Assembly (NCBI GenBank): GCA_913064725.1
Contig: CAJYAI010000004.1
Location: 1-64,000, forward strand
Reading direction: 5' to 3'
Source: an uncultured Alteromonadaceae bacterium
Lineage (GTDB): Bacteria; Pseudomonadota; Gammaproteobacteria; Pseudomonadales; Halieaceae
DNA: 64,000 nt
In this document: one piece after another, positions 1 through 64,000 of the stretch
Layout: each line of letters begins with the position of its first letter
How positions within the stretch are numbered: position 1 is the first letter of the stretch
The notes under the pieces: generated by a model
Databases searched by the model: none
Told to the model about the DNA's origin: nothing
What the model saw: the letters and a program-made list of their open reading frames with translations, nothing else
Program-made: the position numbers and the translations under genes

Positions 1-333
1 ACCCAGATAGAGCTCATCCGAAATATCCGTGCACGTTTCCACCAAAATCTTGGAAACGGGCTGACCATTAACGTCCGTCTGATAGGTCACTAGGTTTTTA
101 CCTAGCCACATTTCGGCAAATGCACGCGCTTCTGCCGGAGAGTCAACCAATTTCACGCCGCCCGCTTTGCCTCGACCACCGGCATGGACCTGGGCTTTAA
201 CCACCCACTTGTCGCCACCAATCGCCAAAGCCGCGGCCTCAGCCTCTTCTGGTGTAGCAACAGCCTGTCCACTAGAAACGGGCAAGCCGTACTCCGCAAA
301 CAGTGCCTTGCCCTGATATTCGTGCAAGTTCAT
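1..333 (-). CDS. sucC: Succinyl-CoA synthetase beta subunit (partial, N-terminal part)
   Basis: This is the ADP-forming succinate-CoA ligase beta subunit of the TCA cycle, which pairs with SucD. Only the first 111 residues are present because the gene runs off the left edge. The translation begins [16 protein letters not shown], the standard start of SucC, and continues with the ATP-grasp signature [16 protein letters not shown], which helps bind nucleotide. The ATG at 331-333 is preceded by an AAGGGGG ribosome binding site. It follows lpdA by about 80 nt on the same strand, so it is probably co-transcribed with sucAB-lpdA; sucD is expected just outside the window. Confidence 0.95.
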
Positions 334-415
334 ACATCCCCCTTTGTGAATTGACGTGAGCAACGCGCGGGCGCTACTCCGACCCAAGTCAACGTGGACT
401 CAGGATTTTGATGTG

Positions 416-3104
<2,689 letters not shown>

Positions 3105-3118
3105 GATTATCGTCCGTT

Positions 3119-5989
3119 CTACTGCGATTTAGTGGGGCTTTGGCCCAGTGCTGCTGAAATAAAGGTCTCTTGCTCCTGCACGTGTAGCGCGGTGTATCCT
3201 GCAGACACCGATGCCGACGGGGTGCGACCTACATACCGCAACTCTGCGCCAAACATTGCGAGCGATACCAAGCGGCGCAATGCATCTTGAATGGAGTACC
3301 AAGCACCCTGATTCATAGGCTCTTCTTGACACCAAACGACACTGGCATCTCGGGGGTATGACCCCAGTACCTGCTTTAATTGAGCGTCAGGTAGGGGATA
3401 GAGCTGCTCGATACGAATGAGTGCCACACCGTCGGCTCCTCGATCTTCCCGAGCAGCCTCTAGATCGTAAAACACCTTACCCGAACACAATACGACGCGC
3501 GTAATAAGCCCTTTATCGGCAACGCTAACATCGTCAATAACGGTCTGAAACTGACCATTCGCTAGCTCATCTAATGTCGACACTGCACTCTTGTGTCTGA
3601 GTAAGCTTTTCGGCGACATGACAATGAGGGGCTTTCGCAGTGGCCTGATCGCTTGACGACGCAGCATGTGGAACACCTGCGCCGGCGTGCTGGGCACACA
3701 CACCTGAATATTCTCTTGGGCGGACAATTGTAAATATCGCTCTAAGCGAGCTGAGGAGTGTTCCGGTCCCTGCCCCTCATAGCCATGCGGAAGCAGCATA
3801 GTAAGACCGCATAAACGTGCCCACTTGTATTCGCCACTGGTAATAAATTGATCGATAACCACCTGCGCGCCATTGGCAAAATCACCAAACTGCGCTTCCC
3901 ATATAACCAGCCCAGTGGGCGATGTCGTCGCATAACCGTACTCGAAGGCAAGAACTGCTTCTTCGGATAGGAGCGAGTCGTAAATGTTTAACTCTGCCTG
4001 ATCACTCGACAAGTGCTGAATTGGGATGTGCACCTCATCTTTGTTTTGCGCATGCAATACCGTGTGACGGTGCGAGAATGTCCCTCGACCAATGTCCTGC
4101 CCCGTCATTCGGACCGGATAACCATCGGCTAACAAAGAGGCGTATGCGATATTTTCTGCAAAACCCCAGTTGATCTCGATCGCGCCAGCGGCCATCTTCC
4201 CGCGATCTTCCAACAACTTCTTGACCTGTCGTTGAAGAACGAAGCCCTCTGGCACTCGACTCATTGCGTCAGCCAACGCGCGCAGGCGATCAGCCTCAAT
4301 CGAGGTATCACAGGCCATATCCCACGAGTGCCCAAGGTAGGGCTTCCAGTCGACAAATAAGTTTGTATTCGGCTGCATAACCAGCTGCGTCACCAAGGGC
4401 TCACCTCGGTCGAGCGACTCTCGATACCGCGCCATTAGATCTGCGTCTTCCTGCTCCGTTAAAACGTCTTCACGAATGAGTCGCTGTGCATATAAATCAC
4501 GGGTTGATGGGTGCTGCCTAATGGCCTCATACATCATGGGCTGAGTAACCGAAGGTTCATCAGCCTCGTTGTGGCCACGACGCCGATAGCAGACCAGATC
4601 AATAACCACATCTTTTTTGAATTGATTGCGATAGTCGACCGCCAACTGCGTGACAAACACGACTGCTTCCGGGTCATCACCATTGACGTGGAAAATCGGT
4701 GCTTGAACCATTTTGGCAATATCAGTGCAGTACTCCGTAGAGCGGGCATCGTCTTGTCGGCTTGTTGTGAAACCAACTTGATTGTTAATCACTATGTGTA
4801 ATGTACCGCCGGTTTTGTAACCGCGGGTCTGAGACATCTGAAATGTCTCCATTACGACGCCTTGACCGGCAAATGCAGCATCACCATGAATGACAATGGG
4901 CACAACAGTATCGCCGACCGGATCTGCTCTGCGATCCTGGCGGGCACGAACCGAGCCCTCCACCACCGGTGACACGATCTCTAGGTGGGAGGGGTTGAAC
5001 GCTAGCGCCAAATGGACTTCACCGCCAGGCGTCATTATGTTTGATGAGAAGCCTTGGTGATATTTGACATCCCCCGACCCAAAGTAGGATGCACGTCCCT
5101 CAAACTCATCGAACAGCTCCGTCGGATTCTTACCGAGAATGTTAACGAGCACGTTCAAGCGACCTCGGTGAGCCATGCCAATCACAACCTCTTTAGCACC
5201 GTAGCCACCGCATCGCTGAATCGCCTCAGACATCATGGGAATGAGGCTCTCGCCACCCTCCAAGCCGAATCGTTTCGTACCCGGGTACTTTGACGCGAGC
5301 GACTTTTCAAGTCCCTCGGCTTTGATTAGGCGGCGCAAGATCGAAACACGACTCTCTCGGTCCAATGCAGGCGCACCGCGGACAGACTCTATCCGGCTCA
5401 TAATCCAATGGCGCTCGTCAGTGCTGACAATGTGCATGAATTCAGCACCAATGGTATGACAATATGTCTTCTCTAGAGCCACTCTGATTTCGGCCAAAGA
5501 GGCGTCAGCTTTGCCAATGTAGAGGCTGCCCACCTGAAACACTGTATCCAGATCAGCTTCTGATAATTCGTGGAACTCTAAATCAAGATCGGGAACTGGC
5601 GCCCGTGGGTGAAGCGATAAAGGGTCTAGCTTTGCCTTTTGGTGTCCACGCTGGCGATACGCAGATATCATCTGGACGACGCGAACCTGTTTGCGCTCAT
5701 ACTCCGTCGCCTGAGAATCTTGACTGCGCGTGGCTTCGGTTCGAACTCGCATCTTGCTGATGCGTGCAAATTGCGCCCTGAGCACTGAATGCGGTAAGTC
5801 ACGCAACGTCGACGTTTTTGTATCTACCTTTGGAAGACGGTCGAAATAGTCACGCCACTCCGGCGGAACCTCATTCGGATCTTTTAAGTACGCCTCGTAT
5901 AAATCCTCTACGTAGGCCGCGTTTCCGCCCGACAGGTGTGACGTGCTGCGTCGTTGCTCCATGCTGGTCAGGTCTATCGCCTTTGCCAT
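3119..5989 (-). CDS. sucA: 2-oxoglutarate dehydrogenase E1 component
   Basis: This thiamine-diphosphate enzyme decarboxylates 2-oxoglutarate and passes the succinyl group to SucB lipoate. It has 956 residues, close to the family norm. The N-terminal E2-interaction segment ([20 protein letters not shown]) and the ThDP/Mg motif [18 protein letters not shown] with downstream INNQVGFTT are visible, as is the transketolase-like C-terminal half. I chose the ATG at 5987-5989 (MAKAIDL) because it has a strong GGGGGAAG ribosome binding site; a longer frame from 6010 reads through that site. It heads sucAB-lpdA-sucC, with 190 nt to sdhB that include a terminator-like hairpin. Confidence 0.95.
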
Positions 5990-6101
5990 GCACACTTCCC
6001 CCGAAGTCATAAGCAGCGACGTTTAATTTGTTTTTTGTCACTGCAATTGGGACCTCATCTTACGCACGTATCAAGAGGATTCCCATGTAATAAGGCCATC
6101 C

Positions 6102-6131
6102 AAAACGTAAAAACGCCACATTAGTGGCGTT
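6102..6131 (-). terminator. Terminator-like hairpin between sdhB and sucA
   Basis: The 8-bp inverted repeat AACGCCAC / GTGGCGTT (6112-6119 and 6124-6131) has a 4-nt loop. Read on the minus strand it is followed by TTTTT and then another T tract, the form of a Rho-independent terminator downstream of sdhB. A second small hairpin (ATTCCC-TTC-GGGAAT, 6145-6159) lies between it and the sdhB stop. It may attenuate rather than end transcription into sucA. Confidence 0.65.
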
Positions 6132-6179
6132 AATTTTCCATACTATTCCCTTCGGGAATGCGATGTATTACCTGTGGTA

Positions 6180-6887
6180 CTACGCAGCTTTATTCAGCAG
6201 CATAGTCCTGATATGACCAATGGCTCTCGTCGGATTAAGACCCTTAGGACACACATTCACACAGTTTTGAATGCCGTGGCAGCGGAAAACGCTAAATGGA
6301 TCGTCTAGCTTTGCGAGCCGCTCATCGGTCGCCAAATCGCGACTATCCGCCAAGAAACGGTATGCCTGAAGCAAACCGGCAGGACCTATGAATCGATCCG
6401 GATTCCACCAAAACGAAGGACAACTGGTTGAACAACAGGCGCACAAGATACACTCGTATAAACCGTCAAGCTTTGCACGATCTTCGGGTGACTGAAGCCG
6501 CTCAATGGCCGGCGCTGGTGTGCTGTTCTGCAAAAATGGCTCAATCTTCTCGTATTGAGCATAAAATAGACTCATATCAACGACTAAGTCTCGAACCACA
6601 GGTAACCCAGGGAGCGGCCGAATCACCAGCTTGTTCTTCTTAACGGTATCGGACAGCGGGGTAATGCACGCGAGTCCATTTCGACCATTGATGTTTAAAC
6701 CGTCTGAACCGCAAACACCCTCTCTACAGCTGCGACGATAGGTGACGCTGGCGTCATAATCCGCCTTAATCATCTCAAGCACATCAAGAACCATTAAGTC
6801 CTTGCCGCCGGTATCGACCTGATAGTCCTGCATGCGGGGGGCCGCATCTGTTTCTGGGTTAAAGCGATAAACACTGACCTGCAACAT
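6180..6887 (-). CDS. sdhB: Succinate dehydrogenase iron-sulfur subunit
   Basis: This subunit wires electrons from SdhA FAD to quinone through three Fe-S clusters. The 235 residues show the [2Fe-2S] ligands in SCREGVCGSDG plus a following Cys (NGLACI) near residues 55-75, the [4Fe-4S] motif CILCACCSTSCP near 150, and the [3Fe-4S]-type motif CHGIQNCVNVCPKGLNP near 205. It is last in the sdhCDAB run, 18 nt after sdhA, and is followed by a hairpin terminator candidate. Length and motifs are standard. Confidence 0.97.
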   Translation of the reverse strand: MLQVSVYRFNPETDAAPRMQDYQVDTGGKDLMVLDVLEMIKADYDASVTYRRSCREGVCGSDGLNINGRNGLACITPLSDTVKKNKLVIRPLPGLPVVRDLVVDMSLFYAQYEKIEPFLQNSTPAPAIERLQSPEDRAKLDGLYECILCACCSTSCPSFWWNPDRFIGPAGLLQAYRFLADSRDLATDERLAKLDDPFSVFRCHGIQNCVNVCPKGLNPTRAIGHIRTMLLNKAA

Positions 6888-6905
6888 AACTGCTCTCCTC
6901 GCAGA

Positions 6906-8669
6906 TTAGTAAGTGCGAATTTTGGGTTGGAAAGTATCAACGGTCTTAGGCGTGAAATTGACCGAGCGCTTGCTCACAACCCGCCCTTCGCGATGATAAA
7001 TTGAGTGACACAACCAATCCTCGTCGTTGCGTTCCGTAAAGTCCTCGCGCGCATGAGCGCCACGACTTTCTTTTCTCGCTTCGGCAACAACCGCTGTGGC
7101 CTCCGCCGTTTCATATAGGTTTTGGAGCTCAAGACACTCGATCCGCGCAGTATTAAAGGCATTACTCTTATCCTCAAGTTTCACATTGGCAATGCGCTCC
7201 TTGAGGTCGTCGAGCTTCTTGATGCCTTCCTGCATGAACTCGCCTTTACGAAATACACCAAAATAGTTCTGCATCACGCTCTGCAATTCTTTTCGAAGTG
7301 CAGATACATTCTCACCACTGTCACCCTCATTCAAAGCAACAAGTCGCACATTGGCGGCCTCAATATCACTGGTAGAGGCATCTCGCATCTCAATACCTTG
7401 ACGCAGTGCATCCTCGATAAATAGCCCTGAAGCCCGACCAAATACAACGAGGTCGAGTAATGAATTGCCGCCGAGCCGGTTCGCCCCGTGCACCGAGACG
7501 CAGGCCACTTCGCCGCAGGCGTATAAGCCAGGAATAACGTGATCATTGCCTTGTGCATCGACGGTTAGCGCTTGACCATGAACATTCGTCGGGATTCCGC
7601 CCATCATGTAGTGACAGGTAGGCACGACTGGAATGGGCTCTTTCACCGGATCGGCATGTGCGAACGTCCGCGACAACTCACAAATTCCCGGGAGCCTCGA
7701 CTCTAGAACCTCTTCGCCCAGATGATCCAACTTCAGCATCACGTGGTCTCCCTCTGGCCCGCAACCGCGACCCTCGAGAATCTCTAGAATCATTGATCGC
7801 GCAACAACATCGCGTCCCGCCAGATCTTTTGCGTTAGGCGCGTAACGCTCCATGAAACGCTCGCCATCGGCGTTAATGAGGTAACCACCTTCACCACGAC
7901 ACCCTTCAGTCACGAGGGTGCCCGCACCGTATATGCCGGTCGGATGAAACTGCCACATTTCCATATCTTGAACCGGCACATCGGCGCGCAATGCCATTCC
8001 AATACCGTCACCGGTGTTAATGTGAGCATTGGTAGTTGATGCGTAAATACGCCCCGCGCCACCCGTCGCAAAGACCGTCGCCTTCGATTTCACATAGACG
8101 GTTTCGCCGGTTTCTATACATATCGCAAGAACGCCCACCACCGCGCCATCCTGATTTTTAACCAGATCGGTTGCGAACCACTCGTTGAAAAATACGGTCT
8201 CATTCTTCACATTGTTTTGATAGAGCGTATGCAGCAGCGCATGGCCCGTTCTATCGGCCGCAGCACAGGTTCGGGCTGCCTGCCCGCCTTCGCCATAATT
8301 CTTTGATTGACCACCGAACGGACGCTGGTAGATACGGCCTTCCTCAGTGCGAGAGAAGGGCAAACCCATATGCTCCAGCTCGAAAATCGCCTCGGGACCC
8401 ACGGAACACATATACTCAATTGCGTCCTGGTCACCTATATAGTCGCTGCCCTTTACGGTGTCGTACATGTGCCAGCGCCAATCATCCTGGGGATCGTCGC
8501 TTGCGATAGCGCAGGTGATGCCACCTTGCGCGCTTACGGTGTGCGACCGTGTCGGGAACACCTTTGAAATTACCGCCGTTTTGTATCCGGATTGAGCCAA
8601 CTGCAGCGCAGCACGCATTCCAGCGCCACCGCCACCCACAATCACTCCATCAAACGAGATTGTTCGCAT
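6906..8669 (-). CDS. sdhA: Succinate dehydrogenase flavoprotein subunit
   Basis: This is the catalytic subunit that oxidises succinate to fumarate with covalently bound FAD, at the cytoplasmic face of the membrane. The start [19 protein letters not shown] carries the dinucleotide-binding glycines, SHTVSAQGG contains the FAD-attachment histidine, and HPTGIYGAG and GCRGEGGYL are active-site segments. The ATG at 8667-8669 has GGGGAG just upstream; an in-frame TTG six codons earlier would place that ribosome binding site inside the gene, so I rejected it. The result is 587 residues, normal for SdhA. It follows sdhD by 37 nt. Confidence 0.96.
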
Positions 8670-8706
8670 CTCTTTACTTCTCCCCAAAACGCTTCGCCAG
8701 CGCGAG

Positions 8707-9060
8707 TTAACCCCAAATGACTTGTATTACCCAAATGGCATAAACCACCAAAGTGAGTATGACTGCTATCTGCACCAGTGGTCGGACAACATTACCCACT
8801 GCTCCCAACATGTACTCGGTCAAGTAGTCAGTAAAGACGGTCCATAGGCCGATCCATGCGTGGGACACATAGGCCCCGACGGCGAGTAGGGTAAATACCT
8901 TCATCGCAGTACCGTCGTGCAACTCTCGCCACGAAGTGTAGTCAATTCCAATACCAATCTGGACGCCAATGAATAAAAAATATGCGAGAAGGATAAGCGA
9001 GCTCACTCTCTGAATGAGCCAATCCGACAGGCCGTTGCGACTGAAGCTGGTTACCTGCAT
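8707..9060 (-). CDS. sdhD: Succinate dehydrogenase membrane anchor subunit D
   Basis: This small membrane anchor of complex II helps bind haem b and ubiquinone. The 117-residue protein has about three hydrophobic helices, and [18 protein letters not shown] matches the conserved SdhD segment whose histidine ligates haem. The ATG at 9058-9060 overlaps the sdhC stop by one base (TAATG), which favours this start over a longer frame from 9081 and suggests translational coupling. Confidence 0.93.
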
Positions 9061-9449
9061 TACCACAACACGACCCCCCATATGACAGCCGCGAGCGCAG
9101 CCACCGAGAATAAGATTCGGGCACCCAGGGCACCGCCTTCAAAATCCTCACCGAAACCCATATCCATGATGAGGTGTCTGATGCCCGCTAACGCGTGATA
9201 GGTCAGGACGACGAGCACCGCCCACAGAATTACCTTTACCAAGGAACCAGACAGCAGCACCGCAAGTTGGTCAAAGCTCTCTTCAGACTCCAAACTCGCA
9301 TCCAATGCCCATACCATTAGGATACTAGAGGCAAAAAGTAAGACGCCCGACACGCGATGCGATATTGAGGCATACGCCGTAATCGGGAGTTTCATGGTAC
9401 TGATGTCGAGATTGATAGGACGCTGGTCCTTACTGCCACGTGGTTTCAC
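9060..9449 (-). CDS. sdhC: Succinate dehydrogenase cytochrome b556 subunit C
   Basis: This is the larger membrane anchor of succinate dehydrogenase. The sequence has the conserved RPINLDI start region, SISHRVSGV in helix I and HALAGIRHLIMDMG, the haem-b histidine region, in three predicted helices. I prefer a GTG start at 9447-9449 because GGGGG lies seven bases upstream; the longer reading from a TTG at 9467 would absorb that site. The result is 129 residues, as usual. It is the first gene of the sdhCDAB operon, about 36 nt after the predicted transcription start. Confidence 0.93.
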   Translation of the reverse strand: MKPRGSKDQRPINLDISTMKLPITAYASISHRVSGVLLFASSILMVWALDASLESEESFDQLAVLLSGSLVKVILWAVLVVLTYHALAGIRHLIMDMGFGEDFEGGALGARILFSVAALAAVIWGVVLW

Positions 9450-9491
9450 TTTTAGCCCCCAGAGCAATCAAGTGGTCTGAATTGAGGCGTG

Positions 9492-9520
9492 AGTATATGG
9501 AGTCGTTCGGCCACTGACAA
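9492..9520 (-). promoter_or_regulatory. Putative sigma70 promoter of sdhCDAB
   Basis: On the minus strand there is TTGTCA (-35, 9515-9520), an exact 17-bp spacer and TATACT (-10, 9492-9497), about 40 nt before the sdhC start. Both hexamers are one mismatch from consensus. The region between sdhC and divergent gltA (9450-9638) must also hold the gltA promoter; TAAAAT at 9572-9577 is a possible gltA -10 without a convincing -35. Confidence 0.7.
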
Positions 9521-9638
9521 ATTCATATGGCAAAAGGCGATCATCTGTCGTGTTTTATACCGCCATTGATGTAAAATCTAGGCACACCAAACACTGCCGC
9601 CAGGTAGTGTCACAAAAACAGATGTCGGGGGACACGCA

Positions 9639-10934
9639 ATGACAGGCAAAACGGCAACGCTTTCAATTCAGCAAAGCGACAGCAGCACCTTAGATATTGA
9701 TCTACCGATACACGCCGGTTCGCTGGGCCCAGATGTCATTGATGTTGGCAAGTTGACATCTCAAGGCCATTTTACCTTCGATCCCGGGTTTACCTCCACC
9801 GCATCCTGCGAATCAAAAATAACCTTTATCGATGGTGACAACGGCGTCTTGCTGCATCGAGGCTATCCGATAGAGCAACTTGCGGAGCAGTCCGACTATT
9901 TAGAGACATGTTACCTACTACTCAACGGCGAACTACCGAACGCCGATCAAAAAGAAGCGTTTGTAAACATGGTGACTCACCACACCATGGTTCACGAGCA
10001 AATTAGAACGTTCTTCAATGGCTTTCGGCGTGACGCCCACCCCATGGCTATCATGTGCGGTGTGGTTGGTGCTTTGTCCGCTTTCTATCATGACTCAACT
10101 GACATTTCTGATCCGTATCACCGAGAGGTTGCCGCGTTTCGACTCATTGCAAAAATGCCAACCATCGCAGCAATGAGCTATAAATTTTCGATTGGTCAGC
10201 CGTTTATGTATCCGCGCAACGACCTAGATTATTCAGCTAATTTTTTGCATATGATGTTTGGCAATCCCTGCGAGCCGAGTGTCATATCGCCAACACTTGC
10301 GCGCGCGATGGATCGCATCTTTTTACTTCACGCAGACCATGAGCAGAACGCCTCGACTTCGACAGTACGCCTGGCAGGTTCATCGCAAGCGAACCCCTTT
10401 GCCTGCATAGCAGCCGGCATCGCCGCACTATGGGGACCTTCACACGGCGGTGCAAATGAAGCCGTCGTCAAGATGCTTGACGAAATTGGTGATGTGTCAC
10501 AAATCGACAAGTACGTTGCGCGCGCCAAAGATAAAAATGATCCTTTCCGATTGATGGGCTTTGGCCACCGCGTATACAAGAACTTCGATCCGCGCGCGAA
10601 GGTCATGAAACAGGCTGCTGATGAAGTATTGGCGGAACTCGGGATACAGGATGAAAACCTCGAAATTGCAAAGCGTCTCGAGGAAATCGCATTGAATGAC
10701 CCCTACTTCATCGAGAAAAAGCTCTATCCAAATGTCGATTTTTACTCCGGTATTATCCTAAAGGCCTTGGGTATTCCCACCTCGATGTTCACTGTCATCT
10801 TTGCCGTAGGTCGGACTGTCGGATGGGTAGCCCATTGGAACGAGATGATCAGCGGCAGCTACCGAATCGGTCGTCCCAGGCAGTTATATACGGGCTACGC
10901 TGCAAGAGATTTTGTCCCCGTAGAGAGACGCTAA
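9639..10934 (+). CDS. gltA: Citrate synthase
   Basis: This enzyme condenses acetyl-CoA with oxaloacetate, the entry step of the TCA cycle. The 431 residues match the hexameric, NADH-regulated Gram-negative type. Active-site segments are [14 protein letters not shown] and [19 protein letters not shown], and the C-terminus reads [20 protein letters not shown], typical for GltA. The ATG is preceded by TCGGGGGA. It is divergent from sdhC, and its stop overlaps the next gene start by one base (TAATG). Confidence 0.97.
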
Positions 10935-12067
10935 TGCCAACCAACATGAAGCCGACTGCCATCTCCGGAGCCGGGTTATTTACACCGCCAGATAGCGTCA
11001 GCAATGACGAGCTGGTTCAGGCGTTTAATGCATGGGTTGATGACTTTAATGCTGAAAATGCAGCGGCTATCAGCGCCGGTGAGCTGGATTCAAAAGCGCA
11101 CTCAAGCGTCGAGTTCATCGAAAAAGCATCGGGCATAAAATCACGGTTTGTCATGAATAAATCGGGCATCATCGATCCCCATCGCATGGTCCCACGCCTC
11201 GCACCTCGAACCAATGACCAACCCTCGGTCATGTGTGAAATGGGGGTCGCAGCCGCCCACCAAGCAATGGCGCAAGCCGGTGTCACTGCTGACGATATCG
11301 ACGCCGTAATCGTAGCCGCATCGAATATGGAGCGCGCATATCCTGCGATAGCGATTGAAGTGCAGGCGCACTTAGGGATAAAAGGCTTTGCCTTCGACAT
11401 GAATGTCGCGTGCTCATCAGCGACCTTTGGGATCCAGCAGGCACATAGCATGGTTGTCTCTGGAAGTGCGCGACGGGTTCTGATGGTAAATCCAGAAATA
11501 TGCACGGGACACCTGAATTTTAAAGACCGCGACTCGCACTTTATTTTTGGCGACGTGGCAACCGCCGTCATCGTGGAGACGTTGGATGACTGTCGCTCAT
11601 CTCATGCTTTTGAGATTTTAGATACAAAACTTCAGACCATCTTTTCAAATAATATCCGCAACAATTTCGGCTTTCTTAATCGAGCTACGGAAGAGGGAAT
11701 CGGTCAAGTCGACAAGCTGTTTGTACAAGAGGGTCGGAAGGTGTTTCGTGAGGTCTGCCCTGCTGTCGCCGAGCAAATCACAGGTCAACTCGCTGAGCTC
11801 AATATAGCTCCCGACGCCCTAAAGCGCATATGGCTGCATCAAGCCAACCGAAACATGAATGACCTCATCGCGCGCAAAGTACTGGGCAGAGAGCCTAGCG
11901 ATCAGGAATCTCCAACGATCTTAGATGAGTATGCCAACACCTCATCCGCCGGCTCTATTATCGCCTTCAAAAAGCATAATGAAGACTTTGCGCCCGGTGA
12001 TCTTGGCGTATTGTCGTCTTTCGGTGCTGGGTACAGCATCGGCTCGATAGTGTTAAAGCGGATCTAA
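10934..12067 (+). CDS. Beta-ketoacyl-ACP synthase III family protein (FabH2-like)
   Basis: This is a thiolase-fold condensing enzyme of the KAS III type, expected to join an acyl-CoA primer with malonyl-ACP. The 377-residue translation has the Cys-His-Asn triad in NVACSSATFGIQ (Cys near 160), WLHQANRNMNDLI and YANTSSAGSI. It is longer than canonical FabH (about 317), with extra sequence near the N-terminus, as in the divergent KAS III proteins of Pseudomonas (PA3286-like) that use longer acyl-CoA primers; substrate is inference. Its ATG overlaps the gltA stop (TAATG), so it is probably co-translated with citrate synthase. It converges on hisC with overlapping stop codons. Confidence 0.85.
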   Translation: MPTNMKPTAISGAGLFTPPDSVSNDELVQAFNAWVDDFNAENAAAISAGELDSKAHSSVEFIEKASGIKSRFVMNKSGIIDPHRMVPRLAPRTNDQPSVMCEMGVAAAHQAMAQAGVTADDIDAVIVAASNMERAYPAIAIEVQAHLGIKGFAFDMNVACSSATFGIQQAHSMVVSGSARRVLMVNPEICTGHLNFKDRDSHFIFGDVATAVIVETLDDCRSSHAFEILDTKLQTIFSNNIRNNFGFLNRATEEGIGQVDKLFVQEGRKVFREVCPAVAEQITGQLAELNIAPDALKRIWLHQANRNMNDLIARKVLGREPSDQESPTILDEYANTSSAGSIIAFKKHNEDFAPGDLGVLSSFGAGYSIGSIVLKRI

Positions 12068-13128
12068 GAGCTCAGATAGTTTGCGAGCGCGGAGAATAGC
12101 TTGCTCTGCTGTTCGATCGTTCCCACTGTAATGCGCACCCAAGGCAGCAACATCTCATTAGGCCAGCTGCGAACGAGGATATCCTGTGTCCGCAGATACT
12201 CAGTAATGGCGAGCCCCGAGTGGTGAGGATGAGACGCCAAAACGAAATTAGCGAGTGACGGCAATACAGAAAACCCCAGCTCAGTGAGATTCTGCGTCAA
12301 GTCTTCCCGATTTTTCTGAACTGTGTCTGATGCCTGCTTAAACCACTCAGTGTCCAGTATCGCCGCCGTTGCCGTAACCTGCGCAATAGCATCCAGCGGG
12401 TAGGAATTGAACGAATCCTTTACCCGCCGCAACCCCTCGATCAAATCGACGTGTCCCAAGGCGTAACCCACACGAAGTCCAGCCAACGCATGACTTTTAG
12501 AAAAACTCCGTGTGATGAGTAGATTGTCATATCGCGATATTAGCTCTGAGGCTGATGCGGCGCCAAACCCGTAATAGGCCTCATCTACCACCACCAATCG
12601 ATCAGGTTTAGCAGACAGCATTGACTCTATGGACTCAAGCGATATACCAATACCCGATGGCGCATTTGGATTGGGGAATACTAAAGGACCATCCCATGCC
12701 GTCATTGCTTCAATATCGATCTTAAAATCCGGTCGCATCGGCACGAAATGTATTCCATGACCGAAAAGCTGTGCCCATACCGGGTAAAAGGTATAGGTCA
12801 GCGAGGGAATAGCGGGAATAGTGCCTCTGTCCGACAAAAAAGCGGCCCACGCAAATGCCAGCACCTCATCCGAGCCATTGGCAACCAGAACCTGATCTTC
12901 TGAAACTGTGTTGGCGGCCGCTATCGCACGGGTCAAGTGTGCCGATGTCGGATCGGGGTAACGCCGTAATTGTTCTGGAGCGATCTGTTGGGCGGCCGCA
13001 ATAGCTAAACTCGAGGGCTGCAGCGCATGCTCGTTGGTGTTCAGCTTGACGATATGGCTGGACTGCGCCTGCTCACCTGGCGTGTAAGGTGAGAGGCCTT
13101 TTAGCGTGTGTGACCAGAGGCGATTCAT
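12064..13128 (-). CDS. hisC: Histidinol-phosphate aminotransferase family protein
   Basis: This fold-type I PLP aminotransferase probably converts imidazole-acetol phosphate to histidinol phosphate. The 354 residues show FPNPNAPSG and DEAYYGF (cofactor-contacting Asn, Asp and Tyr) and the Schiff-base lysine in TRSFSKSHALAGLRVGYA. It lies outside any his operon, 47 nt after phoU, so it may be carried on the phosphate operon transcript. A broader aromatic-aminotransferase activity is possible because HisC-like proteins overlap in sequence. Its TAG stop overlaps the TAA stop of the convergent KAS III gene. Confidence 0.85.
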   Translation of the reverse strand: MNRLWSHTLKGLSPYTPGEQAQSSHIVKLNTNEHALQPSSLAIAAAQQIAPEQLRRYPDPTSAHLTRAIAAANTVSEDQVLVANGSDEVLAFAWAAFLSDRGTIPAIPSLTYTFYPVWAQLFGHGIHFVPMRPDFKIDIEAMTAWDGPLVFPNPNAPSGIGISLESIESMLSAKPDRLVVVDEAYYGFGAASASELISRYDNLLITRSFSKSHALAGLRVGYALGHVDLIEGLRRVKDSFNSYPLDAIAQVTATAAILDTEWFKQASDTVQKNREDLTQNLTELGFSVLPSLANFVLASHPHHSGLAITEYLRTQDILVRSWPNEMLLPWVRITVGTIEQQSKLFSALANYLSS

Positions 13129-13175
13129 GGGTAACCCTAGAAAATATCGAAGTGTAGTGCTCTGTCGACGCTGTG

Positions 13176-13889
13176 TCAGCTAAGCAGATCCCGCGTATTC
13201 TGACTATCAAGATGCCGGACGTCGACGCCTTCGGTTAAAAAAATCACCTGCTCGGCAATGTTAGCCGCGTGATCACCTATCCGCTCAAGCCCTTTTAAAA
13301 TCCAGAGGTAAGACATCGCGACCCTCAAGCTCGCCGGGTTTTCCTCCGCAAACAACAAGAGCCATTCACGCGCATTAGCATAGGCCTCGTCAGTGTCGTC
13401 GTCACTCAGGATGACGGACAGCGCGTCTCCCACTTCAAGTCTAGCAAAACTGTCCAATGCATTTTTGACCATGGTAATACTCCGCACTGCAACGTCTCTG
13501 ACCTGCGCCGCGATTTTCTCTTGCACGCCGATCTCGGAAAGCAGCACGGCCTGACGTCCCATTTTCGCTGCCTCATCGCCAATGCGCTCTAAATCAGTCG
13601 TCACTTTAATCACGGCCAGCACCAATCTCAAATCGCCGGCGGCAGGTTGCCGAAGAGCCAGAATTCGCATGCACTGGTCACTGATGCTGCGCTCTAATTC
13701 ATTCACATTGCTATCGAGGGCAATGACTTGCTCGGCGAGCTCTGAATTACCGTCCAACAACGCGTCGAGCGCCTTGGTGATTTGCGATTCGACAGTACCG
13801 CCCATCGTTAATACGTCGTCACGAACACCCTCAAGTTCACGGCTAAATTGCGCTGAAATATGAATCCGCTGGTGACTCTGGTCGGTCAT
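13176..13889 (-). CDS. phoU: Phosphate signalling regulator PhoU
   Basis: This cytoplasmic all-alpha regulator links PstSCAB activity to PhoR and holds the Pho response off when phosphate is plentiful. The 237 residues carry the two PhoU repeats, with the acidic metal-binding signatures ERIGDEAAKMGRQ near 120 and ERIGDHAANIAEQ near 215. It follows pstB by 18 nt with AGGA upstream of the start. Length and position at the end of the pst genes are classic. Confidence 0.96.
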   Translation of the reverse strand: MTDQSHQRIHISAQFSRELEGVRDDVLTMGGTVESQITKALDALLDGNSELAEQVIALDSNVNELERSISDQCMRILALRQPAAGDLRLVLAVIKVTTDLERIGDEAAKMGRQAVLLSEIGVQEKIAAQVRDVAVRSITMVKNALDSFARLEVGDALSVILSDDDTDEAYANAREWLLLFAEENPASLRVAMSYLWILKGLERIGDHAANIAEQVIFLTEGVDVRHLDSQNTRDLLS

Positions 13890-13907
13890 GATGTCGTTCC
13901 TGAACGC

Positions 13908-14687
13908 TTAGCCGTATCGGCCGGTAATATAATCCTCAGTCTCGCGCATAGAAGGCCTAGTAAAAATGGTATCGGTCGGTCCAAACTCTACTAAATGTCC
14001 TTGGTTCATAAACGCTGTAAAGTCAGACACGCGCGCCGCCTGCTGCATGTTATGCGTGACGATAATAATAGTGAGCGTTTGTTTCAGTTCGTAGATCAGC
14101 TCTTCAAGTCGTAACGTCGAAATTGGATCGAGGGAAGATGCGGGCTCGTCTAATAGTAGAATATCGGGCTCCAACGCAATCGCGCGAGCAATAACCAGCC
14201 TTTGTTGCTGACCTTGCGACAGCTGTAAGGCAGACTCATCCAATCGGTATTGCACTTCATCCCACAGTGCAGCAGACCGGAGTGCTTTTTCTACCAACTC
14301 CTCACGATGTCTCTGGCTTTTAACGCCACTGAGCTTGAGTCCGTAGGCTACATTGTCAAATACCGACTTAGGGAAAGGATTAGGTCGTTGAAACACCATG
14401 CCAACCCGCCGGCGCAGCGCTGTGACGTTGGTTTCAGCGCTGAGAACATTCATCTCCTCTAAAAGCACCTCGCCGCTGTACTGGACACCATCGATTAAAT
14501 CGTTCATGCGGTTCAGGCACCGCAAAAGCGAAGACTTACCGCAACCGCTAGCTCCAATGATGGCGGTCACTGAATGACGAGGTATATCCACGGAGATTGA
14601 TTTCAGAGCACTGGGGTTGCCTTGATAGCTAAGCGATAAATCTCTTATTGATAAGGCAATATCATTTTTCGACTGCTGGTCCATCAT
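13908..14687 (-). CDS. pstB: Phosphate ABC transporter ATP-binding protein
   Basis: This ATPase drives PstCA phosphate import. In 259 residues it has Walker A ([11 protein letters not shown]), a Q-loop ([12 protein letters not shown], the PstB-type phrase), the signature [14 protein letters not shown] and Walker B ([13 protein letters not shown]). Two consecutive ATG codons begin the gene; the second (14684) has slightly better spacing from AAGGA. It sits 35 nt after pstA and 18 nt before phoU. Confidence 0.96.
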
Positions 14688-14722
14688 GTGTCCTTCAGCT
14701 TAGGGTAGAGCATCCGTAGGGC

Positions 14723-15739
14723 CTAAAACGGCGAATCTACTGCCTGTCGCCGTAAAATGACAGATCTCAAACTCATCGCCACAATATTGAGTAGGGCAAT
14801 CAAAATCACTAGGGTCAGAGCTATGGTCGCGACCCAACCAATACCGCCGGGTGGTACAGTGCTAAATAGTGCGGCATCAAACAGCTGGAAACCTAAATGC
14901 ATGAACTTCTGCTCCAATCCTATAAATGGTGCAGTCGTCATGACCGGCAATGAAGGCGCAAATTTTACCGCACCGACTAACATCAGAGGCGCCACCTCGC
15001 CCGCAGCGCGGGCGGTCGACAGGATCAATCCAGTAAATACACTGGGCATGGCCGCCGGCAAGACAGCATAAAAAACCGTTTCATTCTTAGTCGCTCCGAG
15101 CGCAGCGCTAGCTTGGCGCAGATCCTCAGGCAACGCGTCCAAACCCTCGGTGACAGCGACTATGACCACCGGCAAATTCACGAGCGCAAGCGTCAGCGCC
15201 GCCCAAAGTAGACCTGGTGTGCCAAACGTGGGGCTTGGTAATCGATCTGAAAAAAATAATTGATCAACCTGCCCGCCGAGACCATAAACAAAAAAGCCCA
15301 GTCCAAATACCCCGTAAATAACAGCTGGTACACCGGCCAGATTAGTAATACTGATGCGGATGAGCTGTGTATACCACGTGTCACGCGCGTACTCAGACAA
15401 ATACAGTGCCGTCGCCACGCCCAAAGGTGCCACAAACAAGGTCATTAGCATGACGAGAGCAACAGTGCCAACGATTGCTGGAACTAACCCGATCACACTG
15501 GATTCCAAACCCGGTCTTGCCAACGCGATATCACGTAATCGGCTAGCGACGTCAGCGGAACCGCCCTCGCCAATCCAAAAAATCCACTCCATCGCGCTGA
15601 TAAACAACAACGCAAAAAGACCTAGGGTGAGCAGTAAGGTCGCAGTAACCATTGATGCTGAGACACTTATCATGGTGAGCGATCTGAGCCGCTGCCATCG
15701 GGTCCTTTGCAAAAATGCTGTCCGCGTCGTAGCCAACAT
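14723..15739 (-). CDS. pstA: Phosphate ABC transporter permease PstA
   Basis: This integral membrane half of the phosphate importer has 338 residues and about six hydrophobic helices. The ATP-binding-protein contact loop reads EDLRQASAALGATKNETVFYAVLPAAMPS, the EAA motif of such permeases (split here: EDLRQASAALGATK, then AVLPAAMPS). A cytoplasmic, basic N-terminus precedes helix 1. It begins 5 nt after pstC, so the two permeases are probably made together. Confidence 0.94.
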   Translation of the reverse strand: MLATTRTAFLQRTRWQRLRSLTMISVSASMVTATLLLTLGLFALLFISAMEWIFWIGEGGSADVASRLRDIALARPGLESSVIGLVPAIVGTVALVMLMTLFVAPLGVATALYLSEYARDTWYTQLIRISITNLAGVPAVIYGVFGLGFFVYGLGGQVDQLFFSDRLPSPTFGTPGLLWAALTLALVNLPVVIVAVTEGLDALPEDLRQASAALGATKNETVFYAVLPAAMPSVFTGLILSTARAAGEVAPLMLVGAVKFAPSLPVMTTAPFIGLEQKFMHLGFQLFDAALFSTVPPGGIGWVATIALTLVILIALLNIVAMSLRSVILRRQAVDSPF

Positions 15740-15744
15740 GCCCG

Positions 15745-17475
15745 TTAAAAGCCTCTGACTCTTGTGCGAATCCGATTGCGAATAAGTGCAGCCACCGTGT
15801 TCACAGAAAAGGTGACGCCAAACAGAAGAATACTCATCACGAAGAGAACCTGAAAGTGTGAGGAATCTCGGGGTGCTTCGGGCAGTTCCAGCGCCAAAGA
15901 TGCGCTGACCGAGCGGAGACCCTCAAAGACGTTACCATCGATGAGACCCGTGTTTCCTGACAACATCAGCAGGATCATGGTTTCACCAGCCGCACGACCA
16001 AAACCAATCATCATCGCGGCAATGATACCCGGTAGTGCAACAGGTAATACAATATCGCGATAGCCTTGCCAGGGTGTCGCGCCTAGCGCCAGAGCACCTG
16101 ATGCCAGATTTTTCGGTACTGCATGAATCGCCTCCTCTGCAACGGAGAATACAGTCGGCGTGATCGCAACACCTAAGACAAGACCAACCAGCAGAGAATT
16201 AAAGTACGATACGGATACACCCAAAGAGGTCAGATAGGCATAGAGTGAGTTTCCCGGAAGCTTAGAGGTAATGCCCAAACCGATAACAGAACCGATGATC
16301 AGTATTCCAATGATCAAAGGCATTAGCGTCAACGGCCAGTCATCGAGTGCATCGAGATTAACCAAGCGCAAACCGAATGCTCTCGCAAGATACACACTTG
16401 TAAGCAACAAAAGGGGGAATATGATCACCACACCAATCAAGGAAGACACTATTTGCTCGAAATAAGGTGCAATCCAGAACAAACCTATCGCGCCTAGAAC
16501 CACCGTGGGAAACGCCGCCAACATATCTAATGCAGGTCGAATCCGACGCCGCTGAAATTCTGACATAAAAAAGCCCACGTAGATCGCAGCTCCCATACTC
16601 AAAGGAATGGCAAAGATCAATGCCAATAGCGCAGCCTTGAGGGTGCCAAACAATAAGGGAACCAACGAGTACTTGGGCTCAGCCTCCTCTGCTGCGGGCA
16701 GAGGCAACCACAACAAACTAGGTCTCTCGTAGCCTTCATACTGGATAGGCGTAAATAGTCTGCTCCATGCGCCACCAATATCTGTGGTGGTAAACTCATA
16801 CGCGCTCGTCTGACCATCTGCTAATACATCAAGCTGTGCTGTGGTGCGCCATACCAGGGCGTCAGGTGGTTGCTCTAGAGCAATACTAAGCAGAGCGTCT
16901 GAATCTCTGAAGTCAACAACCTGAAGTTTATTATCGCTTCCTGCGATAGCCACGACCGGAAGCCTCGGATGACCGACCAGTAATCTGATCATCCCTGTAA
17001 ACGGGTGAGCTTGTACTAGCCCGGCCCGCGGTGCGTCACCAGCTTGATCAGACGATAGGTAGTGAAAATGATGCAAGGTGTCGTTCGCGAAAATAACAAG
17101 CCCTTTGTTATTCCCAACTGCGTCAGCGAATAACCAGTCTTTCGGTAACTCGCTTGCCTCCAGCCGAAGTCCCGACGAAGGTTGAACCCAGCTCCACTCG
17201 TCCCCCTTGACTCCCTGTAACTGCCAGTTTTCGGAGACAATAAACTCAAGCCGCTCGACTCTTTCAGCCAAGCCACGGTTGAGGCCCTCCTGATACTGCC
17301 GAGGAGCCGACATCGACTGACTAGACACCAATGTACTGGGCGCCAGAATGGGGTATGCCACAACGAGCATCTGCAGGAACATACCCAGTAGCGCGACAAT
17401 TGCAAAGAGGCTGGCAATGCGAATCGACAACCCAAAAACAGCAGACAGCAAATACCGCCAGTTAACGACAGGCAT
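15745..17475 (-). CDS. pstC: Phosphate ABC transporter permease PstC with large periplasmic insertion
   Basis: This is the second permease half of the phosphate importer. At 576 residues it is far longer than the roughly 320 of E. coli PstC. After one N-terminal helix (about 15-40) there is a soluble stretch of roughly 230 residues, rich in beta-type segments and tryptophans, before the usual permease core starts near 265 (LLFGTLKAALLALIFAIP). The EAA loop (LASGALALGATPWQG) is present. Long PstC proteins are known in Pseudomonas relatives; the role of the extra domain is unclear. I chose the ATG at 17473-17475, with GAGG upstream, over a GTG at 17502. It overlaps the pstS end by 14 nt. Confidence 0.92.
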   Translation of the reverse strand: MPVVNWRYLLSAVFGLSIRIASLFAIVALLGMFLQMLVVAYPILAPSTLVSSQSMSAPRQYQEGLNRGLAERVERLEFIVSENWQLQGVKGDEWSWVQPSSGLRLEASELPKDWLFADAVGNNKGLVIFANDTLHHFHYLSSDQAGDAPRAGLVQAHPFTGMIRLLVGHPRLPVVAIAGSDNKLQVVDFRDSDALLSIALEQPPDALVWRTTAQLDVLADGQTSAYEFTTTDIGGAWSRLFTPIQYEGYERPSLLWLPLPAAEEAEPKYSLVPLLFGTLKAALLALIFAIPLSMGAAIYVGFFMSEFQRRRIRPALDMLAAFPTVVLGAIGLFWIAPYFEQIVSSLIGVVIIFPLLLLTSVYLARAFGLRLVNLDALDDWPLTLMPLIIGILIIGSVIGLGITSKLPGNSLYAYLTSLGVSVSYFNSLLVGLVLGVAITPTVFSVAEEAIHAVPKNLASGALALGATPWQGYRDIVLPVALPGIIAAMMIGFGRAAGETMILLMLSGNTGLIDGNVFEGLRSVSASLALELPEAPRDSSHFQVLFVMSILLFGVTFSVNTVAALIRNRIRTRVRGF

Positions 17476-18385
17476 TGGCCGCCTCGGACAAAAGGAGTAC
17501 ACCGTTCCCTTTCGGATTAGAAAAACCCGCCTCTCGCAACGTCGATTGCCCTAAATCACCCGCCATAAACGTTAAAAAGGCACACTGATTCGGGCTGGTA
17601 ACATAGCTCAACTCACCAGACAGATACATATAGAGCGTGCGAGTGAACGGGTAACCCACCTCGCCTGGCAGGAACACCGAACCGTCATCCATTTCAATGC
17701 CGAGCACTTTGACTGCGTCTGTGACATAACCTGCAGCCGTATAGGCTAGGGCTGTCGGTATCCTCGACACCGCGTTTACAATGCCGGCGCTACCCGGGAC
17801 CTCGTTGATGAAAATGCCCGGGTCTCCGTTACAAAGCCCTGTGCGGCGGAAATATTGATAGGTACCCGACGTTGCTGTTCTGCCCAGTACCTGTATTGGT
17901 TTAGCGCTAAATTCATGCTCCTTATCCAAGTCACGCCAAGACCGAACACGCCCTTCGGTCCCACATGTGCCCGGCATCCCAAAGACACGAGCCACATCGT
18001 CTTTGCCAATCGATGTGGTCGGATTGTCTGCGTGCACAATAAAGACGACAGCATCTTGAGCCACCGCTAACTCAATTGGCTCCCTGCCGTAACGCCGAAG
18101 AAACCCTTCCTTTTCGTCGACATTCATACGTCGACTCATTGTGCCGATGTCAGCGGTCCCCTCTTCAAGCGCGGGCGGCGCTGCCGCTGAGCCTACCGCT
18201 TGAATCTCGACCGCAACACCCATGCCGGTGCCATAAAAGCGTTCTGCCCAGGCTGTCATTAAGTCGGAAAGAGTGTCGGAGCCGACCACCGTCAGTTTGT
18301 CGTTGACACTCTGGTCGTTCACCGCCAGCGCGGTGTTATTTACGGCAACCAGCAACCACAGCAAAATCGTGCGTTTAGTCAACAT
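17462..18385 (-). CDS. pstS: Phosphate-binding periplasmic protein PstS
   Basis: This high-affinity phosphate receptor delivers substrate to PstCA. The 307-residue product has a signal peptide (MLTKRTILLWLLVAVNNTALA) and then LTVVGSDTLSDLMTAWAERF, where the GSDT loop contacts phosphate; GTADIGTMSRRMN and GRTATSGTYQYF are further binding loops. The ATG at 18383-18385 lies inside the end of phoR, giving an 11-nt overlap (ATGTTGACTAA). A longer frame from 18439 would hide the signal peptide behind extra residues, so it is rejected. Confidence 0.94.
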   Translation of the reverse strand: MLTKRTILLWLLVAVNNTALAVNDQSVNDKLTVVGSDTLSDLMTAWAERFYGTGMGVAVEIQAVGSAAAPPALEEGTADIGTMSRRMNVDEKEGFLRRYGREPIELAVAQDAVVFIVHADNPTTSIGKDDVARVFGMPGTCGTEGRVRSWRDLDKEHEFSAKPIQVLGRTATSGTYQYFRRTGLCNGDPGIFINEVPGSAGIVNAVSRIPTALAYTAAGYVTDAVKVLGIEMDDGSVFLPGEVGYPFTRTLYMYLSGELSYVTSPNQCAFLTFMAGDLGQSTLREAGFSNPKGNGVLLLSEAANACR

Positions 18386-19667
18386 TGTCTTCTTGAGGAG
18401 CAAACGCCAAGGCAAACTCAGATCCTTTACCGTATACACTGGAAATAACTAATTCGGCATTGTGGCTCAGTGCCACATGCTTGACGATTGCCAATCCCAG
18501 GCCAGTGCCCCCGGTGTTCTGGCTGCGACTTTTATCGACTCGATAAAACCGTTCCGTGAGCCTTGGAATATGCTGGGGCTCAATGCCCTCGCCCTCATCG
18601 ATAACACTCAAAGTTGGCTGACCGTCTACCCTACTCCATCTGATCATCACACAACTATCAGCGCCACTGTACTTTAGAGCATTAACCACCAAGTTACTTA
18701 CGGCGCTATGCAGCTCTACTGCATCGCCTAAAATCATCCCGTCATATTCCATTGAGCATATGAGCTCTCTTTGGGGCCACGCCGCCCTGAGATCTTCAGC
18801 AATCTCGTTGACAAGTGATGCCATATTAATGGGCGACGTTTTATCTGCGCCCTCGATCGACTCAATACGTGAAAGCCAAAGGAGATCTTTTAGTAGGACC
18901 TCCATCCGCACAACCTGCATCTCCATCTGAGCTAAAGGCCGCGCTATCTGATCTACGAGCTCTGACTCGAGGGACTGTATGTTCTCAACATAACCTTTAA
19001 GCACTGTGAGTGGCGTGCGCAATTCATGGGACACGTTACCAACAAAGTCGCGTCGCATAACCTCCAGTTTGTATTGCTCAGAAATATCTTTCACAAAAAT
19101 CAGCCTATCACCGCCACTGAATGTGGAGACTTCGACTTGCAAGCAGGCCTCGCGCTCTGATGTGGGTAATAATCGCAACGGCTGACTGTAGTCCGCTAAT
19201 GACAGGTACTGGGATAACTCGCGTATCCGCATAAGATTGACCAATGGCCGACCGACGTCGTCATTCAAACTGATGCCAAGGAGGCTTTCGGCAGAGTCAT
19301 TAACCCAAGCGATGTTACCCCAGGGGTCTGTTATGATTGCGGCATCTCGCACAGATTTAAGTGAATCCTGCAAATACTGAATTGAGAATTCAAGACGACC
19401 TTGCGCCTCTTTACTCTGCCGCTGAAGACGATAGATATGATCGAGCAGGCGCCCCCATATACCTCGCGCTTCAGGGGGTTCACGATCAGGCTGTGCTAAC
19501 CACCGTTCAACCCGAAAAAGCTGCACATACCAAAAAACAAGCAGTGCCAGCGCGCTGCACAGAAGACCCAGGGCTATGTCATCGAGCAGGATTCCTAGTG
19601 CCGCTCCCAACAATGCCAATAATGATATTCTGCTACCGGCACGCCACCAGTGGCGCGGAACAGTCAC
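18375..19667 (-). CDS. phoR: Phosphate regulon sensor histidine kinase PhoR
   Basis: This membrane kinase phosphorylates PhoB when phosphate is low. The 430 residues comprise two adjacent N-terminal helices (about 12-50) with no real periplasmic domain, a linker, a PAS domain (about 100-190), the phosphoacceptor motif GNVSHELRTPLTVLKGYVE (His near 215) and an ATPase domain with N, G1 and G2 boxes (NLVVNALKYS, DEGEGI, GTGLGLAIVKH). It starts at a GTG overlapping the phoB stop (GTGA), and its 3' end overlaps the start of pstS, so kinase and transporter are translationally linked. Confidence 0.95.
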   Translation of the reverse strand: MTVPRHWWRAGSRISLLALLGAALGILLDDIALGLLCSALALLVFWYVQLFRVERWLAQPDREPPEARGIWGRLLDHIYRLQRQSKEAQGRLEFSIQYLQDSLKSVRDAAIITDPWGNIAWVNDSAESLLGISLNDDVGRPLVNLMRIRELSQYLSLADYSQPLRLLPTSEREACLQVEVSTFSGGDRLIFVKDISEQYKLEVMRRDFVGNVSHELRTPLTVLKGYVENIQSLESELVDQIARPLAQMEMQVVRMEVLLKDLLWLSRIESIEGADKTSPINMASLVNEIAEDLRAAWPQRELICSMEYDGMILGDAVELHSAVSNLVVNALKYSGADSCVMIRWSRVDGQPTLSVIDEGEGIEPQHIPRLTERFYRVDKSRSQNTGGTGLGLAIVKHVALSHNAELVISSVYGKGSEFALAFAPQEDNVD

Positions 19668-20374
19668 CCCGCTACCATGCCCTTAGAAGAGAACCGATAA
19701 CCCGTGCCTCGAACCGTTTGAATTAGGTCACTGTAGTCTTTGACACCCCCTTGAAGGGCTTTTCTTAGACGGCGAATGTGCACGTCTACAGTGCGTTCTT
19801 CCACATAGACATTGGCACCCCAAACGTGGTCTAGAAGTTGGTTGCGCGTGTAAGCGCGCTCAGGATGTGACATGAAGAATTGCAATAAATTAAACTCTGT
19901 GGGTCCCATTTCTATTGGTGACTTAGCCACAAATATCCTGCGGCTATCGATGTCTAAAACTAACTCATCGATCTCTAGCCGGTCGCGATCATCTCCACCA
20001 ACGCTGCGTCGCAACAACGCTTTAATTCGCGCAATTAATTCGCGAGGGGCAAATGGCTTGGTCACATAATCATCTGCACCGACGTCAAGCCCCTGAATCA
20101 CATTGTCCTCAGCCGCTTTGGCGGTCAGCATGATGACGGGAATCTCCGCAGTTGTTTCATTGCGCTTGAGTCTTCGCAACAGCTCGATACCACTGCCACC
20201 CGGCAACATCCAGTCGAGCAAAACAATCGAAGGGCGCTCATCCACAACGAGGCGGTGCGCATCTTGAATGTTATCTGCTTCCAAACACTCAAAGTCGGCA
20301 ATCTCTAGGGCCATACGCAACATGTCGCGAATCGAAAACTCATCGTCAACAATTAATACCTTTTTCGACGCCAT
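19664..20374 (-). CDS. phoB: Phosphate regulon response regulator PhoB
   Basis: This DNA-binding response regulator activates Pho genes. The 236 residues have a receiver domain with acidic pocket (VDDE near 10), phosphorylated aspartate in VLLDWMLPG (about 55) and lysine in VTKPFAPRE (about 105), then an OmpR/PhoB winged helix (TRNQLLDHVWGANVYVEERTVD region). The ATG has GGGGAAGG upstream. A Pho box lies 40 nt upstream, so PhoB probably activates its own operon phoB-phoR-pstSCAB-phoU. Confidence 0.97.
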   Translation of the reverse strand: MASKKVLIVDDEFSIRDMLRMALEIADFECLEADNIQDAHRLVVDERPSIVLLDWMLPGGSGIELLRRLKRNETTAEIPVIMLTAKAAEDNVIQGLDVGADDYVTKPFAPRELIARIKALLRRSVGGDDRDRLEIDELVLDIDSRRIFVAKSPIEMGPTEFNLLQFFMSHPERAYTRNQLLDHVWGANVYVEERTVDVHIRRLRKALQGGVKDYSDLIQTVRGTGYRFSSKGMVAG

Positions 20375-20398
20375 GATACCTTCCCCTGTTTCGTCGAC

Positions 20399-20432
20399 AT
20401 TAAATGCAATTTACGTGACAGTTAAGTGACGG
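20399..20432 (-). promoter_or_regulatory. Pho box and -10 element upstream of phoB
   Basis: On the minus strand CCGTCAC-TTAA-CTGTCAC (20415-20432) fits the 18-bp Pho box layout of two 7-bp repeats separated by 4 A/T-rich bases. A third, weaker 11-bp unit (ATTGCATTTAA) follows in phase. TTTAAT (20399-20404) starts 10 bp after the box, the spacing expected for a PhoB-activated -10 hexamer that lacks a -35. It lies right after the stop of the lipoprotein gene. Confidence 0.82.
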
Positions 20433-20435
20433 TGG

Positions 20436-23997
<3,562 letters not shown>

Positions 23998-24008
23998 TCC
24001 TCGTTCCT

Positions 24009-27000
24009 CTAACTTGCTGCCAGCCGCGCCGCTTCCTCGATATCGACCGTAACCAACCGAGAAACCCCCGGCTCGTGCATGGTTACGCCCATCAGCTGCT
24101 CAGCCGCCTCCATGGTGATTTTATTGTGTGTGATAAAGACAAACTGTACTTTTTTGGACATCTCCGAGACGAGACGCGCGTAGCGCCCAACATTAGCGTC
24201 ATCTAAAGGCGCATCCACCTCGTCTAACATGCAAAATGGTGCTGGATTCAATTGGAATATAGAAAATACTAGAGCAATTGCAGTCATCGCCTTTTCACCA
24301 CCAGACAGCAAATGAATCGTGCTATTTTTCTTACCCGGTGGTCGGGCCATAATCGAGACACCTGTGTCCAGAAGATCATCGCCTGTCATCTCAAGACTTG
24401 CCGTTCCTCCACCAAATACCTTGGGGAAAAGCTCACTAAAGCCAGCATTGACTGTATCAAAGGTGTCTTTAAAGCGACTCCGCGTCTCTTTGTCGATCTT
24501 TTTGATTGCATTTTGCAAGGTCTCTAAGGCGGTTCGTAAGTCACTGTCCTGCGCATCTAGGTAATGCTTACGCTCTTCCGCTCTCGATGTCTCGTCTATG
24601 GCCGCCAGATTAATCGGGCCAAGCCGATGGATTCGAGCGCCAACCCGATCGACACGCACTTGCCATTCACTCTCGTCGGCACCTTCCGGCAAGCTCATTT
24701 CTACGGCATCCAAATCGGCTTCGAGGTCTCGCAAGGCTGCGTCAATTTGCTCTATCCGAACCCCTGTCTCGGCCAGCTTTAAGCGGGCACCCTCGCTCTT
24801 GGACTGCACACCTGAAGCCGCCTGTTCGGCCTGCATTCTGGCTTGCTCCCTGTCACGTAACACCGTCTCTAGCTCAGAGAGACTTTGACGAGCCTGCGTC
24901 AGCTTAGCCTCCACACCTAACCGTTTTTCGAGTAAGTCACTCAACTCTTTCCGTGCTTCGAGGTCAGGATTATCGTCAGCCGGCATCTCGCCCCGGATGA
25001 CTGTCTCACGCTGCTCATAACTAGTGACTTGCTCGCGTGCTCGCTCGATCGATCTCAGCAAGGCGTCACGCTGAGTCAGTAACTCCTTATGTCGCACCTC
25101 GCAACGGTTTAGTGCGACATCCGCCTGTTGCTTCGCATGGCGACATTGTCGGACTGAGTCTCTGGCACCTGATCTCGCAGCTTCCAGTATCTCACGCCTG
25201 TCATCATCAGAGGCCACCTCATACGCAGCTCGATCAAGCAGCTTAACCGCCTCTTCAATAACCGTCTGCTCCTCAGCAGATCTGATTTCAGTATCCGATA
25301 AATCCTGACGTAATTGCTGAACGCGATTACGTTGCTGCTCATCACTGGCAGCCAGCGCTCGATGCTTGGCGTCAAGCTGACTCACAGCTTGCTGTGCGCC
25401 CTGAAAAAGCTCCTGCTCAGTGTCAATGGTGGTCTCCGCCTCAGAGCGCTTCGAGCGCAGGTCCTCAACGCGCTGGTCGGTGGCCGACAAGTTAGCGGCA
25501 ACCACATCAAACTCTTCTATCACACTGTTGAGCTGGGCCTGTCTGGCAATGATTCCCTGCTCTGCATCAGACTGTGAACGCGAACGAATCCAGCCTTTGG
25601 CGACCCAGATCCCATCTTTCGAGATAACAGACTCGCCCGAGGACAATCTGGATCGCGCATTCAGTGCAGCTGTCCAATCATCAACCACCTGAACACCCGA
25701 TATCAGGTACTCAAGACCGCGCGGAACGTCAATATAATGTGCCAGCAACGCCGGATCGCTCGACCTAGGGGTGGCACCGGCGTCAATTAAGGTCAGACCC
25801 GTGGGAGGTACTGTCGCCGCCGTATCAAGCGCCCCTAAATCCGACTGCATGCCATGAAGCCAGTGACCTAGGATAACATCCGCCGCAACCTCAAAACCCT
25901 CATCTACGCTGATGGCCTCTACTAATGGATCGCTGTTCGTCATCGCCTGAGCACTGAGCCATGCGTCCACGGCATCGTCCGATGCCATCTCTTTTGAATC
26001 AAGCTGTAAGGCTTCCAAGGAGGCACGTTGTCCAGTCAGCGCCTGCAACTGCCTCCGCAACACATCTTGTTGCTGGCGCTCGGTGTCTAGCTCGCCTCGA
26101 ATCGCATACAACGCTTGCTTAAGACTATCCAGCGACAGCTTCCTTGACGATACAGCGCCCTGCGCGTCCGATAGTGCGCTTGCAGACGCTTCAAGCTCTG
26201 TATCGCTATCGCGCTCGGCCAAACTAGCGAGCTCCTTGTTAATCCGTGTTTTGCGCTCATTAATCGCTGAAAGGTTGCGCTCAGCGTTGGTCTTACGCCC
26301 TTGCTGAACCTGCACCTGTTGTCGCGGCAGTGCGGCTTTCTGCGTAAAGTGATCCCAGTCAGCGTCGGCTGTCATAGCGACTTTCTCGGCTTCAGCGAGC
26401 GCACGATCCACCCGCGCCACCTCCTCTCGCTCCCGCACAAGCGTGGGCTCTATTGATGACAATGCTTCCTTTAAATCCGTGAGCCGCTGACTATCTGAAT
26501 CTACCAGACCCAACTCGCGCTGCTTGCCTTCAAGGGTCTGAGCCAGGTCTTTTGCCAAGGAGTCCCGACGCTGCTTTGCAAAACTAATGGCTTGCTCTAT
26601 CCGACTAACATCGCTACCGAGCGCATAGAACTCGCCCTGCAAGTCACTTACGGTGGTATTAGCGTCAGTAATCTGCTGTCGTATTGACTCGATTTCGGCT
26701 GCCTTTGCTGCGGCTTCCGACTGATGACGCTCTCGTTGCATGGCAAAGTCATCAATTTCCCGCTGCGCTCGCTCGGCAACACCTGACTGAACACGCCGCT
26801 GCAACACCAAGAGCTGGGCCTTCAGATCTTGCTCTTCCTTTCGGTATTCTGCGTAACGTTCGGCGGACTGAGCCTGACGCTTTAAATGGGTCAGATTTCT
26901 ATCCAACTCCTCTCGCAGATCAGTTAACCGATCGAGATTATCGAGGGTCCGCTGCATACGATTTTCGGTTTCGCGCCGTCGTTCCTTGTACTTGGAAATG

Positions 27001-27506
27001 CCAGCTGCCTCCTCGATATACACACGAAGGTCTTCTGGCTTGGACTCAATCAAGCGCGAGATCATGCCTTGTTCAATGATCGCATAGCTTCTTGGCCCGA
27101 GACCGGTTCCTAAGAACAGGTCGGTTATGTCTCTGCGCCGACACTTATTGCCATTAAGGAAGTAATCTGACGTGCCTTCACGCGTAACCAACCGCCGCAC
27201 CGAGATGTCACTGTAGGCCGCAAACTCACCGCCCACCTTGCCGGTAGAGTTGTCAAAAAGCAGTTCAATTGACGCCTGGCCAACAGGTTGACGATGCGTG
27301 GTGCCATTGAAGATGACGTCGGTCATTGACTCACCGCGGAGGGTTTTCGCCGAGCTTTCACCCATTACCCAGCGGACAGCGTCGATGATATTAGATTTGC
27401 CACAGCCGTTTGGGCCCACTACTGCGCACATATTGCTCGGGAGGGTGACTTTTGTTGGGTCAACAAACGATTTGAACCCAGACAGTGAGATCGACTTTAA
27501 ACGCAT
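24009..27506 (-). CDS. smc: Chromosome segregation protein SMC
   Basis: This condensin ATPase organises and separates the chromosome. The 1165 residues show Walker A (VVGPNGCGKSNIIDAVRWVMGE, here shown as GPNGCGKSN at about 32), two very long coiled coils rich in Glu/Arg/Ala with a central hinge (about 520-650), and the C-terminal signature LLSGGEKAMTAIALVFSIF with Walker B (FCMLDEVDAPLDDANV). I chose the ATG at 27504-27506 (MRLKSISLSGFKSF), the universal SMC start; a longer reading from 27545 adds an unrelated leader. It heads smc-zipA-ligA-lipoprotein. Confidence 0.96.
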   Translation of the reverse strand: MRLKSISLSGFKSFVDPTKVTLPSNMCAVVGPNGCGKSNIIDAVRWVMGESSAKTLRGESMTDVIFNGTTHRQPVGQASIELLFDNSTGKVGGEFAAYSDISVRRLVTREGTSDYFLNGNKCRRRDITDLFLGTGLGPRSYAIIEQGMISRLIESKPEDLRVYIEEAAGISKYKERRRETENRMQRTLDNLDRLTDLREELDRNLTHLKRQAQSAERYAEYRKEEQDLKAQLLVLQRRVQSGVAERAQREIDDFAMQRERHQSEAAAKAAEIESIRQQITDANTTVSDLQGEFYALGSDVSRIEQAISFAKQRRDSLAKDLAQTLEGKQRELGLVDSDSQRLTDLKEALSSIEPTLVREREEVARVDRALAEAEKVAMTADADWDHFTQKAALPRQQVQVQQGRKTNAERNLSAINERKTRINKELASLAERDSDTELEASASALSDAQGAVSSRKLSLDSLKQALYAIRGELDTERQQQDVLRRQLQALTGQRASLEALQLDSKEMASDDAVDAWLSAQAMTNSDPLVEAISVDEGFEVAADVILGHWLHGMQSDLGALDTAATVPPTGLTLIDAGATPRSSDPALLAHYIDVPRGLEYLISGVQVVDDWTAALNARSRLSSGESVISKDGIWVAKGWIRSRSQSDAEQGIIARQAQLNSVIEEFDVVAANLSATDQRVEDLRSKRSEAETTIDTEQELFQGAQQAVSQLDAKHRALAASDEQQRNRVQQLRQDLSDTEIRSAEEQTVIEEAVKLLDRAAYEVASDDDRREILEAARSGARDSVRQCRHAKQQADVALNRCEVRHKELLTQRDALLRSIERAREQVTSYEQRETVIRGEMPADDNPDLEARKELSDLLEKRLGVEAKLTQARQSLSELETVLRDREQARMQAEQAASGVQSKSEGARLKLAETGVRIEQIDAALRDLEADLDAVEMSLPEGADESEWQVRVDRVGARIHRLGPINLAAIDETSRAEERKHYLDAQDSDLRTALETLQNAIKKIDKETRSRFKDTFDTVNAGFSELFPKVFGGGTASLEMTGDDLLDTGVSIMARPPGKKNSTIHLLSGGEKAMTAIALVFSIFQLNPAPFCMLDEVDAPLDDANVGRYARLVSEMSKKVQFVFITHNKITMEAAEQLMGVTMHEPGVSRLVTVDIEEAARLAAS

Positions 27507-27558
27507 TGAGCCCCAACTGGCGGTTGTGCCGCCACTAAATTCCAATCAAAAAACACTA

Positions 27559-27587
27559 CATCTAGTGTACCCACAAAGGCTGTTCAA
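27559..27587 (-). promoter_or_regulatory. Possible smc promoter
   Basis: On the minus strand TTGAAC (27582-27587), a 17-bp spacer and TAGATG (27559-27564) lie about 50 nt before smc. A short inverted repeat TGGCGG-TTGTG-CCGCCA (27518-27534 on the plus strand) follows, just ahead of the smc start, and could fold in the leader. The match is moderate. Confidence 0.4.
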
Positions 27588-27617
27588 CACTATATGCAAA
27601 TTGATCTAAATAGGCTC

Positions 27618-28805
27618 TCAGCGGGGTGCGGGATTCAGAGACAGGTAAAGCCTAGGGCTATCGGCTAAAGCGACACCACGTATTTCGCCGCGCAGCACCG
27701 CATTCGACAGACCTGGCTGACCATTTTTCGATACCTGAACCTCGATATCGACTTCTTCGAGGTCGGACAATACTTGCCCCGCCATACTATTTTCATCTGA
27801 CAACATTACCGTAAAAGGCCAACCACTGAGCTGGTGGCGGACCACTGCGGTGGGCATTCGCTGGCTACTTCCTGCGGGTCGTGCGATCACAAATACGGTA
27901 TTACCTATGTAATCACTCGCCGCCAATGTTCCTTCAACGTCGACCTCTATCTCAAGACTCGGCCCGCTGACGCCAGCGACCATCTCCGACTCGCCACCGA
28001 CCTCGGGGCCAGACGCGATTCGCGACTCCGCTTCAGCGATGGCCGTACGCATCAACTCATATCCCTGAGAACCTGGCACCTCGAGATCGCGCAACACCCG
28101 CATGTAACCAATAGCCTCTACAAAGTTGCCGGCACCGAAAGCCCCCATTGACAGCGTTGCTAACGCCGATTGTTGTGTTGGGTCGGAGGCCAATGCCCGC
28201 TCGGCGCGCAGACGCGCACGAGGTGTCAAAGTCTGTTCATTGATAATAAACTCGGCTTGCGCAGCACGACCAAGCACATCAGGCGACTCAGGTGCCTCGG
28301 CTAATATCGCTTCATAATTATCAAGCGCGTCCTCCGCGCGACCGGTGGAGATGTAGTACTCGCCCAACAACGACCTATAGTCTAGGTTGTCAGGCCTGTC
28401 TTTGGATCGAGACTCTATCCGCTGCACCAGTTCGTTCACCTCCTCAGGCGACGCTGCCTCCAGATCGACAATGGCTCGCGTAATCTGAACATCTTCGTAG
28501 GCACCTAATCGATCGTACAAGACCCAGGTTGCTGCAGTGAGGGCTAGTAGCAGGACAATCTGATAAGGCCAGCTTACGCTCGCTCCCATGACAGCAGGCC
28601 CAGCAGTATCGATTTCCTTGTCGTCCCACACTCGCAGTTGCGCATCGGCCATCAGCGCCTCGTCGTCAGTCTCTTTTTGACGGATAGCCAACCAGTCATC
28701 TACTGAATCGCCATCAACTTCGCGCGACCAGACCGCGGGCAATACCAACAAAAAGACAGCGGCGATCCCACTCAAACCCAGCACTAACAGAAATAACTCA
28801 CTCAT
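27618..28805 (-). CDS. ccmI: Cytochrome c maturation protein CcmI (CycH)
   Basis: CcmI presents apocytochrome c to the haem ligation complex CcmF/CcmH. The 395 residues have two transmembrane helices (about 3-23 and 75-92) flanking a short cytoplasmic loop, then a periplasmic TPR region (about 115-270) with repeats such as RSLLGEYYISTGRAEDALDNYE, shown here in part, and a C-terminal beta domain. Its ATG overlaps the ccmH stop (ATGA). It is the last gene of the ccm run. Confidence 0.92.
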   Translation of the reverse strand: MSELFLLVLGLSGIAAVFLLVLPAVWSREVDGDSVDDWLAIRQKETDDEALMADAQLRVWDDKEIDTAGPAVMGASVSWPYQIVLLLALTAATWVLYDRLGAYEDVQITRAIVDLEAASPEEVNELVQRIESRSKDRPDNLDYRSLLGEYYISTGRAEDALDNYEAILAEAPESPDVLGRAAQAEFIINEQTLTPRARLRAERALASDPTQQSALATLSMGAFGAGNFVEAIGYMRVLRDLEVPGSQGYELMRTAIAEAESRIASGPEVGGESEMVAGVSGPSLEIEVDVEGTLAASDYIGNTVFVIARPAGSSQRMPTAVVRHQLSGWPFTVMLSDENSMAGQVLSDLEEVDIEVQVSKNGQPGLSNAVLRGEIRGVALADSPRLYLSLNPAPR

Positions 28806-29260
28806 GAATCACCATCGACATACTTTCGTCGTAACGCCTCGGCTCGCTGAGTATTAGACGACACTGTTGCCGTAGCTTGATCCCTGCGGATTTGAATCAG
28901 CACCACAGTGACCGCCATGACAAATAAAATGAGTGGAGCAGACCAAAGCCACATCGTATTTGAGTCAACACCGGGACGATAGCGAACAAACTCGCCGTAG
29001 CGATCCACCAAGAAATCAACTATCTCCTCATTTGAAGCACCTGATTCCAATTGCTCGTAAAGAATAGCCCTGAGATCACGTGAAATAGGTGCATTCGAAT
29101 CAGCGATATTTTGGTTCTGGCACTTCGGACACCGGAGCTCCTGGCTAAGCAGCTTATAACGAACTTCTAGCTCAGGAGAGCTAAAATCATAAGTTTCGAT
29201 AACCGCTGCCGAACTCGACGTCCACAAAACCAAAAGTAGCAAAATACTGCGCAGTAACAT
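28802..29260 (-). CDS. ccmH: Cytochrome c maturation protein CcmH
   Basis: This periplasmic, membrane-anchored thiol protein helps reduce apocytochrome c before haem attachment. The 152 residues have a signal peptide, the redox motif ELRCPKCQNQNI (LRCxxC, near residue 43), the helical bundle DLRAILYEQLESG...DRYGEFVRYRP and a C-terminal transmembrane helix. The ATG at 29258-29260 overlaps the ccmG stop by one base (TGATG), with GAGG upstream. It is the short single-domain form; the TPR part is separate as CcmI. Confidence 0.95.
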   Translation of the reverse strand: MLLRSILLLLVLWTSSSAAVIETYDFSSPELEVRYKLLSQELRCPKCQNQNIADSNAPISRDLRAILYEQLESGASNEEIVDFLVDRYGEFVRYRPGVDSNTMWLWSAPLILFVMAVTVVLIQIRRDQATATVSSNTQRAEALRRKYVDGDS

Positions 29261-29784
29261 CAAATCTCACCCTCTTCAAAGTAGGGCGCCAATTGCTCGC
29301 GCCAGACAGTTTCGTCAACGACGCCGACATGCCGGTGCTGGACAATACCTTGCGCGTCGATGACGTAGGTTTCAGGGGCACCATAAACCCCGAGATCCAA
29401 TCCGAAGGTGCCCTTCACATCGACAACTGTCTCGGCATAGGGATTACCGAGATCATCTAGCCACTTTTCGGCCTTTTGAGGATCATCTTTATAATTAAGA
29501 CCGTAGATGGTAACGCCCGTTTTTGCGAGATCCAGAAGATAGGGATGTTCTACCCGGCAAGAGAAACACCACGTCGCCCAAACGTTGATTAAGGCGGGCT
29601 TTCCCTGCCAGCCATCAGGGGTGCGCATCGCATCATTTCCCAGGACCGGGAGCACAAAATCCGGCAAGGGATCGCCAATGCGCGCCGAGGGAAGATCCAT
29701 TGGATCGAGAGCCAAACCTCTTACCAGCAACACGACAAGTGCCAAAAAAGCGATCAAAGGCGCAAATCGTTTAAACGGCTGCAA
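29260..29784 (-). CDS. ccmG: Thiol:disulfide interchange protein CcmG (DsbE)
   Basis: This membrane-anchored thioredoxin-like protein supplies reductant for apocytochrome c. It has an N-terminal helix, then a thioredoxin fold with NVWATWCFSCRVEHPYL (CxxC is CFSC) and the cis-proline region GVYGAPETYVID. No ATG fits; the best start is a TTG at 29782-29784 (product [13 protein letters not shown]) with GGGAG upstream, inside the 3' end of ccmF. That gives 174 residues, the usual length. Confidence 0.92.
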   Translation of the reverse strand: MQPFKRFAPLIAFLALVVLLVRGLALDPMDLPSARIGDPLPDFVLPVLGNDAMRTPDGWQGKPALINVWATWCFSCRVEHPYLLDLAKTGVTIYGLNYKDDPQKAEKWLDDLGNPYAETVVDVKGTFGLDLGVYGAPETYVIDAQGIVQHRHVGVVDETVWREQLAPYFEEGEI

Positions 29785-31744
29785 CCTCAACTCCCTGCGG
29801 TGCTTCAGACCGACGCGCCCTGCGATAGCGGCGATCAAAGCTTGTGGTTAGTCCACCAACACCGATTAGCAATGCGCCAAACCAGATCCACCTTATGAAC
29901 GGCTTGTGCTGAACGCGAACCGACCAGGCACCGTCACCCAGTGGTTCTCCCAATGCAATATACAAATCACGTAACACGCCTGCATCGATAGCGGCTTCCG
30001 TCATTATTTGACCGCTCGCGACGTAACGTCGTTTTTCAGGCATCAATGTAGTGAACGCCGTCCCCTTATAAGCAACCGAGAACACGCCTCTATCAGCGAC
30101 GTAATTAGGGCCCTCTACCACAGTTAACGCTTGCAACGTAAAGCCGTGGTCATTGAGCGTAATGCTGTCACCCACTTCCATGCGTAAATCACGCTCTTCA
30201 CTGAACTGTGTGACAAACACCGCGCCAATAATGACCAGAGCAAATCCAAAATGCGCCGTCAACATACCAATGTACGATGGCGTCAGCCGGCGCAACATCG
30301 CGCCGGCACTGGTCACCCCGCGGCTACGCTGCTGCAGATCTCGTGCCAAGCCCAACAACACCCATGCAGCCAGCAACACTGCGAGAGTTGCCCATAGGTT
30401 GACCTCGCCAATACCGAGATAAGGCACCAGCAGCGCGACAATTACGCAAATGACAGCGGGGAAACCCAGCTCACTGATCCAGCGCTTGGCTTCATCTTGC
30501 TTCCAGCGGGAGATAGGGCCTACCGCCATGAACGGTGCTACCAACGCCATGGCGGGCACAAAAACTGCATTAAAATAAGGCGGCCCTACGGAGTATTTCC
30601 CCTGCCCCAAGGCATCCATCATCAGCGGAAATAACGTTCCCACTAAAACGACGATAGCCGACACGGCGAAGATGAGATTATTCGCGAGAAGGAGTGATTC
30701 TCGGGACTCAAGCTTGTAGCTGATCGGACTCGCCACTGTCGGCGCGCGAAACGCAAACAGAGTGAGCGAGCCACCCACTACTAAGACAAGGAAGATCAAA
30801 ATAAACAACCCTCGCTCCGGGTCTGCGGCGAAAGCGTGGACTGAGGTGAGCACACCAGATCGAACGAGAAAAGTCCCAAGAAGCGACAAAGAGAAGGCGG
30901 CAATGGCAAGCAGCACTGTCCACGATCTGAATAGTCCTCTCTTCTCTGTCACGGCCAAGCTATGAATCAATGCCGTACCAACAAGCCAAGGCATAAACGA
31001 CGCATTTTCGACGGGATCCCAGAACCACCAACCGCCCCAGCCTAACTCGTAATACGCCCACCAACTGCCAAGCATGATGCCCAAGGTCAGAAATGCCCAG
31101 GCGACATTTGTCCACGGCCGAGACCACTTTGCCCATGCCGCATCTAACCGTCCACCCATTAGTGCCGCGACGGCAAAGGCAAACGGAACAGCGAGACCGA
31201 CGTAACCCATGTAGAGAAGCGGAGGATGAATAATAAGTCCGGGGTCTTGCAACAACGGATTGAGATCGTTGCCCTCGGCGGCAACACCTGGGAGTAGTCG
31301 TTCGAAGGGGTTAGACGTAAACAGTGAAAACGCAATAAATCCAACACCAATCAAACCCAAAATACTCAGCACTCGTGCTAATACCACCAGCGGCAGACCC
31401 CGGCTTGCCACTGCCACCGCCAATGACCAAGCCCCCAAAATCCATACCCACAGCAGAAGGGAGCCCTCGTGGTTACCCCATACCGCGGAGAACTTGTAGA
31501 TTGGCGGCAGTAACGAGTTCGAGTTACCGGCAACTACTTTTACCGAGAAATCATCTTGCAGAAAGACAATCACGAGGCAGGCGAATGCAATCGACAGGAA
31601 AACAAAAAAGCCTGCGGCGAGACTCGGCGCTATATTCATAGCCCAGCGCTCACCCCGCCACGCTCCGATGAGAGGAACGGTCCCTTGGAGAGCGCCGAGG
31701 CACAAAGCAATGATCAGGGCAATCTGCCCAGCTTCAGGAATCAT
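29771..31744 (-). CDS. ccmF: Cytochrome c haem lyase subunit CcmF
   Basis: This large membrane protein takes haem from CcmE and attaches it to apocytochrome c. The 657 residues have about 15 hydrophobic helices, the tryptophan-rich periplasmic haem-binding WWD segment ([19 protein letters not shown], about 230-250) and conserved histidines such as [13 protein letters not shown]. The start overlaps the ccmE stop (ATGA), and the end overlaps ccmG by 14 nt. Confidence 0.97.
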
Positions 31745-32187
31745 GGTTGCGGTGCTCCTTGCGCTTGCGCTTTTTCCAGCGCGTCAGCGACTTCTGGCGG
31801 CATGTAGTTTTCATCGTGCTTAGCGAGCACCTCGCTGGCTGTCACTACACCATTTGCACCGAGGATTCCTGTCGCCACGACACCTTCGCCCTCGGCGAAC
31901 AAATCGGGCAGGATACCGTCATAGGTTACGGTGACCGAACTCGCAAAGTCAGTAACGATGAACCGAGTCTCTAATTTGTCTCGCGCGCGCGTGACGCTTC
32001 CCTCGACGACCATGCCACCCACGCGAATCGAGCGATCTGTTGGCGCTTCACCCGCCGCCACCTCTGAGGGTGAATAAAATAAGTTGATGTTGCCTCGCAG
32101 CGCATAAGATGTCAGGCCCACGGTCAGACTCGACAGTAAAACAATCACAAGCGCTATGATGAGTCGTTGTTTACGTTTTGGATGCAC
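31741..32187 (-). CDS. ccmE: Cytochrome c haem chaperone CcmE
   Basis: CcmE carries haem covalently across the periplasm from CcmABCD to CcmF. The 148 residues have one N-terminal helix (about 8-28), the OB-fold beta barrel with [13 protein letters not shown] and the haem-binding His in [13 protein letters not shown] (about residue 125). A flexible Ala/Gln-rich tail follows. It lies 2 nt after ccmD. Confidence 0.97.
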
Positions 32188-32189
32188 AG

Positions 32190-32381
32190 TTAACTATCGC
32201 CCTCACTCAGGTTGGATTGCCGAGCGCTGCGCAGTCTGATGGTCGCGTTGAGCGAGCGAGTCGAGACTAGGGGGCGAATGAGTGCAATCGTTAGCACGGC
32301 GAACGTAATGCCATAGGCGCTCCATACGAAGCCCCCGTGACCACCCATTAACAGCGCCTCGCCGATTGATTCGAAGTACAT
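32190..32381 (-). CDS. ccmD: Cytochrome c maturation protein CcmD
   Basis: This tiny membrane protein (63 residues) helps release holo-CcmE from the CcmABC complex. It has the family features: [15 protein letters not shown] leading into a single transmembrane helix (about 20-40) and a basic cytoplasmic tail ([14 protein letters not shown]). It fits exactly between ccmC and ccmE with 2-nt gaps. Confidence 0.92.
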
Positions 32382-32383
32382 GA

Positions 32384-33118
32384 CTAATCGTTTAACCTCT
32401 TATGTAACCAAGCGGAGTGTGCATACTCTTGGGTCAGTGACTGTTTTATATTCAGCATCATAAGCAATGCGAACAACACATAAAACGTCACGATCATCCC
32501 CAGTAACGGGTAAAGCATAGAAGTATCAATTGCGGAACTACCGGTGAACTTAATCGATGCGGGCTGGTGTAACGAGTACCACCAGTCAACCGATTTGTAG
32601 ATGATAGGGATATTGACCGTACCAACCAGACTCAAAATGGCACAGGCCCTCGCCGCAATCGTCTTATTCTCGTAGGCCTCAAAAAGCGCCATAACGCCCA
32701 CATAGAGAAAGAACAAGATTAACATCGACGTGATGCGAGCATCCCAAACCCACCATGCACCCCATGTCGGCTTACCCCAAATCGCCCCTGTTACGAGGGC
32801 AATCGCTGTGTATGCCGCGCCAATGGGTGCGGCAGCTCGCATTGCGGTGTCGGCAAGTTTAACTCGCCAAACCAAACTCACCAGTCCCGCAGAGGCCATG
32901 ACGTAATAGCCAGCAAGCGCCACAACGGAAGCGGGCACGTGAATATAAATGATGCGGTAGGAGTCGCCCTGTTTGTAGTCAGTTGGTGCAAACAACAGGC
33001 CCCAGGCGCTACCCACCAATAGAGCGACAACGGTGAGGGGGAGGAGCCAAGGAATCACTCTGTCACAGAAGCGATAAACCCAGGGAGGAGAACCAAATTG
33101 ATGAACGATACGCCACAT
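32384..33118 (-). CDS. ccmC: Haem exporter protein CcmC
   Basis: CcmC positions haem for transfer to CcmE. The 244 residues have six hydrophobic helices, the periplasmic WWD motif (KPTWGAWWVWDARITSML, about 120-135) and flanking histidines (YIHVPASVVAL near 60; SLHQPASIKF near 185) that ligate haem. It lies 39 nt after ccmB and 2 nt before ccmD. Confidence 0.96.
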   Translation of the reverse strand: MWRIVHQFGSPPWVYRFCDRVIPWLLPLTVVALLVGSAWGLLFAPTDYKQGDSYRIIYIHVPASVVALAGYYVMASAGLVSLVWRVKLADTAMRAAAPIGAAYTAIALVTGAIWGKPTWGAWWVWDARITSMLILFFLYVGVMALFEAYENKTIAARACAILSLVGTVNIPIIYKSVDWWYSLHQPASIKFTGSSAIDTSMLYPLLGMIVTFYVLFALLMMLNIKQSLTQEYAHSAWLHKRLND

Positions 33119-33157
33119 GGCCCAAGTATATCCGGTAAATGATCGAAGTGGGGGTTA

Positions 33158-33856
33158 TCAGAGCTCCAATGACACTCGAAGACCTGCCGCTATTGCCACT
33201 GGCGACAAGACGAGCCCACCAGTAACACCAGCACCAAGCAGCGCGAGCGCCACAGCCGGATCGCCCCCGCCAACCGCCTCCGTCAACGACCTCGTACCCA
33301 CAATAAGAACGGGGACATAGAGCGGTAAGATAAGTAAAGATAGCAACATGCCGCCGCGCTGAATCCCAACGGTCAATGCCGCACCGACGGCCCCCAGTAG
33401 TAACATAATGAGTGTGCCCATCAATAAGCTAGCCATCAGTATCGGAGCCACACTGAGTGGCAGCCCTAGCATCAAACCAAAAAGTGGTGACACAAGGCTG
33501 AGCAGAAACCCACTCGCCAACCAAGAGGCGAGCAACTGCGGCAAGACGGCAACTGCCAACGGGATGTTGGCCATCGCTAATTGCTCCAGACTTCCATCAG
33601 CAAAGTCGTCGGCAAAGAGTCGCATGCATAGCATGACATTCGCTAGCAGTGCGACCACCCACACAATACCGGGCGCAAGTGCGGACAGCATTTCCGGATC
33701 GGGCCCAAGACCCAGAGGAAACAAAATGATAACTAACAAGAAAAATAACAACGGGTTAACAATTTCGCCGGGGGATCTCACCAGCAGCAGCAAATGCCTG
33801 CCCGTCTGACGGATACAGTAATGAGCCAGACTGGCGTCTGCTCGCTCAGGGGCCAC
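33158..33856 (-). CDS. ccmB: Haem exporter membrane protein CcmB
   Basis: This membrane component of the CcmAB ABC complex frees holo-CcmE from CcmC. The 232 residues have about six hydrophobic helices and typical CcmB phrases (RSPGEIVNPLLFFLLVI; LFADDFADGSLEQLA). It starts at a GTG (33854-33856) inside the 3' end of ccmA, 11 nt before that gene ends, with GGAG seven bases upstream. Confidence 0.94.
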   Translation of the reverse strand: MAPERADASLAHYCIRQTGRHLLLLVRSPGEIVNPLLFFLLVIILFPLGLGPDPEMLSALAPGIVWVVALLANVMLCMRLFADDFADGSLEQLAMANIPLAVAVLPQLLASWLASGFLLSLVSPLFGLMLGLPLSVAPILMASLLMGTLIMLLLGAVGAALTVGIQRGGMLLSLLILPLYVPVLIVGTRSLTEAVGGGDPAVALALLGAGVTGGLVLSPVAIAAGLRVSLEL

Positions 33857-34448
33857 GATACGACTCCAAGTCCAAAACCTCGAGTCGCTCTCCCAAGTCC
33901 GCTTTCTGATGGCTGGTAAAAATCACCGCTCCTCCGTCGTCCGCGTGCTCACGAAATCGATTTTCTAAGACTCGAACACCAGCGACATCCAGTGCGGTAA
34001 AGGGTTCATCCAGAAGCCATAGACGGGCCGACGGTAAAAATAGCCTTGCGAGCGCAACGCGCCTCTGCTGACCTGCAGACAAACGGGCCGTTAACGCGTC
34101 CTCATAACCTGTCATATTTAGAGCCGCCAACGCCTTGTCCAGTTCTGAATCACTCGGTGAGCACAATCCCGCCGGATGAGTTCGCAGATTTTGACGAGGC
34201 GACATCGTGCCTTTGAGCGCTGGAGCGTGACCGCTATATAAAACGTCATCACAACGCGAAAGGTGCCCGAAGACCTCAATTCGTGCCAATCCAGCAAAAG
34301 CTCGAAGTAATGACGTCTTGCCCACACCGTTACCCCCAGCTAGCTGCAACAGACTTCCGGTAGTCACCGTTAAATTAAGGCCCGTCAACAACTGTCGCGG
34401 GCCTTTATAGACGTCGAGGTCTCTCACCTCGAGCAGCGTTGCCGTCAC
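33846..34448 (-). CDS. ccmA: Haem exporter ATP-binding protein CcmA
   Basis: This ATPase of the CcmABCD complex powers release of holo-CcmE. The 200 residues contain Walker A ([14 protein letters not shown], about 38), the signature [14 protein letters not shown], Walker B ([12 protein letters not shown]) and the H-loop (IFTSHQ). Its start overlaps the ttcA stop (ATGA), which puts tRNA thiolation and cytochrome maturation on one transcript. Confidence 0.95.
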
Positions 34449-35347
34449 AACGACACCGTTTTTATCACCGGCAGCTCGGTGTCCTCGCTACCGGTTCGAT
34501 CAACTGCAAGGGTCTCGAAGTCAAACAGTTGTCGATCCGCTAATTGAGATGGCGCTACGTTTCGAAGTGACTTGAAGATGGTCTCTGTGCGCCCTGGGTA
34601 TTGCTTCTCCCACTCACCTAACATGCGCTTGACCTCAGCTCGCTGCAAATTTTCCTGCGAGCCACACAAGTTACAGGGAATGATCGGGAAGTTCTCATAC
34701 GCCGCAAACGCCTCGATATCCCTCTCCTTGCAATAAGACAGCGGGCGTATGACCACATTTTTTTTGTCGTCACTCAAAAGCTTGGGGGGCATCGCTTTGA
34801 GCTTTCCACCGAAAAACATATTTAAAAACAGCGTTTCGACAATATCGTCCCGATGGTGGCCCAGCGCTATCTTATGGGCCCCAATTTCTTCGGCAAACCC
34901 ATACAAGGTCCCGCGACGAAGACGACTGCACAATCCGCAAGTCGTTTTTCCTTCGGGGATGACAGACCGCACCACGCTGTAGGTATCCCGCTCCAAAATG
35001 TAATAGGGAACGCCAATTGACTCCAGGTAGGCGGGCAAAATGTGCTCCGGATACTCGGGCTGCTTCTGGTCGAGATTGACCGCAATAATTTCGAAGTGAA
35101 TCGGCGCGCTGCGCTGCAAATGAAGCAAGATGTCCAGCATGGTGTACGAGTCTTTACCTCCGGACAAACACACCATGACGCGGTCCCCCGCTTCTATCAT
35201 GTTGTAATCCGAGATCGCCTGGCCTGTTAAACGCCGCAACCGCTTTCGCACTTTATTGTGGTTGTAGGACGCCTTCTTAGCCGCCGGAGAGACGGTCCTC
35301 ACCACACTGGGCTCAGGTTTCTCTATAGGATTAGCGGTACGGCTCAT
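34445..35347 (-). CDS. ttcA: tRNA 2-thiocytidine(32) synthetase TtcA
   Basis: This Fe-S enzyme puts sulfur on cytidine 32 of some tRNAs. The 300 residues carry the ATP-pyrophosphatase PP-loop [14 protein letters not shown] (about 60) and the cysteine pairs [10 protein letters not shown] (about 135) and [14 protein letters not shown] (about 225), which hold the cluster. An N-terminal basic extension of about 30 residues precedes the core. It heads ttcA-ccmABCDEFGHI, and is divergent from mdh across a 182-nt gap in which I saw no clear promoter. Confidence 0.95.
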
Positions 35348-35529
35348 TCAAATATCACAGTGGTAAAACGCGGATGATAGTGGCACAGACTGACCGAATC
35401 AAAATTACCGGCACGAATATCGTCCATACCTGTGAAAAACTGGCTTGCAGTTTGCGCGCTGGCGCATGAAAATTCCGACCGCACTACTACCCACCCGCCG
35501 ATTGTTCACCCCTCTGTGAGGAGAGTTCC

Positions 35530-36510
35530 ATGAAAACACCCGTTACGGTTACTGTCACTGGCGCCGCCGGTCAAATAGGTTATGCCCTACTTTTTCGCAT
35601 TGCTTCTGGCGCGATGCTTGGCAGTGACCAACCCGTAAGACTTAACCTTCTCGATATCACGCCCGCTTTGGATGCGCTTGAAGGTGTTCGGATGGAGCTG
35701 GATGACTGTGCTTTCCCGCTACTGTCTGGCATCACCTGCAGTGACGATCCCCATGTCGCGTTTGCTGACTGCGATTACGCCTTGCTCGTCGGCGCCCGCC
35801 CACGCGGTCCTGGCATGGAGCGCAAAGATTTGCTGGAGGCCAACGCCGCCATTTTCTCGGCCCAAGGCAAGGCCATGAATGCTGTCGCAAGTCGCAATAT
35901 CAAGGTGCTGGTGGTTGGCAACCCCGCCAATACCAATGCACTTATTGCCATGCACAACGCCCCGGATATTGATGGCACCCAATTTACAGCCATGACACGG
36001 CTCGATCACAATCGCGCTATCACACAGATCGCACAAAAACTGGGTGTGCCGAGCACAGACGTAAGCAATATGACCATTTGGGGTAATCACTCAGCAACAC
36101 AGTATCCAGACCTATTCAACACCCGAGTGAGGGGTCAATCAGCCATTGAGCTCGTCGATCATGCCTGGTTGGAACAAGACTTTATTCCTACGGTACAACA
36201 GCGCGGCGCAGCCATTATTAACGCGCGGGGCGCCTCATCGGCAGCATCTGCGGCGAATGCGGCCATCGATCACATGCGCACCTGGGCCTTAGGCACTGCA
36301 ACAAACGACTGGACCTCCATGGGCATCCTGTCGACTGGCGCCTACGGCGTGCCTGACGGACTCATTTATTCCTTTCCTTGCGTCTGCAGCAACGGTGTCT
36401 ACAGCGTAGTAGAGGCTGTTAGTGTTGGCGACTTTAGTCGCTCAAGACTCGATGCAACTGCACAAGAACTCAGTGAAGAACGCGACGCAGTTCGGCACCT
36501 ACTCGGCTAA
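35530..36510 (+). CDS. mdh: Malate dehydrogenase (NAD-type)
   Basis: This TCA enzyme oxidises malate to oxaloacetate. The 326 residues show the Rossmann motif [17 protein letters not shown] (about 10), the substrate-binding arginine loop [15 protein letters not shown] (about 90), [13 protein letters not shown] and the catalytic histidine in [11 protein letters not shown] (about 187). It is the cytosolic/Burkholderia-Pseudomonas-like class rather than the E. coli short class. The ATG has GAGGAG upstream. It stands alone and converges on ybbP. Confidence 0.96.
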
Positions 36511-36524
36511 CCGCGTCTAGACAT

Positions 36525-36564
36525 GCGCGCCGCCGAAGAGTCCGTATCCTCCCGGCGCGCGTTT
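36525..36564 (+). terminator. Possible terminator after mdh
   Basis: The inverted repeat GCGCGCCG (36525-36532) / CGGCGCGC (36553-36560) is followed by GTTTC on the plus strand, 14 nt after the mdh stop. The loop is long (20 nt) and the T run short, so this is a moderate candidate. The convergent ybbP stop begins within its 3' flank. Confidence 0.4.
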
Positions 36565-39038
36565 CAAAGCTCTCGCAATACTTGAAGCGGTGGCACGGCT
36601 ACCACTTTTCGACAGGCAAACGTTCCCAGAACGCCAATGATGCCCCCGCCCAATGCAATACCTGTGGGCCACAGTAACCATTGCACTTGATACTTAAGAT
36701 CCAGCATTTGCGTTTGCAGCGCCCAACCTGCAGCTTCAGACCCTAAAATGGCAAGAACGCCCGCGAGCGCGCCCATGACAGCAAACTCAATGGCCACGGC
36801 GCCCAGTAGCGTGCTTCGGCTCGCACCTAACGCGCGTAAAATAGCGCTCTCGTGCAAGCGCTCATCAACACTGGCACTGACGCCGGCAATGAGCACCAGC
36901 GCCCCGGCGACCAGTATCACAAGCAGCACCAATTCAATCGCCTGGCTCACCTGATCTATGATGGTTTTAATTTCCTGAATAGCGACATCTAGCTCGATGA
37001 TGGTCAGCGTTGGCATCAGGGCCAACAATTCGCCAACGCGAGGCTTTTCACTCGGATCGAGGTAAAAACTTGTAAAGAGGGTGCTGGGGAAGCGCTGCAG
37101 TAAGCTATCTGGAAAAATGACGAAAAAGTTGGGCTGCATAGACTCCCAGTTAACCTCACGGATACTTGCCACCTCCACAACGAATTCATCTGCCGCGATT
37201 CTAAGGCTCAGCCGATCACCGACCTTGGCTCCAATGTCGTCAGCAAAACCATCCTCGAGGGAGATCAAAGCGTCTTCTGTGCCGGGCTCCCACCACGATC
37301 CCGACACAAGCTTATTGCCCTCGGGCAATGTGTCGGTCGATGTGAAATTAGCCTCTCTCTGCCGCGCCCCCTCCTCAAACTCATCCCAATTGGGCAATGG
37401 CTTATCGTTAACCGCCATAACTCGCCCCCTCGCCGCGGGATACAACTCACCCACCTCAATATCGCGTTGGGCGAAAAAGTCTAATAATGTCTGTTCCTCT
37501 GAAGAGGCGAGGTTTAATACAAAGTGGTTAGGGGTGCCTTCGGGGATTTGAAGACGCCATTGATCCAACAGACTTGTCCTGACAGCCGTGAGCACGAGTA
37601 GGAGCATGATTGCGATGCCAAAAATGACCACTTGGAACGCACTGGCATTGCCACGGCGCTGCATGCCGGCCAGTGCCAGACGCCAAATACTCCCCGCGCT
37701 ACTGCCGATTTGACGACTGCCCTTTAAGAGCAGCTGAGCCGCGCCGAATCCAAGACCCACAGTCAGCGCCACAGAGCCGAGCAGAGCGCCGGTAAGCTTC
37801 AGGTCTCCGCTGTACCACAACATCAAGAGCCCCAGTGATATTGCACCTAGGACAAGATCCGATGCACGAGTGGCATCAGCAATCGTTTCCTCGCGACGAA
37901 TAACCCTGAGCGGTGATACCGCACCCAGTCGAGCCAAAGGGGGCCACGCAAAAAAACCAATACAGACCAAGGCGGTGACTCCACCCGTAATGTAAGGCGA
38001 CCAGCCGGTAGCGGTGATTTCACCGGGCAGTTGATCTGCAAGTGCGTTAAACATGGCGCTCTGAGCCAACCAGCCGATGCCACTTCCGACGATGATTGCA
38101 ATGAGCCCAAGCCACGCGAGGCTGAACGCATATAGTTGTTGAATGGTATGCTTAGTCGCTCCCAAACTTTTCATTACGGCGACTTGATCGGTGTGACGCT
38201 CGCCAAAACGCCGAGCCGCCACCAAGATCGCAGCTGCGGCCAAGACGACGCCAAGACTTCCTGCAAGTAAGAGAAAACCCCGTGCACGATCCAAGGTAGC
38301 CCCAATGCCGGGTTGCGACTCATCAACGGTCAATACACGCTGCCCCTGCACGAGTTGTGGTTTTACCCAGTCATGAAAACGATCCAGTTGGTCAGAATCG
38401 CCTGCAACCAGCATTCTGTAAGTCACTCTGCTGCCCGGCTGAATGACCCCCGTGGCGTTAAGATCCACGGAATTCATTACCAAGCGTGGGCCGTAGCCAA
38501 AAAAGCCACTTGTCGAGTCAGGCTCGCTCAGGAGCGTTCCCGCTACGGTCAATGTGGCATCGCCAACATAAACGTCATCACCAATCGAAACTGACAACTG
38601 CTCTACCAGTCTAGGTGCCAAAAACACTCGGCCGGGCTCAGGCATGTCGGAAGATGGCTGGAGTGACCCCGTATCAATCGATAGCGCGCCCCGAAGTGGA
38701 TATGCTCCACCAACCGCTTTGACAGAAGCAAGAAACATCTCATCAGAGTCCGATATGACCATGGATGAAAAGGTGACTGTCTCGGCGCGCGCCAAACCTA
38801 AACTGTCCGCTTCATCAATCCAGGTTAACGGGACCAAACTTGCACTGGAGACCACTAAATCTGACGCCAAGAAGCTCGCTGATTCGCGTTCAAGATTTAA
38901 TTGAAGTCGATTGACAAATCCGCTTATCGCAACGACCACAGACACGGCTAATAGCAAGGCGCTGAACAGCACTCCCAACTCACCGCCGCGCCAATCGCGC
39001 AGTAGCAATCGAATTGAGCTGGTGATGGGTGACGTCAC
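36564..39038 (-). CDS. ybbP: ABC transporter permease, FtsX/MacB-like (YbbP)
   Basis: This large permease is thought to work with YbbA in extracting lipophilic cargo from the membrane; the true substrate is unknown. The 824-residue product has an N-terminal helix after the family phrase RLLLRDWRGGELGVLFSALLL (given in part), a periplasmic domain, a first FtsX domain (about 265-390), a second periplasmic domain and a C-terminal FtsX domain (about 690-820) with ASVDERLHESAILRALGASR. The start is a GTG overlapping the ybbA stop (GTGA); a longer frame from 39086 is rejected. Confidence 0.9.
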   Translation of the reverse strand: MTSPITSSIRLLLRDWRGGELGVLFSALLLAVSVVVAISGFVNRLQLNLERESASFLASDLVVSSASLVPLTWIDEADSLGLARAETVTFSSMVISDSDEMFLASVKAVGGAYPLRGALSIDTGSLQPSSDMPEPGRVFLAPRLVEQLSVSIGDDVYVGDATLTVAGTLLSEPDSTSGFFGYGPRLVMNSVDLNATGVIQPGSRVTYRMLVAGDSDQLDRFHDWVKPQLVQGQRVLTVDESQPGIGATLDRARGFLLLAGSLGVVLAAAAILVAARRFGERHTDQVAVMKSLGATKHTIQQLYAFSLAWLGLIAIIVGSGIGWLAQSAMFNALADQLPGEITATGWSPYITGGVTALVCIGFFAWPPLARLGAVSPLRVIRREETIADATRASDLVLGAISLGLLMLWYSGDLKLTGALLGSVALTVGLGFGAAQLLLKGSRQIGSSAGSIWRLALAGMQRRGNASAFQVVIFGIAIMLLLVLTAVRTSLLDQWRLQIPEGTPNHFVLNLASSEEQTLLDFFAQRDIEVGELYPAARGRVMAVNDKPLPNWDEFEEGARQREANFTSTDTLPEGNKLVSGSWWEPGTEDALISLEDGFADDIGAKVGDRLSLRIAADEFVVEVASIREVNWESMQPNFFVIFPDSLLQRFPSTLFTSFYLDPSEKPRVGELLALMPTLTIIELDVAIQEIKTIIDQVSQAIELVLLVILVAGALVLIAGVSASVDERLHESAILRALGASRSTLLGAVAIEFAVMGALAGVLAILGSEAAGWALQTQMLDLKYQVQWLLWPTGIALGGGIIGVLGTFACRKVVAVPPLQVLREL

Positions 39039-39700
39039 AGTGCTTCTTCTAGTCGGCCTGCCGACATACTGAATTTGCGTTGGCAACGATCGGCAAGATC
39101 TGTGTCATGAGTCACCAGCACCAGGGTCGTGCCTTCCTCAATGTTCAGATCAAACAATAGCCTCACGACATTGGCACCCGTCACCGTATCGAGGTTCCCC
39201 GTAGGCTCATCAGCAAACAAAATAACTGGCGCCGAGGCAAAGGCACGCGCTATAGCGACGCGCTGCTGCTCGCCGCCCGACAGCGTCCGAGGGTAATGAT
39301 GCAGGCGCTCTCCCAGCCCCACTCTGGCGAGAAAACCCTCGGACTTTTCTCGCGCACCCTGTGTACCGGCCAGCTCAAGCGGCAACATCACGTTTTCAAG
39401 TGCTGTGAGCGCCGGGAGCAATTGGAAATTTTGAAAGACAAAGCCTACTTTTTCGCTGCGCAGGGTGGCACGCTGATCCTCATCGAGGTCAACGATATTG
39501 ATATCATCGAGGTAAATATCGCCCGCAGTGGGCGAATCGAGTCCCGCCAGCAACCCTAGCAATGTAGACTTGCCAGATCCGGAGGCGCCTACAATGGCGG
39601 CAGTCTCTCCCTGCTTGATTTCCAAATCGATCCCTCGCAGGATTTCAAGCTCGGACGAAGCCGTGCCAACTCGTTTACTCAGCTGGGATGTTTTGATCAT
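39035..39700 (-). CDS. ybbA: ABC transporter ATP-binding protein YbbA
   Basis: This is the ATPase partner of YbbP, in the LolD/MacB class. The 221 residues carry Walker A (VGASGSGKSTLLGLLAG), Q-loop (VFQNFQLLPALTALENV), signature (LSGGEQQRVAIARA) and Walker B (ILFADEPTGNLD). Its ATG (39698-39700) lies within CATG shared with the oppositely directed tesA start, so each gene's promoter and ribosome site must sit inside the other gene. GAGG lies about 9 nt upstream of its start. Confidence 0.95.
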   Translation of the reverse strand: MIKTSQLSKRVGTASSELEILRGIDLEIKQGETAAIVGASGSGKSTLLGLLAGLDSPTAGDIYLDDINIVDLDEDQRATLRSEKVGFVFQNFQLLPALTALENVMLPLELAGTQGAREKSEGFLARVGLGERLHHYPRTLSGGEQQRVAIARAFASAPVILFADEPTGNLDTVTGANVVRLLFDLNIEEGTTLVLVTHDTDLADRCQRKFSMSAGRLEEAL

Positions 39701-40358
39701 GCGTTACTACCTCTGGCATCACTTACGACAGCGTCTCTGCGCTGGACTTGTCTTGCTACTACTTACCCTTTCACATCAGTCTGCAGCCGCGTCCGGTCCC
39801 AGTATATTGGTTTTGGGCGACAGCTTGAGTGCAGCATACGGCATGGACATGGAGCAAGGCTGGGTCAATTTGCTTGAACAACGCCTCAAGATTAAGGCGC
39901 CCAATGCGAAGGTGATTAATGCCAGCATATCGGGGGAAACAACCGGTGGCGGTGCTGCGAGACTAGCCGGATTGCTCGACAAATACGAACCCAGCGTTGT
40001 GATTATTGAGCTTGGCGGCAATGACGGACTTCGGGCGTATCCGATAAAACAGATGCGGCGCAATCTGAAAACCATGACCGACGCCGCTTTAAACACCAAT
40101 AGCAAAGTGCTTCTGCTGGCTGCCGAAGCCCCGCCCAACTTAGGGCGCCGATACACTGCCCTTTTCCGTGAGAGTTATACTCAGCTCGCGCAGAACGAGG
40201 CCGTTATGTCGTTACCCTTTATCGTAGAGCATATCTTTTTGTCAGATGAACTGATGCAAGCGGACGCCACTCATCCCAATGCCAAAGCACAACCGCTGCT
40301 ACTGGATGTGGTGTGGCCGTCTTTACTTACGTTGTTGGGAAATAGTATCGATGAGTGA
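39699..40358 (+). CDS. tesA: Multifunctional acyl-CoA thioesterase / esterase TesA
   Basis: This periplasmic SGNH/GDSL hydrolase cleaves acyl-CoA, esters and lysophospholipids. The 219 residues have a signal peptide (about 1-30, hydrophobic LVLLLLTLS, ending near SAAAS) and the SGNH blocks: VLGDSLSAAYGMD (nucleophile Ser), NASISGETTGGG, ELGGNDGLRAYP and DATHPNAKAQP (Asp and His). The ATG at 39699-39701 shares bases with the ybbA start. Its end overlaps the channel gene by 8 nt. The tesA/ybbA/ybbP arrangement is also found in E. coli. Confidence 0.94.
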   Translation: MRYYLWHHLRQRLCAGLVLLLLTLSHQSAAASGPSILVLGDSLSAAYGMDMEQGWVNLLEQRLKIKAPNAKVINASISGETTGGGAARLAGLLDKYEPSVVIIELGGNDGLRAYPIKQMRRNLKTMTDAALNTNSKVLLLAAEAPPNLGRRYTALFRESYTQLAQNEAVMSLPFIVEHIFLSDELMQADATHPNAKAQPLLLDVVWPSLLTLLGNSIDE

Positions 40359-41214
40359 GGCAAGGCCGCTACGCGACACCCTTGAAACCGTGATTTTCGG
40401 CACCGAAACACGCGGGGGCAACCTGTTTGATGTGGCGCTTCTGATCACCATATTAGCCAGTGTCGCTGTCGTTATGCTCGACTCCGTGAATGCCTATCAC
40501 GAACTCTACGGTCCGCTTTTTCGCATTCTCGAAATCACCTTTACCCTCGTATTTACACTCGAATATCTGACCCGACTTTGGTGTGTTCGCAACCCCATGG
40601 CCTATGCCATTAGTTTCTGGGGAGTCATTGATTTACTGGCCATCCTACCGACATTTCTGACCCTGTTCGTCCCGGAAGCCTCCTCTCTCATGGTTATCCG
40701 CCTGCTGCGTGTACTGCGGGTCTTTCGAATCCTGCACTTGTTTGAACTCCACGAAGAGTACATTGAAATCATTGGTGTACTGCGAGCTACATCCAGATCA
40801 ATCCTAGTGTTTTTCTCCCTCGTGATGGTCACCGTCGTCGTATTCGGTTGTCTCTTATACGTCATCGATGGCCCTGAGCACGGTTTTGTCAGCATTCCGA
40901 TGAGTATCTATTGGGCCATCGTTACCATTACGACGGTCGGTTATGGTGACGTCGTGCCAGGCACCCCCATGGGGCGATTTGTTGCCTCAATTGGTATTTT
41001 GGTCGGTTATTCGATTCTAGCCGTGCCGACAGCGATCATAACCAGTAAACTATGGGAACGATTAGGGTCAAGACGAGCCGCACAAACCCTCGCGTGGAAC
41101 TGCCAAGTATGTGCTGGTGCGGACCACGCACTGGATGCGGCATTTTGCAAACACTGTGGCGCCGAAATGGACATTCCAGATGAAATTCGCGCACCAAGGC
41201 CAACGCTGCCGTGA
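40351..41214 (+). CDS. Voltage-gated potassium channel-like protein with C-terminal zinc ribbon
   Basis: This 287-residue membrane protein has six helices of the Kv type. S4 carries regularly spaced arginines ([16 protein letters not shown], about 135-150), and the selectivity filter is [13 protein letters not shown] (about 195). Instead of a RCK domain, the short tail ends in a four-cysteine ribbon, [20 protein letters not shown] (about 250-270). Function is potassium flux, possibly gated by voltage. The start was chosen at 40351 because it overlaps the tesA stop by 8 nt; the upstream extension lies inside tesA. It overlaps ygiQ by 4 nt. Confidence 0.9.
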
Positions 41215-43313
41215 CTAAAAATCCAACCGACATTTTTTCCCATCGGAAGTACTGGGCAGAGTGCTTTGGGCCTGCACCATGGCTGCCCATGTCACGTGCC
41301 GAAATGGACGAGCTCGGCTGGGATAGCTGCGACATCATCATTGTTACCGGAGATGCCTACGTCGATCATCCGAGCTTCGGTATGGCCGTCATCGGGCGGG
41401 TGCTAGAGGGACAAGGTTTTCGGGTCGGCATCATATCCCAGCCTGACTGGCGCAGTGTTGATCCCTTCCGGGAGCTGGGAAAGCCGAATCTGTTCTTTGG
41501 CATAGCCGCTGGCAATATGGACTCCATGATCAACCATTACACGGCTGATCGAAAACGACGAAATGATGACGCCTACACCGCCGGCGATTTAGCGGGAAAA
41601 CGCCCTGATCGTGCGGTAACTGTCTACAGTCAGCGCGCCAGAGAAGCGTATCGCGACGTACCTGTGGTCATAGGCGGCATTGAGGCCAGCCTTCGTCGCA
41701 TGGCGCATTATGATTACTGGAGCGACACCGTAAGGCGCTCTGTCCTCGTAGACAGCAAGGCCGATATATTGCTCTACGGCAACGCTGAGCGAGCGATTAT
41801 CGATCTCGCCCACGGTCTCGCCAATGGCAAAACGATAGACCAACTCAAGCATTTGAGAGGGACCGCCTTTCTTGTTACCGAGGTCTTGCCCGGCTATCGC
41901 CTCATTGACTCTTCATCAGTCGATCAGCCTGGCAAAGTAGAACCGCACCTCAATCCTTACGAGGGTATGGAGCCCGAGGTTTGTGACAATGAGTCGGCAA
42001 AATCGGAACCACCGATTGAGATTGTTGCGGCGCCGGTAACGCTGCAGGCCAGCAGCAATCCGAACAAAGATGTGATCAGATTACCCAGCTATGAACGCGT
42101 CAAGGACGATCCGGTGTTGTATGCGCACGCCGCTCGAGTCATGCACAAGGAGACCAACCCGCATAACGCGCTGGCGCTGATACAAGCGCACGGAGATCGT
42201 GAGGTTTGGTTCAACCCTCCCCCTATCCCCCTGTCCACGCCCGAGCTCGATTGGGTTTTTGAGCAACCCTATCAACGCCGACCTCATCCGATTTATGGCG
42301 AGGCAAAAATTCCGGCGCTGGAGATGATCCAGCACTCCGTCAATATCATGCGCGGCTGCTTTGGCGGCTGCACGTTTTGCTCCATTACGGAGCATGAAGG
42401 TCGCATCATCCAGAACCGCTCCGAAGACTCCATCGTGCGTGAAATTGAGAAGATTAGAGATACCAGTCCCAGTTTTACGGGCGTTATTTCGGATCTTGGC
42501 GGTCCTACCGCCAATATGTGGCGCTTGGCATGCAAGAGCGAGGAGATCGAAGCAAAGTGTCGCAAACTGAGCTGCGTCTTCCCTGGCATTTGCAAAAATT
42601 TAAATACCGATCAAACACCGCTCGTACATCTTTATCGCAGGGCACGAGCCATACCTGGCATCAAAAAAGTGTTAATCGCCTCTGGTCTGCGTTATGACAT
42701 TGCCGTCGAGACACCCGAATACGTCAAAGAACTGGTAACGCACCACGTTGGGGGATATCTGAAAATTGCCCCCGAACATACCGAGGACGGCCCGCTCGAT
42801 CAGATGATGAAGCCGGGCATTGGAACCTATGACAAATTCAAGCAGCTGTTTGATACCTACACCAAAGCCGCCGGTAAAAAGCAGTACTTAATTCCCTATT
42901 TTATCGCGGCGCACCCCGGCACCACCGATAACGACATGGTTAATCTAGCGCTGTGGCTAAAACGCAATAAGTTTAGAGCCGATCAGGTGCAGACGTTCTA
43001 TCCCTCGCCCATGGCGCTCGCCACAGCGATGTATCACAGCGAGAAGAATCCGCTGAAAAAAGTTAGTCGCGAGTCTACGCAGGTCCCTGCAGTGCGGAGT
43101 ATTAAACAACGCCGTCTTCACAAAGCGTTTCTGCGCTACCACGACCCTGATAATTGGCCCGCACTGCGTGATGCGCTCAAGAAAATAGGCCGTCGCGACC
43201 TCATTGGCAATGGACCGATGCACCTTGTGCCGTCCCGACAACCACCCAAACGGCATCGTCTTGTAAAGGATGGGCGAGGAACAACGCCTTTCAGGACCAA
43301 ACACACCCGGTAA
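41211..43313 (+). CDS. ygiQ: YgiQ family radical SAM protein
   Basis: This is a 700-residue radical S-adenosylmethionine protein of unknown reaction. The N-terminal domain (about 1-300) carries the phrases [19 protein letters not shown] (given in part) and [19 protein letters not shown]. The radical SAM core follows with [19 protein letters not shown] (CxxxCxxC, about 385), and the C-terminal part contains the YgiQ signature [19 protein letters not shown]. It starts at GTG overlapping the channel stop (GTGA), so three genes with no obvious common role are coupled. Confidence 0.95.
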
Positions 43314-43436
43314 GTTTGACTGCAATCCGGCGGAACAAGGCTTTGCAGCGCGCAAAAATACTGCTACGGTCCGAGACATAACGATAAGTATTTATAGTGG
43401 CACCACGAACAACAATCACAATAGATAGGGATACCT

Positions 43437-46052
43437 ATGAAATTTATACACACGTCATTGAGTCTTGCGGTTTTCGCCGTTTTGAGTGCACCCTCACTCG
43501 CGCAACAAGCCATGGAGGAAGTCGTAGTCACGTCAACCAAGCGCGCTGAATCAATTCAAGATGTTCCATTGTCTGTCAGCGTGATCAGCGGGGAACTTAT
43601 GGAGCGCGCAGAGGTCCGAGATTTGCTCGATCTGCAATCGCTTGTACCCTCACTGCGAGTGCCGCAGTTCCAAAACTCAACACAGACAAACTTTGTCATC
43701 AGGGGATTTGGTAACGGTGCTAACAACCCAGGCATCGAGCCCTCGGTAGCGGTCTTTATTGACGGTGTGTATCGAAGCCGCTCATTGGCACGAATATCTG
43801 ATCTGCCCAATATTCAGCAAATCGAGGTGCTTCGAGGCCCACAAAGCACGCTTTATGGTAAAAATGCGTCTGCCGGTGTGATCTCCGTCACGACGTCTCA
43901 GCCCGAGTTCGAGCAACGCGGCAACCTAGAGTTCGGCATCGGCAATATGGGCCAGAAATCGACGCGAGGCTATATCACAGGCCCCTTGTCTGAAACGGTA
44001 GCCTACAGCCTTGGCGGCAGCCTACTCCAGCGAGACGGGTATTTTGATAACCCGGTCAATGGAAATGCGCAGAACGAGCGAGACCGTTGGACACTGCGCG
44101 GTGAATTATTGGTCACGCCAAGCGAAGACACAGAACTGCGGGTGATCTACGATTACGACGAGCTAGATGAGGTCTGCTGTGGCACCGCCAACCTTATCGA
44201 TGGGCCAGCTGGTGCGGCTCTTGCGGCGCTGTCGACAATCCCCGGTACCGCGTATGACTCTGAAGCGCCCTTCTCGTTTAGAACCTATGGCAACTTAGAC
44301 CCCATAAATCGCTCTGAAAACTCGGGTTTAACGATCGATTTTCGCACCATGTGGGGTGGCGTCGACGTCAGGTCTATCACGGGATACCGTGATTCGTACT
44401 CTGATCAGCCTCAGGCCGATATTGACTACTCAGCGGCCGACGCTATTGGTAATCAGGTCTACAGTACAGACATCCAGACCTTCACGCAGGAATTCCGCCT
44501 TAGCGGCGAAACTGAGAACATGGACTGGCTGATTGGTGGCTTTTACTTTGACGAGAGCATCGATTTCGTCAGTGCTATTGATTTTGGCAGCCAATGGCGA
44601 AATTACGCCAATATTCTGGTCGCCGGCACGCCGGCCGGTGGCGAAGCCATCACAGGTAGTCTAGAAGCCTTGCTCGGTTATGCGCCGGGCACTTTCTTTG
44701 CTCCAGGCACCGGTGTGCAAGAGACTGCGACACAGGAAAACGAGACATACTCGTTTTTTGGGCAAATGACCTACGCACTGTCAGACAAAACTGATGTCAC
44801 AGTGGGGATGAACTTCCTCGACGATGACAAGGCGATCACGCTTAATCAGGAAAATACTGACATTTTCGCCCAACTCCAATTAGATGGTGCTGATGGGGCT
44901 ACTGCCTTGACCAATGCGGGCTTCCTTGGGGCCTTCCCAGGCGCGTTTGCGGGTACCTTCGGTCTGCCCTACACGCCCGAAAACGTTGCACTCGTCAGCT
45001 CTAGTGCCGCGGGTGCGGCTGGCCTTGCAGGGCTTCAAGCAGGCGTTCTCGCACAAGTGGCAGGAGCCGTTGCGGCATCTGATCTCTCGGATCCTGCACA
45101 GAACCCCTTTGTCGGTCTTCAGGCGCTACAGTTCTTGCCACCGATGTTAGGCATCCCAAACCCAGCACAACCGGGCACGTCGAACGACGAAAAAATCACC
45201 TACACCGTAAGCTTGTCACATGCGTTTAGTGACAACCTCAACGCCTACGCGACCTATGCAACGGGTTACAAGGCGACGAGCTGGAACCTCTCACGCGATA
45301 CGCGCCCCACTGCTGGCGAATACAATGCCTTAGTCGCGGCGGGTGAGCCGTTGCCAAACAACCTCACTTTAGGCACACGCCTTGCGGGGCCTGAGGAGTC
45401 GGAAGTGATAGAGCTAGGTGTGAAGTACGACACCAGCTGGGGTTATATCAACGCGGCCATTTTTGATCAAACCATTGAAGGTTTCCAATCGAACGCATTT
45501 ACTGGTGCTGGCTTCAATCTAACCAATGCCGGTAAGCAGTCGGTGGACGGGTTTGAGGTGGATATGATGGTCCGTCCAACCGATAATCTGTCTATCGCGC
45601 TGTCAGCTACAGTGCTTGATCCTTTGTACGACGATTTCCAAGGCGCCGTGCTTAATGGTGCGCCTGCTGACTTCAGCGGGCTTCAGCCAGCCGGCATTCA
45701 CGAGCTGAGTTTCAGCGCCGTTGCTACCTATGACTTCACTGTCGGCGGTTGGGATGGTTTCGTTCAGGCTGATTATCAACACGACAGCGAAGTTGATATT
45801 AACGACGGTGGTGACCTATCGCTCATTAACCAACAGCTTGAAGCGCTCGGTAGTCGCAAGCGCGAAGTTAATATGTTCAACGCGAGTATAGGCTTCAAAA
45901 AGAACGATTGGCAGATTAGGTTGTGGGGGCGTAACTTGACTGATGATCAATGGTTAATTACGTGGTTCCCGTCGGTCGCTCAAACGGGTAGTGTTTCAGG
46001 CTATCCAAACCAACCCCGTACTGTTGGCGCGACAATACGCCGCAACTTCTGA
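43437..46052 (+). CDS. TonB-dependent outer membrane receptor
   Basis: This 871-residue exported beta-barrel imports a substrate I cannot identify. It has a signal peptide (MKFIHTSLSLAVFAVLSAPS-LA), a TonB-box-like EEVVVTSTKR just after it, a plug domain (about 45-160) with VAVFIDGVYRSRS and QIEVLRGPQSTLYGKNASAGVI (given in part), and a long barrel ending in aromatic Phe (RTVGATIRRNF). A Gly/Ala-rich insertion (about 395-580) enlarges the barrel loops. It has AGGGA upstream and stands alone, with no ABC or enzyme partner, in the style common to marine Gammaproteobacteria. The 123-nt leader shows no riboswitch that I recognise. Confidence 0.9.
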   Translation: MKFIHTSLSLAVFAVLSAPSLAQQAMEEVVVTSTKRAESIQDVPLSVSVISGELMERAEVRDLLDLQSLVPSLRVPQFQNSTQTNFVIRGFGNGANNPGIEPSVAVFIDGVYRSRSLARISDLPNIQQIEVLRGPQSTLYGKNASAGVISVTTSQPEFEQRGNLEFGIGNMGQKSTRGYITGPLSETVAYSLGGSLLQRDGYFDNPVNGNAQNERDRWTLRGELLVTPSEDTELRVIYDYDELDEVCCGTANLIDGPAGAALAALSTIPGTAYDSEAPFSFRTYGNLDPINRSENSGLTIDFRTMWGGVDVRSITGYRDSYSDQPQADIDYSAADAIGNQVYSTDIQTFTQEFRLSGETENMDWLIGGFYFDESIDFVSAIDFGSQWRNYANILVAGTPAGGEAITGSLEALLGYAPGTFFAPGTGVQETATQENETYSFFGQMTYALSDKTDVTVGMNFLDDDKAITLNQENTDIFAQLQLDGADGATALTNAGFLGAFPGAFAGTFGLPYTPENVALVSSSAAGAAGLAGLQAGVLAQVAGAVAASDLSDPAQNPFVGLQALQFLPPMLGIPNPAQPGTSNDEKITYTVSLSHAFSDNLNAYATYATGYKATSWNLSRDTRPTAGEYNALVAAGEPLPNNLTLGTRLAGPEESEVIELGVKYDTSWGYINAAIFDQTIEGFQSNAFTGAGFNLTNAGKQSVDGFEVDMMVRPTDNLSIALSATVLDPLYDDFQGAVLNGAPADFSGLQPAGIHELSFSAVATYDFTVGGWDGFVQADYQHDSEVDINDGGDLSLINQQLEALGSRKREVNMFNASIGFKKNDWQIRLWGRNLTDDQWLITWFPSVAQTGSVSGYPNQPRTVGATIRRNF

Positions 46053-46067
46053 GCAATATCAAGGTGC

Positions 46068-46973
46068 CTAGCGGGCTGCTAGGCACTCCTCTATAAACGC
46101 CCCGAGCAATGTAAACTCATGCTTCCGGGGCGTTTTTTTGCGCCACATCAATCCGATTTTTCGACTGATATCGGGCTCATCAAACGGCCGCAACACCAAC
46201 TCAGTACCCTGTGTAATCCCGGCGTCAATCGCCATCTTGGGTAGCAGTGTCGTACCAATCCCGTTTGCCACCATTTGCACAATGGTTGTCAGACTTGTCG
46301 CTTGATAGGGAACTTTCACGTCTTTTTCGCCAAGCTTACATGCCTCAAGCGCATGATCCCTCAGGCAATGCCCCTCCTCCAATAGCAGCATATCGGTACC
46401 CTGAAGATCGCGGGTTCGCAGCTTTACGCTTTTAGCCAGTGCTGATGCTGGCAGTGTCGCCAAATAAAACGGGTCATCAAACAGCGTAAGGGTGTCAACG
46501 TGATCGCTGGGGAACGGTAGGGCCAATAACAACACATCCAGCTCACCCGCCTGCAGTGCATCAACCAAACTTTGCGATAAGTCTTCACGCATAAAGAGCT
46601 TACATGCTGGATGGGCTGACCGCAGAGCATTGAGCATCGCTGGCAGAATAAAGGGTGCGATGGTTGGAATGACACCAAGCCTGATGGTTCCGTGAAAGGG
46701 TTCTCCAGAGGCCTCGCACAGCGCAACCACGTCATCGACATCCGTAAGGACATCACGTGCGCGTGCAACCACCTCGTCACCCAATGCGGTGAGTAACACA
46801 GAGCGATTATTCCGCTCAACGAGGCTGGCAGACAATACATCTTCGAGCTCTACTATCGACGCGCTCAGTGTACTTTGGCTGACATGACAGGCTTTTGCAG
46901 CCTGGCCAAAGTGCTGGTGCTCGGCTACTGCGCACAAATATTTTAATTGCTTCAAGGTTGGCTGTCGCGACAC
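46068..46973 (-). CDS. oxyR: Hydrogen peroxide-sensing regulator OxyR
   Basis: This LysR-family activator switches on antioxidant genes when a disulfide forms. It has an N-terminal HTH (HFGQAAKACHVSQSTLSAS, about 18-36) and a C-terminal sensing domain with LLEEGHCLRDHALEACKLG, in which the two cysteines lie nine residues apart as C199 and C208 do in E. coli OxyR. I prefer the GTG at 46971-46973 (product MSRQPTLKQLKYL) with GGAG upstream, giving 301 residues; a TTG at 47057 would add an odd leader. It is divergent from rubrerythrin. Confidence 0.9.
   Translation of the reverse strand: MSRQPTLKQLKYLCAVAEHQHFGQAAKACHVSQSTLSASIVELEDVLSASLVERNNRSVLLTALGDEVVARARDVLTDVDDVVALCEASGEPFHGTIRLGVIPTIAPFILPAMLNALRSAHPACKLFMREDLSQSLVDALQAGELDVLLLALPFPSDHVDTLTLFDDPFYLATLPASALAKSVKLRTRDLQGTDMLLLEEGHCLRDHALEACKLGEKDVKVPYQATSLTTIVQMVANGIGTTLLPKMAIDAGITQGTELVLRPFDEPDISRKIGLMWRKKTPRKHEFTLLGAFIEECLAAR
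46095..46139 (+). terminator. Strong terminator of the TonB receptor gene, inside oxyR
   Basis: A 10-bp stem AAACGCCCCG (46095-46104) / CGGGGCGTTT (46126-46135) with a run of seven T (46133-46139) ends plus-strand transcription about 45 nt after the receptor stop. A smaller inner pairing extends the loop. The element lies wholly inside the last codons of oxyR on the other strand. A second perfect 9-bp hairpin (GTGCCTAGC / GCTAGGCAC, 46064-46086) spans the oxyR stop codon. Confidence 0.8.
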
Positions 46974-47142
46974 GGAGGCTCCATCGATCTTGTCGTCAAT
47001 TTGTCCTATATACGATCGGAAAAATCGATTGGTTTTGCCTGCTTTTTTTGGAACCAATTGCCGCCGAAATGAGTATAGTATTCACGTTGTCGCTGCAGAG
47101 CGGCGTCATGACGTCTAATGTTCAACTAGGGAGTAAAAAGCA
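46974..47142. promoter_or_regulatory. Divergent regulatory region between oxyR and rubrerythrin
   Basis: This 169-nt region should carry both promoters. An inverted repeat ATTGGTT (47028-47034) / AACCAAT (47052-47058) and a second dyad CGAT-N7-ATCG (47013-47027) lie in its middle. CGAT-N7-ATCG has the four-base/seven-base layout of OxyR half sites but not their ATAG/CTAT bases. TATAGT at 47074-47079 is a plausible -10 for rubrerythrin; no good -35 sits 17 bp upstream, which suits an activated promoter. OxyR binding here is inference. Confidence 0.4.
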
Positions 47143-47562
47143 ATGGAACTGAAAGGTAGCCAAACCGAACAGAACCTCAAAGACGCGTTTGCGGGTGAAT
47201 CACAAGCGAATCGTCGCTACCTCTACTTCGCCTCAAAGGCAGATGTAGAAGGTTACAACGATGTTGCAGCTGTTTTCCGCTCAACAGCTGAGGGTGAAAC
47301 AGGCCACGCGCACGGTCACTTGGAGTACCTCGAAGAGGTGGGTGATCCCGCAACGGGCATGCCAATGGGCGACACCGTGAAAAACCTCGAAGCATCGATT
47401 GCAGGCGAGACTCACGAATATACCGATATGTACCCCGGTATGGCCAAAACAGCTCGCGACGAGAGCTTTGACGAGATCGCGGACTGGTTCGAAACACTTG
47501 CGAAAGCCGAGCGTAGTCACGCAAACCGTTTCCAGAAGGCTCTCGATAACCTCGACGCCTAA
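47143..47562 (+). CDS. Rubrerythrin without rubredoxin domain
   Basis: This 139-residue diiron ferritin-like protein probably reduces hydrogen peroxide. It shows the four-helix metal ligands: [12 protein letters not shown] (first Glu), GETGHAH (ExxH), AGETHEY and [10 protein letters not shown] (ExxH). It stops where the C-terminal rubredoxin domain would start in classical rubrerythrin, so electrons must come from a partner. The start has GGGAG upstream. The neighbours are an Fe-S oxidoreductase and DUF3501, a recurring cluster, and oxyR is divergent. Confidence 0.92.
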
Positions 47563-47583
47563 GCGCGAGTCATGTCGTATTTT

Positions 47584-47606
47584 GGGGGGACGTCAGTCCC
47601 CCCTTT
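47584..47606 (+). terminator. Hairpin between rubrerythrin and the Fe-S protein gene
   Basis: GGGGGGAC (47584-47591) and GTCCCCCC (47596-47603) form an 8-bp, G/C-rich stem with a 4-nt loop, followed by only TTT. It looks like a partial terminator or mRNA-stabilising hairpin that would make rubrerythrin mRNA more abundant than the distal genes. Confidence 0.5.
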
Positions 47607-47637
47607 CGGTTAAACCATCGCAATAGAGGCAAAATAC

Positions 47638-48966
47638 ATGCGTGAAGGTAGCGTGGATGCACCCACTCGCCACCCCATTGAGTGGAAAACGGAGAATTTT
47701 TGGGATCGTGATGCGCTCAATAACGAGTTAGAGCGTGTCTACGACGTTTGTCATGGATGCCGCCGGTGCGTCAGCCTGTGCGACTCTTTCCCGACACTGT
47801 TTGACCTGATCGATGAATCTGAAACCTTCGAAGTCGACGGCGTCGCGGTTGAGGACTACAACAAAGTGGTCGATCAGTGCTACATGTGCGACCTGTGTTA
47901 TCTGACTAAGTGCCCCTATGTGCCGCCGCATGAGTTCAATATCGATTTTCCGCATTTGATGCTCCGAGCTAAGGCTCAGAACTTCAAGACCAAAGGCGCG
48001 AAGCTGCGAGACAAAGTACTGACTTCTACCGACGCGCTAATGGGCGGCGTTGCGGCGATTCCACTGGTAGACGTCACCGCAAATGCGCTGAACAAAAACG
48101 GCACCTTCCGTAAGGCGCTCGAGAGCAGTTTTGACATTGCTGCCGATGCACCCTTGCCCGAGATCCACAGGAATACCCTCATCAAACGTGCCAAAAAGCT
48201 CATCACCGATATCAAGGCGACACCCGTTGGTGCTACAACCGGTAAACTTGCGTTGTATGCAACCTGTTATGGCAATTACAGCAGCCCTGACATTGGTGAA
48301 GATTTTATTAAAGTCTTTCAACACAATGACATCAGCATCGATGTGATTCCGAAGGAAAAGTGTTGTGGTATGCCGAAGCTGGAACTTGGCGATCTGGATT
48401 CTGTCGCGGCGCTCAAAGAAGCTAACATACCGTTGCTAGCCAGCCTCGTAGACCAAGGCTATGATTTAACGGCACCGATTCCCTCTTGTGTATTGATGTA
48501 CAAGCAAGAGCTACCGCTGATGTTCCCCGACGATCCCGATGTTCAGAAAGTGAAAGCCGCATTCTATGACCCCTTTGAGTATTTGTGGTTGCGCCACAAG
48601 GGCGAAGCGTTCAAGACCGAGTTCGCCGAGAGCCTCGGGAACATTGCCTACCAAGTCGCCTGCCACCAACGAGTTCAGAATATTGGCCTTAAAACGCGCG
48701 ACATACTGTCACTGATTGAAGAGACAACCGTCGTCGCCCACGAGCGTTGTTCCGGACACGATGGTACGTATGCCATCAAAAAGGAAACACGCGATAAGTC
48801 CGTTAAAATTGCGCGGCCAACGGTGCGGAAGGTAAACGACCAGAAGCCCGACCATTTTATTTCAGACTGCCCTATGGCTGGAGAGCACATTGCACACCTA
48901 GCCGATGGCATCGATAGCGCCCAGCACCCTATGACGCTGCTACGCACTGCGTACGGCCTAAAGTAA
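47638..48966 (+). CDS. Heterodisulfide reductase-like Fe-S oxidoreductase (GlpC/HdrD type)
   Basis: This 442-residue protein has two [4Fe-4S] ferredoxin-type motifs near the N-terminus, CHGCRRCVSLCDS (about 38) and CYMCDLCYLTKCPY (about 81), then two cysteine-rich CCG-type domains (EKCCGMPKLE near 240; ACHQRVQN and ERCSGHDG near 345-380) as in GlpC and HdrD. It has no flavin motif. Lying between rubrerythrin and DUF3501, it is a likely electron carrier for them; that role is inferred. AGAGG precedes the ATG. Confidence 0.88.
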   Translation: MREGSVDAPTRHPIEWKTENFWDRDALNNELERVYDVCHGCRRCVSLCDSFPTLFDLIDESETFEVDGVAVEDYNKVVDQCYMCDLCYLTKCPYVPPHEFNIDFPHLMLRAKAQNFKTKGAKLRDKVLTSTDALMGGVAAIPLVDVTANALNKNGTFRKALESSFDIAADAPLPEIHRNTLIKRAKKLITDIKATPVGATTGKLALYATCYGNYSSPDIGEDFIKVFQHNDISIDVIPKEKCCGMPKLELGDLDSVAALKEANIPLLASLVDQGYDLTAPIPSCVLMYKQELPLMFPDDPDVQKVKAAFYDPFEYLWLRHKGEAFKTEFAESLGNIAYQVACHQRVQNIGLKTRDILSLIEETTVVAHERCSGHDGTYAIKKETRDKSVKIARPTVRKVNDQKPDHFISDCPMAGEHIAHLADGIDSAQHPMTLLRTAYGLK

Positions 48967-48979
48967 CGAGGAGATTTTC

Positions 48980-49576
48980 ATGCCACACCTGACCCGAAGT
49001 GACCTATGGTCACTTGAGCAATACTCAGAACAGCGCGAGAGCTTTCGAGCTGAGGTTCTAGCGCACAAAAACAATCGCCGGTTGTCTCTGGGAGAGAACG
49101 CGCGGATCTACTTTGAAGATACGGTAACCATTCGATATCAAATTCAGGAAATGCTGCGCATCGAAAAGATTTTTGAAGTTGCAGGTATCGAGGAAGAATT
49201 AGCTGCATACAATCCGTTAATTCCCGATGGTACAAACTGGAAGGCGACCTTCATGATTGAATTTGGCGACCCTGCAGAGCGAGCACAGCGTTTGCGCGAG
49301 ATGCGCGGTATCGAGAATTGCATCAACATCGAGATTGAAGGCCAGGGTGTCGTTCAGGTGATCGCGGATGAAGATCTCGAGCGAGAAACGGAAGAGAAGA
49401 CGTCGGCCGTGCATTTTATGCGCTTCGAACTCAGTAACGAGCAAATCGCAGCGTTGAAAGACGGCGCGAAACTCTTTGCCAGTGTCGAGCATGCCGCTTA
49501 CCCGATTGCGAGATTCGAAGTCGCACAAACCACGCGCGACGCCTTGGTTCGAGACCTAGTACTCGTTTCACACTAA
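48980..49576 (+). CDS. DUF3501 family protein
   Basis: This 198-residue protein belongs to a family of unknown function that recurs beside rubrerythrin and the HdrD-like protein. It is acidic and soluble, with no signal peptide. Conserved-looking phrases are DTVTIRYQIQEMLRIEKIF (about 53-71) and YNPLIPDGTNWKATFMIEF. It has few cysteines and histidines, so it is unlikely to bind Fe-S itself. It is 13 nt downstream of the Fe-S gene with GAGGAG, so it is co-transcribed. I infer an accessory role in the peroxide module. Confidence 0.88.
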   Translation: MPHLTRSDLWSLEQYSEQRESFRAEVLAHKNNRRLSLGENARIYFEDTVTIRYQIQEMLRIEKIFEVAGIEEELAAYNPLIPDGTNWKATFMIEFGDPAERAQRLREMRGIENCINIEIEGQGVVQVIADEDLERETEEKTSAVHFMRFELSNEQIAALKDGAKLFASVEHAAYPIARFEVAQTTRDALVRDLVLVSH

Positions 49577-49860
49577 GCTATGGGCGGCGGCGGTCTGCAT
49601 GGCCACCGTCGCCACCGTCGCTACGTGCTTCAAAATAACGTCAGTCTGATCTATACCGCGGCCTTGTATCACGAAGCATTCACGGAGTTCTGTCACGAAG
49701 CTGTGTCACGAAGCTATGTCATAGAGCGAGGTCAGGGATCTATGATACGGCCACCTAGGCCAACTGCCTGGTCGTTTGCTTACCAAGATCCGGTGACGTT
49801 CAGGCCGCACAACCTACAGGCATTTGCGGGCTCATTGGTCAGGCCTTGGCTCAATCCACA
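49577..49860. other. Gene-poor gap after DUF3501
   Basis: This 284-nt region separates DUF3501 from the convergent FAD oxidoreductase. A 94-codon open frame (49580-49864, plus) starts 4 nt after the DUF3501 stop but has no recognisable domain, no good ribosome site and low-complexity His/Arg/Gly at its start, so I do not call it a gene. The gap holds the short TCACGAAGC repeats listed separately. No clear terminator is visible. Confidence 0.5.
49669..49714 (+). repeat. Three copies of TCACGAAGC
   Basis: TCACGAAGC occurs at 49669-49677, 49693-49701 and 49706-49714, at 24- and 13-bp intervals; the last two are part of a tandem (T)GTCACGAAGCT(G/A)T unit. It has no spacer regularity of a CRISPR. 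Confidence 0.6.
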
Positions 49861-51108
49861 CTAATATCGATTCGCACTGGCAAAAACCCGGTTAGCCCGA
49901 TACGGCGACAACTCAGCCATATCAACTCCGTCAATCAGCTCCCTTGCAACCAAATGGCCTACTACAGCGGCTAACGACACCCCACTGTGCATGACCGCAA
50001 TGTATGTATCGCTGTCCTCGGGACTGGGCCCAATGACGGGAAGACCATCTAGCGGCAATGGCCTCCAGCCGATGACCACCTCATTAACGACAACCTTGTC
50101 GGGCATTTGCAGGTATTGTCGAGCCAGCGTTAGCAAGCGCCTTGCATGCTCAGCTGAGATGTCCGCTGTTGGAAATGCGGTAGGACGACCCATGAGTCTG
50201 GCACGGTGGGCTTCAGTATCGGGAGCTCCCTCCTGCTCGCCAATGACCAAACGGCCATCGATTCGTTGGTGAATATGAACACCCGGGGCTACTAAAATCC
50301 CATTCAATAGTGGTGGCAATGGGTCTGTAATGACTATCACTCCCGCTGTCGAACGCTGCGGCAGTTCAAACCGTCCAAGGCGCGCCACCGAGGACGAGTC
50401 CGCACCCGTTGCAAGGACCACCCGATCTGCCGTGATATCGCCACACGTGGTTTGCACTACTTTTTGTCCATCGGGAGCGTTCTGGATATTGACAACGTCA
50501 CAGGCCTCGATGGTCTTGGAGCCAAGGGTCTCAGCCGCACTTACCAACAGCTTAGAGATCACGACAGGGTCGAGAGCGCCATCGCGCGGCGATTCAGCCA
50601 CTAGCGATGCACCCGTAAAATTCACTAGCGGTTCCCGCTTCAATGCCTCAGCAGCGTCGATGATCTGAGCTGGCTCACCCCATTTTTGCTGCTCAATAAT
50701 ATCCGTGGCGAGCTGTTGTTGACGACTCGCTGAAGAAAACCACTCAAGCGAACCTCCCCATTTTATAGGCAAATCGAGCTCTGTCTGAAGTTCATGCCAG
50801 GCATCAACACCAGTTTGAGAAAACGCATGGTAGTGCTCAGGCTGCTTCGCCCAAGTCGCATTAATCCACGCGAAGGTTCCGTGACTCGCACCACTTGCCA
50901 CGGTGTTTCTATCGAGGAGCGTGACCTTAACGCCCCACTTTGCCAGATGGTACGCAATCGAACTGCCAACGATCCCCGCCCCCACAATGACAATGTGCTT
51001 CTGTTTGGGCGCAGAACCAGATAATGCGGGATTGGCCAATAGACTGATTGACGACGCTGCCAGCCACTGACTAAATCGCCGCCGCCTAATTGCTAATTGA
51101 TCCGACAC
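49861..51108 (-). CDS. Tat-exported FAD-dependent oxidoreductase (DadA/GlyOx-like)
   Basis: This 415-residue flavoprotein of the D-amino-acid dehydrogenase superfamily probably oxidises an amine or amino acid. The N-terminus has a twin-arginine-type signal (RRRRFSQWLAASSISLL, about 9-25), then the FAD motif HIVIVGAGIVGSSIAYHLA (about 38). The C-terminal phrase GWRPLPLDGLPVIGPSP is typical of the DAO family. Export of a folded, FAD-loaded enzyme to the periplasm is implied. It is a single gene; the substrate is not readable from sequence. Confidence 0.87.
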   Translation of the reverse strand: MSDQLAIRRRRFSQWLAASSISLLANPALSGSAPKQKHIVIVGAGIVGSSIAYHLAKWGVKVTLLDRNTVASGASHGTFAWINATWAKQPEHYHAFSQTGVDAWHELQTELDLPIKWGGSLEWFSSASRQQQLATDIIEQQKWGEPAQIIDAAEALKREPLVNFTGASLVAESPRDGALDPVVISKLLVSAAETLGSKTIEACDVVNIQNAPDGQKVVQTTCGDITADRVVLATGADSSSVARLGRFELPQRSTAGVIVITDPLPPLLNGILVAPGVHIHQRIDGRLVIGEQEGAPDTEAHRARLMGRPTAFPTADISAEHARRLLTLARQYLQMPDKVVVNEVVIGWRPLPLDGLPVIGPSPEDSDTYIAVMHSGVSLAAVVGHLVARELIDGVDMAELSPYRANRVFASANRY

Positions 51109-51294
51109 GCCGTAGCTCCTCTATCGTGGTCATTCTTATCCCTACAGGGTCGAGAGCATGATGCTGACATGCAGTGAGCTAGTTTGCACCATCTGAGTAA
51201 GTTGGACAGCAGTTAGCGCAGAGCCCAGACAAGTTGGAACTAGGTCCCCTTAGTGCGTTACTCTTTGCGCTTCTGAGTTGCGAGGCCTATTACC

Positions 51295-52116
51295 ATGACA
51301 CTTGTTGTATTTGACATGGACGGGACACTGCTTGACGCTCAGTCGAAAATCACACCCTTTACCAGCGATACGTTAGCGCTAATGCGCAGGAACAACATTG
51401 CCTATACGGTCGCCACGGGCCGAACATTGCAGGCTGCCCTGGCACCTCTAGCACAAGACCAATTTAACCGATCGATGGTTCTAAAAAATGGTGCTGTAAT
51501 TTGGGAGCCAACGCTGGGAAGCTACAGTCACCACCACCTGCTGACACCCATTGAGGTTAATGATGTTTTAGGTGCTTTTATTGCTCAGGACCTAACGCCA
51601 TTTGTTTTTTCACTCGAGACCGGTGACCACCACGCGGTGTATCACGCTGCCTTGCGGGATAATTTTGAAAAAAAACTCGCTAATTTATTTGAAAGTGAGC
51701 GAGAACTCCCACTTCAACCACTAGACTCAATGCCAAGCGATGCACATGTCATCAACATCTCCGCCATGGGTCCCCAGGATCAAATTGAACCCGTGATGGA
51801 ATTCGTCGCTAATCAACCGCACTTGGTCGCCTATTCCGGCATGGCAATCAAAGAAAAAGGGCTTGCGTGGCTCGACGTACACCACAGCGAGGGCTCTAAA
51901 GCGAACGGGGTAAAACACGTTGCGCAGCTGCAAGGTTATGACGAGGTTATCGCATTCGGTGACGGAGACAATGACATCAGCTTATTTAAGGTAGCCAGCG
52001 AGTCTTATGCGGTGGATAACGCGGACTCAGAACTTAAGGCTATAGCGACTCAGGTCATTGGACATCATGATGATGATGGTGTGGCGCGGTTTCTTCGAGA
52101 GCGATTTAATCTCTAA
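51295..52116 (+). CDS. Cof-type HAD hydrolase
   Basis: This 273-residue phosphatase belongs to the HAD superfamily, Cof/YidA group, which dephosphorylates sugar or nucleotide phosphates. Motif I is VVFDMDGTLLDA (residues 4-15), motif II TVATGR near 40, and motif IV VIAFGDGDNDISLF near 220, with a large C2-type cap in the middle. GAGG lies upstream of the ATG. The following hydrolase gene is 31 nt away on the same strand. Confidence 0.92.
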   Translation: MTLVVFDMDGTLLDAQSKITPFTSDTLALMRRNNIAYTVATGRTLQAALAPLAQDQFNRSMVLKNGAVIWEPTLGSYSHHHLLTPIEVNDVLGAFIAQDLTPFVFSLETGDHHAVYHAALRDNFEKKLANLFESERELPLQPLDSMPSDAHVINISAMGPQDQIEPVMEFVANQPHLVAYSGMAIKEKGLAWLDVHHSEGSKANGVKHVAQLQGYDEVIAFGDGDNDISLFKVASESYAVDNADSELKAIATQVIGHHDDDGVARFLRERFNL

Positions 52117-52147
52117 GTGAGAAGCGCATAAAGCAGTCACATCCAAG

Positions 52148-53059
52148 ATGGTAAAATCGACTATGAGCCTTTTACTCGCCCTCAGCCTAGTTTTTCTGTT
52201 TGGGGTCTTGATGCCGTCACTCGGTTTAAAATCGGGCTCTGAACCCGTCACAAAAATACCGACGGATACACTGTCACTTGAGGAAATATCTTTCGAGAGC
52301 GATGGCCTCACACTTCAAGGGTGGTGGCTTGAAGCGCAGAATCCCCGGGCAACCCTAGTGTTCGTTCATGGTGCTGGATCGAGCCGCATCTCCTGGTTCT
52401 TTAATACCTTGCAGTTTTATGAACAATTGCAGAAGGCGGGTATTTCTGTCTTTACCTTTGACCAACGTAACCATGGCAACTCTGACTACACCGACGGCTA
52501 TCTCAGAATGGGAGCGGTGGAACACCGCGATGTCATGGCTGCCAGAGAATGGGTAAGCGAGCAAACAGACAATGAGACGCCGCTCATCATCTGTGGCCTC
52601 TCGATGGGCGCGGCAACCGCTATTTACGCGTTAGCAGAGGGTGTGCAGGCAGATGCACTGCTCTTATTTGATCCGATGCTGAATACACGAGACGCGCTAG
52701 CACAAGGTGGATGGGTCGGCTACGGTCTGCCCTCTGCACTCTTTAAGCCTATGGCCTATCTCGCTCCCCTGTTTTGGGGTTTACCCCATGGTGAGAACGA
52801 TGCCCTCAATGTCGCCACAGAACTCGAACTTCCGATCGCAATCATGCAGAACAAAGATGATCCGATAACACGCTCCCGATGGAGTGAGGAACTAGACGCG
52901 CGATCCGACTGGGTGAGCTTGACCTTCGTGCCGGATACTGAGCCAGGGCACAACTGCCTTTCCGACAAGGGCCGCTGGGGCACACATGCGTCGGCGTTTC
53001 ACTGTCACCCCCAATGGACGTTAACGCAGGTAGAGCAACTGCTTGCCAACCTCGAGTAG
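52148..53059 (+). CDS. Alpha/beta hydrolase, membrane-anchored or exported
   Basis: This 303-residue serine hydrolase starts with a hydrophobic helix (SLLLALSLVFLFGVLMPSLG, about 7-26), so it is an exported or membrane-tethered enzyme. VFVHGAGSSRISW provides the oxyanion loop, ICGLSMGAATAIYA the nucleophile elbow GLSMG (about 152), NKDDPITR the aspartate region and PGHNCLSDKG a histidine region. Substrate unknown. An in-frame ATG at 52163 is an alternative start. Confidence 0.85.
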   Translation: MVKSTMSLLLALSLVFLFGVLMPSLGLKSGSEPVTKIPTDTLSLEEISFESDGLTLQGWWLEAQNPRATLVFVHGAGSSRISWFFNTLQFYEQLQKAGISVFTFDQRNHGNSDYTDGYLRMGAVEHRDVMAAREWVSEQTDNETPLIICGLSMGAATAIYALAEGVQADALLLFDPMLNTRDALAQGGWVGYGLPSALFKPMAYLAPLFWGLPHGENDALNVATELELPIAIMQNKDDPITRSRWSEELDARSDWVSLTFVPDTEPGHNCLSDKGRWGTHASAFHCHPQWTLTQVEQLLANLE

Positions 53060-53140
53060 CGCTCCGATTTCACCTCCAGCTTTGCTGGACAGCCGCTCGA
53101 CGCACAGACCGCTTACCAATCCAAGGGCCGACTTTTTGCC

Positions 53141-53146
53141 TATAAT
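53141..53146 (+). promoter_or_regulatory. Perfect -10 hexamer before the glutathione peroxidase gene
   Basis: TATAAT lies 25 nt before the ATG at 53171, with AAAGGAG as ribosome binding site between them. No consensus -35 is found 17 bp upstream, so the call rests on the -10 alone. Confidence 0.35.
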
Positions 53147-53170
53147 AAGCACCTTCAAAAGGAGAAGTAC

Positions 53171-53710
53171 ATGAAACACGCCTTAGCACTAATCACGGGC
53201 ATCAGCCTGTCAAGCGCAGTGACTGCATGCCCTGATTTTTTAAACACGGAAATGCGCAAGCTGAGTTCCAAGGAATCCATCAATTTTTGCGAAAGCTATG
53301 CGGGTAAGCCCATGCTAATCGTCAATACCGCCAGTAACTGCGGATATACACCTCAGTTCACTGGCTTGGAAGCGCTGCATCAAGAGTACAAGGACAGAGG
53401 TTTGGTTGTCGTCGGCTTTTCATCAGACGACTTCTTTCAAGAAGAAAATGATGAGGCCGATGCCGCGACCGTGTGCTTTGAGAAATATGATGTGTCGTTT
53501 CCTATCATGGCGACAAGCTCTGTCAGAGGCGGCGATGCAAATGCCGTATACAAGGGCCTCGGCGACGCTAAAGGATACCCGCGATGGAACTTCAACAAGT
53601 ACGTCGTATCCGGTGAAGGCGAGGTCATAGCGAAATTCGGTTCTAGTGTTGGGCCTGAAAGCAACGAACTTCGCAGTCTCATTGACGAGGTAATTGTCGG
53701 CGGAGAATAG
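53171..53710 (+). CDS. Glutathione peroxidase family protein with signal peptide
   Basis: This thiol peroxidase of the Gpx/BtuE family is 179 residues. It has an N-terminal hydrophobic export signal (MKHALALITGISLSSAVTA), so it should act in the periplasm. NTASNCGYTPQFTGLEALH carries the peroxidatic Cys (about 57), GFSSDDFFQEEN replaces the usual GFPCNQFG.QEP, and PRWNFNKYVV is the conserved WNFxK. Because the second block has no cysteine, the resolving Cys is likely elsewhere (VCFEKYDV). AGGAG is upstream. Confidence 0.9.
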   Translation: MKHALALITGISLSSAVTACPDFLNTEMRKLSSKESINFCESYAGKPMLIVNTASNCGYTPQFTGLEALHQEYKDRGLVVVGFSSDDFFQEENDEADAATVCFEKYDVSFPIMATSSVRGGDANAVYKGLGDAKGYPRWNFNKYVVSGEGEVIAKFGSSVGPESNELRSLIDEVIVGGE

Positions 53711-53719
53711 CGCCAACCT

Positions 53720-54013
53720 ATGCGAAAAACACAAGAGGCATCACCTTGCGCGTGTTGTCAGCGGCTGGTGCCTCTAACGTTTCATCATCTCATTCCCAAG
53801 AAGATGCATCGCCGCAAAGGTTTCCGTCGGCGTTTTACGAAAATAGAACTCAATGTCGGTATCTACGTGTGTCGGTTATGCCACCGGGGTATTCACGCTG
53901 TATACGATGAAATCACTCTCGCGACGCGACTACATACACTTGATCTGCTTTTGAGCGACGACGTGCTTGCGGGGCATTTTCGATGGGCATCGAGGCAACG
54001 CGAGACAGTCTAA
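53720..54013 (+). CDS. Small HNH endonuclease-like protein
   Basis: This 97-residue protein has a Cys/His metal-binding HNH-like pattern: CACCQR (about 9-14), FHHLIPKKMHRRKG (about 21-34, with the catalytic-type histidines), VCRLCHRGIHAVYDE (about 50-64). That is two CxxC pairs plus the HNH core. It resembles short HNH proteins of Pseudomonas relatives with no known role. It starts 9 nt after gpx with a poor ribosome site, so it probably depends on the gpx transcript. Nuclease activity is inferred. Confidence 0.75.
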   Translation: MRKTQEASPCACCQRLVPLTFHHLIPKKMHRRKGFRRRFTKIELNVGIYVCRLCHRGIHAVYDEITLATRLHTLDLLLSDDVLAGHFRWASRQRETV

Positions 54014-54074
54014 TAGACCATCCCACTGCGAGCCGACGTCAATTCTCGGGAGTGCCGCGACTGCGCGGCAGTAA

Positions 54075-54674
54075 CTAGAGTGTCGCCAGCCACGTATTTA
54101 TAGCAGCTGCTTCGGACGCACTATTACGCTCGCCTGACACCACCAAATCGGCCTCTTCTCGCCACGGGGCGACAAATTGCTCAAACATGGGCATGGCACG
54201 GCTTTCCCAAAAATCAATCACAGAGGCCTCTGAGCGCCCTCTCTCGGTCGCATCTCGCGCAACACGCCGGGCCAGGCAAATGTCCAAGGAGGAATTAACA
54301 AACACTAAATAATCCACTAACGCTCTGGTCGCAAGGTCGGCCATAGCGAGTACACCTTCCAAAACAATGATGTCAGCCGAATTGACTGTCCGAGTGGCCG
54401 ACGCTCTCGTGTGCCTACTGAAGTCGTAGATAGGTGCTGCAATGGCCTTACCGGCCCTGAGCGCAGTGAGATCGACCGCGAGGCGCTCAAACTCAATCGC
54501 ATCGGGGTGGTCAAAATTGACCCTATCCCGGCTGGCAAAGTCGAGATGATCCAGTACGCGATAGTAGTCGTCGACCCGCAAAACAGTGAACCGCGCCGAT
54601 GATGACACGAGCGTTTTAACCAAACGCGTTTTGCCACTACCCGACGCCCCGATGACGGCAACCACACAGGTCAT
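54075..54674 (-). CDS. Uridine kinase-like P-loop kinase
   Basis: This 199-residue protein resembles uridine kinase and phosphoribulokinase. It has Walker A GASGSGKTRLVKTL (about 9), the DDYYR motif (about 35), FDHPDAIEF (about 54) and YDFSRHTR, which matches the nucleoside-binding Yxx.xHxR of Udk, IIVLEGVLAM (Walker B) and a lid RRVARDATERGRS. It is close in length to Udk (213). Uridine as substrate is likely but not certain, since the neighbours give no clue. Confidence 0.83.
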   Translation of the reverse strand: MTCVVAVIGASGSGKTRLVKTLVSSSARFTVLRVDDYYRVLDHLDFASRDRVNFDHPDAIEFERLAVDLTALRAGKAIAAPIYDFSRHTRASATRTVNSADIIVLEGVLAMADLATRALVDYLVFVNSSLDICLARRVARDATERGRSEASVIDFWESRAMPMFEQFVAPWREEADLVVSGERNSASEAAAINTWLATL

Positions 54675-54728
54675 GAGTACTCGAGTCCTTCATCGGCGCT
54701 TATCTTGGTGGTTATCGTAAATAGCCTC

Positions 54729-54742
54729 GACATCGCGATGTC
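54729..54742. promoter_or_regulatory. 14-bp perfect palindrome upstream of the kinase gene
   Basis: GACATCGCGATGTC reads the same on both strands and lies 55-68 nt before the kinase start, in the 208-nt gap after the carboxylesterase. It could be an operator or a small hairpin. Apart from this and a short CACATGTG, I saw nothing notable in the gap. Confidence 0.4.
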
Positions 54743-54882
54743 ACTCTACTCGCCATAGCCGAGCGTCACTGTCAGCGACATTCGCTTTCGGCCGGCACAT
54801 GTGTCGCCCTGACATGATCCATGAACCACGGTGAGACCTCGATGAGAGGCCATTATTCGCTGAGCTACTCAGCAATCCATAG

Positions 54883-56649
54883 TCACAATACTGAAGCACT
54901 ACCAAACTCGTTTTCGAGCGCTTCTTTAATCTCTTGGCGCAGAGCCCGCACATCCGTCGATGCACACTCTCCCCCATTCCAACGCCGATAGGTACCGTAA
55001 GACGGGTCTCCGAGTGCTGTGGCCAACTCCCAAGCCAAAATACAGCGCTCCTGTGCATCGAGAAGTGTTGTATCCGCCACATCAGCCAAGATTTCATCGA
55101 TAGAAGACACATCGGCTCGCAAGGCGTGCTTGCCTAAGGAATCTAGAACCATATAGTGCGGTGCTCGGGAACTAAAGGGCGCCCAAGGATCGCCCTTAAC
55201 AGTGCCCGGGCTGCCACTTCGAGCAAAGTTCGCCCACGCTGTCATCATGATGTCAGTCATGTCCCGCGCAGACTCGGTATCAGGATACATATAAGAGCCT
55301 ATCGGACCATACATCGCCTTGCCTTGAATGAACGAGATTTCGCTCGCATGCGCCGCGCCGAGAACTGTGGAAAAATCGATGAGAAAACTGTCTGCCTGAT
55401 CATTCCAGTCGTAACGGTAGGCATAGAGAGCGTCATAGCCGGCCGCCTCTAGTGACATTAGTGGACGATCAACCCCTTGAACTTTCCACCCCTCAGAGCG
55501 CTGCCGAACCCAAAATTTATACATATCGGGGTCTTTCAAAGTTACTTTTGGCGGAAGCCACTTTGTTAACGGGTACGAGGCGTCGACAAAATAGCGATTG
55601 AGCCCCATCCATAACGTCACCTCTTCGTTGTTGGCACCAGCCATGACCGGCACCCCGCGTTTTGCGTAGCGCGGATTTTCGAGGGCAGCTGCAAATCCCT
55701 CAAGTGGTATGACGACCCCGTCGTTAATAATACCCGGGGAAGTGTGATCAGAGTCCAAGCTGTAAAACGCATCAATCAAACGGCTGGCCTCGATGTCACG
55801 AAGTACCTCCGAGGTAACTGCGTCGTTAGACAGCCCCAGGGCACGCGTGACTTCCCAACTACCGCGATCGATCTGAGTGAATTCTCGCTCCCTGTTGTGC
55901 GCTTGGCGAAGGCTCAAGCTCTGGACGTAACCCGACTGCGAAATGGCCTTGTGGAAAAGACCTTCCGACAGCGGTGAGGCCAGCAAGGTAAACACATTGT
56001 GTCCGCCTGCGCTCTCGCCAAAGACAGTCACGTTGTCTTTATCGCCACCGAAGGCAGAAATATTGCGCTGCACCCAGCCCAAGGCCGCGATAATGTCGAG
56101 CGTTCCAAAATTGGCGATCGTACCCGGGCCACTCCCTAGCGCAGGATGAGCAAACCACCCCAAAGGCCCCAGACGGTAATTGATACTCACCACGACCACG
56201 TTTTCAATCGATGCCAATCGGGAGAAGTCATAGGAATTTTTATGGCCGGATCTGTTACCACCACCATGAATCCAAAACATTACCGGTAAGGACCCGTCGG
56301 CGTTTTGAGGGGCAGTAATATCAAGATACAAACAGTCCTCTCGCCCAATCGGAGCATCACCATCGACGCCATTAACGCTATTTGCCTCTTGCGGGCAGAT
56401 AATTGGGTCAGACTGCCGGTATATCACTTGATCTGCGGCTGCTAATGGCTGTGGTGCCCGCCATCGCAACTCACCGACAGGCGGCTGCGCGTAAGGAATA
56501 TCAAACCACTGCAGAACGCCGTAGTCAGCGACAAAGCTCACCACCGAGCCTGTATCGGTCACGATGGGCGCATAGCCGGATAGTTTATGTGACGGGGATG
56601 CGCAACTCCCCAAGGCCACTAGCGCTATAAAAACAAAAGCACGTTGCAT
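54883..56649 (-). CDS. Carboxylesterase type B, lipoprotein
   Basis: This 588-residue alpha/beta hydrolase of the type B (cholinesterase-like) family probably hydrolyses esters at the cell surface. The N-terminus MQRAFVFIALVALGSCASPS has a lipobox with Cys16, so it is lipid-anchored. WIHGGGNRSGHK forms the oxyanion hole, TVFGESAGGHNVFTL contains the nucleophile Ser (about 210), and a typical AHASEISF histidine region is near 420. I chose the ATG at 56647-56649, since an in-frame TTG upstream would hide the lipobox. No operon partners. Confidence 0.9.
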   Translation of the reverse strand: MQRAFVFIALVALGSCASPSHKLSGYAPIVTDTGSVVSFVADYGVLQWFDIPYAQPPVGELRWRAPQPLAAADQVIYRQSDPIICPQEANSVNGVDGDAPIGREDCLYLDITAPQNADGSLPVMFWIHGGGNRSGHKNSYDFSRLASIENVVVVSINYRLGPLGWFAHPALGSGPGTIANFGTLDIIAALGWVQRNISAFGGDKDNVTVFGESAGGHNVFTLLASPLSEGLFHKAISQSGYVQSLSLRQAHNREREFTQIDRGSWEVTRALGLSNDAVTSEVLRDIEASRLIDAFYSLDSDHTSPGIINDGVVIPLEGFAAALENPRYAKRGVPVMAGANNEEVTLWMGLNRYFVDASYPLTKWLPPKVTLKDPDMYKFWVRQRSEGWKVQGVDRPLMSLEAAGYDALYAYRYDWNDQADSFLIDFSTVLGAAHASEISFIQGKAMYGPIGSYMYPDTESARDMTDIMMTAWANFARSGSPGTVKGDPWAPFSSRAPHYMVLDSLGKHALRADVSSIDEILADVADTTLLDAQERCILAWELATALGDPSYGTYRRWNGGECASTDVRALRQEIKEALENEFGSASVL

Positions 56650-56666
56650 ATTACTTTGGTCCAAAT

Positions 56667-56691
56667 AAAAAAAAACCCGGCTTCGCCGGGT
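56667..56691 (-). terminator. Rho-independent terminator after enoyl-CoA hydratase
   Basis: ACCCGGC (56675-56681), loop TTC, GCCGGGT (56685-56691), followed on the minus strand by nine T (56667-56675). It ends tpiA-thiolase-SDR-hydratase transcription and sits immediately before the carboxylesterase start. Confidence 0.9.
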
Positions 56692-56709
56692 CGTGTGAGA
56701 GGACGATTT

Positions 56710-57477
56710 CTAACGACCTTTCCAGTTTGGCTTGCGCTTCTCTGCAAAGGCAGTCGCGCCCTCAATCGCATCTTCACTCGAAAAAACAGCATTAACGATG
56801 GCCTGCTGCTTATCGAACATCTCGTCTTGCGACCAATCAATTGACTCCTTGATCACTTGCTTACTGCGTTTAACGGCAAGCGGACCATTTTCAGCAATTT
56901 TCGCAGCGAGTGCTTGCGCTTGAGCTAAGGCATCACCGGCAGGAGCGATCTGATTAATAAGGCCCAAACTCAAAGCGCGGTCTGTATCCATGAAATCACC
57001 CGTCAGTGCCATCTCCATGGCCACACGGCTAGGAATCTGCCGCGGCAACCTGACCAGTCCGCCAGCCGCAGCCGCCAAACCCCGTTTCACTTCGGGAATA
57101 CCAAACTTGGCATTGTCGGCCGCCACAATGAGATCGCAGGTTATAGCCAACTCGCAGCCACCAGCCAAGGCGTAGCCCTCGACAGCGGCAATCATGGGCT
57201 TGTCGGTGGATCGCTGAACCATCCCTGCAAAGCCTCTGCCTTCGACATAGGGCGTTTCACCGGTCACGAAGGCCTTCAAATCCATGCCAGAGCAAAAAGT
57301 ACCCCCGGCGCCAGTGAGGATGACAACATGTGTCGAGTCGTCCGCATCAAGGGCATCCAATGCGGCTGCAATGCCTTCCGCGACGTCCTTGTTCACGGCA
57401 TTTTTGGCTTGAGGTCGGTTGATTGTAATGGTCATAACGCCATTTGCGACGTCGGTTAAAACAGCTGCTTCACTCAT
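56710..57477 (-). CDS. Enoyl-CoA hydratase/isomerase (crotonase family)
   Basis: This 255-residue crotonase-fold enzyme hydrates trans-2-enoyl-CoA. The oxyanion hole is formed by TFCSGMDLKAF (about 62) and GYALAGGCELAI (about 108), and both acidic catalytic positions are present (Glu in GGCELA and in GIPEVKRGLAAAAGG). It lies 29 nt after the SDR gene and before a strong terminator, as the last gene of the operon. Confidence 0.9.
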   Translation of the reverse strand: MSEAAVLTDVANGVMTITINRPQAKNAVNKDVAEGIAAALDALDADDSTHVVILTGAGGTFCSGMDLKAFVTGETPYVEGRGFAGMVQRSTDKPMIAAVEGYALAGGCELAITCDLIVAADNAKFGIPEVKRGLAAAAGGLVRLPRQIPSRVAMEMALTGDFMDTDRALSLGLINQIAPAGDALAQAQALAAKIAENGPLAVKRSKQVIKESIDWSQDEMFDKQQAIVNAVFSSEDAIEGATAFAEKRKPNWKGR

Positions 57478-57506
57478 TATCTTTCTCCTTATGTGTCCGT
57501 CTTAAC

Positions 57507-58280
57507 TTAGCGAGGTTGCATGCGAATACCGCCATCCAAACGAATGCACTCACCATTAATGTAATCGTTATCGATAATTGCCGCTGCGAGCTTGCCAATT
57601 TCTTCGGGTGTTCCGAGACGCTGTGGATACAAGACTGCTTCAGAGAGTGAATCGATAGACTCCTGAGGTAACCCGGCAAACAGGGGTGTGTTGATCATCC
57701 CGGGCGCGATGGTGTTGACGCGAATACCCATTTTTGACAAATCTCGTGCGATCGGCAACGTCATGCCCACGATTCCGCCCTTTGTTGCACTGTAGGCCGC
57801 CTGGCCCATCTGGCCCTCGTAGGCAGCGACTGACGCGGTATTGATAATGACCCCACGCCCCATGTACTGGTCCACTGGCTCATTATGTTGCATACGCACG
57901 GCACACAGGCGGATAACGTTAAATGTTCCTGTCAAGTTAACCGCAATCACCTTATCCCAGAGGTCTAATGGAAAAGCGCCGTCTCGGCCTACAGTTCTTG
58001 CAGCATTTGCAATCCCAGCACAGTTAACAACCGCGTAGATAGCGCCAAACTGACCTATACCCGCGTCAATACCAGCCTCTACAGATGCGGCATCTGCGAC
58101 GTTTACCTGAGCGAAATGACAGCGATCGGCCCCCATCTCTTCGACCATGGCCGCGCCTGCATCAGCGTTGAGATCAAAGATAATGACATTGCCTCCATCT
58201 GCATAAATGCGTCTTGCGACAGCCTGACCAATACCCGATGCACCGCCAGTTACGACGGCTGCTCTTCCTGAAATATCCAT
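57507..58280 (-). CDS. Short-chain dehydrogenase, 3-hydroxyacyl-CoA dehydrogenase type
   Basis: This 257-residue SDR resembles HSD17B10-like 3-hydroxyacyl-CoA dehydrogenases. It shows the nucleotide motif VTGGASGIGQAV (about 11), NCAGIAN (about 88), the catalytic SVAAYEGQMGQAAYSATKGG (Ser, Tyr and Lys) and the C-terminal RLDGGIRM. NAD(H) is suggested by the acidic residue after the second strand (IIFDLNAD). It lies between a thiolase-like gene and enoyl-CoA hydratase, fitting acyl-CoA oxidation. Confidence 0.88.
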   Translation of the reverse strand: MDISGRAAVVTGGASGIGQAVARRIYADGGNVIIFDLNADAGAAMVEEMGADRCHFAQVNVADAASVEAGIDAGIGQFGAIYAVVNCAGIANAARTVGRDGAFPLDLWDKVIAVNLTGTFNVIRLCAVRMQHNEPVDQYMGRGVIINTASVAAYEGQMGQAAYSATKGGIVGMTLPIARDLSKMGIRVNTIAPGMINTPLFAGLPQESIDSLSEAVLYPQRLGTPEEIGKLAAAIIDNDYINGECIRLDGGIRMQPR

Positions 58281-58307
58281 AACGTTCCTCTGTTTAATGT
58301 GCGTGTG

Positions 58308-59843
58308 TCAGGCCAGACCGACCACGCGATGCGTGTTTTCCCCTGAAGGCTCGATTAAAACCCGAGTACCCATTGGCTCACCCTCGACAAAGAGGTCAAA
58401 GAGCTCTCCTGCCTCTAGTAATGCGGCGGCTATGACACGCTCTCCCGTGTCCGTGATAGCCAACAGCGCGAGCCATCGTCCCTCTGGAATCATTTTCATG
58501 GTAAATGTTTCTACCGTCGCTGCCCCGCCGAATTCTGAGGCAAGGGCAGCCTTATTTCCAGTCTCTTGGAACGTCTTCTGACCGTGCAATGGATCAACTA
58601 CACCGGGAAGCGCGCCGTACACGCCCACAGCATGTTTGGATAGATGTCCACCCAATGCGCCGACCAGCACCGTCTTATAGGAGCCAGCCTGAATAGCGAG
58701 CACCGCGCTCGCAATCGCATGCATGGAGTAGTTATTACCCGGACCACCAAAAAACGGCAGGCCGCCTGTTAAGCTTATTGGTCGACCGTCATGAATATCG
58801 ATTTTCAATGCTTCCATCGCCTCAATAACGGCGACTGGGAAGCAGCTATACAAATCAAAGGCATCGATATCATCTGAGGACAGTCCTGATGCACGAAGGG
58901 CACTGTCATAGGTCCACCTCAAGGCTGGCGATAGTGATAAGTCGCAGCGATCGAGCAGAGGCTGCTCTGCCGCTTCGGCAAAACCCCGCAAGTAAACCGC
59001 TCTGTCATCCAATCCAAGCGCTTTCGCGAGGTCGAAACTCATAATGAGAATTGCCGCGGCTTGATTGACCCCATCTTTCGCCACCATCGCTTTAAGATGG
59101 GGATCACCAACTTTACGATTACCTGCCGACTCGATGGCGATATCGTCATCGGCAGGAATGCTGTCAAACATGGTAAACGGGTTACTTCGGGCTGCCCTAG
59201 CCAGCGGGGTCATGACCTCCCCTAAGTACCGGAGGTAGCGATCTCGGGACATGCCGCGCCTCTGGCGTTTGGCGTGCTCCATAAGCGGGTAGATATCAAT
59301 TGGCGCAATCAGTTTATGAGCGGCTAAGGCAGGCACGAACTGATCTTCTAGCCCCATACCATCATCGGACTGGGCTCCCTCGACTTGCTCAGCCCAATCC
59401 AAAGTCTCTCCTGACCGTTGATGCGCACGCATTGTCGCAATAGCCTCGGCACCGCAGAGCACGACGGCTTGGGCTTCACCACGTGCGATCATACTGCAAG
59501 CCCGCGCTGTATATTGCTGGGGACTCTGCCCACCTGCTGTCGCGTAGATAGCCTTGGCCGCCTCCAAACCGGCACGGTTCGCGACCGATCGCGCAAATTT
59601 GTCACTAAATCCGAAGGGCGCAAGCAGCGGTTTGATGCGGTCAGGAACCGAATCGACGAAGGTACGCATCACCATCACATGGTCAACATGCTCTGCAACG
59701 CACTCGGTACCTGCCGTTTCCAATACGTCGATAACCGCTTTTGCCGCCAAAACACTTGGTCCAAGTCTCTCCCACGTATCGCCCAGGCGGTCCGTGACCT
59801 GACTGGCAGCAACCAACACTGGGGTATTTCCCGCAATTGACAT
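58308..59843 (-). CDS. Thiolase-like protein (TLP type, acetyl-CoA acetyltransferase family)
   Basis: This 511-residue protein has a thiolase fold and an extra C-terminal beta domain of about 70 residues. The C-terminal histidine region GGPGNNYSMHAIA is present, but where thiolases have the nucleophilic Cys (CASG) this protein reads TAGGQSPQQ by eye, so the acyl-accepting Cys seems to be missing. That pattern matches the 'thiolase-like protein' subfamily seen in mycobacteria. The ATG at 59841-59843 overlaps the tpiA stop (TGATG), with GGGGAG upstream. It is followed by the SDR, 27 nt away. Confidence 0.85.
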   Translation of the reverse strand: MSIAGNTPVLVAASQVTDRLGDTWERLGPSVLAAKAVIDVLETAGTECVAEHVDHVMVMRTFVDSVPDRIKPLLAPFGFSDKFARSVANRAGLEAAKAIYATAGGQSPQQYTARACSMIARGEAQAVVLCGAEAIATMRAHQRSGETLDWAEQVEGAQSDDGMGLEDQFVPALAAHKLIAPIDIYPLMEHAKRQRRGMSRDRYLRYLGEVMTPLARAARSNPFTMFDSIPADDDIAIESAGNRKVGDPHLKAMVAKDGVNQAAAILIMSFDLAKALGLDDRAVYLRGFAEAAEQPLLDRCDLSLSPALRWTYDSALRASGLSSDDIDAFDLYSCFPVAVIEAMEALKIDIHDGRPISLTGGLPFFGGPGNNYSMHAIASAVLAIQAGSYKTVLVGALGGHLSKHAVGVYGALPGVVDPLHGQKTFQETGNKAALASEFGGAATVETFTMKMIPEGRWLALLAITDTGERVIAAALLEAGELFDLFVEGEPMGTRVLIEPSGENTHRVVGLA

Positions 59844-60568
59844 CAAGAGCTCTCCCCTACGCTTGCGCAAATCTGCCAAAAAGACTCCGCTTCGAGCGAT
59901 GCGCCACCGACCAGTAAACCATCGACCTCAGGTGCCTTAGAGAAACTCGCGCAATTGGTCACGCTGACGCTGCCACCATAAAGTACGCGAATATCTCCAA
60001 GCGATTCAGCAAGCGCCGCTTTGATGCGACCGTGCATTGCGCTTGCTATCTCTGGCGACGCAGCCTCACCCGAACCGATCGCCCAAACCGGCTCGTACGC
60101 AATGACAAGATCTGAGGTTAATCCAACGCAACTGTCGATAACCTGTCGAGTAACAAAATCCTCTGCTAGGCCTGCCTCGCGTTCCGACGCAGACTCACCT
60201 ACGCAGACCACGGGTGTCATACCCAGAGCTTGTACCTGTCGCGCTTTTTCAGCGATCTGCTCATTGGCTTCAGCATAGTTTTGTCGTCGTTCCGAGTGCC
60301 CGACGATGACATAGCGACAGGTAAAATCAGAGAGCATCTTTGCTGAGACATCACCAGTGCGAGCGCCAATTGATTGGGTAGATGCATCCTGACCGGCTAG
60401 TGAGACATTTGGGAGATCAGTCATCAGTGCCAAATAGGGCACCGGCGGTGCTATCGCAACCTCAACCCCTTTCAATAGCCGTTTCGAAGACCACATCGCC
60501 TTGAACGAGACCACACCATCGAGATCGATGGCCATTTTCCAGTTACCCATGACGAGCGGTGTTATCAT
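59843..60568 (-). CDS. tpiA: Triosephosphate isomerase
   Basis: This glycolytic/gluconeogenic enzyme interconverts glyceraldehyde-3-phosphate and dihydroxyacetone phosphate. The 241 residues contain VMGNWKM (Asn and catalytic Lys12-type), IVGHSERRQ (catalytic His, about 93), AYEPVWAIGSG (catalytic Glu, about 162; flexible loop has GSG in place of the usual GTG) and the phosphate loop YGGSVS with VGGASL. Its context is unusual: first gene of an acyl-CoA-type operon rather than next to secG. I cannot tell whether it is the only copy. Confidence 0.92.
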   Translation of the reverse strand: MITPLVMGNWKMAIDLDGVVSFKAMWSSKRLLKGVEVAIAPPVPYLALMTDLPNVSLAGQDASTQSIGARTGDVSAKMLSDFTCRYVIVGHSERRQNYAEANEQIAEKARQVQALGMTPVVCVGESASEREAGLAEDFVTRQVIDSCVGLTSDLVIAYEPVWAIGSGEAASPEIASAMHGRIKAALAESLGDIRVLYGGSVSVTNCASFSKAPEVDGLLVGGASLEAESFWQICASVGESS

Positions 60569-60656
60569 TCAACCTTATCTCTTGTTATGTGGCGATAGCG
60601 CGTGCCTGGTCATGACCAGGACGCGACTTGATCGCTTTTCGGGGTGTTCGAAAGAC

Positions 60657-61919
60657 ATGAACTTTTCAAATTACGCTAAACATTACAGTAGCCAAAGCGG
60701 CATCGTCCAGCTAATGGAGGATTTGAGTGTGGCGCCGCCTCAAGACGGCTCGCTGTACCCGCTCGGTGGCGGCAACCCAGCACATATCCCAGAAGTTCAG
60801 GACGCGCTGAGAGAGAGCGCACTGGCTCTTGCATCAGATCGTCATCGATTCGCCAGGATGATCGGTGATTACGATTCGCCACAGGGGCACGAGGCGTTTA
60901 GGCAGTGCCTCGCGGAGCAGCTATCGTCTCTGTTCCAAAGGCCGCTGACCGCGGACAACATCGCCATCACAAATGGCAGTCAAGCCAGCTTTGAGGTGTT
61001 ATTTAATGCCTTTGCCGGACGGTATGCAGACGGCAGCTGGCGACATATCGCCCTACCCATTGCGCCGGAATACATCGGCTATAACGACATGTCTCGACAG
61101 GAGCGAGGGATCTTAAAATCAACCGCAGCGCGAATAGACCTGCTTGGGGATAGGCAGTTCAAATACGGTGTAAACCTGTCCGAGTTCACAGTAGAGCCCG
61201 AGACCACAGGGGCCGTCTGCCTGTCCCGACCAACCAACCCCTCGGGCAATGTCATTTCAGACGCCGAACTATCTCAGGTAGCCGATCGTTGCCGGACGGC
61301 GGGTGTACCGCTCATCATCGATGGAGCCTATGGACTTCCCTTTCCGGGAATGATCTATACCGAAGCCACACCCTTTTGGGATGACAACACGATTCTATGT
61401 CTCAGCCTCTCTAAGCTTGGATTACCAGGCGTGCGAACTGGCATCATTGTGGCGACTCCTGACGTAACCCGTCTGATTAGAAATGCCAATGCCATCAACG
61501 GACTGGCACCCGCAAGAACCGGACCTGAGTTGGTCCTCCCACTTTTGCAGAGCAATACGCTTACCGATTTATTGGAGCGCGTCATAAAACCACATTATCT
61601 AAATAAACAGGTCGCGGCGGTTGACGCCCTATTAGCGGCCGCGGGCGATCTGCCAATACGCTTTCATCAGCCCAACGGTGCCATGTTCTTGTGGACCTGG
61701 TTTGAAGGCATCCCGGGGGGAACCCATGAACTTTATCGACGTGCGGCGCAAGAGGGGGTAGTCACGGTACCCGGCCACCATTTTTTTCAAGGTTTGGAGA
61801 CAACATGGCAGCACGCCAATGAATGCTTGCGTATCAACTATGCCGGAGACGAACACACGGTTCGCGAGGGTATAGAACGCCTGCTATTAATTGCCAAACG
61901 CCAGTATCAACAAGGCTGA
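60657..61919 (+). CDS. avtA: Valine-pyruvate aminotransferase
   Basis: This PLP enzyme makes alanine and valine by transamination. The 420-residue protein follows E. coli AvtA closely: LGGGNPAHIPEVQ, APEYIGY, CLSRPTNPSGNV, IIDGAYGLPFPGMIY (cofactor Asp and Tyr), CLSLSKLGLPGVRTGI (Schiff-base lysine) and VTVPGHHFFQGL. I chose the ATG at 60657 (MNFSNYAKHYSSQSGI), which matches the AvtA start; the frame extends upstream into tpiA. It ends with TGA directly abutting the sat stop codon. Confidence 0.92.
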   Translation: MNFSNYAKHYSSQSGIVQLMEDLSVAPPQDGSLYPLGGGNPAHIPEVQDALRESALALASDRHRFARMIGDYDSPQGHEAFRQCLAEQLSSLFQRPLTADNIAITNGSQASFEVLFNAFAGRYADGSWRHIALPIAPEYIGYNDMSRQERGILKSTAARIDLLGDRQFKYGVNLSEFTVEPETTGAVCLSRPTNPSGNVISDAELSQVADRCRTAGVPLIIDGAYGLPFPGMIYTEATPFWDDNTILCLSLSKLGLPGVRTGIIVATPDVTRLIRNANAINGLAPARTGPELVLPLLQSNTLTDLLERVIKPHYLNKQVAAVDALLAAAGDLPIRFHQPNGAMFLWTWFEGIPGGTHELYRRAAQEGVVTVPGHHFFQGLETTWQHANECLRINYAGDEHTVREGIERLLLIAKRQYQQG

Positions 61920-63110
61920 TTAGCTGTCGAGCGATTGATAGTAGTCCATCAAGATCTTCGCCACCTCGGGACGAGAGAACTCTGCCGGTGGCGCAATACC
62001 CTGCCCCAACATTTGGCGGACCTTAGTGCCCGAGAGCAATACAAAGTCGTCTGGCGTGTGATCCGGCGCGTCTTTCATCATCACAACTCGGTCTAGCTTT
62101 TTACTGTAGGCCGTGTGATCTGCCCGGTAAATCTGTATTTCCAGCGACCCCTCAGGCACACGCTCGTCAAAAATCGTTTGGGCGTCGAAACCACCGTAAT
62201 AATCGCCCACTCCAGCGTGATCACGTCCTACAATGAGTTCCGTACACCCGGCGTTTTGTCGGAAAACGGCGTGCAAGACAGCCTCTCTGGGCCCCGCATA
62301 CAGCATGTCAAAGCCATAGCCCGTAACCATGACCGTATTTGCTGGAAAGTAGTGGTCTACCATCGTACGAATGGCATCATCACGAACCTCTGCAGGTATG
62401 TCACCCGCTTTCAGCTTCCCTAAGAGCATATGAATGAGCACTCCATCCGCTTGGAGATCATCCATTGCCATGCGGCATAGCTCCTCGTGAGCCCGATGCA
62501 TCGGGTTACGTGTTTGAAATGCTACGACGCGCTGCCAACCGCGTGATTCAATTTCAGAGCGAATCTCGACAGCCGTCCGAAATGTATCGGGAAAGTCCGA
62601 CTGAAAATAGGAGTAGTTCAAAACCTCGATAGGACCAGACAGCAAAATCCGACCCTGACCGTTGAATGTGGCAACACCTGGATGCTCAGGGTCCTGAGTA
62701 CCGAAGATCTCTAGAGTCATCAGAGCCATATCGTGATCAGACAGCGACTCAACTGCACTAACGTCCATTACGGCGATAACCGGCTCACCCTCAATATTTG
62801 GATCTCTTAATGCAATACGATCACCCGGCTCTCCTGAGAAGCTCTCAACAAGATTGAGCACAGGAATGGGCCAAAATAAACCCTGTGTGGTGCTCAGAGT
62901 CTTGGCAACACTCAGCGCATCAGCTCGGTTCATGTAGCCCTCCAGCGGTGTGAAGTAACCTGCGGCTAGCATCACCGCGTTAGCGGCGGTGGCCGATGAC
63001 ACAGTAATCGACAAAAGACCGTCGGCCTCTTCGCGCAAATCGGCTAAGCGTTGACCCGATGCAATACGGGGATTCAGTGCATCGGCACCATGGGGCTTGA
63101 TAAGAGTCAT
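61920..63110 (-). CDS. sat: Sulfate adenylyltransferase (single-chain Sat)
   Basis: This ATP sulfurylase makes APS from sulfate and ATP. The 396 residues have the PUA-like N-terminal domain, the catalytic FQTRNPMHRAHEEL (QxRNPxHxxH, about 195) and VGRDHAGVGDYYG (about 290). It is the bacterial/archaeal homo-oligomer rather than CysDN, and has no fused kinase. I chose the ATG at 63108-63110; the frame extends over a longer leader. It follows cysC, 19 nt after its stop, suggesting sulfate activation in one transcript. Confidence 0.94.
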   Translation of the reverse strand: MTLIKPHGADALNPRIASGQRLADLREEADGLLSITVSSATAANAVMLAAGYFTPLEGYMNRADALSVAKTLSTTQGLFWPIPVLNLVESFSGEPGDRIALRDPNIEGEPVIAVMDVSAVESLSDHDMALMTLEIFGTQDPEHPGVATFNGQGRILLSGPIEVLNYSYFQSDFPDTFRTAVEIRSEIESRGWQRVVAFQTRNPMHRAHEELCRMAMDDLQADGVLIHMLLGKLKAGDIPAEVRDDAIRTMVDHYFPANTVMVTGYGFDMLYAGPREAVLHAVFRQNAGCTELIVGRDHAGVGDYYGGFDAQTIFDERVPEGSLEIQIYRADHTAYSKKLDRVVMMKDAPDHTPDDFVLLSGTKVRQMLGQGIAPPAEFSRPEVAKILMDYYQSLDS

Positions 63111-63129
63111 TGCGGGCTCGCTGTCTTGA

Positions 63130-63744
63130 TTATGAGATGAGACCACGCGAACGCAGCGTGGCAATAATTAGCTCGACCTCTTCTTCTAGGGTTTGCTGAT
63201 CAGTTTTTAGGTGGATCTCCGGGGCGTTGGGCGCTTCGTAGGGATCGTCAATGCCCGTGAAGTTCTTGATCTCGCCAGCGCGTGCCTTTTTGTAGAGGCC
63301 CTTCGGATCTCGGGCTTCTGCGGCTTCTAGGCTGCAGTCGACAAAGACCTCGATGAAGTCCATGCCCGCCTGTTCATGTACCTGCCTGACTAAAGCGCGA
63401 TCGTTGAGGTAGGGGGAAATAAAGCTCGATAACACCAGCACGCCAGAGTCCACAAACAACTTGGAAATCTCACCTACACGGCGAATATTTTCTGTGCGAT
63501 CGGCCTCACTAAAACCCAGATTTTTATTGATACCAAAGCGTACATTATCGCCGTCAAGGCGATAGCAAAGCACTCCCATGTCGTGTAGCACGCCCTCTAG
63601 TGCAACCGCAACGGTGCTCTTCCCTGAACCTGATAACCCCGTAAACCACAAGGTTGCTCCACCATGCCCCAGCAGCGAGCCGCGTTCTTTGCGGGTTATC
63701 TCTCCCTCATGCCAATGGATATTGGTCGCTTTTTGGTCCGTCAT
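63130..63744 (-). CDS. cysC: Adenylylsulfate kinase
   Basis: APS kinase phosphorylates APS to PAPS. The 204-residue product has Walker [13 protein letters not shown] (about 37), the APS-binding [27 protein letters not shown] (Ser active-site segment, about 108) and [14 protein letters not shown]. The ATG at 63742-63744 has AAAGGAG eight bases upstream, so the longer frame to 63768 is not used. It is first in cysC-sat and divergent from a LysR gene. Confidence 0.95.
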
Positions 63745-63838
63745 AGTTGCTCCTTTATTCACTTTCATAGTTTATTCGATAGCATCAATCTATAAAAACG
63801 GTTTAAATCTCTTATATCTACCTATTTTTAAGGTTTAT

Positions 63839-64000
63839 ATGCGATTTACATTAAAGCAGCTGCAGGTCCTAAAAACGGTAAGCGAGCGTCAGTCAACGAC
63901 AGCTGCAGCGAGCGCTTTGTCTCTATCACAATCTGCTGTCAGCTCGGCTTTGCAACAACTTGAAGCTCAGATTGGCAGTCAGCTCTTTGACCGTGTTGGT
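63839..64000 (+). CDS. LysR family transcriptional regulator (partial, N-terminal HTH)
   Basis: The first 54 residues are present before the window ends. The start MRFTLKQLQVLKTVSERQST and the winged HTH (AASALSLSQSAVSSALQQLE) followed by LFDRVG are typical of LysR regulators. It does not look like CysB (no MKLQQLRYI start). The AT-rich 94-nt gap to cysC should hold both promoters; regulation of cysC-sat is possible. Confidence 0.85.
   Translation, partial: MRFTLKQLQVLKTVSERQSTTAAASALSLSQSAVSSALQQLEAQIGSQLFDRVG

Follow-up and report, generated by a model that had tools for sequence, protein, structure and literature searches.

How does a rubrerythrin that lacks a rubredoxin domain obtain its electrons, under what control is it made, and what is done by the two proteins encoded beside it? 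These questions are raised by a locus in the 64,000-nucleotide stretch of DNA analysed here (the window), from an uncultured Alteromonadaceae bacterium, in which a minus-strand oxyR gene is divergent from three contiguous plus-strand genes for a rubrerythrin (RBR), an Fe-S protein (RFO) and a DUF3501 protein (Table 1). A preliminary description had read the locus as a candidate peroxide-protection module. Its positions for all four genes stand, save that oxyR starts with a GTG at 46973 and not at 46974, and both the divergent arrangement and the domain assignments were borne out: the 139-residue rubrerythrin has Pfam matches limited to PF02915/ferritin-like and no rubredoxin, the Fe-S protein carries two [4Fe-4S] motifs plus CCG domains (PF02754, 42 bits), and the third protein is DUF3501.

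Table 1. Features of the oxyR and rbr-RFO-DUF3501 locus, in positions of the window
Feature	Position	Strand	Basis
oxyR, LysR-type regulator	46068..46973	-	Pfam HTH_1 + LysR_substrate; best NCBIfam model OxyR; Cys motif GHCLRDHALEAC
Candidate OxyR operator ATCG-N7-CGAT (LysR T-N11-A box)	47015..47029		Conserved in divergent oxyR-rbr spacers
Possible -10 hexamer TATAGT, rbr promoter	47074..47079	+	Suggested by the conserved GTAT(A) core in oxyR-rbr spacer alignments
rbr, 139-aa aerobic-type rubrerythrin with the di-iron peroxidase domain alone	47143..47562	+	PF02915
Terminator-like hairpin GGGGGGAC-GTCA-GTCCCCCC with T-rich tail, rbr/RFO spacer	47584..47603	+	z -2.7
RFO, GlpC-like Fe-S protein	47638..48966	+	CCG PF02754; invariant Cys; AlphaFold model and fold matches
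DUF3501, 198 aa	48980..49576	+	PF12007, E 2.4e-66; relative of solved 3FJV; model pLDDT 92

It is virtually certain that the three genes form the aerobic-type rubrerythrin module; PF02754 in RFO and PF12007 in DUF3501 both score above cut-off, in contiguous genes on the same strand. The trio has been in print since 2016 and is not a novelty: the available text of Cardenas, Quatrini and Holmes (2016; PMC5114695) names rubrerythrin, RFO and DUF3501 the ‘aerobic-type’ set, shares with the window a rubredoxin-less rubrerythrin, a CCG-type Fe-S protein and DUF3501, proposes that RFO compensates for the lost rubredoxin, and reports Thermoproteales without RFO. The main text of that paper does not mention OxyR, whereas the window trio has a divergent oxyR, and the operators, hairpin and peroxiredoxin-linked DUF3501 described below are features of the present analysis that do not appear in the available part of PMC5114695. 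The OxyR link in itself is not new either. In Sideroxydans lithotrophicus ES-1 the trio is clustered with OxyR and was interpreted in terms of oxidative stress (PMC7852563, 2020); that case concerns a single genome, with no operator analysis in the available portion of the paper, whereas in the genus of the window, Luminiphilus, a divergent oxyR is found in all 41 retrieved loci with contig sequence upstream of rbr. Because the trio and one OxyR link had already been published, the window locus is a further (Luminiphilus) case of a known module.

The earlier statement that the trio recurs in genomes was upheld, and at more than chance level. In a 398-genome sample of the phylum, an RBR of 80% identity or more is found in exactly the 25 genomes that have DUF3501, and RBR-RFO-DUF3501 is contiguous in all 24 of the other DUF3501-bearing genomes, whose RBRs are 80–88% identical to that of the window (next rubrerythrins at most 56%) and whose RFOs are 39–60% identical; the genomes outside the window's class are taken to be mostly Alphaproteobacteria. 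Genome G069 has DUF3501 with both RBR and RFO absent, and locus L238 has rbr and DUF3501 with RFO missing. Three same-genus genomes with rbr and without DUF3501 were rejected as real absences, these being contig ends, and no conclusion was drawn from L228, an apparent RFO without neighbouring rbr that has a run of N upstream. The trio is also predicted for the mitochondria of some protists (PMC7050145).

Residues 2–137 of RBR align with the solved rubrerythrins 4di0 and 9onm (E 1e-74), and the NCBIfam rubrerythrin model is matched over profile positions 3–146 of 194 only (139.6 vs 200 bits), the classical C-terminal rubredoxin domain being absent. Ferriperoxin of Hydrogenobacter thermophilus, likewise a rubredoxin-less rubrerythrin, has been shown experimentally to be a peroxidase required for aerobic growth; in the available account the mutant did not grow at 10% O2, H2O2 sensitivity was shown, and the protein was reduced in vitro by FNR and NADPH without RFO (PMC3317640). 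The H. thermophilus RFO gene is located apart from rbr (Cardenas et al., PMC5114695), whereas in the window RFO lies within the trio. As shown for this relative, the di-iron site of RBR would convert H2O2 to water. The earlier claim of peroxide protection is well supported by the RBR alignment, the ferriperoxin relative, the divergent oxyR, the OxyR-type operator and the catalase and ahpCF-like linkage in relatives, and it is very likely that the trio serves peroxide defence.

OxyR is the best NCBIfam model for the window's LysR protein, at 222 bits against an equivalog cut-off of 329; six scanned OxyR-type neighbours in relatives score 227–292 bits, likewise under that cut-off. Its redox-cysteine motif (C-x8-C) has the spacing of peroxidatic and resolving cysteines, a pair that we take to be equivalent to E. 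coli C199/C208. Of 45 divergent oxyR-rbr spacers (41 from one genus; 43 distinct sequences), 42 contain an ATCG-N7-CGAT dyad, against 0.3 expected from dinucleotide shuffles, and in the remaining three it overlaps the assigned oxyR start. A GTAT(A) core is conserved downstream of the dyad in spacer alignments, with TATAGT about 52 nt past the dyad centre; a sigma-70 scan detected no rbr promoter. The dyad was dropped as a finder of a genome-wide OxyR regulon, since the pattern occurs at 155 places in the window's own genome (21 for the reversed pattern) and in none of ten loci around katG and PF00578 proteins. The survey of oxyR adjacency proposed in the preliminary description gave a divided outcome, complete in Luminiphilus as stated above and at 0 of 24 phylum-sample loci within 5 kb and 8 of 80 named loci (among the eight, L172 is taken as a contig of G050 and L183 is in broken pieces), which rules out adjacency as a general trait. 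Among relatives, L238 has the gene order oxyR-catalase-rbr-DUF3501, and at L100 the trio and an ahpC-ahpF-like pair point away from each other, and the region separating them holds two ATAG-N7-CTAT sites.

Outside Luminiphilus, the rbr upstream regions (98, reduced to 96 by similarity) fall into 21 with an OxyR-type dyad, 38 with an Irr-box-like dyad (TTAGA-N5-TCTAA in L218 and L097, for example), 37 with neither and none with both. The median distance from site to rbr, measured on the 98, is 118 nt for the OxyR-type and 64 nt for the Irr-box-like dyads, and the type of input would have changed nine times on a quick-method RFO tree of 104 rows with 29 open forks, in which stop codons were replaced by X. 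In five loci irr genes lie directly upstream; the threshold for Irr presence (E 2e-18) was picked after the list had been inspected, and at 1e-10 17 of 32 genomes match. Irr sites before rbr may already have been predicted by Rodionov and colleagues in 2006. MbfA (blr7895) presumably belongs to another rubrerythrin-like family than the aerobic-type RBR of the trio. Irr binds ahead of the rubrerythrin-like mbfA gene (available text of PMC3413700), which is comparable with the Irr-box-like dyads before rbr, so that Irr control of a rubrerythrin-like gene is not claimed as new.

Two alternatives bear on this picture of a regulated peroxidase. OxyR might be a chance or autoregulated neighbour with no control over the trio, the dyad serving oxyR alone, and most trio loci indeed have no adjacent oxyR (none of the 24 in the phylum sample, and 72 of the 80 named loci lack it); against this, the dyad is held 108–126 nt ahead of rbr in 41 of 42 spacers (228 nt for the listed L016 copy), whereas its spacing to oxyR ranges from 30 to 148 nt, and 17 of 96 regions have ATAG-N7-CTAT ahead of rbr with no oxyR nearby, against a control-dyad mean of 0.56, so that we regard such a bystander as very improbable. 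From these sequence patterns, OxyR control at the window locus is judged quite probable: the Cys pair would be oxidised by H2O2, and oxidised OxyR on the 47015–47029 dyad would activate rbr from about -60. RBR might alternatively be mainly a ferroxidase or iron-handling protein with peroxide use secondary, OxyR and Irr-type control together amounting to iron protection. The Irr-box-like dyads and upstream irr genes fit this, as does the 1.57-fold rise of the rbr transcript of Ca. Pelagibacter ubique on iron limitation, where the available text calls the product a putative ferroxidase (PMC2864753); the demonstrated peroxidase activity and H2O2 sensitivity of the ferriperoxin system and the gene neighbourhoods that include oxyR, catalase or an ahpCF-like pair stand against it, and we hold it to be improbable.

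Since RBR lacks a rubredoxin domain, its re-reduction must depend on some other protein. RFO carries the motifs CX2CX2CX3C and CX2CX2CX4CP followed by two CCG-type halves, the second degenerate (CSG), and none of the 15 motif cysteines varies across an alignment of 48 sequences. The HdrB-type non-cubane cluster motif is CX31-39CCGX35-36CXXC, in two copies. Two complete motifs of this kind are absent in RFO, which has C210, C242, C243 and C284 without the last Cys, and C342, C371 (CSG) and C411. Among solved structures, the AlphaFold model (pLDDT 88) is closest to LutA (Z 24.9), EtfD 9ojn (Z 21.9 over 365 residues) and HdrB (Z 20–21); the sole sequence match to a solved structure, a mite allergen, was taken as chance. 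RFO thus shares with GlpC, HdrD, LutA and EtfD two [4Fe-4S] motifs followed by CCG halves, but differs from these carriers in its CSG, in the missing last Cys of CXXC and in scoring below both GlpC NCBIfam equivalog cut-offs (205.3 vs 278 and 124.6 vs 279.9 bits), which indicates that it works like GlpC but is not GlpC. EtfD and GlpC pass electrons through Fe-S centres for flavoproteins. Electrons would most likely reach RBR through the Fe-S centres of RFO, itself presumably supplied by a flavoprotein encoded elsewhere; our literature search found no published test of the electron route to RBR. The earlier proposal that RFO replaces rubredoxin as donor is plausible because of the EtfD/LutA/HdrB fold but unproven, given that FNR and NADPH suffice to reduce ferriperoxin in vitro and that L238 lacks RFO; there is about an even chance that RFO is the main physiological donor.

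Between rbr and RFO a hairpin is found in 122 of 133 unique spacers, against about 24 expected (140 spacers are unique; seven shorter than 40 nt were unscored). The threshold was 16 at first, which the window's hairpin falls short of by one, and 15 was then reported; a threshold of 14 gives 127/133 (about 36 in shuffles) and one of 16 gives 112/133 (about 15 in shuffles). The median gap is 103 nt between rbr and RFO and 23 nt between RFO and DUF3501. Most transcripts would end at the hairpin, and because it separates rbr from RFO, the cell probably produces more RBR than RFO or DUF3501; a mobile electron donor and an accessory protein would therefore fit better than a fixed 1:1:1 complex. The same hairpin, in suggesting sub-stoichiometric partners, would also suit RFO and DUF3501 as a maturation or repair pair that loads, reduces or re-metallates the di-iron centre of RBR, while a flavoprotein of general function, for instance FNR, supplies the turnover electrons. 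That FNR alone supported ferriperoxin turnover in the available account (PMC3317640), that L238 dispenses with RFO and that RFO is so much less conserved than RBR across the 24 other genomes speak for such a pair; RFO is, however, a large redox protein whose Cys could hold two clusters at the least and probably more, costly as a chaperone, and has the fold of electron carriers. We consider maturation unlikely, though weightier than the two alternatives above, and prefer RFO as donor.

The DUF3501 protein is 47% identical to the B. pseudomallei structure 3FJV (Z 25), which was deposited as a novel protein of unknown function. The best match to its model (pLDDT 92) outside the family is an adaptin ear (Z 6.6, 101 residues, rmsd 3.1), where a Z below 8 may mean a common arrangement, so an Ig-like sandwich is possible on the model. 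One natural RFO-DUF3501 fusion occurs among 153 loci (Nitrosomonas L202). Luminiphilus also has a divergent DUF3501 relative, whose gene is arranged head-to-head with that of a 2-Cys peroxiredoxin, at a Fur-box-like site. Of the assembly or docking role first suggested, docking draws weak support from the Ig-like match and the fusion, and a strictly RBR-specific assembly role is disfavoured because the relative adjoins a peroxiredoxin. DUF3501 would most likely be a non-redox protein binding RFO and/or the peroxidase; that it is a docking or scaffold protein is a possibility we rate somewhat below even. A peroxiredoxin near the trio is itself not new, being published for the Acidihalobacter rbr cluster (PMC7760498, 2020); the available text describes a Bcp-type protein near an ordinary trio, whereas in Luminiphilus the peroxiredoxin is of the 2-Cys type and sits with the divergent DUF3501 at a locus of its own.

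As a whole, the locus is likely best explained as an OxyR-controlled instance of the aerobic-type rubrerythrin module already described. Weighing against parts of this reading are ferriperoxin turnover with FNR and NADPH, the RFO-less L238 and Thermoproteales, G069 with its DUF3501 but neither partner, the scarcity of neighbouring oxyR in the wider samples, the 37 upstream regions with neither dyad, the commonness of the dyad pattern in the window's own genome and its absence from the ten katG and PF00578 loci, the OxyR score below cut-off and the weak DUF3501 fold match outside its family. A wider scheme is offered only tentatively, as unlikely to hold in full: the trio would be a plug-in peroxide module with one of two exclusive inputs (a far-upstream OxyR activator or, nearer the gene, a repressor of the Irr/Fur family), exchanged many times; DUF3501 would be a general peroxidase partner and not a rubrerythrin part; and peroxidases would be exchanged to spare iron, the iron-using rubrerythrin having its own DUF3501 and a Fur-controlled, iron-free peroxiredoxin being made with its own DUF3501 relative in iron starvation. 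Carried by 25 of the 398 genomes in the phylum sample, the trio is widespread, and the OxyR/Irr wiring, the hairpin that follows rbr and the DUF3501 relative beside the peroxiredoxin provide handles on DUF3501 as a general peroxidase partner and on RFO as a catalytic donor. The OxyR-or-Irr wiring also suggests how genomes without OxyR might control peroxide defence.

The stretch holds a real and ordinary member of a known module, and it is the regulation of this module that is informative. The preliminary description placed oxyR divergent from three genes, those for a rubrerythrin (RBR) without rubredoxin, a GlpC-like CCG Fe–S protein (RFO) and DUF3501, and coordinates and Pfam domains agree with all four genes (table below). 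No rubredoxin part is present within the 139 aa of RBR, and its residues 2–137 align with the solved rubrerythrins 4di0 and 9onm and with sulerythrin. The two [4Fe-4S] motifs and CCG domains ascribed to RFO are likewise confirmed, with 15 cysteines (eight for the two [4Fe-4S] motifs, four and three in the CCG halves) invariant in 48 sequences.

Features of the module in the window, and examples of the divergent DUF3501 pair in relatives
Feature	Locus	Coordinates	Strand	Identity
oxyR	window	46973-46068	minus	GTG start; LysR domains (Pfam)
rbr	window	47143-47562	plus	rubrerythrin (Pfam), 139 aa
RFO	window	47638-48966	plus	Fe–S protein; CCG (Pfam)
DUF3501	window	48980-49576	plus	DUF3501 (Pfam)
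Divergent DUF3501/2-Cys peroxiredoxin	L066	3174-4711		
Divergent DUF3501/2-Cys peroxiredoxin	L070	3683-5311		

Cardenas et al. 2016 (PMC5114695) describe the trio rbr–RFO–DUF3501, name RFO, count all three genes in 185 genomes, mention RFO–DUF3501 fusions for Nitrosomonas and suggest that RFO compensates for the absent rubredoxin domain; the idea that RFO replaces rubredoxin was therefore already in print. The trio is also predicted in protist mitochondria (PMC7050145), and occurs together with OxyR in Sideroxydans (PMC7852563) and with a Bcp-type peroxiredoxin nearby in Acidihalobacter (PMC7760498), whilst passages of two papers on DUF3501 (PMC7465337, PMC3597751) add nothing about its function. 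Ferriperoxin is a rubredoxin-less rubrerythrin that acts as an FNR/NADPH-dependent peroxidase and is required for aerobic growth (PMC3317640).

That the trio recurs was borne out by a phylum sample of 398 genomes, where 25 genomes carried DUF3501 and precisely these 25 carried an RBR at least 80% identical to that of the window, no other rubrerythrin exceeding 56% identity; the trio was contiguous and in the same order in 24/24 other DUF3501-bearing genomes. A true lack of DUF3501 in three rbr-bearing genomes of the same genus, Luminiphilus, was rejected, as the contigs end there. In the wider set, some departures from this pattern are instructive: a 99% complete genome (G069) has a DUF3501 at 35% identity, with neither rbr nor RFO found; locus L238 combines rbr with DUF3501 but lacks RFO; and at L203 3168-5952 an aminotransferase-like gene (by eye) occupies the position of rbr before RFO–DUF3501, although this is a MAG contig and rbr may lie elsewhere in the genome. 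The lone DUF3501 of G069 (L064 3995-4603) has as neighbours genes that resemble, by eye, those for an aldehyde dehydrogenase and an agmatinase, and the gene row at L238 2740-6585 is oxyR–catalase–rbr–DUF3501.

Two kinds of dyad were found upstream of rbr across the phylum. The 250 nt before rbr from 98 trio loci lacking a divergent oxyR (96 after near-copy removal) were scanned for 2304 dyads, comprising every 4-mer with spacers of 3–11 (mean count 0.56). TAGA-N5-TCTA and its nested forms, i.e. TTAGA-N5-TCTAA, made up the top dyad (38/96 regions), ATAG-N7-CTAT was among the top dyads (17/96) and ATCG-N7-CGAT occurred in 4/96; all four counts were zero in reversed control sequences. ATAG-N7-CTAT is the classical OxyR half-site, and TTAGA-N5-TCTAA fits the Irr box/ICE. 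The sequence TTTAGAA is not printed in the accessible part of the paper that places mbfA, another rubrerythrin-like gene, under Irr control (PMC3413700). Irr-like (38) and OxyR-like (21) dyads share none of the 96 regions (Fisher p 4e-6, kinship ignored), and 37 regions have neither kind. The Irr-like dyad lies a median of 64 nt before rbr and the OxyR-like dyad 118 nt, positions that would suit a repressor and an activator, respectively. The RFO tree, built by a quick method that leaves 29/101 inner branches open, needs nine changes between dyad kinds when unlabelled rows are left out. At L100 674-5570 the trio is divergent from an ahpC–ahpF-like pair (by eye), and the spacer holds two ATAG-N7-CTAT sites.

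The regulator genes were compared with the dyads in 32 genomes. An Irr-like gene (threshold E 2e-18, set after the data were seen) was present in 5/5 genomes with the Irr-like dyad vs 7/27 others (p 0.004), and in five of the seven OxyR-less genomes (p 0.05); OxyR was present in 9/9 genomes with an OxyR-like dyad vs 16/23 others (p 0.07). An Irr or Irr-like gene adjoins the trio in nine loci. In L111, L112, L113, L115 and L116, whose genomes lie outside the class of the window and are probably Alphaproteobacteria, irr stands directly before the trio and scores 192–211 bits, above the IrrA cut-off of 150; the genes of L063, L218, L228 and L239 fall below it (112–137 bits). The Irr-like dyad lies between such a gene and rbr in L063 only, one of six loci with the gene directly upstream, and G111 combines an adjacent irr with an OxyR-like dyad.

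Within Luminiphilus, oxyR is divergent in 41/41 fetched loci whose contig covers the upstream side of rbr, window included; five further loci (L012, L027, L047, L055 and L060) end before it. In one MAG locus (L031 6775-7616) oxyR appears to be split over several frames, through sequencing error or decay. The adjacency noted in the preliminary description is kept in the genus but is not a general trait: OxyR-type genes with C-x8-C adjoin the trio in 8/80 named loci (in L183 in pieces), and also in L061, L022 and L030, being placed divergently, upstream on the same strand or downstream. ATCG-N7-CGAT is found in 42/45 divergent oxyR–rbr spacers (43 distinct sequences, 41/45 from one genus) vs 0.3 expected from dinucleotide shuffles, and in the remaining three it overlaps the start codon region assigned to oxyR. 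Its distance to rbr is 108–126 nt in 41/42 spacers, the exception being L016 (listed copy at 228 nt, with a second copy in the same spacer), whereas that to oxyR ranges between 30 and 148 nt; the spacer alignments also show a GTAT(A) core kept downstream, in the window ~52 nt past the dyad centre. Against reading the dyad as an operator, however, it occurs at 155 places in the whole genome of the window (2.63 Mb, completeness 98%), was seen at none of ten loci that surround katG and PF00578 proteins, and a sigma-70 scan of the region upstream of rbr found no promoter.

Downstream of rbr, the spacer before RFO holds a hairpin in the window, GGGGGGAC-GTCA-GTCCCCCC, followed by T-rich sequence. 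GC-rich hairpins at least as strong were found in 41/42 spacers of loci with divergent oxyR (4.7 in shuffles) and in 81/91 others (19.6), and hairpins with a T-rich tail in 26 (0.8 shuffled) and 22 (1.2 shuffled), respectively. The hairpin cannot be called universal, since seven rbr–RFO spacers shorter than 40 nt were left unscored. The rbr–RFO gap is 103 nt (142 loci) and the RFO–DUF3501 gap has a median of 23 nt (153 loci). We infer that most rbr transcripts carry this gene alone, with RBR made in excess.

The RFO model (pLDDT 88) matches the folds of LutA (Z 24.9), Mycobacterium smegmatis EtfD (Z 21.9 over 365 residues) and HdrB (Z 20–21). Since EtfD and GlpC accept electrons from flavoproteins, the upstream donor of RFO is, by analogy, likely to be a flavoprotein encoded outside the operon. 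The DUF3501 model (pLDDT 92) matches 3FJV (Z 25) and, beyond it, only adaptin-ear and similar Ig-like domains (Z at most 6.6, possibly a common arrangement); its conserved residues include R19, F45, E46, Q54 and E57 and no cysteine. RFO and DUF3501 are fused in one frame (653 residues read) in a Nitrosomonas MAG (L202 3130-5091), the sole fusion among 153 loci and a natural target for prediction of the RFO–DUF3501 interface.

A divergent form of DUF3501 is found in nine Luminiphilus genomes; G020 and G021 yielded no other DUF3501, and neither rbr nor RFO was found in G021 (88% complete). Three of the nine copies (G018, G020 and G033) have internal stops and look decayed, and dN/dS is 0.14–0.27 among four intact copies, which are therefore under selection. 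Together with L59, T90 and V144, the five conserved residues named for the window protein are kept in 13/13 aligned sequences of both forms. The divergent gene stands head-to-head with a 2-Cys peroxiredoxin in 7/7 fetched loci (L065–L071, of which L065 equals L066 in protein sequence and L071 is the decayed G033 copy); the best model for the L066 peroxiredoxin, the only copy scanned, is peroxiredoxin C (255 bits, below the cut-off of 301). Their shared spacer has a Fur-box-like site that matches 15–17 of the 19 letters of the consensus in six loci; the L071 site matches 14, and none of 181 background spacers exceeds 13. The pairing comes from one genus and perhaps one origin, and so no more than hints at a function shared with the peroxiredoxin.

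As far as the literature found shows, three things are new: the either/or occurrence of operators of the OxyR or Irr type, a hairpin that recurs 3′ of rbr, and the divergent DUF3501 linked to a peroxiredoxin. A glutathione peroxidase-like protein (PF00255; window 53171-53710), whose N terminus looks signal-like by eye, is encoded 4 kb from the module. The PF00578 matches of the genome include a BCP-type peroxiredoxin and thioredoxin-like proteins, with no AhpC-type peroxiredoxin among those read (three of eight PF00578 loci). The first residues of KatG (L252 439-2754, contig C6 of the same genome) are signal-peptide-like by eye, which suggests an exported catalase-peroxidase; if so, one of the main peroxide scavengers in the cytoplasm of this bacterium may be the rubrerythrin module.
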